Below, one piece after another: positions 1 to 64,000 of a stretch of DNA of 64,000 nt. Within the stretch, counting starts at the first letter, position 1; each line of letters begins with the position of its first letter. The stretch is from contig CP136571.1 of NCBI GenBank assembly GCA_035192965.1, positions 1,942,501 to 2,006,500 of the forward strand, written 5' to 3'. This stretch comes from Fuscovulum sp. (lineage in GTDB: Bacteria; Pseudomonadota; Alphaproteobacteria; Rhodobacterales; Rhodobacteraceae). The notes under the pieces were generated by a model. That model was not told the DNA's origin. It made no database searches and saw nothing but the letters and a program-made list of their open reading frames with translations. Both the position numbers and the translations under genes were made by a program.

Positions 1-1
1 C

Positions 2-406
2 CATACGCGTGGTGACCTGTTTCGTGCCGTGCTGGAAGGCATCGCCAGCGGCACCGCCCATGTGCTTGACACCTATCGCGAGCTGGATGCCTTTCCCCAC
101 CGCATCCTCGCCGTGGGCGGTGGCACCAAGAATGCCGTCTGGCTGCAGGCCACATCCGATATTTCCGGCGCAGGCCAGATCGTGTGCGAGAAAACGGTGG
201 GGGCCAGCTATGGCGATGCCTTCCTGGCCGCCACTGCGGTGGGCAAGGCGATGCCGGATGAAATCGTCGAATGGAACCCCGTCGCCCGCACCGTGCGGGC
301 CGAGGCTGTTCCCGCCTATGCGCGCCAATACCCGTTGTTCAAACGCCTCTACACGCAGACCCGCGATATTGCCCATGAACTGGGCCAAGAGGCAGGGTCC
401 GCCTGA
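2..406 (+). CDS. FGGY-family carbohydrate kinase, C-terminal part (cut by window start)
   Basis: Only the last ~134 residues are present; the open frame continues off the left edge. The segment AVGGGTKNAVWLQATSDISG matches the ATP-binding region of FGGY sugar kinases (xylulokinase, ribulokinase, glycerol kinase), and the preceding RGDLFRAVLEGIASG is the helix usually found before it. The substrate cannot be read from this fragment. The TGA stop overlaps the ATG of the creatininase-family gene (TGATG), so the two are translationally coupled. Beside FucU/RbsD mutarotases, a ribokinase and a sugar ABC transporter, it probably phosphorylates the imported sugar or its ketose derivative (inference). 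Confidence 0.85.
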   Translation, partial: HTRGDLFRAVLEGIASGTAHVLDTYRELDAFPHRILAVGGGTKNAVWLQATSDISGAGQIVCEKTVGASYGDAFLAATAVGKAMPDEIVEWNPVARTVRAEAVPAYARQYPLFKRLYTQTRDIAHELGQEAGSA

Positions 407-1140
407 TGCGCTATGATCGCATGCGCCCGCAGCAGGTGCAGGCGGCCATCGCCGCGAACACCCCCGTTGTGCTGCCCTTGGGGGTGATGGAACATCACGG
501 CGGCCACCTCCCCGCCGGGGTGGACCTGCTGGTGGTGACGGAAATCCTGAACCGGCTGGGGGATCAGATCGTCACGCTGCCCCCCTTCGCCTATGGCGCG
601 GCCAGCCATGCCGTGGCGGGCCCGGAACACGGCACCACGCTGCATATCGACGCCTCCGCCCTCGTCCCACTGTTCGAGGCGCTGTGCACCTCCCTCCTGC
701 GCGCGGGCTTTCGCAACCTGCACGCCATCATTCACCACCAGTCGGAGAATATCGCCCAAGGCATGCCCACTGACCTCGCCTTCCGCCTTGCCGCGCGCAA
801 CGCGATCTTCCGGTATCTTGAAGCCGAACGCGGCCCCGGCTGGTGGGGCAGCCGCGACATGCAGGATTACTATGCCAGCCATGACGCGGGCACCGATCCC
901 TTCAACTGGATCCGCCTGCATCCCTTGTTCCCAAAGAACGAGGTCTTTCCCTTCGATCATGCAGGCGAGGGCGAAACCTCGCTCATGCTGGCCCTCGCCC
1001 CCGATACGGTGGATATGAACCGGGTGGCGGAGGGCGCCCCCTGGTGGACCGAAACCGCGCCCCGCGCCACCGTGGAAAAGGGAGAGGCGGGCGTCCAACT
1101 CGCCCTCACCCATCTGCGCCGGGTGCTCGGGCTGGCCTAG
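406..1140 (+). CDS. Creatininase-family amidohydrolase
   Basis: A 244-residue protein, the normal length for the creatininase family. Metal-ligand motifs are visible: LGVMEHHGGHLPAGVDLL near residues 26-43 (the E-H-G-x-H-L-P-x-x-x-D signature) and later IIHHQSEN near 106-113. Family members hydrolyse cyclic amides such as creatinine or act on sugar-linked substrates, and many genomic copies lie in carbohydrate operons without a known substrate. It is coupled to the upstream sugar kinase by a TGATG overlap and is followed after 2 bp by the convergent fucU/rbsD-like gene. Its role in the sugar pathway is unknown. The family call is safe; creatininase activity itself is not implied. Confidence 0.85.
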   Translation: MRYDRMRPQQVQAAIAANTPVVLPLGVMEHHGGHLPAGVDLLVVTEILNRLGDQIVTLPPFAYGAASHAVAGPEHGTTLHIDASALVPLFEALCTSLLRAGFRNLHAIIHHQSENIAQGMPTDLAFRLAARNAIFRYLEAERGPGWWGSRDMQDYYASHDAGTDPFNWIRLHPLFPKNEVFPFDHAGEGETSLMLALAPDTVDMNRVAEGAPWWTETAPRATVEKGEAGVQLALTHLRRVLGLA

Positions 1141-1142
1141 GA

Positions 1143-1601
1143 TCAGACCAGTTCCGGCAGGTTCACCACACCCTTTTTCAAGATGAAACACCCGTAAGGC
1201 CCGCTATCGGCCGTGCGGATGATGGCAAAGGCCCGCTTGGCGGCCTCGTAGAAGGCGAACCGCTCCAAGGCCTGCATCTGAACCGCCCGCCCCTCGGCGG
1301 CGTCTATCACCGCCTGCATCCGGCCAAAGACTGGCATCTGCGCGCCAGCATCCCCCACCACCTGCATCCGCGCCACCGGGGCGGGCACAAACGTATCCAG
1401 CGGCATCAGCGACAGGATCGCCCGCGCCGCCGTGGGAATGTCGCATCCCGCCATGTCGATCAGCCGCCCATAGGTGGTTTCCGCCGCAATGGTCGCCGCA
1501 GGATGGTTCACATCGCAGATCACCAGATCATCACCGTGCCCCATGAGCATCAGCACCTGCACGATCTCCGCCGACAGGCGCGGATCGATCCCCTTCAGCA
1601 T
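1143..1601 (-). CDS. RbsD/FucU-family sugar mutarotase (copy 1)
   Basis: 152 residues, typical for FucU/RbsD proteins, which interconvert anomers of fucose, ribose or related sugars in the cytoplasm. The N-terminus MLKGIDPRLSAEIVQVLMLMGHGDDLVICD carries the family G-H-G-D motif with the catalytic His, and YGCFILKKGV is the usual C-terminal strand. It is the last gene of the leftward permease operon, 90 bp after the permease stop, with paired hairpins in between. A second homologue lies at 10068-10520 at the far side of the same sugar locus; the two share the start (MLKGID), GHGD and the C-terminal YGCF, so this looks like an old duplication. Confidence 0.88.
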   Translation of the reverse strand: MLKGIDPRLSAEIVQVLMLMGHGDDLVICDVNHPAATIAAETTYGRLIDMAGCDIPTAARAILSLMPLDTFVPAPVARMQVVGDAGAQMPVFGRMQAVIDAAEGRAVQMQALERFAFYEAAKRAFAIIRTADSGPYGCFILKKGVVNLPELV

Positions 1602-1623
1602 CGCCGCCCCCCTATGGCCAACA

Positions 1624-1675
1624 AATTTTCTGCGAAAATTCAGGCCAAGCGGGGCTGATTTTTCGCAGAAAAATC
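1624..1675. repeat. Pair of short palindromes with TGC/GCA loops
   Basis: Two adjacent hairpins: 1624-1640 (7-bp arms AATTTTC/GAAAATT, loop TGC) and 1657-1675 (8-bp arms GATTTTTC/GAAAAATC, loop GCA). The cores are reverse complements of each other (TTTTCTGCGAAAA versus TTTTCGCAGAAAA). They lie between the permease stop and the mutarotase start in the leftward operon. Related hairpins occur at 11500-11623 and 63657-63728. They may act as mRNA processing or termination structures; no good T-tract follows. Confidence 0.7.
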
Positions 1676-1691
1676 GTTGCCCCGCAGGCGC

Positions 1692-2615
1692 TCACTTCAC
1701 CGCCCCCGCAGCCATCCCCTTGATGATGTACTTCTCCAACACCACCCCGATCACGATCAAAGGCAGGATCGCCGCAAAGGACAGCGCCGCCATGGACCAC
1801 CACGATATCCCCTGCGAACCCGTCTGGCTTGCCACCATCACCGGCAGCGTATTGGCATAGGTGGATGTCAGCAGCGCCGCAAAGAAATACTCGTTCCATG
1901 TCAGAACCAGCGACAGGATAAACGCCGCCACCATTCCCGGCAGGGCGATGGGCAGGATGATCGTCGCAAACGCGCCCCAGATCGACAGCCCGTCCACCAG
2001 CGCCGCCTCCTCCAGCTCCGTCGGGATCGATCCGAACTGATCGCGCATGATCCAGATCACGATGGGCAGCACCGACAGCGTATAGAGCAGGATCAACCCC
2101 ACCCGCGTGTCCAAGAGCGCCAATTCCCGGTACAGCACCAGAAAGGGCAGGGCCAAAACCACCGGCGGCAGGATCAGCTGCGACAGGAAGAAAAAGCTGA
2201 TGTCCGAGTTCTTCATATAGCCAAAGCGATAGCTGAACCGCGACAGGCCATAGGCCGCCAGACTGCCCAAAGCCACCGCCAGCGCTGAAGACGTCACCGA
2301 AATGATCGCCGAATTCATGAACCGCTTCATGAATTCAGACCGCACGGTGCTTTCCTCGCCGATCGTATCCGGCGACAGGCCCAGCGACCGCCAGCCCAGC
2401 CATGCGGGCTGATAATCCACCCAAGGGATCATGTTCCCCTTCATCACATTGGGCGCCATCTTGAAGCTGGTGGTGATGGTCCAATAGATCGGGAACAGGC
2501 AGATGATGGTCCACAGGATCAACACGCCGTAAATCGCGATCCGGCTTGTCCACCACTTCGCGCGGTGGCGGCGATCCGCCTCGGAATCCCGGAAAATCTG
2601 GGTAGATGCGGTCAT
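1692..2615 (-). CDS. Carbohydrate ABC transporter permease (MalG/UgpE type)
   Basis: 307 residues with an N-terminal membrane segment near residues 28-48 and five further hydrophobic helices. The cytoplasmic EAA loop (ELEEAALVDGLSIWGAFATIILPIALPG, about residues 200-227) contacts the ATPase and is diagnostic of binding-protein-dependent sugar permeases. It is the second permease of the importer: its ATG overlaps the stop of the preceding permease by 4 bp. The partner binding protein (7026-8660) and ATPase (8926-9978) lie on the other side of the puc operon. The sugar is not identifiable from sequence alone. Confidence 0.92.
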   Translation of the reverse strand: MTASTQIFRDSEADRRHRAKWWTSRIAIYGVLILWTIICLFPIYWTITTSFKMAPNVMKGNMIPWVDYQPAWLGWRSLGLSPDTIGEESTVRSEFMKRFMNSAIISVTSSALAVALGSLAAYGLSRFSYRFGYMKNSDISFFFLSQLILPPVVLALPFLVLYRELALLDTRVGLILLYTLSVLPIVIWIMRDQFGSIPTELEEAALVDGLSIWGAFATIILPIALPGMVAAFILSLVLTWNEYFFAALLTSTYANTLPVMVASQTGSQGISWWSMAALSFAAILPLIVIGVVLEKYIIKGMAAGAVK

Positions 2616-3715
2616 GTCCGGGGCCTCGTCCAGCGATCAGCGAGTTTCATGAGCAAGGTCATCGCGATGACGATGATCACCAGATAGACAAAGGCCAACA
2701 GCGTGCCATAGCCCACATTCGACCGCTCTCGATACTCACGGAAGATGAAACTCGTGACCGTATCGGTCGCGCCCCCGGGACCACCCGAGGTGACGTTGAT
2801 CACGATATCGGCCAGCTTCAGCTTGAAGATGATCCGGATCAGGATCGCGGTGATCGACACGGGCAGCATCAGGGGGAAAGTCACTTCCCAGAAATTGCGC
2901 CACCCGTTCGCGCCATCCACCTTGGCCGCCTCGTTCAACTCCTTCGGGATCGCCTGCAAGCCCGCCAGAATCATGATCATCATGAAGGGGATATAGGTCC
3001 AGGCATCCATCACCATGATCGTCGCCCGCGCAATTTCAGGCGAGCCAAAGAAGGACGGGTTCTCTACCCCAAAGAACTTCGCCAGCCGCGACAGCGGGCC
3101 ATAGCGCGCCTCCAGCATCGACTTGCCGATCATCCAGGATACGGCCACAGGCGACAGCATCAGCGGCAGCAGGAACGCCACACGAAAGAACTTCCGCGCC
3201 CGGATCTGCGCGTTCAGCAACAGCGCAAGGCCAAAGGCGATGGCATATTCCACAAGGATCGCCAGCGAATACAGCACCATGTTCCATAGCGCGTTCCAAT
3301 AGAACGGGTCGGTCCACATCTGCCGCAGGTTATCCAGCCCGTTGAACTGCCGCCCCGTGGGGCTGGACAGGTTCCAGTCCGAAAACGCGATGATCAGGCC
3401 GAACAGCAGCGGAAAGATCGTCAGCGCCGCCACGAAGATCGCCGCCGGCAGCACGAACAGCGTCCGCTTGCCATGCTCGCCCCGGATCAGCACCTGCCCC
3501 CAGCACAGGGCCACCGCCCAGGTACAAAAGGCGTAAAGCGTCGGTCGCCAGTTGGTAAAGCCGAAATCGCCCCGCCCCGTGACCTGCATCACCTGCAACA
3601 TGGCGACGACAAGCGTAAGCCCCGCCGTACCCCAGATCAGCGCGCGCCCGAACAGCTTGCGCCGGTCCGAGATGTTGTCGTTCGTGACGACATGAAGAAG
3701 ATCACCATTGCTCAT
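2612..3715 (-). CDS. Carbohydrate ABC transporter permease (MalF/UgpA type)
   Basis: 367 residues, somewhat long for the family because of an N-terminal extension with two extra hydrophobic segments (about residues 26-46 and 62-80). The conserved loop ELNEAAKVDGANGWRNFWEVTFPL near residues 262-285 is the EAA motif. It is the first gene of the leftward permease-permease-mutarotase operon. No Shine-Dalgarno sequence precedes the ATG; instead a near-palindrome (3716-3729) abuts the start codon, and TAACAT inside it could serve as a -10 element, so the transcript may be leaderless or nearly so. A start further inside the gene is possible. Confidence 0.9.
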   Translation of the reverse strand: MSNGDLLHVVTNDNISDRRKLFGRALIWGTAGLTLVVAMLQVMQVTGRGDFGFTNWRPTLYAFCTWAVALCWGQVLIRGEHGKRTLFVLPAAIFVAALTIFPLLFGLIIAFSDWNLSSPTGRQFNGLDNLRQMWTDPFYWNALWNMVLYSLAILVEYAIAFGLALLLNAQIRARKFFRVAFLLPLMLSPVAVSWMIGKSMLEARYGPLSRLAKFFGVENPSFFGSPEIARATIMVMDAWTYIPFMMIMILAGLQAIPKELNEAAKVDGANGWRNFWEVTFPLMLPVSITAILIRIIFKLKLADIVINVTSGGPGGATDTVTSFIFREYRERSNVGYGTLLAFVYLVIIVIAMTLLMKLADRWTRPRT

Positions 3716-3729
3716 GCTAGCATGTTAGC
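3716..3729. promoter_or_regulatory. Operator-like palindrome abutting the permease start codon
   Basis: GCTAGCATGTTAGC is a 14-bp palindrome with one mismatched pair. Its core matches the perfect palindrome CTAACATGTTAG at 8847-8858 in front of the binding-protein and ATPase genes of the same transporter. Two copies at the two promoters of one split transporter argue for a shared regulator site; the regulator family is not identifiable. Confidence 0.65.
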
Positions 3730-3994
3730 TTGCCGCAACCCGTCTGGAAAGTACCTTTCCCCGCCCAGCACAGGACGAGATTCCAGGGCGCGAATCTGCG
3801 CTGGAATCAGCGGGGAAATGGGTCAACCCGAAAGGCCCGGGCGCGCAATTCTCACCGAAAACTGCACGCTCGATTTCCGAACCCCGCCAGTCGGCCCGAC
3901 CGGCCCATTCAGCGCCGGATGGCAAAAATATTAAACATTTGAATTTGTTATTTGGCGGTGCCTGTGGCCGCCGCCCGGACTTTCACTATCCAGG
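3730..3994. other. Intergenic region between permease gene and puc promoter
   Basis: No convincing gene. The left part is GC-rich, with the partial inverted repeat GATTCCAG...CTGGAATC at about 3779-3818. The right part, from about 3920, becomes AT-rich (AAAAATATTAAACATTTGAATTTG). Together with the PpsR boxes at 3995-4038, this AT-rich patch probably forms the upstream region of the puc promoter, where bending or activator binding would be expected. Confidence 0.4.
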
Positions 3995-4038
3995 TGTAAA
4001 CTTTTTGTTACAGTTGAAAATGTCAACAAAAGATGACA
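3995..4038. promoter_or_regulatory. Tandem PpsR/CrtJ boxes upstream of pucB
   Basis: Two exact matches to TGT-N12-ACA: 3995-4012 (spacer AAACTTTTTGTT) and 4021-4038 (spacer CAACAAAAGATG), separated by 8 bp, about 120-160 bp upstream of the pucB ATG. PpsR (encoded at 52027-53442) binds such paired boxes cooperatively and represses puc under oxygen or strong light. Paired boxes with short spacing are usual for puc and bch promoters. Confidence 0.85.
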
Positions 4039-4157
4039 AATTCCTCACGGGACCCAATGTCTGTTGGAAGTTTTTTCCACTGGAAGCACGGAAAGGTGAG
4101 CGGAATGTCGTCAACTCACCCAAGTACCCACGACGACGAGGGCACGGAGGAGCAGAA

Positions 4158-4313
4158 ATGTCCAACGATCCTGACAAGGTATGGCCGACTGGTCTGACCT
4201 TGAGAGAAGCCGAAGAAGTCCACAGTTACCTCATCGACGGCACGCGCGTGTTCGGGGTCATCGCCCTTCTCGCGCATATTCTTGTCGCCGTCACCACGCC
4301 CTGGCTCGGCTGA
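4158..4313 (+). CDS. pucB: LH2 antenna beta subunit
   Basis: 51 residues, the same length as R. sphaeroides PucB. The ATG follows a good Shine-Dalgarno sequence (GGAGGA, 6 bp upstream). His22 (EEVHSYL) and the axial bacteriochlorophyll ligand His40 (LLAH) are present, as are Arg30 and the C-terminal TPWLG. One membrane helix spans about residues 24-46. The protein pairs with PucA in the peripheral light-harvesting ring of the intracytoplasmic membrane. It is the first gene of the puc operon, 10 bp before pucA, behind tandem PpsR boxes. Confidence 0.95.
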   Translation: MSNDPDKVWPTGLTLREAEEVHSYLIDGTRVFGVIALLAHILVAVTTPWLG

Positions 4314-4323
4314 GGGGAAAAGC

Positions 4324-4635
4324 ATGAACAACGCAAAGATGTGGCTTGTCGTCAAGCCGACCGTTGGGGTTCCGCTGTTCCTTTCGGCCGTTGCCGTCGG
4401 GTCTTTCGCCGTCCATGTCGCCGTGCTCAGCAACACGTCATGGGTGGCGGATTTCCTCTCGGGCAAATCCCTTGGAACGGGCACGGCTGCCGCCGCGCTC
4501 GTGCTGCCGGAAGATGGGGTCGCGAAAGCGGCCTATATCCCCGGCGGAGCGCAAGAGGTGCTGATCACCATGCCGGATGGCACCACGGCCCGCGCCGTGT
4601 TGCAGACATCCGAAACGATGGCAGCGCTCGAATAG
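4324..4635 (+). CDS. pucA: LH2 antenna alpha subunit with Phe44-Leu45 and a C-terminal extension
   Basis: Residues 1-47 align without gaps to LH2 alpha: MNNAKMWLVVKPTVGVPLFL, axial His31, Trp40. At positions 44-45, where B850-type complexes have Tyr-Tyr or Tyr-Trp, this protein has Phe-Leu. That pair lacks the hydrogen bonds to the bacteriochlorophyll acetyl groups and is typical of B800-820 (LH3) alpha chains, so a blue-shifted antenna is predicted. The protein is 103 residues against about 54 normally. The extra residues 48-103 begin Gly/Ala-rich and continue with a segment that looks beta-strand-forming (EVLITMPDGTTARAVL); they would lie on the periplasmic side. R. sphaeroides also has one long PucA paralogue, so extension alone is not unique. 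Confidence 0.93.
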   Translation: MNNAKMWLVVKPTVGVPLFLSAVAVGSFAVHVAVLSNTSWVADFLSGKSLGTGTAAAALVLPEDGVAKAAYIPGGAQEVLITMPDGTTARAVLQTSETMAALE

Positions 4636-4687
4636 CCTAAGCGCGTGCAGGTCGGGCGTGACTTGCGCGCTGCGAATGATCGGGCAT

Positions 4688-4718
4688 GAGGCCCCCTGTC
4701 CTCCGGCAGGTGGGCCTC
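4688..4718 (+). terminator. Intercistronic hairpin between pucA and pucC
   Basis: Arms GAGGCCC (4688-4694) and GGGCCTC (4712-4718), extended by CCTG/CAGG with a single bulged T and an 8-nt loop. No T-tract follows, so this is more likely an RNA stabiliser or attenuator than a full terminator. Such a structure 3' of pucBA explains the usual excess of antenna mRNA over pucC mRNA in Rhodobacter (established for the family; inferred here). Confidence 0.75.
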
Positions 4719-4763
4719 ATCCTGCCCCCGCAACCGGCCTGTAGAAGGTGGCCGGATCAGAAT

Positions 4764-6257
4764 ATGGGTGTGTCGACGATGTTCGACTACAGACGTTTCG
4801 CACTCGGGCGCCTTGCGGCCATCGCGCCGCAATACCTGCCCTTTGCCGATGCCGCCTCGGCCGAGGTGCCGCTGTCGCGCCTTTTGCGCCTGTCGCTCTT
4901 TCAGATGACGGTCGGGATGGCGCTCGTGCTGATGGTGGGCACGCTGAACCGCGTCATGATCGTTGAACTTCATGTTCCGGCCACGCTGGTGGCGCTCATG
5001 CTGGCCCTGCCTTTGGTCTTTGCACCCTTCCGCGCCCTGATCGGCTTCAAATCGGATACGTTCAAATCGGCCCTCGGCCTGCGCCGCCTGCCTTGGATCT
5101 TCAAAGGCACGATGTACCAATTCGGCGGCTTCGCCATCATGCCCTTCGCCCTCTTGGTGCTGTCCGGCTATGGCGAGGCGGTCGATGCCCCCCGTTGGAT
5201 CGGCCTGTCGGCGGCGGCGTTGTCCTTCCTGCTGGTGGGGGCCGGAATGCACATCGTGCAGACCGTCGGCCTTGCCCTCGCCACCGATCTGGTCCCGCCC
5301 GAAGATCAGCCAAAGGTCGTGGGCCTGATGTATGTCATGCTCCTTCTCGGCATGATCCTCAGCGCTCTCGTCTATGGCGCGCTCCTGACGACGTACACCC
5401 CCGGACGCCTGATCCAGGTGATCCAGGGCACCGCCGTCGTCACCATCTTCCTCAACGGCCTTGCGATGTGGAAACAAGAGGCGCGCAACCGCAGCCGCGC
5501 CCTTGCCCCCCGGGTTGAGATCGCCTTCACAACCGCCCTGCGGCACCTGTCGGCACAGCCCGGCATGCTGCGCCTTCTGGCGGTCATAGCGCTGGGCACG
5601 GCCGGGTTTGGCATGGCCGATGTTCTGCTCGAACCCTTCGGCGCGCAGGTGCTTGCGATGACCGTGGCGCAAACCACCCGGCTCACGGTGGTTCTGGCCT
5701 GCGGCAGCCTTGTGGGCTTCGCGCTCGCCTCGCGCCTGCTGGGCCGCGATGGATGGCAGCCGATGACGGTGGCCTGCCTCGGCACCCTGATCGGCGTGCC
5801 GGCCTTCCTGATCCTCATGATCTCGGCGGCCTTCCTCACCGTGCCGCTGCTGATCGCCGCCACGCTCAGCGCTGGCTTTGGCGCGGGCCTGTTCGGCCAT
5901 GGCACCCTGACCGCCACGATGCGCGCCGCCCCGCGCGAACATATCGGCCTGTCCCTCGGCGCATGGGGCGCGCTCCAGACCACGGCGGCGGGCATCGCTG
6001 TCGCCACGGGCGGCGTGATCCGCGACATCCTGCTTCTTTCCCCCGATGCCGGGCAAGGCGCAACCGCCCTTGCCGGGCCCGCCGCCGCGGCCCCCTATCT
6101 GCCCGTTTTCGGGTTGGAGGCGGGGCTGCTGCTTCTGGCCCTCATCGTGGCATGGCCTCTGCGGCGGCAAGATATCGACACGCGGCAAAGCACTGCTACT
6201 TCCCCTCCGACAGGCATCGCAACCCGACAGGACAGCGTTGCCGAAACCAGACCATGA
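4764..6257 (+). CDS. pucC: PucC, LH2 assembly / (bacterio)chlorophyll carrier of the MFS-like LhaA family
   Basis: About 497 residues with 12 predicted membrane helices. Family landmarks are present: [29 protein letters not shown] near the N-terminus, the GFKSDTFKSALGLRRLPWIF loop and LGAWGALQTTAAG near helix 11. PucC is needed for stable LH2 assembly and is thought to deliver pigment or shepherd antenna polypeptides. The ATG at 4764 is chosen because the upstream ATG at 4686 lies inside the hairpin; ATG 4779 is an alternative, and neither has a strong ribosome-binding site. Two paralogues lie at 40837-42285 (lhaA) and 56914-58203. Confidence 0.93.
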   Translation: MGVSTMFDYRRFALGRLAAIAPQYLPFADAASAEVPLSRLLRLSLFQMTVGMALVLMVGTLNRVMIVELHVPATLVALMLALPLVFAPFRALIGFKSDTFKSALGLRRLPWIFKGTMYQFGGFAIMPFALLVLSGYGEAVDAPRWIGLSAAALSFLLVGAGMHIVQTVGLALATDLVPPEDQPKVVGLMYVMLLLGMILSALVYGALLTTYTPGRLIQVIQGTAVVTIFLNGLAMWKQEARNRSRALAPRVEIAFTTALRHLSAQPGMLRLLAVIALGTAGFGMADVLLEPFGAQVLAMTVAQTTRLTVVLACGSLVGFALASRLLGRDGWQPMTVACLGTLIGVPAFLILMISAAFLTVPLLIAATLSAGFGAGLFGHGTLTATMRAAPREHIGLSLGAWGALQTTAAGIAVATGGVIRDILLLSPDAGQGATALAGPAAAAPYLPVFGLEAGLLLLALIVAWPLRRQDIDTRQSTATSPPTGIATRQDSVAETRP

Positions 6258-6298
6258 CGTAAAAAACGCCCAAGGGCCGTTCAGCAAAAGGGTAGGAC

Positions 6299-6928
6299 AT
6301 GACAACGATCATCACCAGACTTTACGCGGACGTGACCGCGGCGCAGGCTGTCGTCACGGCACTTGTCAACAGCGGGCACAGACCCGCCACCATTGACGTC
6401 ATCACGCGCGACGGCCCCCTCCCGGCCACAGACCGGATGCGCGCGGCCCGTGTGCCGGCGGCTTCGGCCATGGCCTATGCACCCTCCATCGCCGAGGGCT
6501 GCTCCCTTCTCGTGGTCACCGCGCCCTTCGCCCCGATCGGCACGGCGCGCCACGCGATCATGGTGGTCAACCGCTATCCGGGGATTTCGGTCGGACTGGC
6601 CAAGGAAGATGTCTACCTGCGCGAGGATCCGAAGGTCGAAACCTCGGGCAAGATCCTGCAGGGCAAGGTCTTCTTCATGTCCAACCCCTACCGCGCGACC
6701 GGCCACGGCCATGTGTTCGGCTCCAACCCGGTCCTGCCCAGCAAACCCCGCACCTCGGCCATCCGGGGCGGGGCCTATATGTCGACAAAGTTCTGGCCCG
6801 GCAAACTGCTCTCGGCCCCCAAGGAACGGACCTCGGCAATCCGCGGCGACTGGCAGCTCTCATCCCTCTTCGGCCTGCCCACAATCATCCGCGACTGGCC
6901 CTCACGCGACCTCTTCACCAAGATCTGA
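6299..6928 (+). CDS. Puc-operon protein, possible PucD/PucE (LH2 gamma)-like
   Basis: 209 residues, 41 bp after pucC and ending just before the operon terminator, so it belongs to the puc operon. R. capsulatus has pucD and pucE (LH2 gamma) at this place, but I cannot confirm homology by eye. Residues 1-110 look like an alpha/beta fold (TTIITRLYADVTAAQAVVTALVNSG, then CSLLVVTAPF). Residues ~110-209 are basic and aromatic-rich, with the imperfect repeat PRTSAIRGGAYMSTKFWPG / ERTSAIRGDWQLSSLFG. There is no signal peptide or membrane helix. The C-terminal half could dock on the cytoplasmic face of LH2 (inference). Confidence 0.6.
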   Translation: MTTIITRLYADVTAAQAVVTALVNSGHRPATIDVITRDGPLPATDRMRAARVPAASAMAYAPSIAEGCSLLVVTAPFAPIGTARHAIMVVNRYPGISVGLAKEDVYLREDPKVETSGKILQGKVFFMSNPYRATGHGHVFGSNPVLPSKPRTSAIRGGAYMSTKFWPGKLLSAPKERTSAIRGDWQLSSLFGLPTIIRDWPSRDLFTKI

Positions 6929-6946
6929 GCTCCGCTTCCCCAAACC

Positions 6947-6982
6947 AAAAGGCGCGCGGCCACCCGCGCGCCTTTTGCTTTT
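6947..6982. terminator. Bidirectional intrinsic terminator at the end of the puc operon
   Basis: Perfect 13-bp stem AAAAGGCGCGCGG (6947-6959) with CCGCGCGCCTTTT (6964-6976) and a 4-nt loop CCAC, followed by GCTTTT. The flanking A and T runs let it work in both directions, for the puc operon from the left and the binding-protein gene (ending at 7026) from the right. Confidence 0.9.
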
Positions 6983-7025
6983 CGTGGGGGTGCGGCGCGC
7001 AACACCGTCGCGCGCCGCCCTTGCC

Positions 7026-8660
7026 TCACATCCCCAGCGACGCCTTGTACAGCGCGATCTGGCTGTCGCGGCCGATCTGGTCGGTGATCTTCTCCCAGGC
7101 GGCTGCAATCGCGTCTGCCGTTTCCTGCGCGCTTGCGTATTGTCCGGCAAAGCCCTTGGCCAGTTCATCCTCGGCGACCGAGTAGTACTGGAAGATGCCG
7201 GGAATACGCGGCTCGATGGCGGCGTTCGGGTGGTTGTAGCTGTCGAGGTTCGACCCGAGGTAATCCTCGATATAGGCCCGGTCATAGCCTGCCGCTTCCC
7301 ACTCTTCGTACTGGAAGTGCGAGTTACGATAGGGCTGGAAGCCCGAAGGATAGGCCGCCGTCCACAGCGACAGGTCCTTGCCGCCCAGATGGGCCGCCGC
7401 CGACCAGGCTGCCTTGCGCTTCTTCTCATCGCCCGACACGCGGCTGGTCACATAGATGCCCCAGCCGATATAGGCCATGACAGGCGCCTCGTTGGCGGTT
7501 TCTTCCCAGGCACCGGCCGCCGAGTTGTAGCGGCGCGACGATCCGGGGTTGATGCCAAAGCCCACCACATCGCCGACAACCGACGTGTCCGAGGTGCGGG
7601 CCGAAGACCCGATATCACCCCACCACATCAGCATCGAACCCGTGCCAGCGAGGAACTGGCTGAACCCGGTGGTGCCCGGATCGGCGTTGATCTGGTCGGC
7701 AGGGTAGGCACCCTCGACCGCGATCAGATCCATCACGTCCTGGATGGCCTGCACCCAGCCCGGATTGTTGACGCGCGGCTTCATCGTGTCGGGGTCGAAC
7801 AGCCATGCCGGATCGTCGGGATGCTTCACATAGGCCGCAGCGCGGTTCTCGATGAAGTAGAAGCCGAACCCGCCCCAGCCCTTCAGCGGGTCCAGATAGC
7901 CATGCGCCGATTGCCCGGTCAGCGGATCGGTCTGCCCGACCAGCGCCTTCGACACTTCGTTGACCTGCTGCCAGGTCGTCGGCACGCTCGCGCCGCCAAT
8001 GGCGCCTTCGCCGAAATAGTCGGTCCGATAGGCAAAGGTGTGGCAGTCGCCATCAATGGTGATGCGATAAGTCTTGCCATCCCAGGTGCCGACGGGTGCC
8101 TGAAGGTAACCCACAAGGTCATCCGCCTCGATCTGCGTCTTCACCCAATCGGGCATCTCGTCCAGCAGGCCACGGCCGGCCGTGTCGCCCTCGAACGGTG
8201 CGCCCATTTCGATGATGTCGAAATCGACCGTCCCCGTCGCGATGGATTGCTGCAGACGCGAGTTGTAATCGGCCTGCGCAAGGTCGATCCAGTTGATCTT
8301 GGCCCCGGTATAGGCCTCCCACGGCTTCAGGAAGCCACGGAACAGGAAATTGTGCAGGTTCTGGTTGTTCAGGCCCAGGAACGTCAGCTCCACGCCCGCA
8401 AACTCGCCCTCGGCCACATTGGCCTTGGTTGCGCCGAGGCACAGCTCGCCCACCTTCTGCCAATCAGCATCGGTCGGGCTGCCCATCCCCACGCCGGGGA
8501 TCTTCAGGATCTCGGCGCGGACATTGCCCTCTTGCGCCATGGCCGGGCGAAAGCCCATCCCGCCCGTCACCGCCGTCATCGCGCCCAGCGCGGTTGCACC
8601 CTGCAACATGCGGCGGCGGCTCATCCGCGCCTGCATCACTTCGTACGTTCCAACTTTCAC
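7026..8660 (-). CDS. Sugar ABC transporter substrate-binding protein (family 1), Tat signal
   Basis: 544 residues from a GTG start at 8660, chosen because GGAGGAG lies 6 bp upstream. The N-terminus holds a twin-arginine motif (MSRRRMLQGATALGA) followed by a hydrophobic stretch and an AMA cleavage site, so the folded protein is probably exported by Tat. The body resembles extracellular solute-binding proteins of the UgpB/MalE superfamily and is longer than most (~420). It is transcribed leftward alone and ends at the bidirectional terminator. Its permeases (1692-3715) lie beyond the puc operon and its ATPase (8926) is divergent. The ligand is unknown; neighbouring sugar kinase and mutarotase genes suggest a monosaccharide or its derivative. 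Confidence 0.9.
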   Translation of the reverse strand: MKVGTYEVMQARMSRRRMLQGATALGAMTAVTGGMGFRPAMAQEGNVRAEILKIPGVGMGSPTDADWQKVGELCLGATKANVAEGEFAGVELTFLGLNNQNLHNFLFRGFLKPWEAYTGAKINWIDLAQADYNSRLQQSIATGTVDFDIIEMGAPFEGDTAGRGLLDEMPDWVKTQIEADDLVGYLQAPVGTWDGKTYRITIDGDCHTFAYRTDYFGEGAIGGASVPTTWQQVNEVSKALVGQTDPLTGQSAHGYLDPLKGWGGFGFYFIENRAAAYVKHPDDPAWLFDPDTMKPRVNNPGWVQAIQDVMDLIAVEGAYPADQINADPGTTGFSQFLAGTGSMLMWWGDIGSSARTSDTSVVGDVVGFGINPGSSRRYNSAAGAWEETANEAPVMAYIGWGIYVTSRVSGDEKKRKAAWSAAAHLGGKDLSLWTAAYPSGFQPYRNSHFQYEEWEAAGYDRAYIEDYLGSNLDSYNHPNAAIEPRIPGIFQYYSVAEDELAKGFAGQYASAQETADAIAAAWEKITDQIGRDSQIALYKASLGM

Positions 8661-8925
8661 TTGGGTCTCCTCCCTGAGATGGGACCGGTGGCCCCGCAGA
8701 CCCCGGCCCTTATGATGTCCTGTGGCGTCTGGAATGCCCAAGGCCGTGCGACACGACCCTCACCCGCGCAGAAGGGGCCTCCCAACCCCATGCAGCAGCA
8801 CTCCCTAACGGGAACCTTGGCGCGGGGGAGGCCACCTGTCAAGATTCTAACATGTTAGTATGATTAGTGCGTGGACAGCCCCGGTCTCACCCGCTACCAA
8901 AAGGGAAATCCTTGGGAGGGGTGGC
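8661..8925. promoter_or_regulatory. Divergent control region with perfect palindrome CTAACATGTTAG
   Basis: Between the leftward binding-protein gene and the rightward ATPase gene. A perfect 12-bp palindrome occupies 8847-8858. On the minus strand TTGACA (8842-8837) directly beside it could be the -35 of the binding-protein promoter; on the plus strand TATGAT (8860-8865) could be a -10 for the ATPase operon. An inverted repeat GGCCTCCC (8776-8783) / GGGAGGCC (8826-8833) lies in the leader of the leftward gene. Confidence 0.65.
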
Positions 8926-9978
8926 ATGGCCGAAGTCACGATCCGCGCGCTGAAAAAGAACTATGGCGGGCTTCAGGTCGTCCACGGTCTGGATATCGAC
9001 ATCGCCGATGGCGAATTCGTCGTGCTGGTCGGTCCCTCGGGCTGCGGCAAGTCCACGCTCCTGCGCATGATCGCAGGGCTGGAAGAAGTGACCTCCGGCG
9101 ATATCCGCATCGGCGAGCGGCGGGTGAACAACCTGCCGCCCTCGGAACGCGACATCGCGATGGTGTTTCAGAACTACGCGCTCTACCCCCACAAGACCGT
9201 GGCCGCCAACATGGGCTTTGCCCTGAAAATGCGCGGCATGGACAAGGCCGAGATTGACAGCCGTGTCAACCGCGCCGCTGAAGTCCTCGGTCTCACCCCC
9301 TATCTTGACCGCTACCCACGCGCCCTGTCGGGCGGGCAGCGCCAGCGCGTCGCCATGGGCCGCGCCATCGTGCGCGACCCGCAGGTGTTTCTCTTTGATG
9401 AACCGCTGTCGAACCTCGACGCCAAACTTCGCGTCCAGATGCGGACCGAAATCCGCGAACTGCATCAGCGCCTGAAGACCACCACCGTCTACGTGACGCA
9501 TGACCAGATCGAAGCCATGACCATGGCCGACAAGATCGTCGTCATGCAGGGCGGCCGCATCGAACAGATCGGCGCCCCGCTGGAACTTTACGACCGCCCC
9601 GCCAACATCTTTGTCGCCTCCTTCATCGGCTCGCCCTCGATGAACATGATCGACGGCGTGGTTCAGAAAGGTGCCGTTCTGGCCGGGGGCGCAACGCTGC
9701 CCCTGCCGCCGGGGATGAAAGTCTCCGACGGGCGCGAAGTGATCTATGGTGTCCGCCCCGAAAATCTGGCTGTCACGCCTAACGGCATTTCCGGCACCAT
9801 CGCCGTGGTGGAACCCACGGGGTCGGAAACCCATGTCGTCATCCGCATCGCGGGCCGCGAACTCGTCGCCGTCTTCCGCGACCGCGTGACCCACCGCCCC
9901 GGCGATGCCATCACGCTGGCCCCGCTGGAAGCATCCGAGGTGCACATCTTCGACAAAGCCAGCGGCGCCCGTTTCTGA
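8926..9978 (+). CDS. Sugar ABC transporter ATP-binding protein (UgpC/MalK type)
   Basis: 350 residues from the ATG at 8926, preceded by GGGAGGGG; upstream in-frame codons lack a ribosome-binding site. Walker [14 protein letters not shown] near residue 38, Q-loop [13 protein letters not shown], signature [14 protein letters not shown], Walker [14 protein letters not shown] and H-loop THDQIEAMT are all intact. The C-terminal ~110 residues form the MOI/TOBE regulatory domain typical of importers energising sugar permeases. It starts the rightward operon with mutarotase copy 2 and ribokinase, and completes the transporter whose permeases are at 1692-3715. Confidence 0.93.
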
Positions 9979-10067
9979 TCGCGCTTCTGACCACCGCTTG
10001 ACCCTGCCGCTTCGGCACGGCAGCTTGGCCCAAAGGATCGCGGGCGCAGCCCGCAAGGGAGGATCTG

Positions 10068-10520
10068 ATGCTCAAAGGGATCGACAACCGGCTGAACGCC
10101 GATGTGCTGCGCGTCTTGCGCGCCATGGGTCACGGCGACGTGCTGATCGTGGCCGACACCAATTTCCCGTCGGACTCGGTCGCCCGCGACACGGTGACCG
10201 GCGAGCTTCTCCGAATGGAAAACCTCACCTGCGCCGAAGCGGTGAACGCCATCCTGTCGGTCCTGCCGCTCGACACCTTCGTCGATGATTTCGCCGGCCG
10301 GATGGAGGTCGTGGGCAACCCCTCCGAAATCCCGCCCGTGCAGCAGGAAGTCCAGGCCGAGATTGACCGCGCCGAGGGCCGCCCGCGTCCGATGACCTCC
10401 ATCGAACGCTTCGCCTTCTACGACATGGCCCGCCAATCCTATGCCGTCATCCAGACGGGCGAGCGTCGCTTCTACGGCTGCTTCATGTTCCGCAAGGGCG
10501 TCATCCCGCCGGATGCCTGA
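10068..10520 (+). CDS. RbsD/FucU-family sugar mutarotase (copy 2)
   Basis: 150 residues. MLKGIDNRLNADVLRVLRAMGHGDVLIVAD has the catalytic G-H-G-D motif and FYGCFMFRKGV is the C-terminal strand. It is clearly paralogous to the protein at 1143-1601, with the same length and the same start, GHGD and LPLDTFV segments. It converts the anomer delivered by the transporter to the one used by the kinase (family role); the sugar is undetermined. It lies 89 bp after the ATPase gene and 55 bp before ribokinase, preceded by a purine-rich ribosome-binding site (AAGGGAGG). The two copies at opposite ends of the locus may serve two sugars or may be redundant. Confidence 0.88.
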   Translation: MLKGIDNRLNADVLRVLRAMGHGDVLIVADTNFPSDSVARDTVTGELLRMENLTCAEAVNAILSVLPLDTFVDDFAGRMEVVGNPSEIPPVQQEVQAEIDRAEGRPRPMTSIERFAFYDMARQSYAVIQTGERRFYGCFMFRKGVIPPDA

Positions 10521-10575
10521 TCCTGCGGCCAGAGTCTGACGCCTGATCCCGACGCCTGATCCAAAGGTTCATCCC

Positions 10576-11499
10576 ATGTCCGATATCGTCATCCTCGGCA
10601 TTTTCGTCGCCGACACCGCCTATCGCGCCGACCGCCAGCCGAAGATGGGCGAAACCATCCTCGGCACCTCTTTCGCCTTGGGGCCGGGGGGGAAGGGGTC
10701 CAACCAATCCGTCGCCGCTGCGATGGCCGGGGGCAAGACCAGCATCATCACCCGTCTGGGCAAGGATGCCTTTGCCGATATCGCACGCGCCACTTGGGCC
10801 AAGGCGGGCGTCCATCCCCATGTGACCGAAGACGCCGAAAGCTACACGGGTGCGGCCTACATCTTCCTTGAAAACGCCACCGGCAATAACGCGATCATCG
10901 TCGCCGCCGGGGCCGCAGGCCGGATCGACGTCTCGGATGTCGAGTCCAACCGCGCCCTGATCGAAGGCGCCAAGGTTTTCATCACCCAACTGGAACAGCC
11001 GATCCCCGCCGCCCGCCGCGCGCTGCAAATCGCCCGTGCTGCCGGGGTGAAAACCATCCTCAACCCCGCACCCGCGGCACCCTTGGACGATGACCTTCTC
11101 GCGCTGTGCGATTTCATCACCCCCAACGAATCTGAAACCGAAAGCCTGACGGGCCTGCCCGTCACCACCCTGGCCGAGGCCGAGGTCGCCGCTGATGCGC
11201 TGCTCGCGCGCGGGGTCGGGGCCTGCATCATCACGCTGGGCGAACGCGGCGCGCTTTACCGCGACCGGACGCAATCGGTGCATGTCCCGGTGATCAGCGC
11301 GGGCAAGGTGGTGGATACCACCGGGGCAGGGGATGCCTTTAACGGCGGCTTCGCCGTCGCCCTGACCGAGGGCCGCTCGATGACCGAGGCCGTCCGTTTT
11401 GGCTGCGCCACCGCAGGCATCTCTGTCACCCGCCCCGGCACCGCCCCCGCCATGCCCGCCCGGGCCGAGATCGATGCCCTTCTCGCCGCGCAGCGGTAG
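10576..11499 (+). CDS. rbsK: Ribokinase / PfkB-family sugar kinase
   Basis: 307 residues with the ribokinase layout: N-terminal strand and GPGGKGSNQSVAAAMAGG near residues 37-54 (PfkB signature 1), then VVDTTGAGDAFNGGFAVAL near 249-267 (PfkB signature 2 with the catalytic Asp and the anion hole). Together with the FucU/RbsD mutarotase immediately upstream this suggests phosphorylation of ribose or a related furanose at O5. The reaction fits the family; substrate identity is inferred from context. It ends in a cluster of palindromes (11500-11623) that overlaps the last bases of the gene region and may end the operon. Confidence 0.85.
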   Translation: MSDIVILGIFVADTAYRADRQPKMGETILGTSFALGPGGKGSNQSVAAAMAGGKTSIITRLGKDAFADIARATWAKAGVHPHVTEDAESYTGAAYIFLENATGNNAIIVAAGAAGRIDVSDVESNRALIEGAKVFITQLEQPIPAARRALQIARAAGVKTILNPAPAAPLDDDLLALCDFITPNESETESLTGLPVTTLAEAEVAADALLARGVGACIITLGERGALYRDRTQSVHVPVISAGKVVDTTGAGDAFNGGFAVALTEGRSMTEAVRFGCATAGISVTRPGTAPAMPARAEIDALLAAQR

Positions 11500-11623
11500 C
11501 GGTTTTTGACGCAAAAACCGCGCCGGAATTTGACGCAAATTCCGCGCGGCGTCCCGCCGCGTTCCCCCCTATATCCCCGGTTTTTGCGTGCAAAAACCGT
11601 CGCGGAATTTGCGTCAAATTCCG
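11500..11623. repeat. Cluster of five hairpins, two pairs differing by loop inversion
   Basis: H1 11500-11520 (CGGTTTTTG / CAAAAACCG, loop ACG), H2 11524-11544 (CGGAATTTG / CAAATTCCG, loop ACG), H3 11546-11560 (GCGGC / GCCGC), H4 11578-11599 (same arms as H1, loop CGTG) and H5 11603-11623 (same arms as H2, loop CGT). H1-H2 and H4-H5 are direct copies in order, but the loops are reverse complements, as if each loop had been flipped between its arms. The first hairpin begins right after the ribokinase stop. Confidence 0.85.
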
Positions 11624-11904
11624 CCTCCCCCAAGACCCGCCCCCCGACAGCCCATCCTGGCCTGCCGCCCCGTCGCCTTGGCCTTGCGGCCTTTGCGACT
11701 CACCGCTCACCCGCATGGTTAACGCGCCCATACCCCACCGTGCGTATGCACAGCCGTCTGCACCGCCATCTGCACCGGGCGCTGCATCGCCAAAAGCACC
11801 TCCCTTCGAAGATTAAGCAAGCGCCCGCAATGACTTACGCCCCGATCTAACCAACTCCGCCCCCCAGTTGACAGCCATCCCCCGCCACCGCACTCTCGCC
11901 CCCC
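11624..11904. other. Intergenic leader of the HAD phosphatase / regulator pair
   Basis: No gene seen. It holds a short palindrome GTGCGTATGCAC (about 11740-11751) and near-repeats CGTCTGCACCGCC / CATCTGCACCGGG. A TTGACA at about 11868 is a possible -35 but has no clear -10 at the right spacing. There is no strong ribosome-binding site before the ATG at 11905. Confidence 0.3.
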
Positions 11905-12588
11905 ATGACCGACCCTCAACTCATCATCTTCGATTGCGATGGCGTGCTGATCGATTCCGAGGTGATCAGCGCCCGCCAGCTCATCCATGAACTCAGTGGC
12001 TATGGCGTCGACATGGACATGGCCTTCGTCAGCCGCCATTTCCTTGGCCGGTCCTACCCAGTTGTGCTGCAAGAGGTGCGCGATCGCTGGGGCGTGCAAC
12101 TGCCCGACCGGTTCGAAGCCGATTATCGCGCCCGCCTTCTGGCCGCCTTTGAACGCGATCTTCAGGTGATGCCGGGGGTGCAATCTCTCATCACTGCCCT
12201 GCGTCTGCCCTATTGCCTGGCCACCTCCTCCAGCCCGGAACGGATGCGCCGCTCGCTTCAGATCACCGGGCTTTCCTCCGTGTTTTCAGATCGTTGCTTC
12301 ACCGCATCCGAGGTGGCGCGCGGCAAGCCCGCGCCCGATCTCTTCCTTCACGCCGCCGCAAGGATGGGCGTCGATCCTGCCGCCTGCGTGGTGATCGAAG
12401 ACAGCCTGAACGGTGTCCGCGCGGGCCTTGCCGCAGGCATGCGCGTCTGGCGCTTTGCTGGGGGCAGCCATCTGAAAGGGCTTGACCTGACCCCGCCTGA
12501 CGATGCCATTCCAGAGGCAACCTATCACGATTTTCCAGCCCTGCGCGCTGCCCATCCTGCCCTGTTCCTGTCCGAAAGCGTAACCTGA
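11905..12588 (+). CDS. HAD-superfamily phosphatase (beta-phosphoglucomutase / sugar phosphatase-like)
   Basis: 227 residues. Motif I DCDGVLIDSE (residues 9-18) with the nucleophilic and acid/base aspartates, motif II LATSSSPERM, motif III Lys in RGKPAPDLFL and motif IV VVIEDSLNGVRAG make a complete HAD subfamily IA protein with a helical cap. It lies 1 bp upstream of the SorC-type regulator and ahead of the polyol operon. It may dephosphorylate a sugar or polyol phosphate, as HAD genes in R. sphaeroides-type polyol loci are thought to do. The precise substrate is not visible. Confidence 0.85.
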   Translation: MTDPQLIIFDCDGVLIDSEVISARQLIHELSGYGVDMDMAFVSRHFLGRSYPVVLQEVRDRWGVQLPDRFEADYRARLLAAFERDLQVMPGVQSLITALRLPYCLATSSSPERMRRSLQITGLSSVFSDRCFTASEVARGKPAPDLFLHAAARMGVDPAACVVIEDSLNGVRAGLAAGMRVWRFAGGSHLKGLDLTPPDDAIPEATYHDFPALRAAHPALFLSESVT

Positions 12589-12589
12589 C

Positions 12590-13549
12590 ATGTCCCTCCC
12601 GCCCGATCCCGAACCGAGCCAAAGCGACGATGCCGCGCGGGCAGGGTGGCTCTATTACGTGGCAGGCATGACGCAGGATCAGATCGCCCGCGAACTCGGC
12701 GTCAGCCGCCAACGCGCCCAACGACTTGTCAGCCGCGCCATGACGGAGGGCTTGGTCCATGTCCGCATCGAACACCCCATCGCCGCTTGTCTTGAACTGG
12801 AACAAGCACTTACTGACCGTTTCTCCCTAACCCGCTGTCGCGTCGCGCCGGGATTGGGGGCAGGGGCAGACCCCATCCGCGCCATCGCCCCCGCCGCCGC
12901 GCAAGAGCTTGAACGCTTCCTCGCCATGCCCGATCCGCTGGTGATCGCCCTTGGTACCGGTCGCGCGCTGCGCGGCATGGTGGATGCGATGACCACGATG
13001 GATGCCCCCCAGCACCGCCTCGTGTCGATGATCGGCAACATCGCCCCCGACGGCTCGGCCTCATTCTTCGATGTCATCATGCGCATCGCCGACAAGGTCC
13101 GCGCCCCGCATTATCCGATGGCCATGCCGGTGATTTCCGCCACGGTCGAGGAATTCGCTGCCTTCAAATCGCTGGGCCCGGTGCGCCGGGTGCGCGAACT
13201 GGCCGAACGCGCGGATGTCATCTTCGTGGGCGTGGGCCAGATGGGCGATGACGCCCCCCTGCTGGCCGACGGGTTCATCACCCGCGCCGAACTGGCCGCC
13301 CTGCAAAAGCGCGGCGCGGTGGGCGAGGTGGCGGGTTGGGTCTTCGATGCCGAAGGCCGCTTTCTGGAAAAGCCCGAAACCACCCGCCACGGCGGCGTCC
13401 GGGTGGAGCCGCGCCTCGCCCGCCCGGCCATCGGCGTGGCGGCAGGGCCATCGAAACTGCCCGCCATTCATGCCGCGCTGAAGGCCGGGATCCTGAATGG
13501 AATCGTCACCGACGAATCATCCGCGCGCGCGATTCTCGCCCTCGGTTAA
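12590..13549 (+). CDS. SorC/DeoR-family sugar-responsive transcriptional regulator
   Basis: 319 residues. An N-terminal helix-turn-helix (MTQDQIARELGVSRQRAQRLVSRA, about residues 27-50) is followed by the SorC sugar-binding domain, with the family segments VIALGTGRALRGM, IGNIAPDGSASFFDVI, FVGVGQMGDDAPLL and IGVAAGPSKLPAIHAAL. Such proteins bind a phosphorylated sugar or free polyol and control an adjacent operon. It sits between the HAD gene and the smoE-mtlK operon, and repeated TGCTCA half-sites fill the gap downstream (13649-13749), so it most probably regulates the polyol genes. A GGGGCCGGG/CCCGCCCC hairpin follows its stop. Confidence 0.88.
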   Translation: MSLPPDPEPSQSDDAARAGWLYYVAGMTQDQIARELGVSRQRAQRLVSRAMTEGLVHVRIEHPIAACLELEQALTDRFSLTRCRVAPGLGAGADPIRAIAPAAAQELERFLAMPDPLVIALGTGRALRGMVDAMTTMDAPQHRLVSMIGNIAPDGSASFFDVIMRIADKVRAPHYPMAMPVISATVEEFAAFKSLGPVRRVRELAERADVIFVGVGQMGDDAPLLADGFITRAELAALQKRGAVGEVAGWVFDAEGRFLEKPETTRHGGVRVEPRLARPAIGVAAGPSKLPAIHAALKAGILNGIVTDESSARAILALG

Positions 13550-13648
13550 TGCCGCGGCGCAGCATCGGGGCCGGGTTTTCCCGCCCCCAAACCCACGGGG
13601 CGGATCGACGGGCGGCGGTTCTCCTTTGTTTACCGAAAGATGAATGTT

Positions 13649-13749
13649 TGAGCAGAGTTTTTGCTCATGCGGCGAATAACTGCGCAACATCAGGCTTGAC
13701 GGATCAGGTCAATTTATGGGTAATTGCTCACTAAGCGATAAAATGCTCA
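13649..13749 (+). promoter_or_regulatory. Putative SorC-regulator half-sites before the polyol operon
   Basis: TGAGCA (13649-13654) and TGCTCA (13662-13667) form an inverted repeat with 7-bp spacing. Further TGCTCA copies stand at 13725-13730 and 13744-13749. TTGACG at 13696-13701 is a possible -35. The centres of the inverted pair and the downstream copies are roughly 65-85 bp apart, compatible with DNA looping by a tetrameric SorC protein. The ribosome-binding site GGGAGGA precedes smoE. Confidence 0.55.
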
Positions 13750-13772
13750 GTCGCTTCTATGGGAGGATACCA

Positions 13773-15083
13773 ATGAACATCTCGCTGCGCGCGCTTCTTG
13801 GCGCGACGGCTGCGCTTGCCCTGACCGGGGCTGCGATGGCCGAAACCACCATCACCGTGGCCACCGTGAACAATGGCGACATGATCCGCATGCAGGGTCT
13901 GATGGACGACTTCTATGCCAAGCATCCCGACATCAAGGTCGAATGGGTGACGCTGGAAGAAAACGTCCTGCGCCAGAACGTCACCACCGACATCGCCACC
14001 GGCGGCGGTCAGTATGACGTGCTCACCATCGGCACCTATGAGGTTCCGATCTGGGGCAAGCAGGGCTGGCTTGTTTCGCTCAACGACCTACCTGCCGAAT
14101 ATGACGTGGACGACCTGCTCCCCGCCATCCGCGGCGGTCTGACCGTTGACGGCAACCTTTTCGCCGCGCCCTTCTACGGCGAATCCTCGATGGTCATGTA
14201 TCGCAAGGACCTGATGGAAGCCGCAGGCCTCACCATGCCTGACGCGCCGACCTGGGCCGATATCGAAAAGGCCGCCGCCGCGATGACCAACCGTGATGCC
14301 GAAATCAACGGCGTCTGCCTGCGCGGCAAGGCCGGCTGGGGCGAAAACATGGCCTTCCTGACCGCCATGTCCAACTCCTTCGGCGCGCGCTGGTTCGATG
14401 AAAACTGGAACCCCCAGTTCGACCAGCCGGAATGGAAGGCGACGCTCGATTTCTACCTGAACCTGATGAACCAGTACGGCCCTCCGGGTGCCTCGAACAA
14501 CGGCTTCAACGAAAACCTGACGCTGTTCAATCAGGGCAAGTGCGGCATGTGGATCGACGCCACGGTTGCGGCCTCCTTCGTGACCGGCAAGGACAGCACC
14601 GTTGCCGACAAGGTCGGTTTTGCACTCGCCCCCGACAATGGCCTGGGCAAGCGCGGCAACTGGCTCTGGGCTTGGTCGCTGGCAATTCCGTCGTCTTCGG
14701 ACGCACAGGATGCAGCGAAGACCTTCGTGAACTGGGCGACCAGCAAGGAATATCTGGAACTCGTCGCCTCCAAGGAAGGCTGGGCAAACGTGCCTCCGGG
14801 AACGCGGACCTCGCTCTATGAAAACCCGGAATACCAGAAGGTGCCGTTCGCCAAGATGACGCTGGACAGCATCAACTCGGCCGATCCGAACGCCCCGACT
14901 GTGAAGCCGGTGCCCTATGTCGGCGTGCAATTCGTGGCCATCCCGGAATTCCAGGGGCTGGGTACGACCGTGGGCGAAATCTTCTCGGCGGCATTGGCCG
15001 GGCAGAAAACCGCGGATGAAGCGCTGGCCGAGGCCCAGACCGCCGTCGCCGACGAGATGAAGGCCGCAGGCTACATCCAGTAA
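13773..15083 (+). CDS. smoE: Polyol (sorbitol/mannitol) ABC transporter substrate-binding protein
   Basis: 436 residues from the ATG at 13773 behind GGGAGGA. A Sec signal peptide (MNISLRALLGATAALALTGAAMA) gives a periplasmic protein, and the mature part is a family 1 extracellular solute-binding protein (TITVATVNNGDMIRMQGL at its start). Position and content match smoE of the R. sphaeroides polyol operon: the next genes are two permeases, an ATPase, a sorbitol dehydrogenase and mannitol dehydrogenase. Two hairpins after the stop probably stabilise this mRNA relative to the permease genes. Binding of sorbitol, mannitol or arabitol is inferred from the operon. Confidence 0.88.
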   Translation: MNISLRALLGATAALALTGAAMAETTITVATVNNGDMIRMQGLMDDFYAKHPDIKVEWVTLEENVLRQNVTTDIATGGGQYDVLTIGTYEVPIWGKQGWLVSLNDLPAEYDVDDLLPAIRGGLTVDGNLFAAPFYGESSMVMYRKDLMEAAGLTMPDAPTWADIEKAAAAMTNRDAEINGVCLRGKAGWGENMAFLTAMSNSFGARWFDENWNPQFDQPEWKATLDFYLNLMNQYGPPGASNNGFNENLTLFNQGKCGMWIDATVAASFVTGKDSTVADKVGFALAPDNGLGKRGNWLWAWSLAIPSSSDAQDAAKTFVNWATSKEYLELVASKEGWANVPPGTRTSLYENPEYQKVPFAKMTLDSINSADPNAPTVKPVPYVGVQFVAIPEFQGLGTTVGEIFSAALAGQKTADEALAEAQTAVADEMKAAGYIQ

Positions 15084-15093
15084 CCACACCCTT

Positions 15094-15165
15094 GCGGGGC
15101 CGGCCTCCCACCGGCCCTGCAATCGGCCTGCCTGCGCAACCTTTCTGCGCAGGCGGCCTTTCCTT
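15094..15165 (+). terminator. Two tandem hairpins between smoE and smoF
   Basis: First stem GCGGGGCCGG (15094-15103) with CCGGCCCTGC (15111-15120), one G-U pair. Second stem GCCTGCGCA (15130-15138) with TGCGCAGGC (15146-15154), followed by the pyrimidine-rich CTTTCCTTCCTTCTT. Probably a partial terminator that keeps binding-protein mRNA in excess of permease mRNA. Confidence 0.75.
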
Positions 15166-15219
15166 CCTTCTTCCGAACTGTCGCGCCGCATCCCGGCCCC
15201 GATCCGAAGGCGATCCCCC

Positions 15220-16092
15220 ATGTCCACACAGTCCAGCCGTCTTGCCGCACGTGTGATGGTGGCCCCGTCGGTGGTGCTTTTGTTCATCTGGATGGCCGTT
15301 CCGCTGGCCATGACGTTATATTATTCGTTCCGTCTCTATCGCCTGCTGTCACCCGACCGGACGGGTTGGGTCGGTTTCACCAACTATCTTTGGTTCTTCA
15401 ACTCCCCCGATTTCTGGCTGGCCCTGTGGAACACACTGGCGCTGGTGGGGGGCGTGCTGATCATCACGGTGGTGCTGGGTATCCTGATTGCGCTGCTGAT
15501 CGACCAGCCGGTGAAGGGGCAGGGGATGCTGCGCATCCTTGTGATCGCGCCCTTCTTCGTGATGCCGCCGGTCGCCGCCTCCATCTGGGAAAACCTGTTC
15601 ATGCACCCGCAAAACGGCCTGTTCGCCGCCGTCGCGCGGGGCTTTGGCACCCAACCCATTCTGTTCCTTGAGGAATACCCGCTTCTGTCTGTCATCGGGA
15701 TCGTGTCCTGGGAATGGCTGCCCTTCGCCGCGCTGATCCTGCTGACATCCCTGCAATCGCTGTCCTCCGAACAGTTGGAAGCGGCCGAGATGGACGGTGC
15801 CTCGGCCCTCAATCGCCTGCGCTTCATCATCCTGCCGCACATGACCCGCGCGATCACCGTGGTGATCCTGATCCAGACCATCTTCCTTCTGGGCATCTTC
15901 GGCGAGATTTTCACCACAACGCAGGGCGGTCCTGGATCGGCCTCCACCACGCTGCCCTACATGATCTTCAAGCAAGCCATTGCCGCCAAAGACATAGGCC
16001 GCGCCGCCGCCGGGGGGATCATCGCCGTGATCCTTGCCAATATCGTCGCTTATTTCCTGATGCGCGGCATTGGCCGCCATCTCGACGCCTGA
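15220..16092 (+). CDS. smoF: Polyol ABC transporter permease 1
   Basis: 290 residues with six predicted membrane helices and the EAA loop EQLEAAEMDGASALNRLRFIILP near residues 185-207. This is the MalF-like half of the polyol importer; it pairs with the permease encoded 8 bp downstream. The N-terminus (SSRLAARVMVAPSVVLLFIWMAVPLAMT) lacks a cleavable signal and starts directly with the first helix. The operon order binding protein-permease-permease-ATPase-sorbitol dehydrogenase-mannitol dehydrogenase is that of the smo locus of R. sphaeroides. Specific symbol by synteny. Confidence 0.88.
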   Translation: MSTQSSRLAARVMVAPSVVLLFIWMAVPLAMTLYYSFRLYRLLSPDRTGWVGFTNYLWFFNSPDFWLALWNTLALVGGVLIITVVLGILIALLIDQPVKGQGMLRILVIAPFFVMPPVAASIWENLFMHPQNGLFAAVARGFGTQPILFLEEYPLLSVIGIVSWEWLPFAALILLTSLQSLSSEQLEAAEMDGASALNRLRFIILPHMTRAITVVILIQTIFLLGIFGEIFTTTQGGPGSASTTLPYMIFKQAIAAKDIGRAAAGGIIAVILANIVAYFLMRGIGRHLDA

Positions 16093-16100
16093 GGTATCCC

Positions 16101-16931
16101 ATGGCCCGCGCCGTTTCCCCCCGCCGCAAGACGCTCACCACCATCGCCGCATGGTCGGTTGCGCTGATCATCTTCTTCCCCGTGTTGTGGATGATCCTGA
16201 CCAGCTTCAAAACCGAAGCCTCGGCCGTCGCCTCCCCGCCCGAATTGCTCGGCGCGGATTGGACGATGGAGAATTACGTCGAGGTCTGGTCGCGGTCTGA
16301 TTACCCGCGCTTTTTCTGGAATTCGGTGGTGATCTCGCTCGGCTCCACGCTTCTTGGCCTTGCCATTGCCATCCCTGCAGCCTGGGCCATGGCATTTGTC
16401 CCCGGTCGGCGGACCAAGGATCTGCTGATGTGGATGTTGTCTACCAAGATGATGCCCGCCGTCGCCGTGATGATCCCGCTTTATCTGCTGTTTTTGCAGT
16501 TGGGCCTGATCGACACCCGCATCGGCCTTGTCCTTGCGCTGATGCTGATGAATCTGCCGATCATCGTTTGGATGCTCTACACCTATTTCAAGGAAATCCC
16601 CGGCGAAATCCTTGAAGCCGCCCGGATGGACGGGGCAGGGCTGATGAAGGAAATCCTTTATGTCCTGACGCCCATCGCGTTGCCCGGCATTGCCTCGACC
16701 CTGCTGCTGAACGTGATCCTTGCCTGGAATGAGGCGTTCTGGACCATTGTCCTGACCACCACCAAAGCGGCCCCCCTGTCGGCCTTCATCGCCAGCTTTT
16801 CGGCACCCCAAGGCCTGTTCTACGCAAAACTCAGCGCCGCCAGCACCATGGCCATCGCGCCGATCCTGATCCTTGGCTGGTTCAGCCAGAAACAACTCGT
16901 CCGGGGCCTGACCTTCGGCGCGGTGAAGTGA
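16101..16931 (+). CDS. smoG: Polyol ABC transporter permease 2
   Basis: 276 residues, MalG-like. The EAA loop [28 protein letters not shown] lies near residues 170-197, six helices are predicted and the C-terminus is [13 protein letters not shown], a usual ending for this family. It lies 8 bp after smoF and 7 bp before the ATPase gene. The pair of permeases forms the membrane channel for the polyol importer. It is homologous to but clearly distinct from the permease at 1692-2615, so the window contains two complete sugar-type ABC importers. Confidence 0.88.
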
Positions 16932-16938
16932 GGACCCC

Positions 16939-17937
16939 ATGGGCAAGATAACACTCAAACACGTCAACAAATCCTTTGGCGAGGTCGCGGTCATCCCCGA
17001 TATCAACCTCACCATCGAGGATGGGGAATTCGTGGTCTTCGTCGGCCCCTCGGGCTGTGGCAAATCCACTCTGCTCCGCCTGATCGCTGGGTTGGAAGAT
17101 GTAACCTCGGGCCAGATCGACATTGACGGCACGGATGCCACCTATCTTCCACCCGCCAAGCGCGGACTGGCCATGGTGTTCCAAAGCTATGCGCTTTACC
17201 CCCACATGACCGTGCGAAAGAACATCGCCTTCCCGCTGAAAATGGCGGGATTGTCAGAGGATGAGCAGGAGAAAAAGGTTCAGAACGCCGCGCGCATCCT
17301 GAACCTGACCAACTATCTTGATCGCCGCCCGGGCCAATTGTCCGGCGGCCAGCGCCAGCGCGTCGCCATCGGACGTGCCATCGTGCGCGAACCGGCGGCC
17401 TTTCTGTTTGATGAACCGCTGTCAAACCTTGATGCCGCGCTTCGCGTGACCATGCGGCAGGAAATCACGGAACTGCACCAGACGCTGAAGACCACGATGA
17501 TCTATGTCACCCATGACCAGGTAGAGGCCATGACAATGGCCGACAAGATCGTCGTCCTGAACGCGGGCAATATTGAACAAGTGGGCTCCCCGCTGGAGTT
17601 GTACCACCGCCCCGCAAACCTGTTCGTCGCAGGTTTCATCGGCAGCCCCAAGATGAACCTGATCGCGGGGGCCGAGGCCGAAAAGCACGGCGCCACGACC
17701 ATCGGCGTCCGCCCCGAACATCTCGATATCGGCGATGGCGGGCCATGGCGCGGGGTCGTGGGCCTGACCGAACATCTGGGATCGGACACCTTCCTCAAGG
17801 TGGTGTTGGACAGTGGCGAAACCATCACCGTCCGCGCCAGCGGCGAGGTCGCGCTGCGCCACGGCGACCGCATCGCCCTGTCCCCGCAGGCAGGAAAGAT
17901 CCACCGCTTCGGCGCTGACGGAAAGGCACTGGCATGA
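16939..17937 (+). CDS. smoK: Polyol ABC transporter ATP-binding protein
   Basis: 332 residues. Walker [18 protein letters not shown] near residues 36-52, [14 protein letters not shown]-loop, [14 protein letters not shown] signature, [15 protein letters not shown] Walker B and THDQVEAMT switch are intact, followed by a TOBE-type regulatory tail. It energises SmoF/SmoG. Its stop overlaps the smoS start by 4 bp (ATGA), which ties transport to the first catabolic enzyme. R. sphaeroides SmoK is of this size and in the same place. Confidence 0.9.
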
Positions 17938-18704
17938 GGTTGCAGGGAAAAACCGCCCTTGTCACAGGGGCCGCGCGGGGCATCGGGCTGGAATTCGCCC
18001 GCGCCTACATCGCCGAAGGCGCGCGGGTGGCACTGGCCGATATCAATGCTGATGCGGTTGCCAAGGCCGCAGCCAGCCTTGGCCCGCAGGCGATGGCCGT
18101 GCAGATGGATGTGACACGGCAAGACAGCATCGATGCGGGCTTTGATGCGGCGGTGGCGCAGATGGGCCATCTGGATATCCTGATCAACAACGCGGCCCTC
18201 TTCACCGCCGCCCCCATCGCCGAAATCACCCGCGCCGATTATGACAAGCTCTTTGCCGTCAATGTCGCGGGCACCCTGTTCTGCCTGCAAGCCGCCGCCC
18301 GCCACATGATCGCACGGGGGCAGGGGGGCACGATCATCAACATGGCCTCGCAAGCGGGTCGCCGGGGCGAGGGGCTTGTCGCCGTCTACTGCGCCACCAA
18401 GGCCGCTGTGATCAGCCTGACGCAATCCGCTGGGCTCAACCTCATCCAGCACGGCATCAACGTCAATGCCATCGCGCCGGGAGTGGTGGATGGCGAACAC
18501 TGGGATGGTGTCGATGCCTTCTTCGCCAAATACGAAGGCAAGGCTCCGGGCCAGAAAAAGCGCGAAGTCGGGGCGGCGGTCCCCTTTGGTCGCATGGGCA
18601 CCGCCGCCGATCTGACGGGTATGGCGATCTTTCTCGCCACGCCCGAGGCCCGCTACATCGTCGCCCAATGCTTTGGCGTCGATGGCGGCAATTGGATGGC
18701 CTGA
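17934..18704 (+). CDS. smoS: Sorbitol (polyol) dehydrogenase, SDR family
   Basis: 256 residues, the length of R. sphaeroides SmoS, and very similar to it as I recall that sequence (segments [45 protein letters not shown]). The NAD-binding TGAARGIG is at residues 11-18, NNAA at 85-88 and the catalytic Ser139, Tyr152 and Lys156 are present. It oxidises sorbitol to fructose and related polyols such as galactitol in the cytoplasm. It follows smoK with a 4-bp overlap; mtlK comes 70 bp later. Confidence 0.92.
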
Positions 18705-18774
18705 CATCATGGCCCCCTGACCCATTCTGCGACCGTGCCGATACTGTGTTCCCTCTCTCCCTTTGAGGCCAAAG

Positions 18775-20220
18775 ATGACCCACCATCCCCGTGCCAGCCT
18801 TCCCGCCTATGACCGCAGCCGCCTGACCCCCGGCATCGTGCATATCGGCCTTGGCAATTTTCACCGGGCGCATATGGCCGTCTATCTGGATGACCTGTTC
18901 GCGCTGGGCGAGGGGATGGATTGGGCCATCATTGGGGCCGGGGTGCGGGCACCGGATGCCCGGATGCGCGACGCCTTGATGGCGCAGGATTGCCTGTCAT
19001 CGGTCATCGAACTTGACCCCGCTGGAAAGACCGCCCGCCGCATCGGCGCGATGGTGGATTTCCTGCCCGTTTCGCCCGACAACGCCCCCCTGATCGCCGC
19101 CATGTCGCGGCCGGAAATCCGCATCGTGTCCCTTACGGTGACCGAGGGGGGGTATTATGTCGATCCTGCCACCGGCCGCTTTGACCCGAGCCATGCCGAT
19201 ATCGTGGCAGACGCCCGCACCCCCGACCGCCCCGCCACCGCCTTCGGGGCCATCGTGGCGGCGCTGCGGTCCCGGCGCGCGGCAGGCGTGGTGCCCTTCA
19301 CCGTGATGTCCTGCGACAACCTTCCCGGAAATGGCGAAGTGACCCGTGCCGCCGTCATCGGCCTTGCGCAACTGTCCGATCTGGCGCTGGCCGATTGGAT
19401 TGCCGCCAACGTCGCCTTTCCCAACGGCATGGTGGACCGCATCACCCCCGCCACCGGCCCGCGCGAACGCGCGATGGCAGCGTCTTTCGGTCTGGCTGAT
19501 GATCCTGTCCCCGTCACCTGCGAACCTTTTCGCCAATGGGTGCTGGAGGATCACTTCCCCGCCGGACGCCCGCCGCTGGAAAAGGTGGGCGTCACCTTCA
19601 CCCCCCATGTCCACGCCTATGAGGCGATGAAGATCCGCATCCTGAACGGCGGCCACGCCATCATTGCCTATCCCGGCGGGCTGATGGATATCGAATATGT
19701 GCATGAGGCGATGGCCGAACCCCTGATCGCGGGCTTTCTGAACAAGGTCGAACGCGAAGAAATCATCCCCATCGTTCCCCCCGTTCCCGGCACCGATCTG
19801 AACGCCTATTTCGACCTGATCCGCGCCCGGTTCTCCAACCCGGAAGTGGCCGATACCGAACGCCGCCTCTGTCTGGATGGATCAAACCGCCAGCCAAAGT
19901 TCATCATCCCCTCGATCGCCGATAATCTGGCGCGGGGGCATCTGCCGCGCGGGCTGATCCTGGAAAGCGCGCTGTGGTGCCGTTATTGCATGGGCATTTC
20001 GGATCAGGGCCGGGTGATCGAACCCAACGATCCCAACTGGGACAGGCTGCAAGCCACGGCCCGTAGCGCAGCCACCGATCCAGCGGCATGGCTGGCGATG
20101 GAAGATATCTACGGCGCGCTGGGCCGCGACCCGCAGGTCATCGCCTGCTTTGCCGGGTTCCTATCCGATCTGGGCGCGCGCGGCGCGCGGGCTGTGCTGG
20201 CCGATTATCTGCGGGGCTGA
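18775..20220 (+). CDS. mtlK: Mannitol 2-dehydrogenase
   Basis: 481 residues, the size of long-chain polyol-specific dehydrogenases. The N-terminal dinucleotide-binding segment GIVHIGLGNFHRAH (about residues 20-33) and the active-site block AMKIRILNGGH with catalytic Lys, Asn and His are conserved. It oxidises D-mannitol (and D-arabitol) to the ketose with NAD. It is the last gene of the polyol operon here; the xylulokinase and fructokinase genes that follow mtlK in R. sphaeroides are not present directly downstream, where a Phd-type antitoxin and the urease operon begin instead. Confidence 0.93.
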   Translation: MTHHPRASLPAYDRSRLTPGIVHIGLGNFHRAHMAVYLDDLFALGEGMDWAIIGAGVRAPDARMRDALMAQDCLSSVIELDPAGKTARRIGAMVDFLPVSPDNAPLIAAMSRPEIRIVSLTVTEGGYYVDPATGRFDPSHADIVADARTPDRPATAFGAIVAALRSRRAAGVVPFTVMSCDNLPGNGEVTRAAVIGLAQLSDLALADWIAANVAFPNGMVDRITPATGPRERAMAASFGLADDPVPVTCEPFRQWVLEDHFPAGRPPLEKVGVTFTPHVHAYEAMKIRILNGGHAIIAYPGGLMDIEYVHEAMAEPLIAGFLNKVEREEIIPIVPPVPGTDLNAYFDLIRARFSNPEVADTERRLCLDGSNRQPKFIIPSIADNLARGHLPRGLILESALWCRYCMGISDQGRVIEPNDPNWDRLQATARSAATDPAAWLAMEDIYGALGRDPQVIACFAGFLSDLGARGARAVLADYLRG

Positions 20221-20252
20221 CAACAGGCCCCGCCCTGATCGTGGGCAGCGAT

Positions 20253-20465
20253 CTAAAGGCGATCTGCCTTTGCAGCCGCTTGATCGGCTAACGATACGCT
20301 CGTGTCGAAATGTTCGTCAAAGAACCGGCGCGACATGATCACAAAGCGGGATTTTCCATGTTCTGACAGGCTGACCGGCTTGGTGGCGGCAGCCTCATAA
20401 ACCTCGCTCGCCTTGCGGTTCATCGCAGTCTTGGGAAATTCCTTCATGCTCAAGCGGGCCGTCAT
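20253..20465 (-). CDS. Phd/YefM-like antitoxin, apparently without a partner toxin
   Basis: 70 residues from the ATG at 20465. MTARLSMKEFPKTAMNRKASEVYEAAATKPVSLSEHGKSRFVIMS resembles the Phd/YefM DNA-binding fold: a start that sets up the beta strand, a helix with conserved N-R-x-A-S-E, then a strand with the G-K-x-R-F-V motif. Such antitoxins neutralise RelE/YoeB or Doc toxins. No toxin gene is recognisable on either side; the minus-strand frame upstream (20482-20793) is not identifiable. It could be an orphan antitoxin acting as a repressor, or the remains of a toxin-antitoxin pair. Confidence 0.65.
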   Translation of the reverse strand: MTARLSMKEFPKTAMNRKASEVYEAAATKPVSLSEHGKSRFVIMSRRFFDEHFDTSVSLADQAAAKADRL

Positions 20466-20653
20466 CCAACTGTCTCCGATTTCAGAACAATGTCTTTGCA
20501 ATCTCGTTAATGTATGTGAATGCCGGGTCGCTGCGATAACCCAGATGCCAGCGCGGCGGATTTATCCCCCGCGTTTGCCCCGTGATCCACAAATATCCAA
20601 TGACCGGATGAATAGGCGGACGTTTCTTGGGTCGGCGGTTCCTTGGGCGAACC

Positions 20654-20668
20654 GCACAAATCTTGTGC
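20654..20668. promoter_or_regulatory. NtrC-like inverted repeat upstream of ureD
   Basis: GCACAA-ATC-TTGTGC is a perfect 6-bp inverted repeat about 96 bp upstream of the ureD ATG. The GCAC-N7-GTGC spacing is that of enteric NtrC boxes, although the inner bases (A and T rather than Y and R) deviate. Nitrogen control of a urease operon would be sensible. The remaining sequence between 20466 and 20763 holds the hairpin GGTTC...GAACC near 20638-20653 but no supported gene. Confidence 0.4.
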
Positions 20669-20763
20669 ATCACTAGGCGCTTCGCCACGGGCCGCCACGC
20701 GGCACGACAAAGCCGCGTTGAAGCCGCGCCAGCCGCGCCCATTGGATAGGGCGAGGAGCGCGC

Positions 20764-21597
20764 ATGACAGACCAAACCCCCCTTCACATTCATCAGCGCA
20801 GCCGTGGCGAGGCTTCCGTTTGTCTGCGCCTTGATGGCGCGCGCGCGCGGTTGGTCAACCTGCGCCAGATCGGATCGGCCAAGGCGATCCTGCCACGGGT
20901 CGGGGCTGTCCCCGAGATCGTTTTCCTAAACACCTCCGGCGGGCTCACGGGCGGCGACAGGCTGTCCTATGCCGTCACGCTGGACGGCGCCCTTTGCGCC
21001 ACCGCCACCACCCAGACCGCCGAGCGCGCCTATCGCGCGGGTACCGGTGTAGCGCGGGTAGAGGTTGACCTGCGGGTCGGGGCAGGCGGCTGGCTGGACT
21101 GGCTGCCACAGGAAACCATCCTTTTCGACGCTGCCGCGCTGGACCGTCGCACCCGCATCGACCTTGCCCCTGGTGCGGGTTGCCTCGCACTGGAAACCGT
21201 GGTGCTGGGCCGGGCCGCCATGGGGGAGCACGTGGCCAGTTTAAGGTTCCGCGACCGCCGCGAAATCTGGGACGGTGACCGCCCGATCCACATTGAACCA
21301 CTGGCCTTGACCGATGCGGCGCTGGACGCCGGGCAAGCGGTGCTGGGCGGCGCGCGGGCCTTTGCCAGCCTTGTGATGGTCGCGCCGGGGCTGGAGGATG
21401 CGATCGGCCCGCTGCGCCGCGTGCTGGATGAGCCAGGGGTCGTTGCTGCCGCCTCGGCATTTGACGGGCGGTTGACGCTGCGCGCCGTGGCACAGGACGG
21501 CTGGCCCCTGCGCCGCCAGATCGTGCGCGCACTATCGGTTTTGCGGCGCGGGGCGGTGCTGCCGCGCGTCTGGCAGTTTCAGGAGAAGACGGCATGA
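20764..21597 (+). CDS. ureD: Urease accessory protein UreD (UreH)
   Basis: 277 residues, the usual length. Family segments visible: [21 protein letters not shown] near residues 53-73, [10 protein letters not shown] near 80-90 and [16 protein letters not shown] near 115-130. UreD is the scaffold that binds apo-urease and, with UreF and UreG, admits the UreG-delivered nickel. It is the first gene of the operon, and its stop overlaps the ureA start (ATGA). A purine-rich GGCGAGGAG precedes the ATG. Confidence 0.95.
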
Positions 21598-21896
21598 ACC
21601 TGACCCCGCGTGAAAAGGACAAGCTGCTGGTCAGCCTCGCCGCCATGGTGGCGCGCGGCAGGCTGGCGCGCGGCGTAAAGCTGAACCACCCCGAAGCCAT
21701 CGCCTTGATCACCGATTTCGTGGTGGAAGGCGCTCGCGACGGCCGTTCCGTTGCCGATCTGATGGAGGCGGGCGCCCATGTCATCACGCGCGAGCAATGC
21801 ATGGATGGCATCCCCGAGATGATCCATTCCGTGCAGGTTGAGGCGACCTTCCCCGACGGCACCAAGCTTGTCACCGTTCACCACCCCATCCGCTGA
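21594..21896 (+). CDS. ureA: Urease gamma subunit
   Basis: 100 residues, identical in length to other bacterial gamma subunits. [39 protein letters not shown] and the C-terminal [15 protein letters not shown] are the family hallmarks. It forms the (alpha-beta-gamma)3 urease core with UreB and UreC in the cytoplasm. It overlaps ureD by 4 bp and is separated from ureB by a small membrane protein gene, which is not the usual direct ureA-ureB junction. Confidence 0.97.
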
Positions 21897-21906
21897 AAGG
21901 TATCCC

Positions 21907-22071
21907 ATGGTTCGCATGTTGGCCCCCGTTCTGACGACCCTCGCCTTGCCCGCCTTGGCGCATGACGGCTTTCATCCCCACCCGCACGGCATCCAGTATG
22001 GCTGGATCATCGCGGTTGTTGCGGCGGCGGCAGGCGGCTTTGCCCTTGCCTGGCTGCGGGGGCGGAAATGA
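21907..22071 (+). CDS. Small His-rich membrane protein between ureA and ureB
   Basis: 54 residues: [18 protein letters not shown] looks like a signal sequence, followed by the short His-rich segment [10 protein letters not shown] and a single membrane helix ([18 protein letters not shown]) ending in RGRK. The mature protein would thus present five histidine-rich residues to the periplasm on one anchor. Its stop overlaps the ureB ATG (ATGA) and it starts 10 bp after ureA, so it is translated with the structural subunits. A role in nickel capture is attractive but purely inferred; I know no characterised homologue. The start follows an AAAGGTAT ribosome-binding site. Confidence 0.7.
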
Positions 22072-22373
22072 TCCCCGGTGAAATCTTCCCGGCAGAGGGT
22101 GAGATCATCCTCAACGCCGAAGCGGCCCAGATCACCCTGATGGTCGCCAATACCGGCGACCGCCCGGTTCAGGTGGGAAGCCATTACCATTTCGCCGAAA
22201 CCAATCCCGGCCTGTCCTTTGACCGCGCCGCCGCGCGTGGGATGCGGCTGGATATTCCCGCGGGCACCGCCGTGCGGTTTGAACCGGGGCAAAGCCGCGA
22301 AGTGGGTCTTGTTCCGCTCAGCGGCGGGCGCACCGTCTATGGTTTCAACGGCAAGGTGATGGGGCCGCTTTGA
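22068..22373 (+). CDS. ureB: Urease beta subunit
   Basis: 101 residues. [37 protein letters not shown] (about residues 37-54), [18 protein letters not shown] and [10 protein letters not shown] are the conserved beta-subunit blocks. It assembles with UreA and UreC. It is coupled to the preceding small protein by a 4-bp overlap and followed after 112 bp by two non-urease genes before ureC, so the structural genes are split. Confidence 0.97.
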
Positions 22374-22485
22374 CCGCGCTTGACGCAGGGGCAAGCCGGA
22401 TGAAAGGCTGAACCCCTGTGCCGGATACCGGCCTGCCCATGCAGCCGGGGCTGCGGGGAAAGACCAGGAAAACAAGGAGGCTACC

Positions 22486-23301
22486 ATGTGTGACACCTGC
22501 CTTATCGAGTCGGTCAAGCAATCCATGCTGTCGCGCCGCGCTCTTTTCACCGGCGCCGCCGCAACGACGGCAGCGGTCATGGCATCTGGCCTGACGACGG
22601 CCCGCCCGGCATTGGCGCAGGCTGCGGGGCGCGTGGTCGATCTGACCCACGCCTATGACGGGGCTTTCCCGACATTCGATGGCAATCCCGGCATCATTTA
22701 CGAACCGGCCGTCAAGTTCGCCGATTCCGGTTATCAACTGTGGAAGCTGACGATCTTTGAACATACCGGCACGCATATCGACGCACCGCTGCACTTCACC
22801 GAAGATGGCACGTCGGTCGCCGATCTTGCACCGGAACGGCTGATGTGCCCGCTCTGTATCATCGACATAAAGGCGAAAGCGGCGGAAGACCCCAACGCCA
22901 TGGTCGAACCTGCCGATATTGAGGCTTGGGTCAGCGCAAATGGTGACATTCCCGCCGGGGCCTGCGTCGCGATGAATTCGGGCTGGGCTGCCAAGGTGGG
23001 TGATCCTTCCTATCGCAACGATCCGGAGGGCAAGTTCGCTTTCCCCGGCTTCTCCAAAGCAGCGACCGACATGCTGGCTGGCCTTGATGCGGCTTGCATC
23101 GGGGTGGATACCCTGTCGCTCGACCCCGGCAATTCCGCCGATTTCGCCGTGCATTTCAGCTGGCTGCCGGGCGGGCGCTTCGGGATCGAAAACCTCGCCG
23201 GGTTGGACGGGCTTCCCGCCGCCGGGGCGACAGTCTTCATCGGTGCGCCCAAACACAAGACGGGCACAGGCGGCCCGGCACGCGTGATGGCGGTGGTCTG
23301 A
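22486..23301 (+). CDS. Tat-exported cyclase-family metal-dependent hydrolase
   Basis: 271 residues with GGAGG before the ATG. Residues ~15-45 hold a twin-arginine-type signal (LSRRALFTGAAATTAAVMASG) and an ALAQA cleavage site. The mature part belongs to the cyclase family (kynurenine formamidase, isatin hydrolase): VVDLTHAYDGAFPTFDG and the metal-binding HTGTHIDAPLHF (H-x-G-T-H-x-D-x-P-x-H) near residues 91-102. These enzymes open cyclic amides or cleave formamides. Its stop overlaps the next gene (TGATG). Lying inside a urease operon, it could free a nitrogen compound in the periplasm; the substrate is unknown. Confidence 0.85.
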   Translation: MCDTCLIESVKQSMLSRRALFTGAAATTAAVMASGLTTARPALAQAAGRVVDLTHAYDGAFPTFDGNPGIIYEPAVKFADSGYQLWKLTIFEHTGTHIDAPLHFTEDGTSVADLAPERLMCPLCIIDIKAKAAEDPNAMVEPADIEAWVSANGDIPAGACVAMNSGWAAKVGDPSYRNDPEGKFAFPGFSKAATDMLAGLDAACIGVDTLSLDPGNSADFAVHFSWLPGGRFGIENLAGLDGLPAAGATVFIGAPKHKTGTGGPARVMAVV

Positions 23302-23726
23302 TGGCGGTTGCGCCGATCCTTTCGGACAAGGCGGCGGGGGCAGAAGCCCTCGCCGTGTTCGATGACATCCGGGCCAAGCGGAACACCGACTACGTCAACA
23401 ACTTCTGGCGCGCGCTGGCCGCCGACCCGGCCCTTTTGCGTGCAACCTGGGAAAGGTTGCAGGTCGTGATGGGGCCCGGCCATCTCGACCCGCTGGTGAA
23501 AGAGATGATCTATGTGGCCGTGTCGGTGACCAATGGGTGCAGCTATTGCATCCATTCCCACACGGCGGCGGCCCGCGCCAAGGGCATGACTGATGCCCAG
23601 CATGGCGAGTTGATGGCCGTTATCGCCATGGCCGCCCAGACCAATGCGCTGGCCACTGCGCTGCAAGTGCCTGTCGATGATCGTTTCATGGTCGACACGC
23701 AGACGCAGGACGCGGCGCCAGCATGA
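23301..23726 (+). CDS. AhpD-like / carboxymuconolactone decarboxylase-family protein
   Basis: 141 residues. The motif VSVTNGCSYCIHSHTAAARAKG near residues 74-95 has the C-x-x-C-x3-H signature of AhpD-type peroxidase reductases; the helical fold continues on both sides (VKEMIYVAV, QHGELMAVIAMAAQTNALATAL). It starts within the stop codon of the cyclase-family gene (TGATG), so the two form a pair, and ends 21 bp before ureC. Function unknown: a thiol-dependent antioxidant or an enzyme acting on the product of its partner. No export signal, so it is cytoplasmic. Confidence 0.85.
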   Translation: MAVAPILSDKAAGAEALAVFDDIRAKRNTDYVNNFWRALAADPALLRATWERLQVVMGPGHLDPLVKEMIYVAVSVTNGCSYCIHSHTAAARAKGMTDAQHGELMAVIAMAAQTNALATALQVPVDDRFMVDTQTQDAAPA

Positions 23727-23747
23727 CCCGATCCGAGGAGTGACCCG

Positions 23748-25490
23748 ATGCCCTATGCGATGACCCGCGCCGCCTATGCCGACATGTACGGCCCCACTGT
23801 GGGCGACAAGGTCCGCCTTGGCGACACCGACCTGATCATCGAGGTAGAGCGTGATCTGATCGCCGAGCGCTCCTCGCAAGGGGCCAACGCGCTGCGCTAC
23901 GGCGAAGAGGTCAAGTTCGGCGGCGGCAAGGTCATCCGCGACGGGATGGGACAAAGCCAGATCACCCGTGCAGCGGGCGCGATGGATACCGTCATCACCA
24001 ATGCGCTGATCGTGGATTGGACGGGCATCTACAAGGCCGATGTCGGCCTGCGGGATGGCCGGATCGCCAAGATCGGCAAGGCAGGCAACCCCGACACCCA
24101 GCCGGGGGTGGATGTGATCATCGGGCCAGGGACCGAGATCATCGCCGGCGAAGGCCGCATCCTGACGGCGGGCGCGATGGACGCGCATATCCATTTCATC
24201 GCGCCGCAGCAGATCGACGATGCGCTCCATTCCGGGATCACCACCATGCTAGGCGGCGGCACCGGCCCCGCCCATGGCACACTTGCCACAACCTGCACGC
24301 CGGGGCCGTGGCATATCGCGCGGATGATGCAGGCGGCGGATGCCTTTCCGATGAACCTGGCCTTTGCAGGCAAGGGCAACGCCTCACTTCCTGCCGCGTT
24401 GGAGGAACAGATCCGCGCCGGTGCCTGCGCGTTGAAACTGCACGAGGATTGGGGAACGACCCCCGCCGCCATTGATTGCTGCCTGACTGTGGCCGATGCG
24501 ATGGACGTGCAGGTGATGATCCACACCGATACGCTCAACGAATCCGGTTTCGTGGAAAACACCCTCGCCGCCATCCGGGGCCGGACGATCCACGCCTTCC
24601 ACACCGAAGGCGCGGGCGGCGGCCATGCGCCCGACATCATCAAGGTGGTCAGCAGCCAGAATGTGCTGCCTTCCTCCACCAACCCCACGATGCCCTACAC
24701 CGTGAACACGATCGAGGAACACCTCGACATGCTGATGGTGTGCCACCACCTTGATCGCAAGGTGCCGGAAGATGTGGCCTTTGCCGAAAGCCGCATCCGG
24801 CGCGAAACCATCGCGGCCGAGGATATCCTGCACGATCTGGGGGCGTTTTCGGTGATATCGTCGGACAGTCAGGCGATGGGCCGGGTGGGCGAGGTGATCA
24901 CCCGCACATGGCAGACCGCGCACAAGATGAAGGTGCAACGCGGCCGACTAGAGGGTGAGATGGGCGCGAATGACAATCTGCGTGTCCGCCGCTACATCGC
25001 CAAATACACGATCAACCCTGCCGTGGCGCATGGCCTGTCGCGCCATATCGGCAGCGTGGAAGAAGGGAAGCGCGCCGATCTGGTTCTCTGGTCGCCCGCG
25101 TTTTTCGGGGCCAAGCCGGAAATGGTGCTGATCGGCGGCTGTATCGTCGTGGCACAGATGGGCGATCCCAACGCATCCATTCCCACGCCGCAGCCGGTGC
25201 ATACGCGGCCCATGTTCGGGGCCTTTGGCCGCAGCGTGGAGCGCAACGCGGTGGTTTTTGTCAGCCAGGCGGGGCAAGAGGCCGATGTTCGGGGGCAATA
25301 CGGACTCGCCAAGGAAACGCTGGCGGTGGAAGGATGCCGTGGCATTGGCAAGCGCGACATGCGCCTGAACGATGCCACCCCGCAGATCGAGGTTGATCCT
25401 GAAACCTACGAAGTGCGCGCCGATGGTGTGTTGCTGACCTGCGAGCCGGCGACCGAACTGCCGCTGGCCCAACGGTATTTCCTGTTCTGA
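23748..25490 (+). CDS. ureC: Urease alpha (catalytic) subunit
   Basis: 580 residues, slightly longer than the usual ~570. Active-site residues are complete: His147 and His149 (MDAHIHF), the carbamylated Lys230 ([10 protein letters not shown]), His259 (VMIHTD), His285 (HAFHTEG), the mobile-flap Cys332 and catalytic His333 (MVCHHLD) and Asp373 ([10 protein letters not shown]). It hydrolyses urea to ammonia and carbamate with two nickel ions in the cytoplasm. GAGGAG precedes the ATG. It follows the AhpD-like gene closely; ureE lies 478 bp downstream because a gene on the opposite strand intervenes. Confidence 0.98.
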
Positions 25491-25526
25491 CCGGGCAAAA
25501 CTGCCATGCGCGACAGTCAGTCCTGG

Positions 25527-25847
25527 TCAATGCATGGCCGCATGATCATCGCCCCGCCGGATGGGCCAACCCGGGCGCGGAAGGCGGGTTTGCAGCGCAA
25601 GCGTGCTGACGCGGGTTTGCACGCGTTCTCGCCAGTAGGCCGGGTTTTCGCGGATAACATCGGGCAAAAGCGCCGGATCGAACATGCGGACGCGATGTTC
25701 GGTCACCTCGACCCGGTGCCAACGCCCGGTCAGGCTTGTGGATGGCGCAGTCAGGATCACGTCGCGCAATGCCGCTTCGCGCTGTTTCAAGCGGGCGATT
25801 TCCGCCCGGATTTCGGCAAGTTCATCGACGGGGGACAGGTGATGCAT
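25527..25847 (-). CDS. Conserved-looking hypothetical protein with N-terminal coiled coil
   Basis: 106 residues from the ATG at 25847, with GGGAGAAG upstream. The N-terminal DELAEIRAEIARLKQREAALRDVILTA (about residues 7-33) is a likely coiled coil. The remainder, WHRVEVTEHRVRMFDPALLPDVIRENPAYW, is Arg- and aromatic-rich and may bind nucleic acid or fold as a small alpha/beta domain. Codon choice is normal for the region. It is convergent with ureC and divergent from ureE, separating the structural from the accessory urease genes. I do not recognise its function. Confidence 0.6.
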   Translation of the reverse strand: MHHLSPVDELAEIRAEIARLKQREAALRDVILTAPSTSLTGRWHRVEVTEHRVRMFDPALLPDVIRENPAYWRERVQTRVSTLALQTRLPRPGWPIRRGDDHAAMH

Positions 25848-25968
25848 GGTCTTCTCCCTCTGTGCAGGCCAAGGATGGGGTTGAGGGATTAACAAGCCAT
25901 GACGACGCGACGGGGCTGAGATGATAAACTGCAATCCGGGTGACCAAACGGCAAAGGGGCGCTGACCG

Positions 25969-26544
25969 ATGACTGACTATCCGCTTGCCCATGCATTGAT
26001 CCGCCGGGCCGCCGTCGGGGGGCGCGACCCGGTTGATCAGGTCGTGCTGGGCTATGACGAACGGTTCCTGCGCCGCAAACGTCTGATGACGGCAGCGGAT
26101 CGCGGCGTGATGATCGACCTGCCCGAAACCACCAGCGCCGAAGCGGGAGATTGCTTTGAACTGATGGATGGCCGCCTGATCGCCGTGGTCGCGGCGGCGG
26201 AACCGGTGCTGATCATCAAGGGCGATCTTCCGCGTCTTGCCTGGCATATCGGCAACCGCCACACCCCCTGCCAGATCGAAGATGACCGGCTGGTCATCCG
26301 CGATGACCATGTGCTCAAGGCAATGCTGGTGCAGTTGGGCGGCACCGTGACCCACGCGATGGAACCCTTCACGCCCGAAGGCGGGGCCTATGGTCATGGC
26401 CGCACGATGGGCCACGATCACGGCCACGCACAGGGCCATGTGCCCCATGTCTTTACCCTGTCCCATCCCCATGGCGCGATGCAGGTGCAGCACCGTGCGT
26501 CGCACCGGGTGGATGCCGATGAACCGGATCAGCCCGACGAATGA
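25969..26544 (+). CDS. ureE: Urease nickel metallochaperone UreE with His-rich tail
   Basis: 191 residues. The N-terminal peptide-binding and central metal-binding domains are recognisable (LPRLAWHIGNRHTPCQIEDDRLVIRDDHVLKAML, with the conserved metal-binding His). The C-terminal third is His-rich (YGHGRTMGHDHGHAQGHVPH and later SHPHG), a nickel reservoir as in Klebsiella UreE. It passes nickel to UreG. It starts a block ureE-ureF-ureG with 4-bp overlaps; its own promoter must lie between 25848 and 25968. Confidence 0.94.
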   Translation: MTDYPLAHALIRRAAVGGRDPVDQVVLGYDERFLRRKRLMTAADRGVMIDLPETTSAEAGDCFELMDGRLIAVVAAAEPVLIIKGDLPRLAWHIGNRHTPCQIEDDRLVIRDDHVLKAMLVQLGGTVTHAMEPFTPEGGAYGHGRTMGHDHGHAQGHVPHVFTLSHPHGAMQVQHRASHRVDADEPDQPDE

Positions 26545-27179
26545 CCGCCGCCGGATTGATGACCCTCGTCCAGTGGCTCTCGCCCGCCTTTCCAACGGGC
26601 GGCTTTGCCTATTCGCACGGGATGGAACAGGTCATCCACGACGGCGGCATCGCCTCGGGCGCTGATCTGGAGGCATGGCTGGCCGATGTACTGCGGTTCG
26701 GCGCGGGCAAGCAGGACGCAATCCTGTTATCCGCTGCGCTGGAACCCGGGGCGGATCATGCCGCGCTGGGCGCACTTGCCGTCGCACTTCAACCCTCCGC
26801 CGAACGGTTGCGGGAAACGGCGGATCAGGGAGCGGCCTTTGCCCGCGCCGTTTCTGCGCTGACCGGGCAAGAGATGGCATCGTATCCGTTGCCAGTGGCC
26901 GTCGGTTCGGCTGCGCAGGGGCTGGGGCTCGAGAAATCGCAGGTGATTGCGCTGTATCTGCATGCCTTCACATCCAACCTCATCTCGGTGGCCGTCCGCT
27001 TTGTGCCGCTGGGCCAGAATGAGGGGCAGGCGGCGCTGGCTGCGCTGCACCCGCTGATCCAGTCAATTGCGGATACGGCGGCGGGGCAGGGGGTGGACGC
27101 CATCGAAAGCGCGGCCTTCGGGGCCGATCTGGCCGCCATGCGGCATGAAGGAATGGACGTAAGGATTTTCAAGACATGA
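26541..27179 (+). CDS. ureF: Urease accessory protein UreF
   Basis: 212 residues. [29 protein letters not shown] near the start and [36 protein letters not shown] in the second half are standard UreF blocks. UreF bridges UreD-urease and the GTPase UreG and controls GTP hydrolysis during activation. The protein is all-helical and soluble. It overlaps ureE and ureG by 4 bp at each end, so the three accessory proteins are made in step. Confidence 0.95.
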
Positions 27180-27796
27180 CGGGACATGGACCTTTGCGCG
27201 TCGGGATCGGCGGGCCGGTGGGCGTGGGCAAGACGACGCTGACAGAACAGCTCTGCCGTGCACTTGCGCATCGCTGTTCGATGGCCGTCATCACCAACGA
27301 CATCTATACCCGCGAGGATGCCGAATACCTGATGCGTGCGCAGGTTCTACCGGTGGAACGTATCCGGGGCGTGGAAACCGGCGGCTGCCCCCATACCGCG
27401 ATCCGTGAGGATGCATCGATCAATCTGGCGGCGGTGGCTGATCTCCGCGGGGCCTTCCCCGACCTCGACCTGATCCTTATCGAAAGCGGAGGCGACAATC
27501 TGGCCGCGACCTACAGCCCGGAACTGGCTGACATCACCATTTATGTGATCGACACCGCTGCCGGGCAGGACATTCCGCGCAAACGCGGGCCAGGGGTGAC
27601 GCGGTCCGATCTTCTGGTGGTCAACAAGACCGACCTCGCCCCCCATGTCGGGGTGGATATCGCCTTGCTTGAATCAGACACGCAACGCGCCCGCGGCAGC
27701 CGCCCCTATGTGATGGCGCGGCTGCGGCAGGGCGTGGGGATCGAGGCGATCGTGGCCTTTCTGGAACGCGAGGGCGGTCTGGCACTGGCGAACTAG
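27176..27796 (+). CDS. ureG: Urease accessory GTPase UreG
   Basis: 206 residues. P-loop [11 protein letters not shown] at residues 12-22, the nickel-binding Cys-Pro-His in [31 protein letters not shown] and the base-specificity motif NKTDL are intact. It is a SIMIBI GTPase that delivers nickel from UreE to the UreD-UreF-urease complex. It ends the urease gene set; the convergent lipoprotein gene starts its stop codon only 15 bp later. Confidence 0.97.
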
Positions 27797-27811
27797 CCGC
27801 ACGCGCCCATC

Positions 27812-28135
27812 TCAAACGCTGCCGCAGTCCAGTGCATAGGTGCGGTTGATCGCGCCATTATACAGCGTGGACTGGCTGGAAACGATTGCCACAGGACGGC
27901 AGCCCGTGCCGCGAATGATGTAATCTGCTGCCTCGGCATCGGTCAGCGGGTATTCCACCGGGAAGGCGACCTCTGCCATATTGCCTTCGCGCGTCACGTT
28001 CAGGCCCATGCCCGTGGGCAGAATGAACTGTCGCGTCGCGCCATATTGGCGGCTGCCGTCTGGGTTGATGGGAACGCTTGGATAGCAAGCGGTCAGGAAC
28101 AGGGCGGCACTCAGGCCAAGGGCGGTTTTCAACAC
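27812..28135 (-). CDS. Small putative lipoprotein
   Basis: 107 residues from a GTG at 28135 preceded by AAAGGTG at the right distance; a GTG at 28150 would add five residues but lacks a site. The N-terminus MLKTALGLSAALFLTAC is a lipoprotein signal with lipobox LTAC, so the mature protein is anchored in a membrane. The rest (YPSVPINPDGSRQYGATRQFILPTG, GTGCRPVAIVSSQS, RTYALDCG) contains two further cysteines that may form a disulfide. No domain is recognised. It is convergent with ureG and divergent from urtA. Confidence 0.7.
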   Translation of the reverse strand: MLKTALGLSAALFLTACYPSVPINPDGSRQYGATRQFILPTGMGLNVTREGNMAEVAFPVEYPLTDAEAADYIIRGTGCRPVAIVSSQSTLYNGAINRTYALDCGSV

Positions 28136-28592
28136 GGGTTCACCTTTCACTACGCCGCTGCCAACGGTATCTGCGCGCTCTGCGCGGCGTCCAGCCCCCT
28201 TCTCCGCCGGGCGAACGGACTGTTTCCATTCCCGGCAGTTTGCGACGTTTCGCTGCCAGAAATCGCCCTGAGTCGCCTGATTCCGGCTTTGCGCGCGATG
28301 AAAAAATCAGCGTATGCCGCGCTGCTGCGGAAGTTTTAAGCGTATATCACGAGTTTGGCATACCACTTTGAGACTTTCGTCGGTGAAAGTTGCCGCGCTG
28401 CGGCGATGGCGGTCTTCTGCCTCTGGCGGGGCCGCTGCGGCCGCCGCGAAAGAAAAGATGTGCGGCAGGGGTTTCGATGTGGAAGTCCGCCCCCACCGCA
28501 CGGGGTGCAACCTGAGTTGCCTCTCGAAGATAGTGACCCCATCCTGGAAAGGGAAGGGCAGGCTTCGGGCGGTCTCGAAAGAGGATTACCTA
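28136..28592. other. Upstream region of the urea transporter operon
   Basis: No supported gene on either strand; the in-frame extension upstream of urtA has no plausible protein features. The region is GC-rich except for an AT-richer patch at about 28300-28380 (TTTTAAGCGTATATCACG), where the urtA promoter most likely lies. A sequence at 28355-28369 (TTGGCATACCACTTT) weakly resembles a sigma-54 element but lacks the GC at -12. The rest of the leader is unusually long, about 200 nt. Confidence 0.35.
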
Positions 28593-29873
28593 ATGAACAA
28601 GATCAAGGGGATGATGCTGGGCGGCGCGATGGGCATGGCCTTCGCCGGTGCCGCGCTGGCGCAGGAGGAAACGATCAAGGTCGGCGTCCTGCACTCGCTG
28701 TCGGGAACGATGGCGATCTCGGAAACGACGCTGAAAGACACCATGCTGATGCTGATTGAAGAGCAGAACGCCAAGGGCGGCCTGCTGGGCAAGCAGCTTG
28801 AGGCGGTGGTCGTAGATCCGGCCTCTGACTGGCCGCTGTTTGCCGAAAAGGCCCGCGAACTGCTGACCGTTTCGAATGTCGACGTAATGTTCGGCTGCTG
28901 GACGTCGGTGTCGCGCAAATCGGTTCTGCCGGTGATCGAGGAACTGAACGGCTTGCTGTTCTACCCGGTGCAGTATGAAGGCGAGGAATCGTCCAAGAAC
29001 GTCTTCTACACCGGCGCCGCCCCGAACCAGCAGGCGATCCCGGCCACGGATTACTTCCTCGAAGAACTGGGGGTCGAGAAATTCGCCCTGCTCGGCACGG
29101 ACTATGTCTATCCGCGCACCACGAACAACATCCTGGAATCCTATCTGGTCTCCAAGGGCATCGCGAAGGAAGACATCTTCGTGAACTACACCCCCTTCGG
29201 CCATTCGGACTGGTCCAAGATCGTTGCCGATGTCGTCGCACTGGGTGCTGACGGCAAAAAGGTTGGCGTGATCTCCACCATCAACGGTGATGCCAATATC
29301 GGCTTCTACAAGGAACTCGCCGCCGCTGGCGTCTCTGCCGATGAAATCCCCGTCGTCGCCTTCTCGGTTGGCGAAGAGGAACTGTCGGGTCTGGATACGT
29401 CGAACCTCGTGGGTCACCTCGCGGCGTGGAACTATTTCCAAACCGCTGACACCCCCGAAAACGCCGCGTTCATTGAAAAGTGGAAGGCCTTCGCTGGCCC
29501 CGAGCGTGTGACGAATGACCCGATGGAAGCCCATGTCATCGGCTTCAACATGTGGGTGCAGGCCGTTGAAAAGGCAGGCACGACTGATGTCGATGCCGTG
29601 CGCGAGGCGATGTATGGCCTTGAAGTGCCGAACCTGACGGGCGGCGTTGCTAAGATGCTGCCGAACCACCACCTGACCAAGCCGGTTCTGATCGGCGAAA
29701 TCCGGGCGGATGGCCAGTTCGACATCATCAGTCAGACTGAACCGGTTGCCGGTGATGCCTGGACCGACTTCCTGCCAGAATCGGCGGTGCTGGAATCCGA
29801 CTGGGCCGAACTGGACTGCGGCATGTACAACACCGAAACCAAGACCTGCGTGCAGATCAAATCGAACTACTGA
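28593..29873 (+). CDS. urtA: Urea ABC transporter substrate-binding protein
   Basis: 426 residues from the ATG at 28593 (GAGG upstream). A Sec signal (MNKIKGMMLGGAMGMAFAGAALAQ) leads to a periplasmic type I binding protein: ETIKVGVLHSLSGTMAISETTLKDTMLMLIEEQNAKGG, VDVMFGCWTSVSRKSVLPV and LLFYPVQYEGEESS are hallmarks of UrtA rather than amino-acid binding proteins. It begins the urtABCDE operon, 800 bp after ureG, so uptake and hydrolysis of urea are neighbours. A strong terminator-like hairpin after the gene should raise its mRNA over the other urt genes. Confidence 0.95.
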   Translation: MNKIKGMMLGGAMGMAFAGAALAQEETIKVGVLHSLSGTMAISETTLKDTMLMLIEEQNAKGGLLGKQLEAVVVDPASDWPLFAEKARELLTVSNVDVMFGCWTSVSRKSVLPVIEELNGLLFYPVQYEGEESSKNVFYTGAAPNQQAIPATDYFLEELGVEKFALLGTDYVYPRTTNNILESYLVSKGIAKEDIFVNYTPFGHSDWSKIVADVVALGADGKKVGVISTINGDANIGFYKELAAAGVSADEIPVVAFSVGEEELSGLDTSNLVGHLAAWNYFQTADTPENAAFIEKWKAFAGPERVTNDPMEAHVIGFNMWVQAVEKAGTTDVDAVREAMYGLEVPNLTGGVAKMLPNHHLTKPVLIGEIRADGQFDIISQTEPVAGDAWTDFLPESAVLESDWAELDCGMYNTETKTCVQIKSNY

Positions 29874-29888
29874 TCTGACCGAAGTATC

Positions 29889-29919
29889 GGGGGGCCGGAT
29901 GTCCTGGCCCCCCTTTCTT
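29889..29919 (+). terminator. Hairpin with T-rich tail between urtA and urtB
   Basis: GGGGGGCC (29889-29896) pairs with GGCCCCCC (29906-29913), extendable by GG/CC across a bulged T, followed by TTTCTT. It has the form of an intrinsic terminator directly before urtB. Partial read-through would make UrtA the most abundant component, as expected for a binding protein. Confidence 0.8.
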
Positions 29920-29921
29920 GT

Positions 29922-31880
29922 ATGCAGGATCCCATGCGCCGCATCCTCCTTTCCCTTGCCGCCGTCTTGCTGCTGGCCTTACCCGGCCTTGCGCAGGAGC
30001 AGTCGGCCACCGACATCCTGACCGCGAACCGCGCGCTGATCGAAAAGCCCACACGGGCCACGATCACCCCGGTGATCGCCGCCCTCGCCGAAAGTGGCGA
30101 CCCGTTGGCGGCAACGGTGCTGGGGGCCTGGGTGAACCGTGGCTTGGGTGTGCGCAAGGCTGACGGTGCCTTCTTCCTGATCGAAACCACGTCCGAGGGT
30201 TGGGCACTGCGCGATCTTGCAGGGGCCGATGCCGGGACTGCCGCGAAATCCGATATCACTGAACTGCGTCCCAATGCCGGGGTGCGCGGGATGATTTCCA
30301 CCGCGCTGGTGCAATTCACCCTGTCAGACCCGGATCCTGCCAAGCGTGCTGACGCGCTGCAATCCATTGCCCGCGATCCCGAAGCCGCCCATCTTGAACC
30401 GCTGCGCGCCTCGCTGGCTTCAGAGGCTGACCCTGCGCTGAAGGCCCAGAAAGAGCGGCTCGAACGGCTGCTGACCCTGCGCTTTGATCCCGACAGCGCC
30501 GCCCGCGTGGCCGCCATCGAAAGCTTCGGCTCCGATCTCGGGCTTGATCTGCGCGGCGCGCTTAACCCCTTGGTCGCCACGCGGCAAATTGCCTTTGTCG
30601 GCGACCTGCCTGCAGACATGAACCTTGCCCGCGAACTTGAACCGGGCAGCGATCTTACAGCGGTGGAGGCTTACGATCTGCTGGTCGCCGCCGATATGGC
30701 ACCCGCCCGCCTGACGGTCGAGGAATCGCGTGCTGCGCTTCTGGCCAATATCGTGGATGGTGCAGTGGCAGGAATTCCTGTGGCTGACCTGGGCACGCAA
30801 GCCGCCCGCGACCAAGCCTATACTGCGTTGGAGGCCGCCGGAACCGTGCCCCCCGCCGCAACCGATGCCGAGGTCGCCGCCGCTATCGCAGAACACCGCT
30901 TCGCCGAAGTTTACGCCGAACCCGACCCGGCAGTCACTTCCGCCGCCCGCGCGGCGCTGGACCGGATCGGCAGGACCGTCGGTGCGATGCAGACGGCAGA
31001 CCTTGCGCTGGATGCCATCTCGCTTGCTTCGATCTACTTCCTGGCGGCCATCGGCCTCGCGATCACCTTCGGTGTCATGCGGGTGATCAATATGGCCCAT
31101 GGCGAATTCATCATGATGGGGGCCTATACGGGGTATGTGGTGCAGCTGTTCATCACCAATTACACCCTGTCGATCATCGTGGCGTTGCCTTTGGCCTTTG
31201 CCGTCACTTTCGCCGCCGGTGTGGCGATGGAGCGGTTGGTGATCCGCCACCTCTACAAGCGCCCGCTGGAAACGCTGCTTGCCACTTTCGGCATCTCGAT
31301 CGCCCTCCAACAGATTGCCAAGAACATCTTCGGCACGCAGGCTCGCCCACTGACAGCGCCGGGCTGGCTTGATGGCGCGTTGACCTTCAACGATGTGGTG
31401 TCGATCAGCTATATCCGCATCGCCATTTTCGTGCTGGCCATGGTGTTTCTGCTGTTCTTCCTCTGGCTGATGAAACGCACGCGGCTGGGGCTTGAGGTGC
31501 GGGCGGTTACGCAGAACCCCTCCATGGCAGCCTCGATGGGCATCAACCCGGACCGGATCAACATGCTCACTTTCGGCCTCGGCTCGGGCATTGCGGGTAT
31601 CGCGGGTGTGGCCATTGGCCTGTTCGCTAAGGTCACGTCCGAGCTTGGGTCTGATTATATCGTGCAAAGCTTCATGACGGTGGTTGTGGGCGGCGTGGGC
31701 AACATCTGGGGCACACTGGCCGGGGCCTTCCTCATCGGTTCGCTGCAGAAGGGGATCGAATGGCTCAACCCGTCCAACACGCTGGCGGCGCAGACCTACA
31801 TGATCCTTTTCATCATCCTCTTCATCCAGTTCCGCCCGCGGGGGATCATCGCCCTCAAGGGCCGCGCGGCGGGGGATTGA
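29922..31880 (+). CDS. urtB: Urea ABC transporter permease UrtB with long periplasmic N-terminal domain
   Basis: 652 residues, about twice the size of a plain LIV-H permease, as is usual for many UrtB proteins. A signal-like helix (RRILLSLAAVLLLALPGLA) starts the protein; residues ~25-350 form a helical, HEAT-like soluble domain; the permease proper begins near residue 355 (ALDAISLASIYFLAAIGLAITFGVMRVINMAHGEFIMMG) with about eight helices. ATG 29934 is an alternative start. It pairs with UrtC. The hairpin just before the start leaves the ribosome-binding site unclear. Confidence 0.93.
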   Translation: MQDPMRRILLSLAAVLLLALPGLAQEQSATDILTANRALIEKPTRATITPVIAALAESGDPLAATVLGAWVNRGLGVRKADGAFFLIETTSEGWALRDLAGADAGTAAKSDITELRPNAGVRGMISTALVQFTLSDPDPAKRADALQSIARDPEAAHLEPLRASLASEADPALKAQKERLERLLTLRFDPDSAARVAAIESFGSDLGLDLRGALNPLVATRQIAFVGDLPADMNLARELEPGSDLTAVEAYDLLVAADMAPARLTVEESRAALLANIVDGAVAGIPVADLGTQAARDQAYTALEAAGTVPPAATDAEVAAAIAEHRFAEVYAEPDPAVTSAARAALDRIGRTVGAMQTADLALDAISLASIYFLAAIGLAITFGVMRVINMAHGEFIMMGAYTGYVVQLFITNYTLSIIVALPLAFAVTFAAGVAMERLVIRHLYKRPLETLLATFGISIALQQIAKNIFGTQARPLTAPGWLDGALTFNDVVSISYIRIAIFVLAMVFLLFFLWLMKRTRLGLEVRAVTQNPSMAASMGINPDRINMLTFGLGSGIAGIAGVAIGLFAKVTSELGSDYIVQSFMTVVVGGVGNIWGTLAGAFLIGSLQKGIEWLNPSNTLAAQTYMILFIILFIQFRPRGIIALKGRAAGD

Positions 31881-31939
31881 GGATGCGCAGCAATGCCTAC
31901 CGTCTCTGTACATCTTCTCTGGAAAAATATCCCGGCGGT

Positions 31940-31957
31940 CCGGGGGCTGGCCCCCGG
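31940..31957. terminator. Short GC-rich hairpin between urtB and urtC
   Basis: CCGGGGGC (31940-31947) and GCCCCCGG (31950-31957) form a tight hairpin in the 109-bp gap, preceded by CTGGAAAAATATCCCGGCGG. There is no T-tract, so it is more likely an mRNA processing or stabilising element than a terminator. The gap contains no gene. Confidence 0.5.
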
Positions 31958-31989
31958 TCCGTTCGTTTCCTAAAGCGACAGGCCGCAGC

Positions 31990-33222
31990 ATGAGCCGCAG
32001 TTTCCTTGCCAAGAACCCCTCCGTCCTCTGGTTCATCCTGATCCTCGCGATCTTCACCCTCGGCGTGACGATCCTGTCCGAGGCGTATGGCGTGGCCTTC
32101 ATCTCCACCTCCTTCGTCAAGACGCTGGGCAAGACGCTTTGCCTCTGCCTCGTTGCGCTGGCGATGGATCTGATCTGGGGCTATGCGGGCATCCTCTCGC
32201 TTGGCCACATGGCGTTCTTCGCCATCGGCGGCTACATGCTGGGAATGTGGCTGATGTATGCCCGGACCGAAGAGATCGTCGTCGCGGCCCTCGCACAGGG
32301 CGGTTTGCCTGCAACGCCGGAAGAAGTGCGACAAGGCATCGCCACGCAGATCTTCGGCGTGGTCGGCGCGTCTGAGTTCCCGCCGATCTGGTTCCTCGCC
32401 CATTCCTTCTGGGGCCAACTGCTTCTGGTGGTGGCCGTTCCGGGTGTGCTGGCGCTGGTCTTCGGCTGGCTCGCCTTCCGCAGCCGCGTCACGGGGGTCT
32501 ATCTGTCGATCCTGACACAGGCCATGACGCTCGCCCTGGCGCTCTATCTGTTCCAGAACGATTCCGGCCTGCGCGGCAATAACGGCCTGTCTGGGTTGCA
32601 GAACATCCCCGGTCTTGGCGATGCGTCGCAGGATGCGCTGTCAATCTGGTTCTTTTGGGCCTCGGCCTTCGCGCTGGGGGTGACCTATGTGCTGCTGACA
32701 TGGGTGGTGTCGGGTAAGTTCGGATCGGTGATCCGCGCCATCCGCGATGATGAACAGCGCGTCCGCTTCCTTGGCTACTCGGTCGAAGGTTACAAGCTTT
32801 TCGTTTTCACCCTGACGGCGGTGATCGCCGCCATTGCTGGGGCGCTGTACTATCCGCAGGCGGGCATTATCAACCCGGCGGAACTCGCCCCCATCGCCAG
32901 CATCTATCTGGCGGTCTGGGTTGCCATTGGCGGGCGCGGGCGGCTTTACGGGGCGGTGATCGGCGCGGCCTTTGTCTCGCTGCTGTCGTCTTGGTTCACC
33001 GGGGGCCGCGCGCCCTCTATCCCGCTGGGCTTTTACACGATCAACTGGGTGGATTGGTGGCTGGTGCTGCTGGGCCTGTCTTTCGTGGCCGTCACGCTCT
33101 TTGCGCCCAAGGGGATCGGCGGTCTGTTCGACCTCTGGCAGGGCCTGCGCAGTCCGGATCGCAAGGGCGCGGCGCTGGGCCCGGATGACAGTTCGCTTCA
33201 AGAAAAGGAGGCTTTGAAATGA
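31990..33222 (+). CDS. urtC: Urea ABC transporter permease UrtC
   Basis: 410 residues, LIV-M type. About ten membrane helices; family blocks WGYAGILSLGHMAFFAIGGYMLGMW (about residues 58-82), TGVYLSILTQAMTLALALYLFQND, and ALYYPQAGIINPAELAPIASIYLAVWVAIGGRG. It pairs with UrtB as the membrane channel. Its stop overlaps the urtD start by 4 bp. The C-terminal tail after residue ~385 is hydrophilic and probably cytoplasmic. Confidence 0.95.
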   Translation: MSRSFLAKNPSVLWFILILAIFTLGVTILSEAYGVAFISTSFVKTLGKTLCLCLVALAMDLIWGYAGILSLGHMAFFAIGGYMLGMWLMYARTEEIVVAALAQGGLPATPEEVRQGIATQIFGVVGASEFPPIWFLAHSFWGQLLLVVAVPGVLALVFGWLAFRSRVTGVYLSILTQAMTLALALYLFQNDSGLRGNNGLSGLQNIPGLGDASQDALSIWFFWASAFALGVTYVLLTWVVSGKFGSVIRAIRDDEQRVRFLGYSVEGYKLFVFTLTAVIAAIAGALYYPQAGIINPAELAPIASIYLAVWVAIGGRGRLYGAVIGAAFVSLLSSWFTGGRAPSIPLGFYTINWVDWWLVLLGLSFVAVTLFAPKGIGGLFDLWQGLRSPDRKGAALGPDDSSLQEKEALK

Positions 33223-33962
33223 CCGCGCTTCTGGAAGTGTCGGGCGTGTCGGTCACCTTTGACGGGTTCCGCGCCATCAACAACCTGTCCTTTTCCATCG
33301 ACGCACAGGAACTGCGCGCAATCATCGGGCCGAACGGGGCGGGCAAGACCACCTTCATGGATATTGTCACCGGAAAAACGCGGCCCGACAGTGGTTCGGT
33401 GACCTTCGGCGAACGCTCCATATCGCTTCTGTCACTCTCCGAAGCCGAGATTGCGCGGGCCGGCGTCGGCCGCAAGTTCCAGCGCCCCACCGTGTTCGAA
33501 GATCAGTCAGTGGCCGATAACCTGACCATGGCGCTGAAAGCAGCGCGCGCGCCCTGGCGGGTTCTGTTCTGGAAAGAAGGGCCTGCCGACCGTGCACGGG
33601 TGCAGGACCTCGCTGCCGAAGTGGGCCTTGCCGATCACCTTGAACGCAAGTCTGGCGAATTGAGCCATGGGCAAAAGCAATGGCTCGAAATCGGGATGCT
33701 GCTCGCGCAGGAACCGCGCCTGCTGCTGGTGGATGAACCTGCCGCAGGCATGACACTGGCCGAACGCGAACACACAACCGCACTGCTGGTGGAAATGGCC
33801 AAGACGCGCGCCGTGGTGGTGGTGGAGCATGACATGGAATTCGTCCGTCGGCTGAACTGCAAGGTGACCGTGCTGCACGAAGGTGCAGTGCTGGCCGAAG
33901 GATCGCTGGATCACGTCACCAAGAACCAGCAAGTCATCGAAGTCTATCTGGGGCGGGGCTGA
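33219..33962 (+). CDS. urtD: Urea ABC transporter ATP-binding protein UrtD
   Basis: 247 residues, LivG-like. Walker A GPNGAGKTTFMDIVTG near residues 34-49, Q-loop region KFQRPTVFEDQSV, signature LSHGQKQWLEIG (a known variant of LSGGQ in UrtD/LivG), Walker B RLLLVDEPAAGM and EHDMEFV H-loop are present. One of two ATPases energising UrtBC. It overlaps urtC and is followed by urtE after 1 bp. Confidence 0.95.
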   Translation: MTALLEVSGVSVTFDGFRAINNLSFSIDAQELRAIIGPNGAGKTTFMDIVTGKTRPDSGSVTFGERSISLLSLSEAEIARAGVGRKFQRPTVFEDQSVADNLTMALKAARAPWRVLFWKEGPADRARVQDLAAEVGLADHLERKSGELSHGQKQWLEIGMLLAQEPRLLLVDEPAAGMTLAEREHTTALLVEMAKTRAVVVVEHDMEFVRRLNCKVTVLHEGAVLAEGSLDHVTKNQQVIEVYLGRG

Positions 33963-33963
33963 G

Positions 33964-34659
33964 ATGCTGAAAACCGAAGGGCTGACCCTGCATTATGGCG
34001 GATCGCAGATCCTCTATGGCATCGACATGGAGGCGCGGGCGGGCGAGGTCACCTGCATCATGGGCACCAATGGCGTAGGCAAGACAAGCCTGCTGAAGGC
34101 GCTGGCGGGCACGCATCCCCGGTCGGGCGGCAAGGTGATTCTGGATGGCGAGGATGTGCCACGCGTGCCGCCGCAGGGCATGGCCAAGCGCGGGCTGGCC
34201 GTGGTGCCGCAGGGGCGGATGATCTTTCCCCTGCTGACGGTGACCGAAAACATGGAAACCGCCTTTGCCCTGCTGCCAAAATCGGAACACCGCATCCCGG
34301 AGGAGATTTATGATCTCTTCCCGGTGCTCAAGGATATGGGTCACCGCCGCGGGGGGGATCTGTCAGGCGGGCAGCAGCAACAACTCGCCATCGCGCGGGC
34401 CATGATCATGAAGCCCAAGGTCCTGCTTCTGGACGAACCGACCGAAGGCATCCAGCCCAACATCATCCAGCAGATCGGACGCGTGATCAGCTATCTGCGC
34501 GGCAAAGGCGACATGGCCATCATTTTGGTCGAGCAGTATTTCGATTTCGCCTATGGGCTGGCGGATCAGTTCTATGTGCTCAAACGCGGGGCCGTCGCCC
34601 TGCAGGGCAGCAAGACCGATCTGTCGCAAGATACCTTACGTGCGACCGTATCTGTCTGA
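33964..34659 (+). CDS. urtE: Urea ABC transporter ATP-binding protein UrtE
   Basis: 231 residues from the ATG at 33964 (GGGGCTGAG just upstream). LivF-like: Walker A GTNGVGKTSLLKALAG near residues 35-50, signature LSGGQQQQLAIARAM, Walker B VLLLDEPTEGIQPNI and the UrtE-typical VEQYFDFAYGLADQFYVLKRG. It completes urtABCDE. Its 3' end faces cycA of the photosynthesis cluster across a shared terminator, so the nitrogen and photosynthesis blocks are separated cleanly. Confidence 0.95.
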   Translation: MLKTEGLTLHYGGSQILYGIDMEARAGEVTCIMGTNGVGKTSLLKALAGTHPRSGGKVILDGEDVPRVPPQGMAKRGLAVVPQGRMIFPLLTVTENMETAFALLPKSEHRIPEEIYDLFPVLKDMGHRRGGDLSGGQQQQLAIARAMIMKPKVLLLDEPTEGIQPNIIQQIGRVISYLRGKGDMAIILVEQYFDFAYGLADQFYVLKRGAVALQGSKTDLSQDTLRATVSV

Positions 34660-34673
34660 ATCCGTTTAACAAA

Positions 34674-34706
34674 ACGAAAGGGCCGCCCCCATGGGACGGC
34701 CCTTCG
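34674..34706. terminator. Shared terminator between urtE and cycA
   Basis: Hairpin CGAAAGGGCCGCCCC...ATGG...GGACGGCCCTTCG with one mismatch near the loop. On the cycA strand it is followed by TTTCGTTTTGTT, a good T-rich tail; on the urtE strand only CGTCGG follows, so it works best for cycA. Confidence 0.75.
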
Positions 34707-34726
34707 TCGGTTCGGCAGATGCCGGA

Positions 34727-35206
34727 TCAGTTGGTCGCTTCACCCTCAGCCGGGGCGGCTTCACCCTCGGCAGCGGCCGGTGCGGCCGAGAAGGTGGCGA
34801 GGAAGGCCGCGACGTTCGCCGCTTCGGTTTCGTTGGTCAGCTTGAAGACCATCTTCGATTTGGCTTTGCTGTCGCCCGACTTTTCCTTCAGGAACTTGGC
34901 CGGATCGGCGACATAGGTCACCAGATCGGCTTCGGTCCAGGTAAAGCCCGACGCGCCAAGTGCGACGATCGACTCGCCGTACTTGAATTCCGGGTAGGTG
35001 CCCGCAGCACGGCCGACGATGCCGTAAAGGTTCGGGCCGGTCTTGGCGTTCTTGCCCGCCAGGGTTTCGCCAGCTTCGTTCTGCACGACGTGGCAGGTCT
35101 GGCACTTGTTGAACACCTTGGCGCCCGCTTCGGCATCGCCGGCGGCAAACGCGGGTGCAGCAAGAACCGACGACAGAACGGCAAGGGCAGTGAGTTTGGT
35201 CTTCAT
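34727..35206 (-). CDS. cycA: Cytochrome c2
   Basis: 159 residues from the ATG at 35206, with GGAGGAAG upstream. Signal peptide MKTKLTALAVLSSVLAAPAFAA; haem-binding C35-Q-T-C38-H39; sixth ligand Met119 in KSKMVFKL. It is the periplasmic carrier between cytochrome bc1 and the reaction centre and can also serve cytochrome oxidase. The C-terminal ~20 residues are Ala/Glu/Pro-rich, an acidic tail not found in R. sphaeroides c2. The position after hemA at the edge of the photosynthesis cluster matches R. sphaeroides. Confidence 0.95.
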   Translation of the reverse strand: MKTKLTALAVLSSVLAAPAFAAGDAEAGAKVFNKCQTCHVVQNEAGETLAGKNAKTGPNLYGIVGRAAGTYPEFKYGESIVALGASGFTWTEADLVTYVADPAKFLKEKSGDSKAKSKMVFKLTNETEAANVAAFLATFSAAPAAAEGEAAPAEGEATN

Positions 35207-35298
35207 CGAGGGCTTCCTCCAGTTTTCTTGGCACACCTTAATGTGGTCCGAAGGCTTTGTCAGGCAAGTCTTCGTTACAAGGCAGTGAATATTTTTGC

Positions 35299-36510
35299 CT
35301 AAGCCACCGCATGCGCCACGGCGCAGCGTTGCCAGAGCGAGGCAAGCGCCGTCACCAGATGGTCGATATCGGCATCCGAATGCAGCGGCCCGGGGGTGAT
35401 CCGCAGCCTCTCGGTCCCCTTGGGGACGGTGGGATAATTGATCGGCTGCACATAGATGCCCCAGTCATCCATCAGGATGTTGGAAATCATTCGGCATTTG
35501 ACCGGATCGCCGATCATCACCGGAATGATGTGGCTTTCATTGTGCATATGCGGAATGCCCGCCCGCGTCAGACGCGCGCGCAGCTTGGCGACATTGGCCC
35601 GCTGGGCGCTGCGCTCTGCGTCCGACTGCCGCAGGTGCCGGATCGAGGCCGAGGCCGCCGCCGCAACCGCCGGGGGCAGGGCAGTGGTGAAGATGAAGCC
35701 CGACGCAAAACTGCGGATGAAATCGCATAGCGCGGCCGATCCGGTGATATATCCGCCGACACAGCCAAAGGCCTTGCCCAGCGTGCCTTCTATCAGGCTG
35801 ATGCGATGGGCCAGACCCAGTTCTTCCGTCACGCCACCGCCATGGGGGCCATACATGCCCACCGCATGTACTTCGTCGATATAGGACAGCGCGCCATGCG
35901 CTTCGCAAACCTCGACGATCTCGCGGATCGGGGCGATGTCGCCATCCATGCTGTAGACGGATTCAAACGCCACAATCTTGGGCCTGTCGCCCACGGCATG
36001 CAGTTTGCGGTCCAGATCGCGCCAGTCATTATGCTTCCACAACACCTTGTCGGCGCGGGAATGGCGGATGCCTTCGATCATGCTGGCATGGTTCTTTTCA
36101 TCCGACAGGATCACCGCATTCGGGATGCGCGACCCCAGCGTCGACAGCGCGGCCCAGTTCGATACATAGCCCGAGGTGAACAGAAGCGCCGCCTCTTTGC
36201 CATGCAGCTGCGCAAGATCGCGCTCCAGGATCAGGTGATGGTGATTGGTGCCCGAAATGTTGCGGGTGCCACCCGCCCCAGTGCCGCAGGTCAGGACCGC
36301 ATCGACCATGGCGTTCACCACGGTCTGGTTCTGTCCCATCCCCAGATAATCGTTCGAGCACCAGACAGTGACCTCGCGCACCGCGCCGTCCTTGTGGTTG
36401 TCGGCGCGCGGGAAGGAACCGCAGCGGCGCTCAAGATCGGCGAAGACACGGTAATTGCCTTCCGTCTTGAGCGTTTCAAGCTGGCCCTTGAAGATTGCGT
36501 CGAAGTCCAT
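35299..36510 (-). CDS. hemA: 5-aminolevulinate synthase
   Basis: 403 residues. All ALAS blocks are visible: [54 protein letters not shown] and the pyridoxal-phosphate Lys246 in GTLGKAFGC. It condenses glycine and succinyl-CoA, the first committed step to haem and bacteriochlorophyll (Shemin pathway). It lies 4 bp downstream of puhE in the leftward photosynthesis operon, so it is made together with bacteriochlorophyll enzymes and the reaction centre assembly factors. A second isozyme (hemT) may exist outside the window. Confidence 0.97.
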
Positions 36511-36514
36511 GTTG

Positions 36515-37351
36515 TCACTTCCTCACTGTCAGTGGCTTTTCGGGTCTCGGTTTGCCCGATGCATTTGCTGGTGTCAGGGCGGCGCGGTTGGATGGCATCA
36601 TCCAGCGCCAGAGCTTCTGGTCGGGGAGCGGCAAAACCATGAACCAATGCTCCAGAAGCGCGAGCAGGGTCAGGGCGGAAAGCAGGGTAAAGCCGATGAT
36701 CTGGCCATCAGTCGTCGCAGCCCAGAGCCGCTCCAGAAAGCAGGCCACGGCAAAGGACAAGGCGGTGATCGAGACCGGGAAAAAGGCGTTCATCGGCGCG
36801 ATCCGGAAATGGCTGGGCAGATGCGCCAGCGGGCGCGGCAGAAACTCGGTATGGATGCGCGGCACGCCGAAGAACAGGTTCAGCTTGGCCGAGATGCGGG
36901 CGAAGAACAGGATCGCAAAGGTCCACAGGCCAAAGCGGTTGTCAGCCCCTTCGCTGATCAGCGCCAGCACGCCCAGCGTGCCCATCAACACCAGTTCATG
37001 CCAGGCGATCGTGCCGCAGGCGCGCAGGAAGCGTTCCCATGTCGGCGCAAATGGCGGGCAAGGGCGGGTGTTTGGCCCGGCGATGATGCCGGACAGAAAG
37101 GCCAGTTCGATCCAGCCCCAGATCGCCAGCGCCGCGACAAAGCCGGTAAAGGCCCCGGTCGCGCTGCCATCCCCAAGCGAGTGATGCAGGGCGCCAAAGC
37201 CGAAAAACAACAGCGGCAGGCCAAGCATGACCGACCAAAGATGCGCATCGCGCCCCTCCAGATCGGCCCGCTTGACGCGCCAGATGATGATACCGGTCGA
37301 AAACCACCAAAGAAACAGCGCCGTGACCGCAGCCACCCATGGATTAGTCAT
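36515..37351 (-). CDS. puhE: Photosynthetic complex assembly protein PuhE
   Basis: 278 residues from the ATG at 37351. Seven or so membrane helices (first: [20 protein letters not shown]), soluble loops rich in Arg and Trp, and the conserved-looking [25 protein letters not shown] segment near the middle. Matches the PuhE family encoded between acsF and hemA, which limits or tunes bacteriochlorophyll production and reaction-centre assembly in R. capsulatus. The start codon lies 2 nt after a perfect 10-bp hairpin (37354-37381) that buries the likely ribosome-binding site. Confidence 0.88.
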
Positions 37352-37353
37352 GC

Positions 37354-37381
37354 GCGGCACCCCCGGTAAAAGGGGTGCCGC
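37354..37381 (-). promoter_or_regulatory. RNA hairpin covering the puhE ribosome-binding site
   Basis: On the minus strand GCGGCACCCC and GGGGTGCCGC pair over 10 bp with an 8-nt loop; the 3' arm holds the only Shine-Dalgarno-like G-run and ends 2 nt before the puhE ATG. It could either protect the acsF mRNA end or damp puhE translation. Confidence 0.6.
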
Positions 37382-37450
37382 ACCGGGCCGTGGGACGCGC
37401 CCATCCCACTGCCGCAACCACCGCTTTCGCGGCGATATGTTGATCCTCGA

Positions 37451-38560
37451 TCAATACGACGGCTCCATCCGGACCTGCGCCGGGGGAGTCAGGTTCTTGA
37501 CCGGGATCAGATAAAGTCCGGCAAAGGCTGTCATGGCCCGCAACGTCGCGGCCTTATGCGCAACCCAGCCCGACAGGCCGCCTTTGCGCTTGGCCTTGTC
37601 CATGTCGCGCATCGCGCTGTCCATCTTGCGCAGACCGGGCAGCCAGTGCGGATGGTCGATGTCCAGCTCTACCGGAAAGACCTGCCGCGCGATGGCCGAG
37701 GTCTTGCGATAGACCTCTTGGTCGTACCAGTCGATGTCGATCCCCAGCGCGTTGTGGAACTCCACCCGCGCGTGATCGCGCACCCACATGGTCGAATAGA
37801 CCGCCGTCAGGAAGAACCGGATCCACAGCTTGTTGGCGAAGGACTGAGTCAGCTTGGGATCGGTGCGCATCAGCAGGGCAAAGGCTTCGCCATGGCTGAA
37901 CTCGTCATTGCACCATTCCCGGAACCATTTGAAAATCGGATGGATCCGATGCTCGGGATGCGCCTCAAGGTGGCGATAAATGGTGATGTACCGCGCGTAG
38001 CCGATCTTTTCCGAAAGGTAGGTCGCGTAGTAGATGAACTTCGGGCGGAAATAGGTGTACTTCTTCGCCTTGGTCAGAAAGCCAAGGTTCACTGCAACAC
38101 CCGCTTCGCGCAGGGCATCGTTGATGAAGCCGGCATGGCGGGCCTCGTCGCGGGCCATGTAGTTGAACAGCTCGCAGATATCGGGGTTGTTGCCGCGCCG
38201 CTTCATTTCCTTGTAGAGCACGCAACCCGAAAACTCGGCCGTGCAGGACGATACCAGAAAGTCGATCAACTCGGCCCGCAGGGCAGGGTCCATCGCCTTC
38301 CAGTCGATCGCGTCCCATTCCGCGTTCTTCTTGAAATGCCCGCGGTTCGGGTCGCTTTTCATCTGGGCGATCAGCTTGTCCCACTCCGCGCGGACCGGGG
38401 TGACGTCGATGCGGTCCATCTCGTCAAAGTCGGTGGTGTAGAAGCGCGGGTTGAGCAGCGTGGTTTCCGTGGCCATGGCGGTGGTGTCGAATGCATCCGA
38501 CATTTCGGCGTGCAACTCGCCATGGGTGGTGTCGTGCTGCGGTTGTGCATGGGCGTTCAT
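37451..38560 (-). CDS. acsF: Oxygen-dependent Mg-protoporphyrin IX monomethyl ester cyclase, AcsF
   Basis: 369 residues from the ATG at 38560, overlapping the bciE stop (ATGA). The di-iron ligands appear as Glu109 (CTAEFSG), Glu139 and His142 (ARDEARHAGF), with a second E/H set in the CNDEFSHGEAFA segment. It forms the isocyclic ring E with O2 in the aerobic route. The adjacent bciE supplies the extra subunit needed by alphaproteobacterial cyclases. An oxygen-independent BchE at 53620 provides the alternative route. Confidence 0.95.
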   Translation of the reverse strand: MNAHAQPQHDTTHGELHAEMSDAFDTTAMATETTLLNPRFYTTDFDEMDRIDVTPVRAEWDKLIAQMKSDPNRGHFKKNAEWDAIDWKAMDPALRAELIDFLVSSCTAEFSGCVLYKEMKRRGNNPDICELFNYMARDEARHAGFINDALREAGVAVNLGFLTKAKKYTYFRPKFIYYATYLSEKIGYARYITIYRHLEAHPEHRIHPIFKWFREWCNDEFSHGEAFALLMRTDPKLTQSFANKLWIRFFLTAVYSTMWVRDHARVEFHNALGIDIDWYDQEVYRKTSAIARQVFPVELDIDHPHWLPGLRKMDSAMRDMDKAKRKGGLSGWVAHKAATLRAMTAFAGLYLIPVKNLTPPAQVRMEPSY

Positions 38561-38853
38561 AGCGTCACCTCGTCCGAGAAGGAGAATTCGCACAGCTCCA
38601 TGAACTCCAGATCGCCGGTCAGGCGGGTCCATTGGCGTTCAAGCCAGGTTGCGCGGGTGATCGTGGCGGTGCGGTCCTCGATGACGACCTCGCCATAGGC
38701 CGCCATCACAGGCGTGCCATGGACAAGAACCTCATCACCGGGATGGACCACGGCGCCGTTGTTGAAACGCACATGTGCATGCAGGCTTTCGAAGCGATGA
38801 CTCACCTCGACGGTGCAGGGCACCTGTTCCTTTGCTTTCGTGAAGATTCCCAT
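38557..38853 (-). CDS. bciE: BciE-like subunit of the aerobic cyclase
   Basis: 98 residues, located between puhC and acsF exactly where R. sphaeroides carries the small gene found to be required with AcsF for aerobic ring closure. The sequence (VEVSHRFESLHAHVRFNNGAVVHPGDEVLVHG and a C-terminal LTGDLEFMELCEFSFS) is soluble and beta-rich. Its stop overlaps the acsF start by 4 bp, which suggests 1:1 co-production. The identification rests on position and size; I have no alignment. Confidence 0.8.
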   Translation of the reverse strand: MGIFTKAKEQVPCTVEVSHRFESLHAHVRFNNGAVVHPGDEVLVHGTPVMAAYGEVVIEDRTATITRATWLERQWTRLTGDLEFMELCEFSFSDEVTL

Positions 38854-38865
38854 TTTTCGATTCCC

Positions 38866-39324
38866 TTATTGCTCTAGCAGCCGTTCAAATGCGGCTTTGT
38901 TTTCTCCACCAAAGGCATAAAGCTCTGCGCTCCATCCTGTGGCGGGGTCTTCTGCGACAAGGCGACCATTGGCATAGCGGACGATGTTCATGGGCGGATT
39001 GCCTTCGATCCGGTGCACCAGCCGCTCGCGCGCCATGGCGTTCTGGATCACCGTGATGAAGCCACCATGCGGCAGGTCCGCCAGCAGGGTGCCATCGACA
39101 TTGCGCACGACCACGGATTGGGCATCCAGCCCTTCCAGGATGATCGCACGTGATGCGACCACCTCGGAAACTTTGGGTTGCCCCACGGTCGGGCGGTCTG
39201 ACACCACGGCCGCCGCCGTGATGACAAGCGATGTCACGGCCAGCGCAAACATACCGCGCAGCAGAACCGTGGGGATCATTTCGGGCTTCTGGTTGTGAAG
39301 CGCGGGTTGACGAGGGGTGTTCAT
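38866..39324 (-). CDS. puhC: Photosynthetic complex assembly protein PuhC
   Basis: 152 residues from the ATG at 39324 (GGGGGAGAA upstream). One N-terminal membrane helix (IPTVLLRGMFALAVTSLVITAAAVV, about residues 15-39) followed by a ~110-residue periplasmic domain (DGTLLADLPHGGFITVIQNAMARERLVHRIEGNPP). The layout and place after puhB match PuhC, which helps RC-LH1 core organisation. It is 13 bp after puhB and 12 bp before bciE in the leftward operon. Confidence 0.9.
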   Translation of the reverse strand: MNTPRQPALHNQKPEMIPTVLLRGMFALAVTSLVITAAAVVSDRPTVGQPKVSEVVASRAIILEGLDAQSVVVRNVDGTLLADLPHGGFITVIQNAMARERLVHRIEGNPPMNIVRYANGRLVAEDPATGWSAELYAFGGENKAAFERLLEQ

Positions 39325-39337
39325 GCTGTTCTCCCCC

Positions 39338-39985
39338 TCATTCCGCAGCCACGGCATCCGCGCCCAGATGGGCAGGGCTGCTGCGCGAGATGACCGGCAT
39401 TGCCAGCCGGCTTTCGGCGGCTTCGGCCAGGATGCGCGCCACCTTGGCGGCATCTGGCACACAGCGCAGGGCGGGTTGGGTCTTCTTCACATGGCCGGGC
39501 CGCAGATGCGGCCACAGTGCGACATAGGCCAGCCGGGTTTCGCCCAGCGTTTCCATCGCGATGGTGCCGGTGCCCTTGGGGCCGATCTCGGCCCGCGCGG
39601 TGGCAACCTGCGTCAGCGGGATATTGTAAGTGACAGACAGCGCCGCCCCGATCTTCATCAGCACCCGCGACGAGGTGATGGTGTAAACCGTGGCACGGGC
39701 CTGTGCCCAGGCCAGTAGCCAGACCACGCCTACAGCCGCAAAGGCCAGCACCAGATAGGGCAGACCGCGCGCGAGCGAGAGCAGGACACCCCCCTCGGCC
39801 AGACCCAGCCCCGCTTTCCACAGCACGATCAGCGCCATGTAGCCGGCGATCCAGCGGATCTTAAACGCCTCACGGGCAAGCGCGCCTGTATCGGGACGGC
39901 CTTGCCAGAGAACTTCTTCCCCCTTGGGGAGCGGCGCGGGAATGCCCGGCGCCACGTCGAAAGCGAAATCATCATGGTCTGACAT
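39338..39985 (-). CDS. puhB: Photosynthetic complex assembly protein PuhB
   Basis: 215 residues from the ATG at 39985, with GGAGGGTC upstream. Two or three membrane helices (IRWIAGYMALIVLWKAGLGLA; GLPYLVLAFAAVGVVWLLAWAQ) are flanked by a PH-like soluble part with ATVYTITSSRVLMKIGAALSVTYNIPLTQV, a pattern shared with bacterial PH-domain proteins. PuhB promotes reaction-centre assembly around PuhA. A 9-bp hairpin (40014-40039) precedes it, just after puhA. Confidence 0.9.
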   Translation of the reverse strand: MSDHDDFAFDVAPGIPAPLPKGEEVLWQGRPDTGALAREAFKIRWIAGYMALIVLWKAGLGLAEGGVLLSLARGLPYLVLAFAAVGVVWLLAWAQARATVYTITSSRVLMKIGAALSVTYNIPLTQVATARAEIGPKGTGTIAMETLGETRLAYVALWPHLRPGHVKKTQPALRCVPDAAKVARILAEAAESRLAMPVISRSSPAHLGADAVAAE

Positions 39986-40013
39986 CTTCAGACCCTCCGT
40001 GTTGGGGTAAGAC

Positions 40014-40039
40014 GGGGCGGCCCGGGCGCAGGCCGCCCC
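40014..40039 (-). terminator. Hairpin between puhA and puhB
   Basis: GGGGCGGCC (40014-40022) pairs perfectly with GGCCGCCCC (40031-40039) around an 8-nt loop. It lies 10 nt after the puhA stop and is not followed by a T-tract on the minus strand. It probably protects the puhA mRNA end and lowers read-through into the assembly genes. Confidence 0.65.
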
Positions 40040-40049
40040 CCTTCTTGAT

Positions 40050-40820
40050 TCAGAGGCCGAACACGCGTTTGTCGGCATCATACATCCAACCGCCGCCGAC
40101 ATAGCCCGAGATCTTGTCTTCCTCGAGCTTGGTCACGGTGGTCATGGATTTGGTCTGCGGGATGGCATCAAAGCTGTCCGACGCAAGGGCGCGGACACGC
40201 ACGCGGTCAGCCCAGATGCGGGCAAGCGTCATCGGGACAAGGCGCTTGCCACCCGAATTCAGCTCGATCTCCAGATACCGAACCAGCTGTTCCGGGGCAT
40301 CCACCCACATGTCCGACACGCGGCCGACCACTTCGTTATCGGCAGCCTGCACCGGCAGTCCGCGCGGATCGCGCCCGGCGCTGACGACAAAGCCCTTGGC
40401 ATGGCCCATCGGCACGATCTTGGCGTGGCCATGGCCATCCAGTTCCGGCTCGTCGCGCCGCGGCACCCAGGATGCAGGGCCGACACCATCGACCAGTGCA
40501 TTACCGGTCGGCGCATGGGGGAAGCCTTCCGAAACCGCCGTGCGTGCCAGTGCCAGATCGGCGCGGCGATGCGCGGCCTCATTGGCCGAGGACGGCACCG
40601 TCACGTCACCCTTGCCATGCGGCAGGTGGAACGTTTTCGGCTTGGGCACGGGGAAGGGGCCCTGGTTCGGAGCGGGCGAGCCGTCCTCCATCTCCAGCGG
40701 ATAGCCTTCACGCATGTTTTCGGTTTGCAGATAGAAGATCAGCAGGGCGAAGAAGCCCCAGAACAGCCAGATGGAAAGGCTGGCTAGATCGAAGTTTCCA
40801 AAAAAGTTGACACCTACCAT
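40050..40820 (-). CDS. puhA: Photosynthetic reaction centre H subunit
   Basis: 256 residues from the ATG at 40820. Single N-terminal membrane helix ([34 protein letters not shown], about residues 10-43) and a large cytoplasmic PRC-barrel domain with the H-subunit blocks [47 protein letters not shown] and [20 protein letters not shown]. It caps the L/M core and guides protons to QB. Upstream lhaA lies 16 bp away; the promoter may be inside lhaA as in other Rhodobacter species. Confidence 0.97.
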
Positions 40821-40836
40821 GTGATGGTCCTCCGGG

Positions 40837-42285
40837 TCAGGTGGGGAATTCGGCAATACGCAGGCGCCCATCGCCGGAAGTCTGCGGTTGGTTCTGGTCG
40901 GCAAGAGGCCGCAACCGGACCATCGGTCCGAGCACGGCAAGGGTTGCAAAGAGCAGCCCGATTTCGAGGTGGTAAACGAAAGAGTAACCAAGCGACGGAT
41001 CGCTCAGCGCGGGGCCCAGACGTCCCGAGCTTGCCAGATGGCCGACCACATCGCGGATCGTGCCCCCCATGAAGATCGATACGCCATAAGCCGTGGCCTG
41101 CGCGGCGCCCCAGGCACCCAAGGCGATCCCCGCTCCGGCAAGGCCGCCGACGGGCATGGTCATCGCAACCGTCAGCGTGGCGATGGCAAACAGCCCGCCG
41201 CCAAAACCGATCAGCCCGGCACCCGCAAAGAACAGCGCCGTCGATCCGAGCGGGGCCGCAAAGATCACGCAGGAAAAGGCCAACACCCCGGCCAGGATCC
41301 CTGCTGCCGCCATGCGGATCGGATCTGTCCCACGGGCCAGCCAGCGCGCCGCCAGCACGAACCCGCACAACGCCCCGGCTGCCGACATCGCGGTCAACAT
41401 CGTGGTCTGCGATACGCTCAGCCCAAGGATTTCGCCGCCATAGGGTTCCAGCAGCACGTCCTGCATGTTGAAGCCGAGCGTTCCCAGCATCACCACCACC
41501 AGCAACCGCCCGGCCGTGCCGCCCGCCATCAAATCGGTCCAGGCATCGGCAAAGCGCGGGCGCGGTGCATCACGCTCGGCCTTGGTCATTGGGCGGACGC
41601 GTTCCTGTTTCCACAGCGCGATCAGGTTCAGAACCAACGTTGCAAGCGCGCAGCCCTGCACGACCTGAACCAGCAACAGCGGTTGGAAGTTCTGCAACAG
41701 CCAGCCGATGGCCAGCGCCGAAACCCCCATGCCCAGCAGGTTCGCCACATAAAGCAAGGCCACGACGCGGGGCCGTGTCGCATCGCTGGCCCTGTCACAC
41801 GCAAGTGCAAGCCCTGCGGTTTGCGTCATGTGCATCCCAAGACCGGTCATCAAAAAGGCGACAGCGGCCAGCACTTCGCCCGCAAACGGCACCTCAAACG
41901 TGACGTCACCTGACAGCACCAGCAGTGCGGTTGGCATCACGGCCAGCCCGCCCATCTGCCACAGCGAACCGAACCACAGGTAGGGAACCCGCTTCCAGCC
42001 AAGCGCAGAACGATAGGTATCCGAACGATGGCCCAAAAAGGCGCGGAACGGGGCAACCAGCACGGGAATGGCGATCATCGCCGCCACGATCATCGCCGGA
42101 ACCGACAGTTCCAAGATCATCACCCGGTTCAGCGTGCCCAAAAGCAGCACCTGCGCCATCCCGACCGACACCTGAAACAGCGACAGCCGCAAAAGCTGCG
42201 CCATCGGCAGCCCGTCGGATGCCACATCCGCAAAGGGCAGCCAGGCGGCCGAAAACTTCTGCAGGTCTTTCTTCCGGATTATCAC
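40837..42285 (-). CDS. lhaA: LhaA, LH1 assembly protein of the PucC family
   Basis: 482 residues from a GTG at 42285 that overlaps the bchM stop (GTGA); ATG 42303 would add six residues. Twelve helices and the blocks [52 protein letters not shown] and [23 protein letters not shown] match PucC. LhaA is needed for LH1 assembly and lies upstream of puhA as in all purple Rhodobacterales clusters. It shares a clear common origin with PucC (4764-6257) and the protein at 56914-58203. Confidence 0.94.
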
Positions 42286-42950
42286 GGCCGATACTCCAGA
42301 CATTCCGAGATATAGAAACCACGGCTGACCCGCTCCACCCGGCTCACCTTGCCAGCCGTTTCGCGGGCCAGATGCCGCCAATCTTGCGGGATCATGGTGG
42401 GGGACCGGTCTGCGCGCGGGAAGGCCTTGCCCAGCGTGAAGAAGGTCATGAGGAACGGCGTGCGCGGGGCCACGGTGAACACCACGCGGTCCGCCGTCCG
42501 AGCGCCGACCTTGGCCAGCGCTGCGGCAATGTCGGCGGTGCGGTAATATATCAGGCTGTCCATCGCCATCACGAAATCGAACCGGCCATGGCTGGCGCAG
42601 GTCATATCGCCTGCGGCAAAGGTGACGCGGGGTTTCAACCCCTCGGACAGCCGCGCCTCGGCTATGGTGATCAGCTGCGGCGAGATATCCACCGCCACCA
42701 CATCTGCCCCGCGCGCCGCGAGGTCCGCCGTCATCAGCCCCGTGCCGCACCCCGCATCCAGCACCCGGCAGCCGCGCAGATCGTCGGGCAGGCGCGACAG
42801 CATGATCGCACGCATGCGATCACGCCCTTCACGCACCGTCTGGCGGATGCGACTGACCGGCGCGTCCGAAGTCAGTCGCTCCCACACGGTGGTGGCGCTG
42901 CGGTCGAAATAGTCTTCGACCCGGTCGCGGGTGGCGGAATAGTCGCTCAT
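42282..42950 (-). CDS. bchM: Mg-protoporphyrin IX O-methyltransferase
   Basis: 222 residues from the ATG at 42950, 2 bp after the bchL stop; a TTG at 42956 would overlap bchL. SAM-binding motif VLDAGCGTGLMTADLAARGADVVAVD at residues 63-88. It methylates the ring C propionate of Mg-protoporphyrin, the substrate for AcsF or BchE. Residues ~160-175 (VAPRTPFLMTFFTLGKAFPR) fit the BchM/ChlM substrate region. Overlaps lhaA by 4 bp. Confidence 0.95.
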   Translation of the reverse strand: MSDYSATRDRVEDYFDRSATTVWERLTSDAPVSRIRQTVREGRDRMRAIMLSRLPDDLRGCRVLDAGCGTGLMTADLAARGADVVAVDISPQLITIAEARLSEGLKPRVTFAAGDMTCASHGRFDFVMAMDSLIYYRTADIAAALAKVGARTADRVVFTVAPRTPFLMTFFTLGKAFPRADRSPTMIPQDWRHLARETAGKVSRVERVSRGFYISECLEYRP

Positions 42951-42952
42951 GA

Positions 42953-43897
<945 letters not shown>

Positions 43898-43922
43898 TCA
43901 AATCCACGGGCATGCGCATGGG

Positions 43923-46900
43923 TCATTCCGCTGCGATCCCTTCGAGACGATCCTCAAGCTCATCCGCAGCGCGTTGCAACGCGGCGAGCGTTTCGGCATC
44001 GGGTTGCCAGTAGTTCCGGTCGGATGCTTCCAGCAGGCGTTGCGCCATGCGGTTGGATGCTTCGGGGTTCAGCGCGGCCAGACGGCGGCGCATCACCTCG
44101 TCCAGCACAAAGGTTTCCGACAGGCGCTGATAGACCCATGGGTCGACCTGTGATGTGGTGGCCGACCAGCCCAGCGTGTTGGTCACCTGCGCCTCGATCT
44201 GGCGCACACCTTCCGCGCCATGCCGCAGCAGGCCCTCGAAATATTTGGGGTTCAGGCTGCGCGACCGGGTTTCCAGCGCGATCTGATCCTTCAGCGTCCG
44301 CACAGTGCCGCCACCGCGAGTCTGATCCCCGATATAGACCGGCGTTTCCTGCCCGCCGCGCGCGCGCTTCACGGCGCGGGCGATGCCACCCAGCGTGTCG
44401 AAATACTGGTCGACCGTGGTCACACCCAGTTCGACGCTTTCCAGGTTCTGATAGGCCAGATCGACATCCTTAAGTGCCTTTTGCAGCAGGGCGGCGTTCT
44501 GCACAGGCTTGCCATTGCGGCTATAGGCAAAGGATTTCCGGTTCTCATAGGCGTCGGCCAATTCGTCCTCTTCCCCAAAGGCACTGCTGCCCACGAGGAT
44601 GTTGACGTTCGATCCATAGGCCCCCTCGGCATTGGAAAACACGCGCAGTGCCGCGGTTTCCATGTCGACGCCCATCTCTTCGGCATAAGCCAGCGCATGG
44701 GCGCGGATGAAGTTCTGCGACAGCGGCTCATCCTCGGCTGTGGCGCATTTCCATGCGGCCTCGGCCAGCATTCGCGTTTGCAGCGGCAGCAGGTCGCGGA
44801 AGATGCCCGACAACGTCATCACCACGTCGATGCGCGGGCGGCCAAGTTCCGCCAGCGGGATCAGGTCCGCGCCACACAGCCTGCCGTAATGGTCAAAGCG
44901 CGGGCGCGTCCCCATCAGGGCCAGCGCCTGCGCCAGCGGCCCGCCATCGGATTTGATATTGTCCGATCCCCACAACACCAGCGCAACCGTGCGCGGCAGG
45001 GTGGGGTGAGTATCCAGCAGACGCTGGGCCTGTGCCGCACCGTCGCGCAGCGCAAATGCAGTGGGCATCCGGAACGGATCAAAGGCATGGATATTGCGCC
45101 CGGTTGGCAGCACAGCCGTGCTGCGCAGCAGATCGCCACCTGGAACAGGGCTGATGAAATGCCCGCCAAGTGCACGCAGCAGCGCAGGAATTTCGGTCAT
45201 CGCCTGCAGTTTGGCATCCAGCGCCTCGGCCTCGGCCCCGGTCGCGCCGATGAGGTTGATGTAATCCCGCCGCTCATTGGCCCCCATCGGGCGGCCCAGC
45301 ACATGCAGGCCGTCCGGGATCAGCGCCCCTTCGGTTTCCAGAAGCTTGACCCAAAGCGTCTCAGGATCGGTCGCATCCAGATCGACCACCGCCGCCTGTT
45401 CGCGGATCAGCAGCAGCAGGTCATCCTGTTCCGGGCTGTCCGGATCGGCCTGCCGCCAGCGCGTCAGCGTATCCTTCAAATCCAGCAGGCCCTTGTACAG
45501 GCCCGATTGCGCCAAGGGCGGGGTCAGGTGTGTGATCGTCACCGCATTCGACCGGCGCTTGGCCAGCGTCGCCTCAGACGGGTTATTCGACGCGTAAAGA
45601 TAGATATTCGGCAAATTGCCAATCAACCGGTCAGGCCAGCAGGTTTCCGACGCGCCCGCCTGCTTGCCCGGCATGAATTCCAGCGCGCCATGCATCCCGA
45701 AATGCAGCAAGGCATCCGCCCCGAAATCTTCGCGCAGCCAGCGGTAAAAGGTGGTGAAGGCATGGGTTGGAGCAAAACCGTTTTCAAAAAGCAACCGCAT
45801 CGGGTCGCCCTCATAGCCGAACACGGGTTGCAGGCCGACGAACACATTGCCGAACTGCCGGCCCAGCACCATCACGCCGCGCCCATCCGATTGCAGGCGC
45901 CCCGGCGCAGGCCCCCAGGCCTTTTCCACATCCGACAGCCAGCGCGACCGCGCCACGATCTCCGCCGCAGGCACGATGCAATGCACATTGGCCGGCTGGC
46001 CATACATGCGCGCCGACCCGCCCATCACCGCCTCGCGCAGATCATCCACCGTGGCGGGGGGAGTCAGGTCATAACCCTCATCCGCCATGGCGTGCAACGT
46101 ATTGAAAAGGCTTTCGAACACGCCCAGATAGGCCGCCGTTCCGGCTGCCCCGGCATTGGGCGGAAAGCCATACAGGATCACCGCTACCTTGCGCTTGGCC
46201 ACTTCCGACCGGCGCAGATGCGCAAGGCGCGCAGTCTTGTCGACCAGCGCCGCGATCCGTTCAAAGCAGGGGGCCATGGCGCGCGTTGTCAGCGATTCCG
46301 CGCTGGACGGCTGGCAATTCCGGGCGCAGCCCGAACAGCCGTTCAGATCATGCCGCCCGGCAAAGACCGTGGGATTGGTCGCGCCGTCAATCTCCGGCAG
46401 GGCGATCAGCATGGTGGTTTCTACCGGGCCAAGCCCGCCACCGGATGCCCCCCATTGCCCCAGCGTCTGAAACTCCAGCGGATGCGCCGCGATATAGGGC
46501 ACGTCCAACTCTTCCAGCGCGGCCACTGCTGCGGGGCTGTCATTATAGGCCGGGCCACCCACCAGGCTGAACCCGGTCAGCGATACCATCGTGTCGATCT
46601 GGCCCTTGAAATAGGCGTCAATCGCGGGCCGTCCGTCCAGCCCACCGGCAAAGGCCGCACGCACGGCAATGCCCTTCGCCTCGAACGACCGGATGACCGT
46701 GTCATAATGAGCCGTATCTGACGCCAGAACATAGGACCGCAACATTAGAAGCCCCACGGTCGCCGTCGCACCCTCGGGGCGGGGGAGGTCCGCCGGGTTC
46801 GTCGTGATGCGCGTTTTCAAATCCGGGTGGTACAAGCCCACATCCGGATAGTCGACCGGGGGTTTGGCCGAAACCGCATTCCAGTTGCGGTTGGCCGAGT

Positions 46901-47508
46901 AACGAGACACCAGATAACGGATCATCTGTTCGATATTGTCGTCAGACCCGCCCAGCCAGTACTGCATCGACAGAAACCAGGCACGCAAGTCCTGCGCCTT
47001 GCCGGGCAGGAAGCGCAGGATCTTCGGCAGGCGGCGCAGCATCTTCATCTGCTTTTCGCCCGAACCGCCCGACGGCGGCCCCGATCCACGCAATTTCTTC
47101 AAAAGCTGCATCGCGGCCGAGGCAGGCTTGGACATGTCCAAGTCGCCCATCTTCGTCAGCTTCACCACTGCCGGATCCGCGATCACGCCGACAAAGGCAT
47201 CGGCATTTTCCCGTGCAAAGCGCAGGTCGTCGATGATGGCGGTGATATGTTCCTCAATGAAAAGCAGGTTCGCGACCACGAAATCCGCGGCCCGGACATC
47301 GGCCTTGGCCCGCGCCAGTGCCGCAGGGTTTTCGGCCCATTCTGCGGCGGCGTGGACAGAAACCTGAATCCCGGGGAAATCCTTCACAAGGGCAGGGGCA
47401 ACACGTGCAGCAGGGCCGGCCGCGTGCGCGTCAAGCGTGACGATCACGAAACGATAGACCCCATCGCCCTTGACGGGCGCAGTCATCTCTTCCGGCGATG
47501 CAAAGCGT

Positions 47509-47519
<11 letters not shown>
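43923..47519 (-). CDS. bchH: Mg-chelatase large subunit BchH
   Basis: 1198 residues if started at the ATG at 47519, which overlaps the bchB stop by 11 bp; ATG 47486 (1187 residues, GGAAGAG just upstream) is about equally plausible. Full-length CobN/BchH protein: [20 protein letters not shown] at the N-terminus, [46 protein letters not shown] in the middle, and [32 protein letters not shown] near the C-terminus. It binds protoporphyrin IX and Mg2+ and works with BchI and BchD (encoded at 60953-63636). The large open frame on its opposite strand is a coding shadow. Confidence 0.96.
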
Positions 47520-50869
<3,350 letters not shown>

Positions 50870-50928
50870 CGGCAGACGCCTCTCCTTTCGGCTCCTCGCT
50901 GTTTGAAGGTTAGCGACGAGGGCCGAAG

Positions 50929-50946
50929 TGTCAACCAAAACTTACA
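50929..50946. promoter_or_regulatory. PpsR box at the bchF promoter
   Basis: Exact TGT-N12-ACA (spacer CAACCAAAACTT), 60 bp upstream of the bchF ATG. On the minus strand it contains TTGACA (50934-50929), with TAACCT 16 bp downstream, so PpsR would cover the -35 element of the bchF promoter. The remaining part of the 315-bp divergent region to ppaA (50870-51184) holds the two sites listed next and no gene. Confidence 0.85.
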
Positions 50947-51030
50947 CATTTTGCGGGGGTGTCAATCTTGGGCTAGGGTGGTGGTCGCCACCGAGAAACC
51001 GCTTATTTTATTGGCATTTTCGCGTAAACA

Positions 51031-51044
51031 CTGATCTGGATCAG
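51031..51044. promoter_or_regulatory. FNR-like palindrome in the bchF-ppaA region
   Basis: CTGAT-CTGG-ATCAG is a perfect palindrome that differs from the FnrL consensus TTGAT-N4-ATCAA only in the outer pair. It lies between the two PpsR boxes, 141 bp upstream of ppaA, and could add anaerobic activation to either direction. Confidence 0.5.
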
Positions 51045-51071
51045 GGGTGAGATTTTTCTTTCCGCCGAATG

Positions 51072-51089
51072 TGTCAATTTGCTTTGACA
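51072..51089. promoter_or_regulatory. PpsR box at the ppaA promoter
   Basis: Exact TGT-N12-ACA (spacer CAATTTGCTTTG), 96 bp upstream of ppaA. It includes TTGACA (51084-51089) reading rightward, a possible -35 of ppaA. Distance to the bchF-side box is 126 bp, far more than a tandem pair; looping would be needed for cooperation. Confidence 0.8.
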
Positions 51090-51184
51090 ATCCGAAATCA
51101 AAGGTCGACACTGGATTTGCAATGTTTTTGAGGGGCGGGTAGCCTCTTGTCGCGGCGGCCTGCGGGGGGCCTTTGGAGCCGGAT

Positions 51185-51976
51185 ATGTACCATGAAGCGC
51201 ATCACGGGTCGGCGCACGATACGGCAAGCCCAGTATGCGGCGTGACGAAATTCGCCGCTCAGGTCGTCGCAAAACTCGTCGCGCGCGATGGCGCGGATGA
51301 GGCGGGCCTTCGCGAAATCCTCATCCAGCGTCTGTTCGATGCGGTGACGACTGCCAACCTCAACGCGCTGGATGTGATCAAGCCGGAATTCAAGCGCGCC
51401 CGAATCTCGGCCTCGGCCATGGCGGATCATTACATCCCCGAAGTGGCGCGGCGCCTGGGCACCGCATGGGAAGATGATCAACTTAGCTTTGCAGGGGTCA
51501 CGATGGGCGTTGCGCGCCTTCAAGCCATCCTGCGTGAACTGGGTGCCGCTTGGTCGGCAGATGCGTTGGGGCAGACGGACGGGCCGACCGTCCTTGTCCT
51601 GTTGCCGCAAGGTGAACAGCATTCGCTGGGAACCATGGTGCTTGCGGGGCGTTTGCGTCGCATGGGGGTATCAGTTTCCCTTCAGATCGCGCCCGAGCTT
51701 TCACAGTTGTCGAAATTTGTCGCAGATCGCTCATTCGATGGGGCGATGATCTCGGTAACCTGCCAAAGCAGGCTTGAAACTTGCCGTAAGCTGATAAAAT
51801 CGCTTAAAGATGCCACTAGGGGCAGATTGATGGTGGCAATTGGCGGTGCCATCCTTGATGAAGCCGAAGATGTAGTACGGTTGACAGGTGCCGATGTGGT
51901 GACAAACGATATTTCTCATGCTCTCGAGGCACTGGGTATCTCTGTCGGTCGGTCACCGGTCTTGGAACTGAGTTAA
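51185..51976 (+). CDS. ppaA: PpaA/AerR, B12-binding antirepressor of PpsR
   Basis: 263 residues from the ATG at 51185 (GGAG upstream). The second half, VLVLLPQGEQHSLGTMVLAGRLRRMGVSVSLQIAPELSQL, is a cobalamin-binding SCHIC-type Rossmann domain; the N-terminal ~100 residues are helical and carry FKRARISASAMADHYIPEVARRLGTAWEDD. PpaA/AerR proteins sense light through B12 (and haem in some reports) and relieve PpsR repression. It lies 50 bp before ppsR in the same direction. Product assignment is firm from sequence plus location. Confidence 0.92.
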   Translation: MYHEAHHGSAHDTASPVCGVTKFAAQVVAKLVARDGADEAGLREILIQRLFDAVTTANLNALDVIKPEFKRARISASAMADHYIPEVARRLGTAWEDDQLSFAGVTMGVARLQAILRELGAAWSADALGQTDGPTVLVLLPQGEQHSLGTMVLAGRLRRMGVSVSLQIAPELSQLSKFVADRSFDGAMISVTCQSRLETCRKLIKSLKDATRGRLMVAIGGAILDEAEDVVRLTGADVVTNDISHALEALGISVGRSPVLELS

Positions 51977-52026
51977 CCCTGACGAGGCCTTCGCCCCTCG
52001 GGGCTCGGCTCGGGATCGGAAAGAGT

Positions 52027-53442
52027 GTGACGACGGACGGTAGACATTTGCTCAATGGCGGGAAGTTGCCGCTGATCGCGCCCGATCTCCTGAGCGAGAT
52101 CATCGCGACCGCTTCCGACCTTGCGTTGTTGATTGCTCCGTCGCGGCGCATCATTTCCGTCATCGTGAACCCGCAACACCGCAGCTTTGGCCAACTCACC
52201 GATTGGGAAGGGAGCCAGCTTCGCGATGTGCTGACAGCCGAAAGCCTGCGCAAGCTGGATGCCCGCCTGAACGAAATGCAGGGCGCGCGCCACGGCGGCA
52301 CAGCGGTTGAGCTGAACCATGTGGATGAGGCGAACTGGGAATTCCCGGTTCGCTATTCGCTGCACAGAATCGGGTCGGATGACTCGATCCTGATGATGGG
52401 GCGCGACCTGCGCCCGATCGCCGAGGTGCAGCAGCAACTGGTGCAGGCGCAACTGGCGCTGGAGCGGGATTACGAAACCCAGCGCGAGATGGACACGCGC
52501 TATCGCGTGCTCATGGAAGTATCGCGCGATCCGGTGCTCATGGTGTCCATGTCTTCGGGGCGGATCACCGATATCAACCCGGCAGCGGCGCTGCTTCTGG
52601 GGGGCGTGCGCGCCGATCTGATCGGCACGGCCGTCGCGCAGGAATTCGAAGGCCGTCGTCGTGGCGAGTTTCTGGAAAGCCTCGCAAATCTTGCGGTTGC
52701 GGAAAGCTCTGTCCCCATCGAACTGACGGCGCGCCGCTCGCAGAAACGCATGTTCGTCACCCCCACCGTGTTTCGTGCGGCCGGTGAACGCATTCTGCTG
52801 TGCCAACTGGATACGAATGAACGCGGCACGCTTGGCGGCGATGAGCTGGGCGACAATCTGGCCCGCTTGTATCATGAAGGCGTGGACGGGATCGTTTTCG
52901 CCGATGCCGATGGCAACATCCGCGCCGCGAACGAGGCCTTCCTCAATCTGACCGACACCGCCAACATTGCCGCTGTGCGGGGCCGGTCGCTGACCGATTT
53001 TCTGGCGCGCGGCGCGGTGGACCTGCGCGTCCTGCTCGACAACGTCAAACGCACGGGCCAGCTTCGGCTTTATGCCACGCGGCTGACCACCGATTTCATG
53101 GGCCAGATCGCCGTGGAAATCTCGGCCACTTGGCTCAACGATCGGCCCAGCCCTGTGCTGGTGCTTGTCGTGCGCGATGCCAGCCGGGTGGAAACCCTGC
53201 GCCGCCCGGCCTTTGGCCAACCCGATGACGGCGTGCGCAATGTGATGGAACTGGTGGGGTCCAGCACGCTCAAGGATATCGTGTCGGAAACGACCGACGT
53301 GATCGAAAAGATGTGTATCGAAACGGCGTTGGAACTCACCCGCAACAACCGTGTTGCCGCTGCCGAAATGCTCAGCCTCAGCCGCCAGTCGCTTTACGTG
53401 AAGCTGCGCAAATACGGCTTGCTGAACAAGGATGGCGAATAA
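52027..53442 (+). CDS. ppsR: PpsR/CrtJ, redox-responsive repressor of photosynthesis genes
   Basis: 471 residues from a GTG at 52027; no ATG exists further upstream in frame. Three PAS-like segments (about residues 22-130, 160-265 and 275-385) with a Q-rich linker helix (QQQLVQAQLALERDYE) between the first two, then a Fis-type helix-turn-helix (RNNRVAAAEMLSLSRQSLYVKLRKYGL, about 440-464). The two cysteines that govern redox activity are at 259 (ILLCQLDT) and 430 (EKMCIETA). It binds TGT-N12-ACA, present at five promoters here. Confidence 0.96.
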   Translation: MTTDGRHLLNGGKLPLIAPDLLSEIIATASDLALLIAPSRRIISVIVNPQHRSFGQLTDWEGSQLRDVLTAESLRKLDARLNEMQGARHGGTAVELNHVDEANWEFPVRYSLHRIGSDDSILMMGRDLRPIAEVQQQLVQAQLALERDYETQREMDTRYRVLMEVSRDPVLMVSMSSGRITDINPAAALLLGGVRADLIGTAVAQEFEGRRRGEFLESLANLAVAESSVPIELTARRSQKRMFVTPTVFRAAGERILLCQLDTNERGTLGGDELGDNLARLYHEGVDGIVFADADGNIRAANEAFLNLTDTANIAAVRGRSLTDFLARGAVDLRVLLDNVKRTGQLRLYATRLTTDFMGQIAVEISATWLNDRPSPVLVLVVRDASRVETLRRPAFGQPDDGVRNVMELVGSSTLKDIVSETTDVIEKMCIETALELTRNNRVAAAEMLSLSRQSLYVKLRKYGLLNKDGE

Positions 53443-53551
53443 TCCCGTCATTTCCGGCCTGCGCAGGGTCTCTGGCGCACCGGAATTGATCACCTTTCCG
53501 CCCCGGTTTCCCCGGATGATCTTCTGAAATCCCGCACGGCATTTGGTGGAT

Positions 53552-53565
53552 TTGACATACGTCAA
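53552..53565. promoter_or_regulatory. FNR-like palindrome upstream of bchE
   Basis: TTGAC-ATAC-GTCAA is a perfect palindrome at 53552-53565, about 60 bp upstream of the bchE ATG. It fits a divergent FnrL/DNR-type box (TTGAC rather than TTGAT). Anaerobic activation of the oxygen-independent cyclase would be expected. Alternatively its left half TTGACA is simply the -35 element. Confidence 0.5.
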
Positions 53566-53584
53566 GGCTGCCACCCTTAAAAAC

Positions 53585-53602
53585 TGTCAACCCTGATTTA
53601 CA
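53585..53602. promoter_or_regulatory. PpsR box just upstream of bchE
   Basis: Exact TGT-N12-ACA (spacer CAACCCTGATTT) ending 17 bp before the bchE ATG, so a bound repressor would sit at or after the transcription start. The palindrome CTGATCAG (53603-53610) touches its right edge. Confidence 0.8.
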
Positions 53603-53619
53603 CTGATCAGGGGGCCGTG

Positions 53620-55278
53620 ATGCGGATCGTCTTTATCCACCCGAATTATCACTCTGGCGGGGCCGAAATCGCAGGCAATTGGCCCCCCGCTTGGGTGGCC
53701 TATCTGACAGGTCACCTGCGCCGCGCGGGATTTGACGACATCCATTTCATTGACGCGATGACGCATCACATCGGCCCCGATGACCTGCGCAAACGCCTGA
53801 TCGCCCTCAAACCCGATGTGGTCGGCACCACCGCAATCACCCCCGCCATCTATGAGGCCGAAGAGGTTCTGCGCATCGCGCAAGAGGTCGCCCCCAACGC
53901 CCTGCGTGTGCTGGGCGGAATCCACGGCACCTTCATGTTCCGTCAGGTGCTGGATGAGGCGCCCTGGATCGATGTCATCGTCCGGGGTGAGGGCGAAGAG
54001 ATCATGACGGCCCTCATGGAAGCCCTGCGCGATGGCAAATGGCCGTCCGAGCGGCGTAAGATCAAGGGCATCGCCTTCCTTGACGGCGATCAGATCGTGA
54101 CCACCCCCGCCGCCAGCACGGTGAAGGATCTCGACGCCATTGATCCCGATTGGTCGATCCTGGAATGGGACAAATACATTTACGTGCCTCTGGGCGTGAA
54201 AGTGGCGATCCCCAACATGGCGCGGGGATGCCCCTTTACCTGTTCCTTCTGCAGCCAATGGAAATTCTGGCGCGATTACCGCGTGCGCGACCCCAAGAAG
54301 GTTGCGGATGAAATCGAAAGGCTGGTGAACGATCATGGCGTAGGCTTCTTCATCCTCGCCGACGAAGAACCAACCATCAACAAGAAGAAATTCGTCGAAT
54401 TCTGTCAGGAACTGATCGATCGCGGCCTGAACAAGCGGATCAAATGGGGCATCAACACCCGCGTCACCGACATCTACCGTGACCGTGACCTGCTGAAATT
54501 CTACCGCGAAGCCGGGCTTGTCCATGTCAGCCTTGGAACTGAAGCAGCGGCCCAGTTGAAGCTGGACATGTTCAACAAGGAAACCACCGTCGCCGAAAAC
54601 AAAGAGGCGATCCGCCTTCTGCGTGAGGCTGATATCTTTGTCGAAGCCCAGTTCATCGTGGGTCTCGACAATGAAACCAAGGAAACGCTGGAGGAAACCT
54701 TCCAGATGGCCTGGGACTGGCAGCCCGATCTGGCCAATTGGGCGATGTATACGCCCTGGCCCTTTACGCCGCTGTTTCAGGAAATCCGGGATCAGGTCGA
54801 AGTCTTTGATTATTCGAAATACAATTTCGTCACCCCCATCATGAAACCCGCGGCCTTGACGCGCGGGGAACTGCTGGATGGCGTGATGAAGAACTATCGC
54901 CGCTTCTATATGCGCAAGGCTCTGTTCCATTACCCATGGCGCGGAACCGGCTTCCGGCGGCGCTATTTGCTGGGCTGCCTGAAGGCCTTCCTCAAGGCCG
55001 GGGTAGGGCGCACCTTCTATGATCTTGGCAAGGCGGGCTATTGGGGGCCGCAAACCAAGGGCAAGGTCGATTTCCACTTTGATGAAACCCGCAAGATCGC
55101 CGACGCCCAGATGGCTGATTGGGAGGCGAGTGCCGACCGCGCCGCCAAGGCCGCCGAACGCCGCGCCGCCGTCAAGGAGCAGATGGCCGAGCGCGCGCAA
55201 GAGCGGAACGCCTTCCGGATGCCCGCCGAGGTTTCGGCCTGCGGTGGTGGCAAACAGCAGATGGAGCAAGAGGTCTAA
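53620..55278 (+). CDS. bchE: Anaerobic Mg-protoporphyrin IX monomethyl ester cyclase BchE
   Basis: 552 residues from the ATG at 53620 (a GTG lies one codon earlier). N-terminal B12-binding-type domain ([26 protein letters not shown]) followed by a radical-SAM domain with Cys204-x3-Cys208-x2-Cys211 ([12 protein letters not shown]). The C-terminal tail (~490-552) is a charged helix, Ala/Lys/Glu-rich. It closes ring E using water-derived oxygen under anaerobiosis, complementing AcsF. bchJ follows after 3 bp. Under PpsR and probably FnrL control. Confidence 0.96.
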
Positions 55279-55281
55279 GAA

Positions 55282-55887
55282 ATGGACGGGGGCTATTCAC
55301 CCGCCCCGCCAGAGGCGCGGATCGGGCCCAACGCGATCACTCAGCTGGTTGCCATTCTGGACCGGGCCGAAGGGCGCAGCCTGCGCGATGCGGTGATGGC
55401 ACTGGCGGCGGTCTCCGTGCCCGACCCCGCCAAGGGCATGATCCCCGAAACTGAGGCCGCTGCTGTTCACCTCGCCCTGCGCCGGGTCGCACCCGACCGG
55501 GCCGAGGCACTTCTGCGCCTCGCAGGTCTGGCAACGGGCCGCTACATCCTGCGCCATCGCATCCCACCTTTGGCGCGGACGCTCATCCGGGCGTTGCCAG
55601 CCGCCCTTGGCGCGCGGGTCTTGACCGCCGCCATCTCGCGTCACGCCTGGACTTTCGCCGGATCGGGCCGCTTCCGGGTGACAGGCTGGCATCCCCTGAC
55701 CTTCGAGGTGGCGGCCAATCCACTGGTTGCCCATGAACGCGCCGCACATCCCATCTGCCACTGGCACGCCGCAGTGTTCGAACAGCTGTTCTCAGACTTG
55801 GTCTGGCCGGGATGCACCGTGCGCGAAGTGGGCTGCTGCGCCATGGGCCATCCCGCCTGCCAGTTTCAGATTTTGCCGCGTGGCTAG
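55282..55887 (+). CDS. bchJ: BchJ, V4R-domain bacteriochlorophyll synthesis protein
   Basis: 201 residues. The C-terminal V4R (4-vinyl reductase) domain shows HWHAAVFEQLFSDLVWPGC and REVGCCAMGHPACQFQI with the conserved cysteines. Despite its domain name BchJ is not the vinyl reductase; it is thought to support protochlorophyllide handling or substrate delivery to the chelatase. It lies 3 bp after bchE and 130 bp before bchG, whose PpsR boxes occupy the gap. Confidence 0.92.
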   Translation: MDGGYSPAPPEARIGPNAITQLVAILDRAEGRSLRDAVMALAAVSVPDPAKGMIPETEAAAVHLALRRVAPDRAEALLRLAGLATGRYILRHRIPPLARTLIRALPAALGARVLTAAISRHAWTFAGSGRFRVTGWHPLTFEVAANPLVAHERAAHPICHWHAAVFEQLFSDLVWPGCTVREVGCCAMGHPACQFQILPRG

Positions 55888-55947
55888 GCCCGCTCCGCCC
55901 GATCCAAATGCCAGATCATGGTGTGGACGCCAAAATTCAGCACCGAC

Positions 55948-56016
55948 TGTCAGAAAAAGTTGACACATTGGCGACTGAACTCTTGCTCGACTCCTCAATG
56001 TAAGGTGTAGTTGACG
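55948..56016. promoter_or_regulatory. PpsR boxes upstream of bchG
   Basis: 55948-55965 is an exact TGT-N12-ACA (spacer CAGAAAAAGTTG). 55999-56016 is TGT-N12-ACG, one base off, and ends 2 bp before the bchG ATG, covering its ribosome-binding site. Centres are 51 bp apart, five helical turns, so both could be held by one PpsR tetramer. Confidence 0.75.
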
Positions 56017-56017
56017 A

Positions 56018-56917
56018 ATGAGTGTCAGCATTTCGATACAGTCGCGCCGCTACCCCGAACCAGCCGCCATGTTGCGGCTGATCAAGCCCATTACGTGGTT
56101 CCCGCCGATCTGGGCCTATCTCTGCGGATCGGTGTCCGCCGGGGTGCCGCTCGGCGGCAACTGGGGGATGGTCCTTTTGGGCATGGTGCTTGCCGGGCCG
56201 ATCGTCTGTGGCATGAGCCAGGCCGCCAACGATTGGTGCGACCGCCATGTCGATGCGGTTAACGAACCTGACCGCCCGATTCCGTCAGGCCGCATTCCGG
56301 GCCGCTGGGGCCTTTACATCGCCCTTGCCATGACCGCGCTCAGCCTTTGGGTTGGCTCGCTCCTCGGCACCTGGGGGTTCTGGGCCACCGTGGTGGGCGT
56401 CATCGCCGCCTGGGCCTACAGCGCCGAACCTGTGCGGCTGAAACGGTCGGGCTGGTGGGGGCCGGGGCTTGTTGGCCTGTCTTATGAAGGGCTGCCCTGG
56501 TTCACCGGGGCGGCGGTCCTGCTGCAAGCCGCGCCACGGTTTGAAATCGTGATCATCGCGCTTCTCTATTCCATCGGCGCACATGGCATCATGACGCTGA
56601 ATGACTTCAAGGCGCTGGAAGGCGACCGTCAGCATGGCGTCCGCTCTTTGCCCGTGATGCTTGGCCCCGAAGTCGCGGCCAAGATCGCCTGCACGGTGAT
56701 GGGCATGGCGCAGGCGCTGGTGATCCCGCTCTTGGCCCTGTGGGGCAAGCCGTGGCACGCGCTGGGTGTCTTTGCCGTCCTTCTGTTGCAAATCGCCGCG
56801 ATGCGCGTCCTGTTCCGCGATCCCAAAGGCAAGGCGCCTTGGTATAACGGCACCGGCGTGGTGCTTTATGTCACCGGGATGATGATTTCCGCCTTTGCCC
56901 TGCGGGGTCTGGCATGA
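56018..56917 (+). CDS. bchG: Bacteriochlorophyll synthase (prenyltransferase) BchG
   Basis: 299 residues, UbiA family. The first Asp-rich motif NDWCDRHVDAVNEPDRPIPSG lies at residues 71-91 and the second, NDFKALEGDRQHGVRSLPV, near 193-211. About eight membrane helices. It esterifies bacteriochlorophyllide a with geranylgeranyl diphosphate. First gene of the rightward bchG-pucC-like-bchP-idi set; overlaps the next gene by 4 bp. The early M at 18 would truncate the N-terminus, so 56018 is kept. Confidence 0.96.
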   Translation: MSVSISIQSRRYPEPAAMLRLIKPITWFPPIWAYLCGSVSAGVPLGGNWGMVLLGMVLAGPIVCGMSQAANDWCDRHVDAVNEPDRPIPSGRIPGRWGLYIALAMTALSLWVGSLLGTWGFWATVVGVIAAWAYSAEPVRLKRSGWWGPGLVGLSYEGLPWFTGAAVLLQAAPRFEIVIIALLYSIGAHGIMTLNDFKALEGDRQHGVRSLPVMLGPEVAAKIACTVMGMAQALVIPLLALWGKPWHALGVFAVLLLQIAAMRVLFRDPKGKAPWYNGTGVVLYVTGMMISAFALRGLA

Positions 56918-58203
56918 CGCTGAACTGGGTCCAGATCTTCCGGCTGGGTCTGGTGCAGATGTGCCTTGGCGCGGTGGTGGTGCTGACGACCTCCACCCTG
57001 AACCGCCTGATGGTGGTGGAACTGGCGCTGCCTGCCGTGCTGCCGGGTCTGCTCGTGGCGCTGCACTACGGGATTCAGATCACCCGGCCCAATTGGGGCT
57101 TTCGGTCAGATACCAAAGGCAATCGCACGGTCTTCGTAATCGGCGGCATGGTCGCGCTGGCGCTGGGGGCGTTCCTTGCCGCCGTCGCCGTGGTGCTGTT
57201 CCCTTCCGGTTTTGCGGGCGGTCTGGCCCTGTCTGTTCTGGCCTATGCGCTGATCGGCGTGGGCGTCGGGGCTTCGGGCACCTCGCTGCTCGCGCTGCTT
57301 GCCACGGCCACTCATCCGTCGCGGCGCGCGGCGGCGGCAACCATCACCTGGCTGATGATGATCCTTGGCATCGCCGTCACCGCAGGCACCGTCGGCGCGG
57401 TTCTTGATCCCTACACGCCCGTGCTGTTGCTCGAAATCGTCGCGGTGGTGACGGGCAGCGCGGTGCTGCTGACCATCATCGCCATATGGGGCATCGAAAA
57501 GCGCGTCACCGCCACCCGCGCGCCCGAGGCGCTTCCCTTCCGCGCAGGCATGGCCGAGGTCTGGTCCGAACCCCGCGCGCGCGCCTTCACCCTGTTCATC
57601 TTTCTGTCGATGACCGCCTATTTCATGCAGGAACTGATCTTGGAACCCTATGCCGGGCTGGTCTTCGGCTTTTCGCCGGGTCAAAGCACGCAGCTTTCGG
57701 GTGCCCAGAATGGTGGCGTCTTCGTGGGGATGCTGCTGGTCGGTATTGCGGCCACGGGGTTCCGAATTGGTACGCTGCGCATGTGGGTTATGGCCGGTTG
57801 CCTCGGGTCAGCGGCGGCACTTTTGGTGATCGCGGCGCTGGGTCAAGTGGGCGGCAGGCTGCTGCCCGCAGTGGTGGCGCTTGGCTTTTTCAACGGCATG
57901 TTCGCCGTGGCGGCCATCGGGTCGATGATGGCGCTGGCGGGGCAGGGGCGTGCGGCGCGTGAAGGCACACGCATGGGCCTGTGGGGCGCAGCGCAGGCTG
58001 TCGCCGCAGGCTTCGGCGGGCTGGTTGGGGCAGCAGCGGCAGATGCGCTGCGGCTGTTCACCGATGCACCCGATGCCTTTGGCGCGGTCTTCGCGCTTGA
58101 AGCGGCGCTGTTCTGCGTCGCAGCCATGATCGCCGCAAAAGTGATCGAAGGGCGGGGTGGCGCAATCCGCGCTACCGGCCCGCAACTCTTACCGGGGGAA
58201 TGA
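56914..58203 (+). CDS. Third PucC-family protein of the bchG-bchP operon
   Basis: 429 residues with 12 helices. Shorter than PucC and LhaA but with the same opening FRLGLVQMCLGAVVVLTTSTLNRLMVVELALP and the same LGLWGAAQAVAAGFGGLVGA block near helix 11. It is equivalent to the ORF428-type gene between bchG and bchP in Rhodobacter. Role unproven; probably bacteriochlorophyll transfer from BchG/BchP to the assembly site (inference from neighbours). Overlaps bchG by 4 bp and precedes bchP by 3 bp. Confidence 0.9.
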   Translation: MTLNWVQIFRLGLVQMCLGAVVVLTTSTLNRLMVVELALPAVLPGLLVALHYGIQITRPNWGFRSDTKGNRTVFVIGGMVALALGAFLAAVAVVLFPSGFAGGLALSVLAYALIGVGVGASGTSLLALLATATHPSRRAAAATITWLMMILGIAVTAGTVGAVLDPYTPVLLLEIVAVVTGSAVLLTIIAIWGIEKRVTATRAPEALPFRAGMAEVWSEPRARAFTLFIFLSMTAYFMQELILEPYAGLVFGFSPGQSTQLSGAQNGGVFVGMLLVGIAATGFRIGTLRMWVMAGCLGSAAALLVIAALGQVGGRLLPAVVALGFFNGMFAVAAIGSMMALAGQGRAAREGTRMGLWGAAQAVAAGFGGLVGAAAADALRLFTDAPDAFGAVFALEAALFCVAAMIAAKVIEGRGGAIRATGPQLLPGE

Positions 58204-58206
58204 CAC

Positions 58207-59388
58207 ATGACCTATGATGTCTTTGTTGTGGGCGGCGGGCCGTCGGGCGCTACCGCGGCCGAGGATCTGGCCCGCGCGGGCAGGCGTGTGGCTCTGCTGG
58301 ACCGCGACGGCCGGATCAAACCCTGCGGCGGGGCCATACCGCCGCGCGCCATCAAGGATTTCGCAATCCCGGACTCGCAGATTGTGGCCAAGATCACCAC
58401 CGCCCGGATGATTTCCCCCACGGGCCGCATGGTCGATATCCCGATCGAGAACGGTTATGTCGGCATGGTCGACCGCGAACATTTCGACGCCTATCTGCGC
58501 GATCGGGCCGTAAAGGCCGGTGCTGCGCCCTTGACCGGCACCTTCCTGCGGATCGAACGCGACAGCGCGGGCAGCCATGTCGTCTGGCGCGATAAGGCCA
58601 CGGGCGAAGAAAAGCGTAGCGCGACAAAGTTGATCATCGGCGCGGATGGCGCGCGCTCCAACGTGGCGCGGGCCGAGGTGCCGGGTGGCGACCGCATCCC
58701 CTATGTCATTGCCTACCATGAAATCATTGCCGCCCCCGAACCTTCGCCCGACTATGACCCGCTGCGCTGTGACGTGATCTATGACGGCAAGATCAGCCCC
58801 GATTTCTATGGCTGGATCTTCCCGCATGGGGCACAGGCCAGCGTCGGCATGGGCACCGGGCTGGACGGGGTGGATCTGAAGAAGGCCACTGCCGATCTGC
58901 GCGCAGCGGCCGGTCTGACGGAATGTGAAACGATCCGCAAGGAAGGCGCACCGATCCCGCTGCGCCCGATGGACCGCTGGGACAATGGCCGCGATGTGGT
59001 TCTGGCCGGCGATGCTGCAGGCGTGGTCGCTCCTTCCTCGGGCGAAGGTATCTTCTACGCCATGGCCGGGGGCCGGGCAGCGGCAACAGCCGCACAGGCG
59101 GCGCTGGCCTCGGGCCGCGCGTCCGATCTGCGCATCGCGCGCAAGCTGTTCATGCGCGAACATGGCACCGTGTTCCGGGTCTTGCGGTCGATGCAGGATG
59201 CCTATTATCGCAGTGACGAACGTCGCGAACGCTTTGTCAGCCTGTGCCACGATGTCGACGTACAGAAGCTGACCTTCGAGGCCTATATGAACAAGAAGCT
59301 GGTCACCAAACGCCCCATGGCCCATGTGAAGATCGGCATCAAGAACATGGCGCATCTTTTGCGTCTTGTCTCTCCCGTCTGGACCTGA
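58207..59388 (+). CDS. bchP: Geranylgeranyl reductase BchP
   Basis: 393 residues. FAD-binding VFVVGGGPSGATAAEDLARAGRRVALLDRDG at the N-terminus, GADGARSNVARAEVPGG near the middle and VVLAGDAAGVVAPSSGEGIFYAMAGG near residues 262-288. It reduces the geranylgeranyl tail of bacteriochlorophyll to phytyl with NADPH. Nothing is missing. It sits between the PucC-like gene and idi, which supplies the isoprenoid precursor. Confidence 0.96.
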   Translation: MTYDVFVVGGGPSGATAAEDLARAGRRVALLDRDGRIKPCGGAIPPRAIKDFAIPDSQIVAKITTARMISPTGRMVDIPIENGYVGMVDREHFDAYLRDRAVKAGAAPLTGTFLRIERDSAGSHVVWRDKATGEEKRSATKLIIGADGARSNVARAEVPGGDRIPYVIAYHEIIAAPEPSPDYDPLRCDVIYDGKISPDFYGWIFPHGAQASVGMGTGLDGVDLKKATADLRAAAGLTECETIRKEGAPIPLRPMDRWDNGRDVVLAGDAAGVVAPSSGEGIFYAMAGGRAAATAAQAALASGRASDLRIARKLFMREHGTVFRVLRSMQDAYYRSDERRERFVSLCHDVDVQKLTFEAYMNKKLVTKRPMAHVKIGIKNMAHLLRLVSPVWT

Positions 59389-59395
59389 GGCTGCA

Positions 59396-59959
59396 ATGAC
59401 CACCCAACTCGCCCCTGATGCCATGCTCGAAGAGATGATCCCCGCCTGGGTCGACGGGCGGCTTTGCCCGGTGCGCAAGCTGGAGGTGCATGTCAAAGGG
59501 CTGCGCCACAAGGCGGTGTCGGTCTTTGTGGTGGATGGCACAAAGGTGCTGATCCAGCAGCGCGCGCTGACCAAGTATCACACCCCTGGGCTTTGGGCGA
59601 ACACCTGCTGCACACATCCCCGCTGGGACGAAGACCCCGCCGCCTGCGCTGTGCGCCGCCTGCGCGAAGAACTGGGGATCACCAACCTGTTCCCGGCCTT
59701 TGCCGACCGGGTGGAATACCGCGCCGATGTGGGCAGCGGGCTGACGGAACATGAACTGGTCGATATCTTCGTGGCCGAGGCGGGCAAGGGGCTGAGCGTG
59801 GTCCCAAACCCCGCCGAGGTGGCCGCCGTGCGCTGGGTCGATCTTTATGACCTGTCCGCCGAGGTGCTGCGCAGCCCCGAGACATTTACCCCCTGGCTGC
59901 GAATCTATCTGGCCGAGCATATGGACCGCATCTTCGGCAGCCTCGTCGCGGGGCGCTAA
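59396..59959 (+). CDS. idi: Isopentenyl-diphosphate delta-isomerase (type I)
   Basis: 187 residues from the ATG at 59396, 7 bp after bchP. Nudix-like fold: catalytic Cys in WANTCCTHPRWDED (residues 71-72), Nudix-type helix CAVRRLREELGI, and the catalytic Glu in GLTEHELVDIF. It interconverts IPP and DMAPP for phytyl and carotenoid chains. R. capsulatus and sphaeroides also carry it beside bchP. The operon ends with the terminator at 59978-60012. Confidence 0.95.
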   Translation: MTTQLAPDAMLEEMIPAWVDGRLCPVRKLEVHVKGLRHKAVSVFVVDGTKVLIQQRALTKYHTPGLWANTCCTHPRWDEDPAACAVRRLREELGITNLFPAFADRVEYRADVGSGLTEHELVDIFVAEAGKGLSVVPNPAEVAAVRWVDLYDLSAEVLRSPETFTPWLRIYLAEHMDRIFGSLVAGR

Positions 59960-59977
59960 TCGGGGCAATCCGATTGC

Positions 59978-60012
59978 GCGCGCCGGGCAGTCGCCCGACG
60001 CGCATTGTTTTT
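59978..60012 (+). terminator. Intrinsic terminator after idi
   Basis: GCGCG-C-CGGGC pairs with GCCCG-A-CGCGC (one internal mismatch) around loop AGTC, followed by ATTGTTTTTG. The rest of the gap up to bchO (60013-60087) contains GTATTTGGGCCAAGATGAAG, a string I recall seeing often in intergenic DNA of Rhodobacteraceae. Confidence 0.75.
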
Positions 60013-60087
60013 GCCTCGCCTGCGCGCTGGCGCGCTTCGGCTCAGGGTTTGGGTATTTGGGCCAAGATGAAGCTGCTTTGGGTGGTG

Positions 60088-60951
60088 TCAGGCCTGCACG
60101 CGGGCCATGAGCCAAGGCAGGATCAGCGCGGCGACCTGTTCTGCCGCCTCTTCATGCACCAGATGGCCGAGCGACGCGATTTCGGCATAATGCCCGTCCG
60201 GCATCTGTTTCGCCGCATCGCGCGAGATGCGGGGGGGAACGGCCTTGTCACCGGTCGAGGCGATCAGCAGCACCGGAAGGTGCTGCGCAATCAGCCGGGG
60301 CATCACGGATTCCAGACGCCACTGCGCCATCATCCCCAGCGTGCCGTCCACATGCGCGGGGTCCTTCACGAGCGTCAGGTACTGCGCCTGACCTGCCGCA
60401 TCCAGAGGGGAACCGGTGGTCGCCAGCAGCTTGCCCACCGTTGCCGCATTGCCCCAAAGCCGTGAGACGACATGCGGAATAAAGGGCGTAACGGCCAACA
60501 CCTTGGCCAATATGGGAAACATCACGCCCGCCGCGCCGTCAAAGGCCCCAAGCGCCGCATTGATCCCGACAACCGCGCGCAACGGCAGCAATTCCGCGAG
60601 CCGCAGCGCCAGCGCTGCCCCGGCGGAATGGCCGATCACCGCCACCGGCGCGATGGCCATCGTGGCGCAAAGCTGGGCCAGATCTTCGGCCATGTGATCA
60701 ATGCCATAGCGGCTGCGCGCGCCAGATCGGGTAAATCCCTGACCGGGGAGGTCGGGGACCACCACCCGGAAATGCGGGCTCAGGAGCGGTATCAGATGGC
60801 GAAAGCTATGCCCGGATCCACCCGCGCCATGCAGCAGCAGCACGACCGGGCCATCGCCCGCGTCCACCACGCACCAATTGTGCGGGCGGCTGGCCACGCG
60901 GCGGGCCCGGTCGCGATGGGGCCAGTCTGGGGGCATGCGATCGACGGCCAT
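60088..60951 (-). CDS. bchO: BchO, alpha/beta-hydrolase of the Mg-chelatase operon
   Basis: 287 residues from the ATG at 60951, 1 bp after the bchD stop. Oxyanion-hole HGAGGSGHSFRH (about 41-52), nucleophile Ser109 in GHSAG, and the catalytic His in GHLVHEEAAEQ near the C-terminus. Found beside bchID in all purple bacteria. Its reaction is not established; it is assumed to act in Mg insertion or in ester cleavage. It ends the leftward crtA-bchIDO operon. Confidence 0.92.
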   Translation of the reverse strand: MAVDRMPPDWPHRDRARRVASRPHNWCVVDAGDGPVVLLLHGAGGSGHSFRHLIPLLSPHFRVVVPDLPGQGFTRSGARSRYGIDHMAEDLAQLCATMAIAPVAVIGHSAGAALALRLAELLPLRAVVGINAALGAFDGAAGVMFPILAKVLAVTPFIPHVVSRLWGNAATVGKLLATTGSPLDAAGQAQYLTLVKDPAHVDGTLGMMAQWRLESVMPRLIAQHLPVLLIASTGDKAVPPRISRDAAKQMPDGHYAEIASLGHLVHEEAAEQVAALILPWLMARVQA

Positions 60952-60952
60952 G

Positions 60953-62635
60953 TCAGCTTTCCAGCGCCTCGCCCAGAACCGAAGACAGGCGACGTGCATC
61001 CGCGCGCGGCAGGGCGAGGTAGGGCGCATCCATCAGCTGTGCCAAGGTCCGCAGCGAAGGTTGCGGCCGGTTGGCCACGTCGATCACCAGCGCGGGCGTG
61101 CCCGAGGCGCGGATCTGGCGGGCAAGGCGAAACGCCTCATCCTCGGCGCGGGGGCGGTCGGGGGTGCCATCCAGCGCGATATTGCCCCGCCCGTCCGTCA
61201 GCAAGGCGATGGTGGGGGTCAACCCCCGCGCGCGCGCCTGCGCGGCCGTGGCCAGCGCCAGTTGCAGGCCCGAGGCAAGCGGTGTGCCCCCACCCCCCGG
61301 CACGCCCGCCAACCGCCGCTTGGTCTGCACCAGCGACCGGGTGGGGGGCAGGATCAATTCGGCATGAAAGCCCTTGAAAGTCAGCAGCGAAACATGGTCG
61401 CGCCGCGCATAGGCCTGCGCGAGCAGCAGCTCGATCGCGCCCTTCGCCTCGGCCAGTCGGGCGAAGGCGGCGGAACCAGAGGCGTCGACGGCAAAGATCA
61501 GAACCCGGTCCGATGTTTCGCGGAACCGTTTCAGCCGGATATCGGCGGCGCGCACAAGCAACACGGCGTCGGGGCGCGCGGTCTGGGCGCGGCGCAGGGG
61601 TTGCCATGGGGCAGCAGCGCGCAGCGTGGCCACAAGGTCGATCCGTGCGCCGGGGCAAAGGCGACCGGGGCGCGAGGGCAGGGGCCGCCCGCGGCGGTTG
61701 CCGCCGCGTTCCGCGCCCGATCCGCTGGCAGATTTCGCGGCGCGGCTAGCGCGGCCCTTTGCCAGCGCCTCAAGCAGATCACGGGGCAGGGCGGCCAGCG
61801 CCGCTGCGACCAGCAATTCATCCGGGATACCCTGTGGGTGATCCTCAGCCTCGTGTTCGCCCGTGTCGGAGCTATCCTCCGGCGGGGGCGGGTCTGCTTC
61901 GGGCGGTGGGGCGCTTTCCGCCACCGGCGCGGCGCGATGGCCATAGACCAGCGCGGTAGAAGCGGTCAGGTCATCATCAGTCACGCTCTCACGCCCTGCC
62001 CAAGCCGCATGGGCCCGGGCACAGGCGGCGGCCAACAGCGGCGCACGAAGCGAGCCGATGCCCAGTTCGGCGGCGGCCCGTGTCAGGGCATCCAGCGCGT
62101 CCGCGGTCAGGGTCAGCGTCGCAAGGCGGGCGCGGGCAGCGGCAAGTGACGCCGGATCAAGCGCCAATGGCCCGGTCTGTGACAGCGGCATGTCGCTCAG
62201 GTCAAGGAACAGTCCCACCCTGTCTGTCAGGGCAGAGGGCAGGCCTTCATCCGGTTCTGCCGCCTCATCCAGCGCGATCAGGCTGTGATGGCTGGTATCC
62301 AACGCATGGGCCAGCCGTGCCGCAAGGCCGGGCGGGCAGCGTTCGGCCATGGTCAGGATCAGCGCGGATGGCGTGGCCAGCAGCCCCGCCGTCATCACTG
62401 GCTGGCCGGTGGCCAGCGTGGCGGTCAGATCCAGCCCTCCGAACAGAACGTCATCCGCGATGGTCGGGTGCAACCGGCGCTGCGGCAGGGGTAAGGCGGC
62501 AAGCCCCGCCGTCACCAGATCACGCACCGGGCCCGCGCGGGCGCGCAGCCACAGCCCCCTTAACCCCGCCGGATCAATGGCAAGACAGGCGAGCGCGGCT
62601 TGAACCCGGCCCCAGGGATCATCAAGCTGGGTCAG
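60953..62635 (-). CDS. bchD: Mg-chelatase subunit BchD, apparently CTG-initiated
   Basis: 560 residues if it begins with CTG at 62635. The first conventional start (GTG 62527) would remove 36 residues, including DDPWGRVQAALACLAIDPAG, which belongs to the BchD N-terminus. CTG overlaps the bchI stop (CTGA, in place of the usual ATGA), and GAGG lies 7 nt upstream. Degenerate AAA+ domain, Pro/Glu-rich linker (about 242-266) and C-terminal von Willebrand domain with MIDAS Asp384-x-Ser386-x-Ser388. It forms the chelatase motor with BchI. A sequencing error at the start base is the alternative. Confidence 0.9.
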   Translation of the reverse strand: MTQLDDPWGRVQAALACLAIDPAGLRGLWLRARAGPVRDLVTAGLAALPLPQRRLHPTIADDVLFGGLDLTATLATGQPVMTAGLLATPSALILTMAERCPPGLAARLAHALDTSHHSLIALDEAAEPDEGLPSALTDRVGLFLDLSDMPLSQTGPLALDPASLAAARARLATLTLTADALDALTRAAAELGIGSLRAPLLAAACARAHAAWAGRESVTDDDLTASTALVYGHRAAPVAESAPPPEADPPPPEDSSDTGEHEAEDHPQGIPDELLVAAALAALPRDLLEALAKGRASRAAKSASGSGAERGGNRRGRPLPSRPGRLCPGARIDLVATLRAAAPWQPLRRAQTARPDAVLLVRAADIRLKRFRETSDRVLIFAVDASGSAAFARLAEAKGAIELLLAQAYARRDHVSLLTFKGFHAELILPPTRSLVQTKRRLAGVPGGGGTPLASGLQLALATAAQARARGLTPTIALLTDGRGNIALDGTPDRPRAEDEAFRLARQIRASGTPALVIDVANRPQPSLRTLAQLMDAPYLALPRADARRLSSVLGEALES

Positions 62636-63636
62636 GGCAGAACCTCGGCCACAGCGCGGATGACGCGGCTGGTCGATCCGGCCTCATCCAGCGGGTCACG
62701 CCGCAGGCGGTGCGAAAGGCACATCGGCGCCACGGCCTTGAGGTGGATGCGACCCACGGCCTCATCCCCTTCAAAAGCCGCAAGCGCACGGGCCGCGCGC
62801 AGCAGCGTCAGTTCACCGCGCAATCCGTCCGATCCGATGGCGATGCACAATTCGGCGCAGTCATGCAGCACGGTGTTCGGCGTCTTCATCTGCGGCAGGG
62901 CCGCACGTGCCAGCAGGATGCGGTCGCGCAGCAGCGCGTCCTGCATCCGCCACATCTCCATGAAAGCGCCATAGTTGGATTCGTATCCGTCACGCCTGCG
63001 GATCACCTCTACCCGCGTTTCCACATCGCGGGGCGATGTCACCTCGACCGACAGGCCGAATCGATCCAGAAGCTGCGGGCGCAGTTCCCCTTCTTCCGGG
63101 TTGCCCGAGCCGACCAGCACGAAGCGCGCCGGATGCCGGATCGACAGGCCTTCGCGTTCCACCACGTTTTCGCCCGATTGGGCGACGTCCAAGAGCAGAT
63201 CGACGATATGATCTTCCAGAAGGTTGACCTCGTCGATGTAAAGGTAGCCACGATTGGCGCGCGCAAGCAGGCCGGGTTCAAACGCCTTTTCCCCACGCGT
63301 CAACGCACGCTCGATATCCAGCGCGCCAACGACACGATCCTCGGTCACGCCCAGCGGCAGATCGACCACGGGCGTGGGTTTGCGGATCATCCGCCCCGTC
63401 GCCCCTTCGGCCCAATCGGGCACCTGTTCCGGCGTGGCGGCGTTGACAGGGCAACCCTCGACCGCGTCGATCTCAGGCAGCAGTGCAGCCAGCGCGCGCA
63501 CCGCGGTGGATTTGCCGGTGCCCCGGTCGCCAAAGACAAGGACGCCGCCAATGCCGGGATCGACCGCCGTCAGGATCATGGCCTGCTTCATGGCCTCTTG
63601 GCCGACGATGGCAGAGAAGGGGAAAGGGTGTTTCAT
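62632..63636 (-). CDS. bchI: Mg-chelatase ATPase subunit BchI
   Basis: 334 residues, AAA+. Walker A GDRGTGKST at residues 36-44, Walker B YLYIDEVNLL near 131-140, sensor LVGSGNPEEGELRPQLLDRFGL and arginine finger region are complete. Hexameric BchI with BchD powers insertion of Mg into protoporphyrin by BchH. Three hairpins (63657-63728) separate it from crtA. The stop codon overlaps the proposed CTG start of bchD. Confidence 0.97.
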   Translation of the reverse strand: MKHPFPFSAIVGQEAMKQAMILTAVDPGIGGVLVFGDRGTGKSTAVRALAALLPEIDAVEGCPVNAATPEQVPDWAEGATGRMIRKPTPVVDLPLGVTEDRVVGALDIERALTRGEKAFEPGLLARANRGYLYIDEVNLLEDHIVDLLLDVAQSGENVVEREGLSIRHPARFVLVGSGNPEEGELRPQLLDRFGLSVEVTSPRDVETRVEVIRRRDGYESNYGAFMEMWRMQDALLRDRILLARAALPQMKTPNTVLHDCAELCIAIGSDGLRGELTLLRAARALAAFEGDEAVGRIHLKAVAPMCLSHRLRRDPLDEAGSTSRVIRAVAEVLP

Positions 63637-63656
63637 GCGGTCACCGTAAGAGTGCG

Positions 63657-63728
63657 GAATTTCTGCGAGAATTCAGTCCGATCCTTCGCAGTTGGATCGT
63701 TCACAGGAACTTTCGCAGAAAATTCCTG
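63657..63728. repeat. Three palindromes of the TGCGA/TCGCA type between crtA and bchI
   Basis: 63657-63674 (GAATT...AATTC around TCTGCGAG), 63679-63699 (CGATCC / GGATCG around TTCGCAGTT) and 63704-63728 (11-bp arms with one mismatch, loop GCA). The cores TTTCTGCGA and TTTCGCAGAAAA match the pair at 1624-1675. They occupy nearly the whole 94-bp gap between the crtA stop and bchI start. Confidence 0.75.
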
Positions 63729-63730
63729 TC

Positions 63731-64000
63731 TCATGCTGCCTCCGCCCGGTGCAAGGCCGTCAGCGGGTCGGTGCCGTTCCAGCTGCCGACACTGCCCAGC
63801 AGGTGAAAACGGGCATAAAGCTCTTCGTTGAACCAGTTGCCCTCGCGCACGGCGCGGATGGCGCGGCCATGCGGGCCATCACCACGGGCAAAAGCCGCCA
63901 TGCTGGCGGTATCGGGCCAGATCGAGAAGGTCACCTGATGCAGCAGGGGCAGTTCGCCGATGCCAATCTTGAAGGCGACATTCGGGTCGCTGCCGATCAT
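63731..64000 (-). CDS. crtA: Spheroidene monooxygenase CrtA, C-terminal part (cut by window end)
   Basis: The last 89 residues of a leftward frame that continues past the right edge. IGIGELPLLHQVTFSIWPDTASMAAFARGDGPHGRAIRAVREGNWFNEELYARFHLLGSVGSWNGTDPL matches the CrtA family C-terminus. CrtA adds the keto group at C-2 of spheroidene to give spheroidenone under oxygen. Its position before bchIDO is that of R. sphaeroides and R. capsulatus. The start, the promoter and the N-terminal two thirds are outside the window. Confidence 0.9.
   Translation of the reverse strand: MIGSDPNVAFKIGIGELPLLHQVTFSIWPDTASMAAFARGDGPHGRAIRAVREGNWFNEELYARFHLLGSVGSWNGTDPLTALHRAEAA

Follow-up and report, generated by a model that had tools for sequence, protein, structure and literature searches.

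A four-gene puc operon of Fuscovulum sp. with a predicted short-wavelength LH2 and a conserved fourth gene, a candidate for a gamma-type LH2 subunit

The puc operon lying in our 64,000-nucleotide window of Fuscovulum sp. DNA (the whole stretch analysed) is probably a four-gene unit of the roseobacter 'LH4' or 'high-800' LH2 type, with a predicted merged absorption band near 803-806 nm and a fourth gene, P4, whose product would most likely be a gamma-type accessory. The biology is ordinary for the aerobic phototrophs of this group and is partly in print, and most of what concerns the spectrum is already known and would supply no more than a further member of the Rhodobacteraceae type; what was not expected is P4, which is conserved and is a candidate for an LH2 subunit of the gamma type. 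Should P4 indeed be a subunit of LH2, a component is missing from the present picture of the antenna in a large group of aerobic phototrophs, and gamma belts occur far more widely than the literature has it.

Table 1. Features of the puc operon, in coordinates of the window
Feature	Position	Strand	Basis
TGT-N12-ACA box upstream of pucB	3995..4012	+	motif scan
Second TGT-N12-ACA box, upstream of pucB	4021..4038	+	motif scan
pucB, LH2 beta, 51 aa	4158..4313	+	ORF, Pfam
pucA, LH2 alpha, 103 aa	4324..4635	+	ORF, Pfam, PDB match
Val41 codon (Tyr41 in LH3 1ijd)	4444..4446	+	sequence
Phe44-Leu45 codons TTC CTC	4453..4458	+	sequence
PucA C-terminal extension, residues 48-103, PDG motif between two predicted strands	4465..4632	+	
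pucC, assembly factor, PF03209	4764..6257	+	Pfam; start codon chosen by the analysts
P4, fourth operon gene, 209 aa	6299..6928	+	ferredoxin-like domain 1-110, C-terminal repeats
Intrinsic-terminator-like hairpin, 14 pairs, after the pucBAC-P4 unit	6946..6977	+	

The operon is compact (Table 1), with P4 starting 41 bp past pucC and ending 17 bp ahead of the terminator-like hairpin. The boxes upstream of pucB, which we take to be PpsR/CrtJ-type operators, are of a form found 15 times within the window as against 5.67 expected; a cluster of five at 50929-56040 perhaps marks the start of further photosynthesis genes. The complete genome (one 4.23-Mb contig) has two alpha/beta pairs above the PF00556 cut-off, and the second (C1:2020568-2020820) is that of LH1, with an alpha over the NCBIfam pufA cut-off and pufL- and pufM-like reading frames downstream. 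The first-pass annotation had called this the only visible puc operon; with one puc-type and one LH1 pair genome-wide the statement now extends to the whole genome, and the search that it proposed for further pucA copies with Tyr-Tyr found none there. A PucA search of a plasmid collection gave no match. By its gene content the complete genome thus resembles those of the single-band LH2 class in having a sole peripheral LH, and the LH2 of this operon would be the cell's only peripheral antenna.

PucA has the marks of an LH2 alpha chain, namely an LHC domain (PF00556, residues 3-41 of the 103, E 4e-13), His31, Trp40 and a place in a pucBA pair with pucC behind it. In a phmmer search of the PDB it aligns with the R. 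sphaeroides LH2 alpha (7pbw) over residues 1-48 without gaps, bearing out the gap-free alignment of residues 1-47 described in the first-pass annotation: His31, Trp40 and Gly47 are the same in both, and Phe-Leu stands at positions 44-45 in place of Tyr-Tyr. The top PDB match in this search is the PucD-LH2 of Rps. palustris (7ze3). Residue 41 is Val, and Ser27 is present; these two residues, the C-terminal extension and P4 go beyond what the first-pass annotation noted. The Phe-Leu pair is natural to LH3, as had been said, the 1ijd alpha chain reading Y41 F44 L45; alignment with the LH2 and LH3 alphas is nevertheless divided in its message, since PucA shares F44 L45 with 1ijd but has Val41, as in 7ze3, where LH3 has the Tyr41 donor to the alpha-B850 acetyl. 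The F44L45 pair is likewise that of the roseobacter-type single-band LH2.

Phe-Leu is the common state among relatives and no oddity of this organism. PucA matches at E 0.001 in 56 of 394 genomes of the family, of which 54 were kept, one being spurious (G144) and one having PucA in two frames and no P4 (G296). Positions 44-45 are Phe-Leu only in 42 of the 54 and Tyr-Leu in three; the other nine have Tyr-Tyr, Tyr-His, Tyr-Trp or Phe-Tyr/Tyr-Tyr. When family genomes and the best 80 of 219 named relatives are taken together (one spurious row set aside), 89 of the 99 distinct extended PucAs are Phe-Leu and all 89 have Val41, in a tally that leans, through its named part, to close, extended types. 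The remaining ten comprise five with Phe41-Phe44-Ala45, four with Tyr41-Tyr44-Leu45, and one, from Tateyamaria pelophila (L112), with Val41-Tyr44-Leu45. Since the Phe-Leu pair recurs through many relatives, it is more than chance. The PucAs of L123, L125, L128, L131 and L137 combine His39-Trp40-Phe41 with Phe44-Ala45, not Phe-Leu, and carry the same extension. Tyr44-Leu45 is found at L094, L102, L116, L049 and L112; four distinct PucAs of this kind also have Tyr41, so that donors at 41 and 44 go together, and we predict from these residues that the Tyr44-Leu45 forms are redder than the Phe-Leu type.

The extension that follows Gly47 is present in 89 of 90 distinct Phe-Leu PucAs (the best 80 of 219 named relatives included), the exception having 66 aa (L052). 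Its Asp85-Gly86 is invariant in the 78 rows of alignment A2 (PucA, P0001, plus 77 relatives; 78 distinct, one identical to P0001). It evolves faster than the core and is still constrained, with a median dN/dS of 0.33 vs 0.03 among those pairs, 53 of 4560, whose divergence is in the usable range. AlphaFold models PucA poorly (mean pLDDT 63), with a hairpin formed by residues 77-82 and 88-93. Extra tails past Gly47 are also a feature of Rubrivivax gelatinosus, Rps. palustris PucAb/c and R. sphaeroides Puc2A. The accessible part of PMC5069747 describes the Rhodopseudomonas tails as polyproline/polyalanine and links that of Rubrivivax to LH2 assembly, whereas PucA has instead a conserved PDG motif flanked by two predicted strands, a type of extension not named in what our literature search on LH2 alpha extensions returned. 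At L062, L063 and L066 there are Puc2A-like alphas, 263-326 aa long, which carry Ala/Glu/Pro repeats together with a similar C-terminal stretch, some 55 residues in length.

P4 is conserved along with the operon. At the loci of the best 80 of the 219 named relatives pucB, pucA and pucC are present in 80 of 80, and P4 in 63 by tblastn and in 75, behind pucC, by HMM; two of the five others end at contig edges (L078 and L125) and three have room for the gene (L099, L110 and L112). Among the 394 family genomes 47 have P4, 46 of them with PucA and one as a decayed remnant, while PucA occurs without P4 in ten (two being the unusable G144 and G296). In G126 (L170) the puc operon is decayed, with a 238-residue piece of pucC, a P4 split over two frames and no puc pair found. 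Some genomes have two P4-family genes, a long and a short one standing in tandem at L180, and second matches lying on other contigs in G185, G378 and G001.

Within the family P4 is found in 42 of 42 Phe-Leu genomes vs 4 of 12 others (Fisher p 5e-7, uncorrected for kinship and too small a value because the genomes share ancestry). A belt strictly tied to Phe-Leu was considered and rejected, as P4 is also carried by three Tyr-Leu genomes and one Tyr-His genome; the Tyr-Trp genome G365 has no P4. A single operon lineage, simply inherited as a whole, may account for the co-occurrence. Across the class, the P4 profile matches 21 of 385 genomes, our own included. LH genes are present in nine of the 20 outside the family, and seven of these nine (G457, G488, G491, G540, G638, G717 and G730) have the P4 match no more than 550 bp from an LH alpha/beta pair. 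Several C-terminal units can be made out by eye in six of these seven, and one or two in G488; among the other 13 matches the 12 that are readable all look, by eye, like generic YflT-like proteins. The alphas beside the seven relatives read Phe-Leu twice, Phe-Ile once, Phe-Phe in three genomes (two of them with two copies) and Tyr-Trp once, with donors absent at 44-45 in six of the seven.

In its build P4 falls into two parts. Residues 1-110 are modelled by AlphaFold as an alpha/beta, ferredoxin-like domain (block means of 82-96 pLDDT), and the chain beyond about residue 110 is almost all coil (49-57). The coil part is constrained like the folded domain (median dN/dS 0.32 vs 0.29, from 33 of 45 pairs) and contains RTSAIRG at residues 151 and 177, a period of 26 for which 0 of 200 shuffles scored as high. 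C-termini are periodic in 51 of the 75 proteins tested (no more than 2 of 200 shuffles reaching the score, one short protein being set aside), in 41 of the 51 at 25-26 residues. Sixteen long members of 342-369 aa have periods of 25 (13 proteins) or 15 (three). With a unit pattern that was composed after viewing the sequences, 12 of the 13 at period 25 have eight units spaced exactly 25 residues, the remaining one having seven units and a blank slot, and a degenerate C-terminal unit is matched in 12 of the 13. Eight units and the degenerate one would make nine, as many as the subunits of a nonameric LH2. All 13 come from Rhodobacteraceae-type or unplaced alphaproteobacterial records, and their unit count may be inherited.

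This architecture recalls the gamma subunit, a ribbon of six repeats whose Ser residues bind six extra bacteriochlorophylls, and which the accessible text of PMC9618040 places only in Rhodopseudomonas. The P4 family and the Rps. palustris gamma, RPA1495 (7zcu_S), have in common an extended repeat chain, a P-L-[LI]-x-[KR] motif recognized by eye, and the LH2 context. They differ in that RPA1495 has 97 aa, six copies of a 16-residue repeat and no N-terminal domain, whereas the evenly spaced repeats of P4 are mostly of 25-26 residues, and of 15 in three members.

The P4-like protein of G638 (L190) has the Rps. palustris gamma as its top PDB match (E 0.006 over 90 residues). We scored 13 models on gamma, with 1000 shuffled and 1000 periodically permuted versions of it as controls, and L190 alone beat all controls (0 and 0 as high), none of the 12 other models doing so. 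Control counts, given as shuffles and permutations, were 1 and 6 for the G540 relative, 3 and 12 for that of G717, 17 and 73 for that of G457, and 18 and 78 for that of G730; they were 3 and 3 for profile A4 (P0004, which is P4, with 60 of 63 homologs; alignment A3 has 34 of the 63) and 1 and 51 for profile A5. Among six single Rhodobacteraceae members L098 gave 32 and 53, four gave hundreds (one of them the window's own P4, at chance level with 419 and 395), and L109 had no score. Gamma was not found by hmmsearch of the PDB with A4 and A5 or by phmmer with L109, and matches to designed TIM barrels in the PDB search were rejected as a product of repeats. Run in the other direction, gamma has three weak matches in the 385 class genomes, one of which is the G638 frame adjoining LH2 genes; the other two are in small genomes of one other family, and as one of these scores better than the G638 frame, the result is mild support. 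P4 is thus like gamma in architecture and context, and homology is not established, because only L190 beats the controls while the profiles, L109 and P4 itself do not.

A serious alternative, to which we give somewhat less than an even chance, is that P4 serves in assembly, the stress response or regulation and is no subunit of the ring, with a YflT/PII-like head and repeats that only bind the membrane or PucC transiently. It draws on a weak match to YflT (PF11181) in 10 of 35 members (best E 6e-4, and no match for P4 itself) and on structural matches that link the N-terminal domain to various alpha/beta folds, PII and CutA among them, at Z 7-8, a level that the search tool calls common; unrelated folds score at that level too, so no function can be read from these matches. 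The domain has no Foldseek match at E 0.001. NCBIfam has none for P4 (E up to 0.1) or five relatives, nor has Pfam for P4, two long members or L190, L098 having one weak and unrelated Pfam match. The strict spacing of the repeats, the purifying selection on the extended part and the adjacency of relatives outside the family to LH2 pairs all argue against a role of this kind. A literature search to which subscription papers were largely closed returned no description of P4.

We regard a gamma-type accessory of LH2 as the most likely role for P4. The folded N-terminal domain would stay on the cytoplasmic side, the extended C-terminal repeats would follow the outer face of the ring, with one repeat for each alpha-beta unit, and they may add bacteriochlorophylls near 800 nm. 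More tentatively still, as a proposal with perhaps one chance in three, P4 may found a widespread alphaproteobacterial family of gamma-type LH2 belts with a ferredoxin-like head, an interfacial repeat for each alpha-beta unit and bacteriochlorophylls absorbing at about 800 nm. Were that so, a long P4, with its eight strict 25-residue units and one C-terminal unit, would encircle the nonamer completely, and the H-bond-poor ~805-nm LH2 of aerobic phototrophs would as a rule have such a belt, which would then be no speciality of Rhodopseudomonas.

For the pigments themselves, PMC9618040, in the part drawn on here, relates the C3-acetyl H-bonds to absorption, two giving about 850 nm, one about 825 nm and none about 800 nm. 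PucA offers no side-chain donor at 41, 44 or 45 to the C3-acetyls of the B850 bacteriochlorophylls, and through this loss, we propose, the B850 ring would shift to the blue until merged with B800 near 803-806 nm. The blue shift foreseen in the first-pass annotation is therefore well supported by the residues as a prediction, donors being absent, whereas its B800-820 label is weakened: Tyr41 is the source of the one H-bond remaining in LH3 (PMC9897067, PMC6988754, PMC9618040, as far as these texts were accessible), and as residue 41 here is Val, a merged band at ~803-806 nm is likelier than one at ~820 nm. The single ~805-nm roseobacter type, which the annotation had named as an alternative, is the better fit. 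The 2025 review PMC12654162, citing another paper, ascribes F44L45 to the single-band LH2 of aerobic phototrophs in the part available to us, and lists bands at 804 nm for D. shibae (also given in PMC10890935) and 806 nm for R. litoralis and R. mahoneyensis. The Rps. palustris PucD-LH2, with V41 F44 M45, has one peak at 803 nm (PMC9618040; the running text there swaps residues 44 and 45, the figure legend and the 7ze3 chain do not). The link from motif to band for F44L45 thus rests on published cases in other organisms; literature on the relatives yielded no near-infrared spectrum of this one.

An LH3-like B800-820/826 antenna, in which both acetyl bonds are lost through F44L45 and the band stops near 820-826 nm, is the less likely outcome, at something like one chance in four, albeit one with good precedents. 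F44 L45 is present in 1ijd, and the R. sphaeroides Y44F/Y45L mutant is, as the earlier annotation had it, a B800-826 complex (PMC9618040, in the portion consulted); like PucA this mutant is without Tyr at 41, and its Ser27 bond is intact. All 78 rows of A2 keep Ser27, which makes 826 nm a serious rival value here; PucD, by contrast, has Val27. The 802-nm band with an 850 shoulder given for Roseicyclus elongatum in the same part of PMC12654162 also counts against the 803-806 nm reading. Set against this, LH3 relies on the Tyr41 that PucA replaces with Val, and the aerobic phototroph LH2s assigned F44L45 sit at 804-806 nm. Because Ser27 is kept throughout and yet the R. sphaeroides mutant with Ser27 goes no further than 826 nm, these natural PucAs are a test of which other factors bring the band to ~805 nm, the matter of the triple mutant being left open in PMC9618040 as far as its accessible text goes.

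It is improbable that the operon is carried yet hardly expressed, the cells showing only LH1: KR11, a freshwater relative at family level, has an 866-nm band alone in the partial account that we drew on, whereas here the four-gene unit is intact, with two operator-like boxes, a terminator-like hairpin and purifying selection. An ordinary B800-850 LH2, its acetyl bonds coming from other alpha or beta residues such as the beta-Trp of Phs. molischianum, is very improbable, for although beta-Trp donors occur in some LH2 and PucB ends in PWLG, Table 1 of PMC9618040, as accessed, lists no such bonds for the beta chains of R. sphaeroides and Rps. palustris, and the literature examined, in part, places no LH2 with stated F44L45 near 850 nm.

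The nearest known antennas to the merged-band LH2 that we predict are those of Roseobacter denitrificans and R. litoralis, Dinoroseobacter shibae and Roseicyclus mahoneyensis ('LH4', high-800), which share F44L45 according to the accessible part of PMC12654162; like this organism they are aerobic phototrophs in which this LH2 is the sole peripheral antenna, the complex here being known from its genes. The puc operon of D. shibae spans four locus tags, Dshi_2897-Dshi_2900, regulated with the photosynthesis genes (PMC10890935, from the section available), and here there are the four genes pucB-pucA-pucC-P4. The Rps. palustris PucD-LH2 (7ze3) resembles PucA in V41, F44 and the want of a donor at 45, and it also carries the gamma belt; it differs in Met45, in Val27 rather than Ser27 and in an alpha of 59 aa, and is one of several LH2 types of that organism, made in low light (PMC9618040, as cited above). 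The B800-820 LH3 of Rbl. acidophilus 7050 (1ijd) has the same F44 L45, but differs from PucA in having the Tyr41 donor instead of Val41 and a 53-aa alpha without the long extension.
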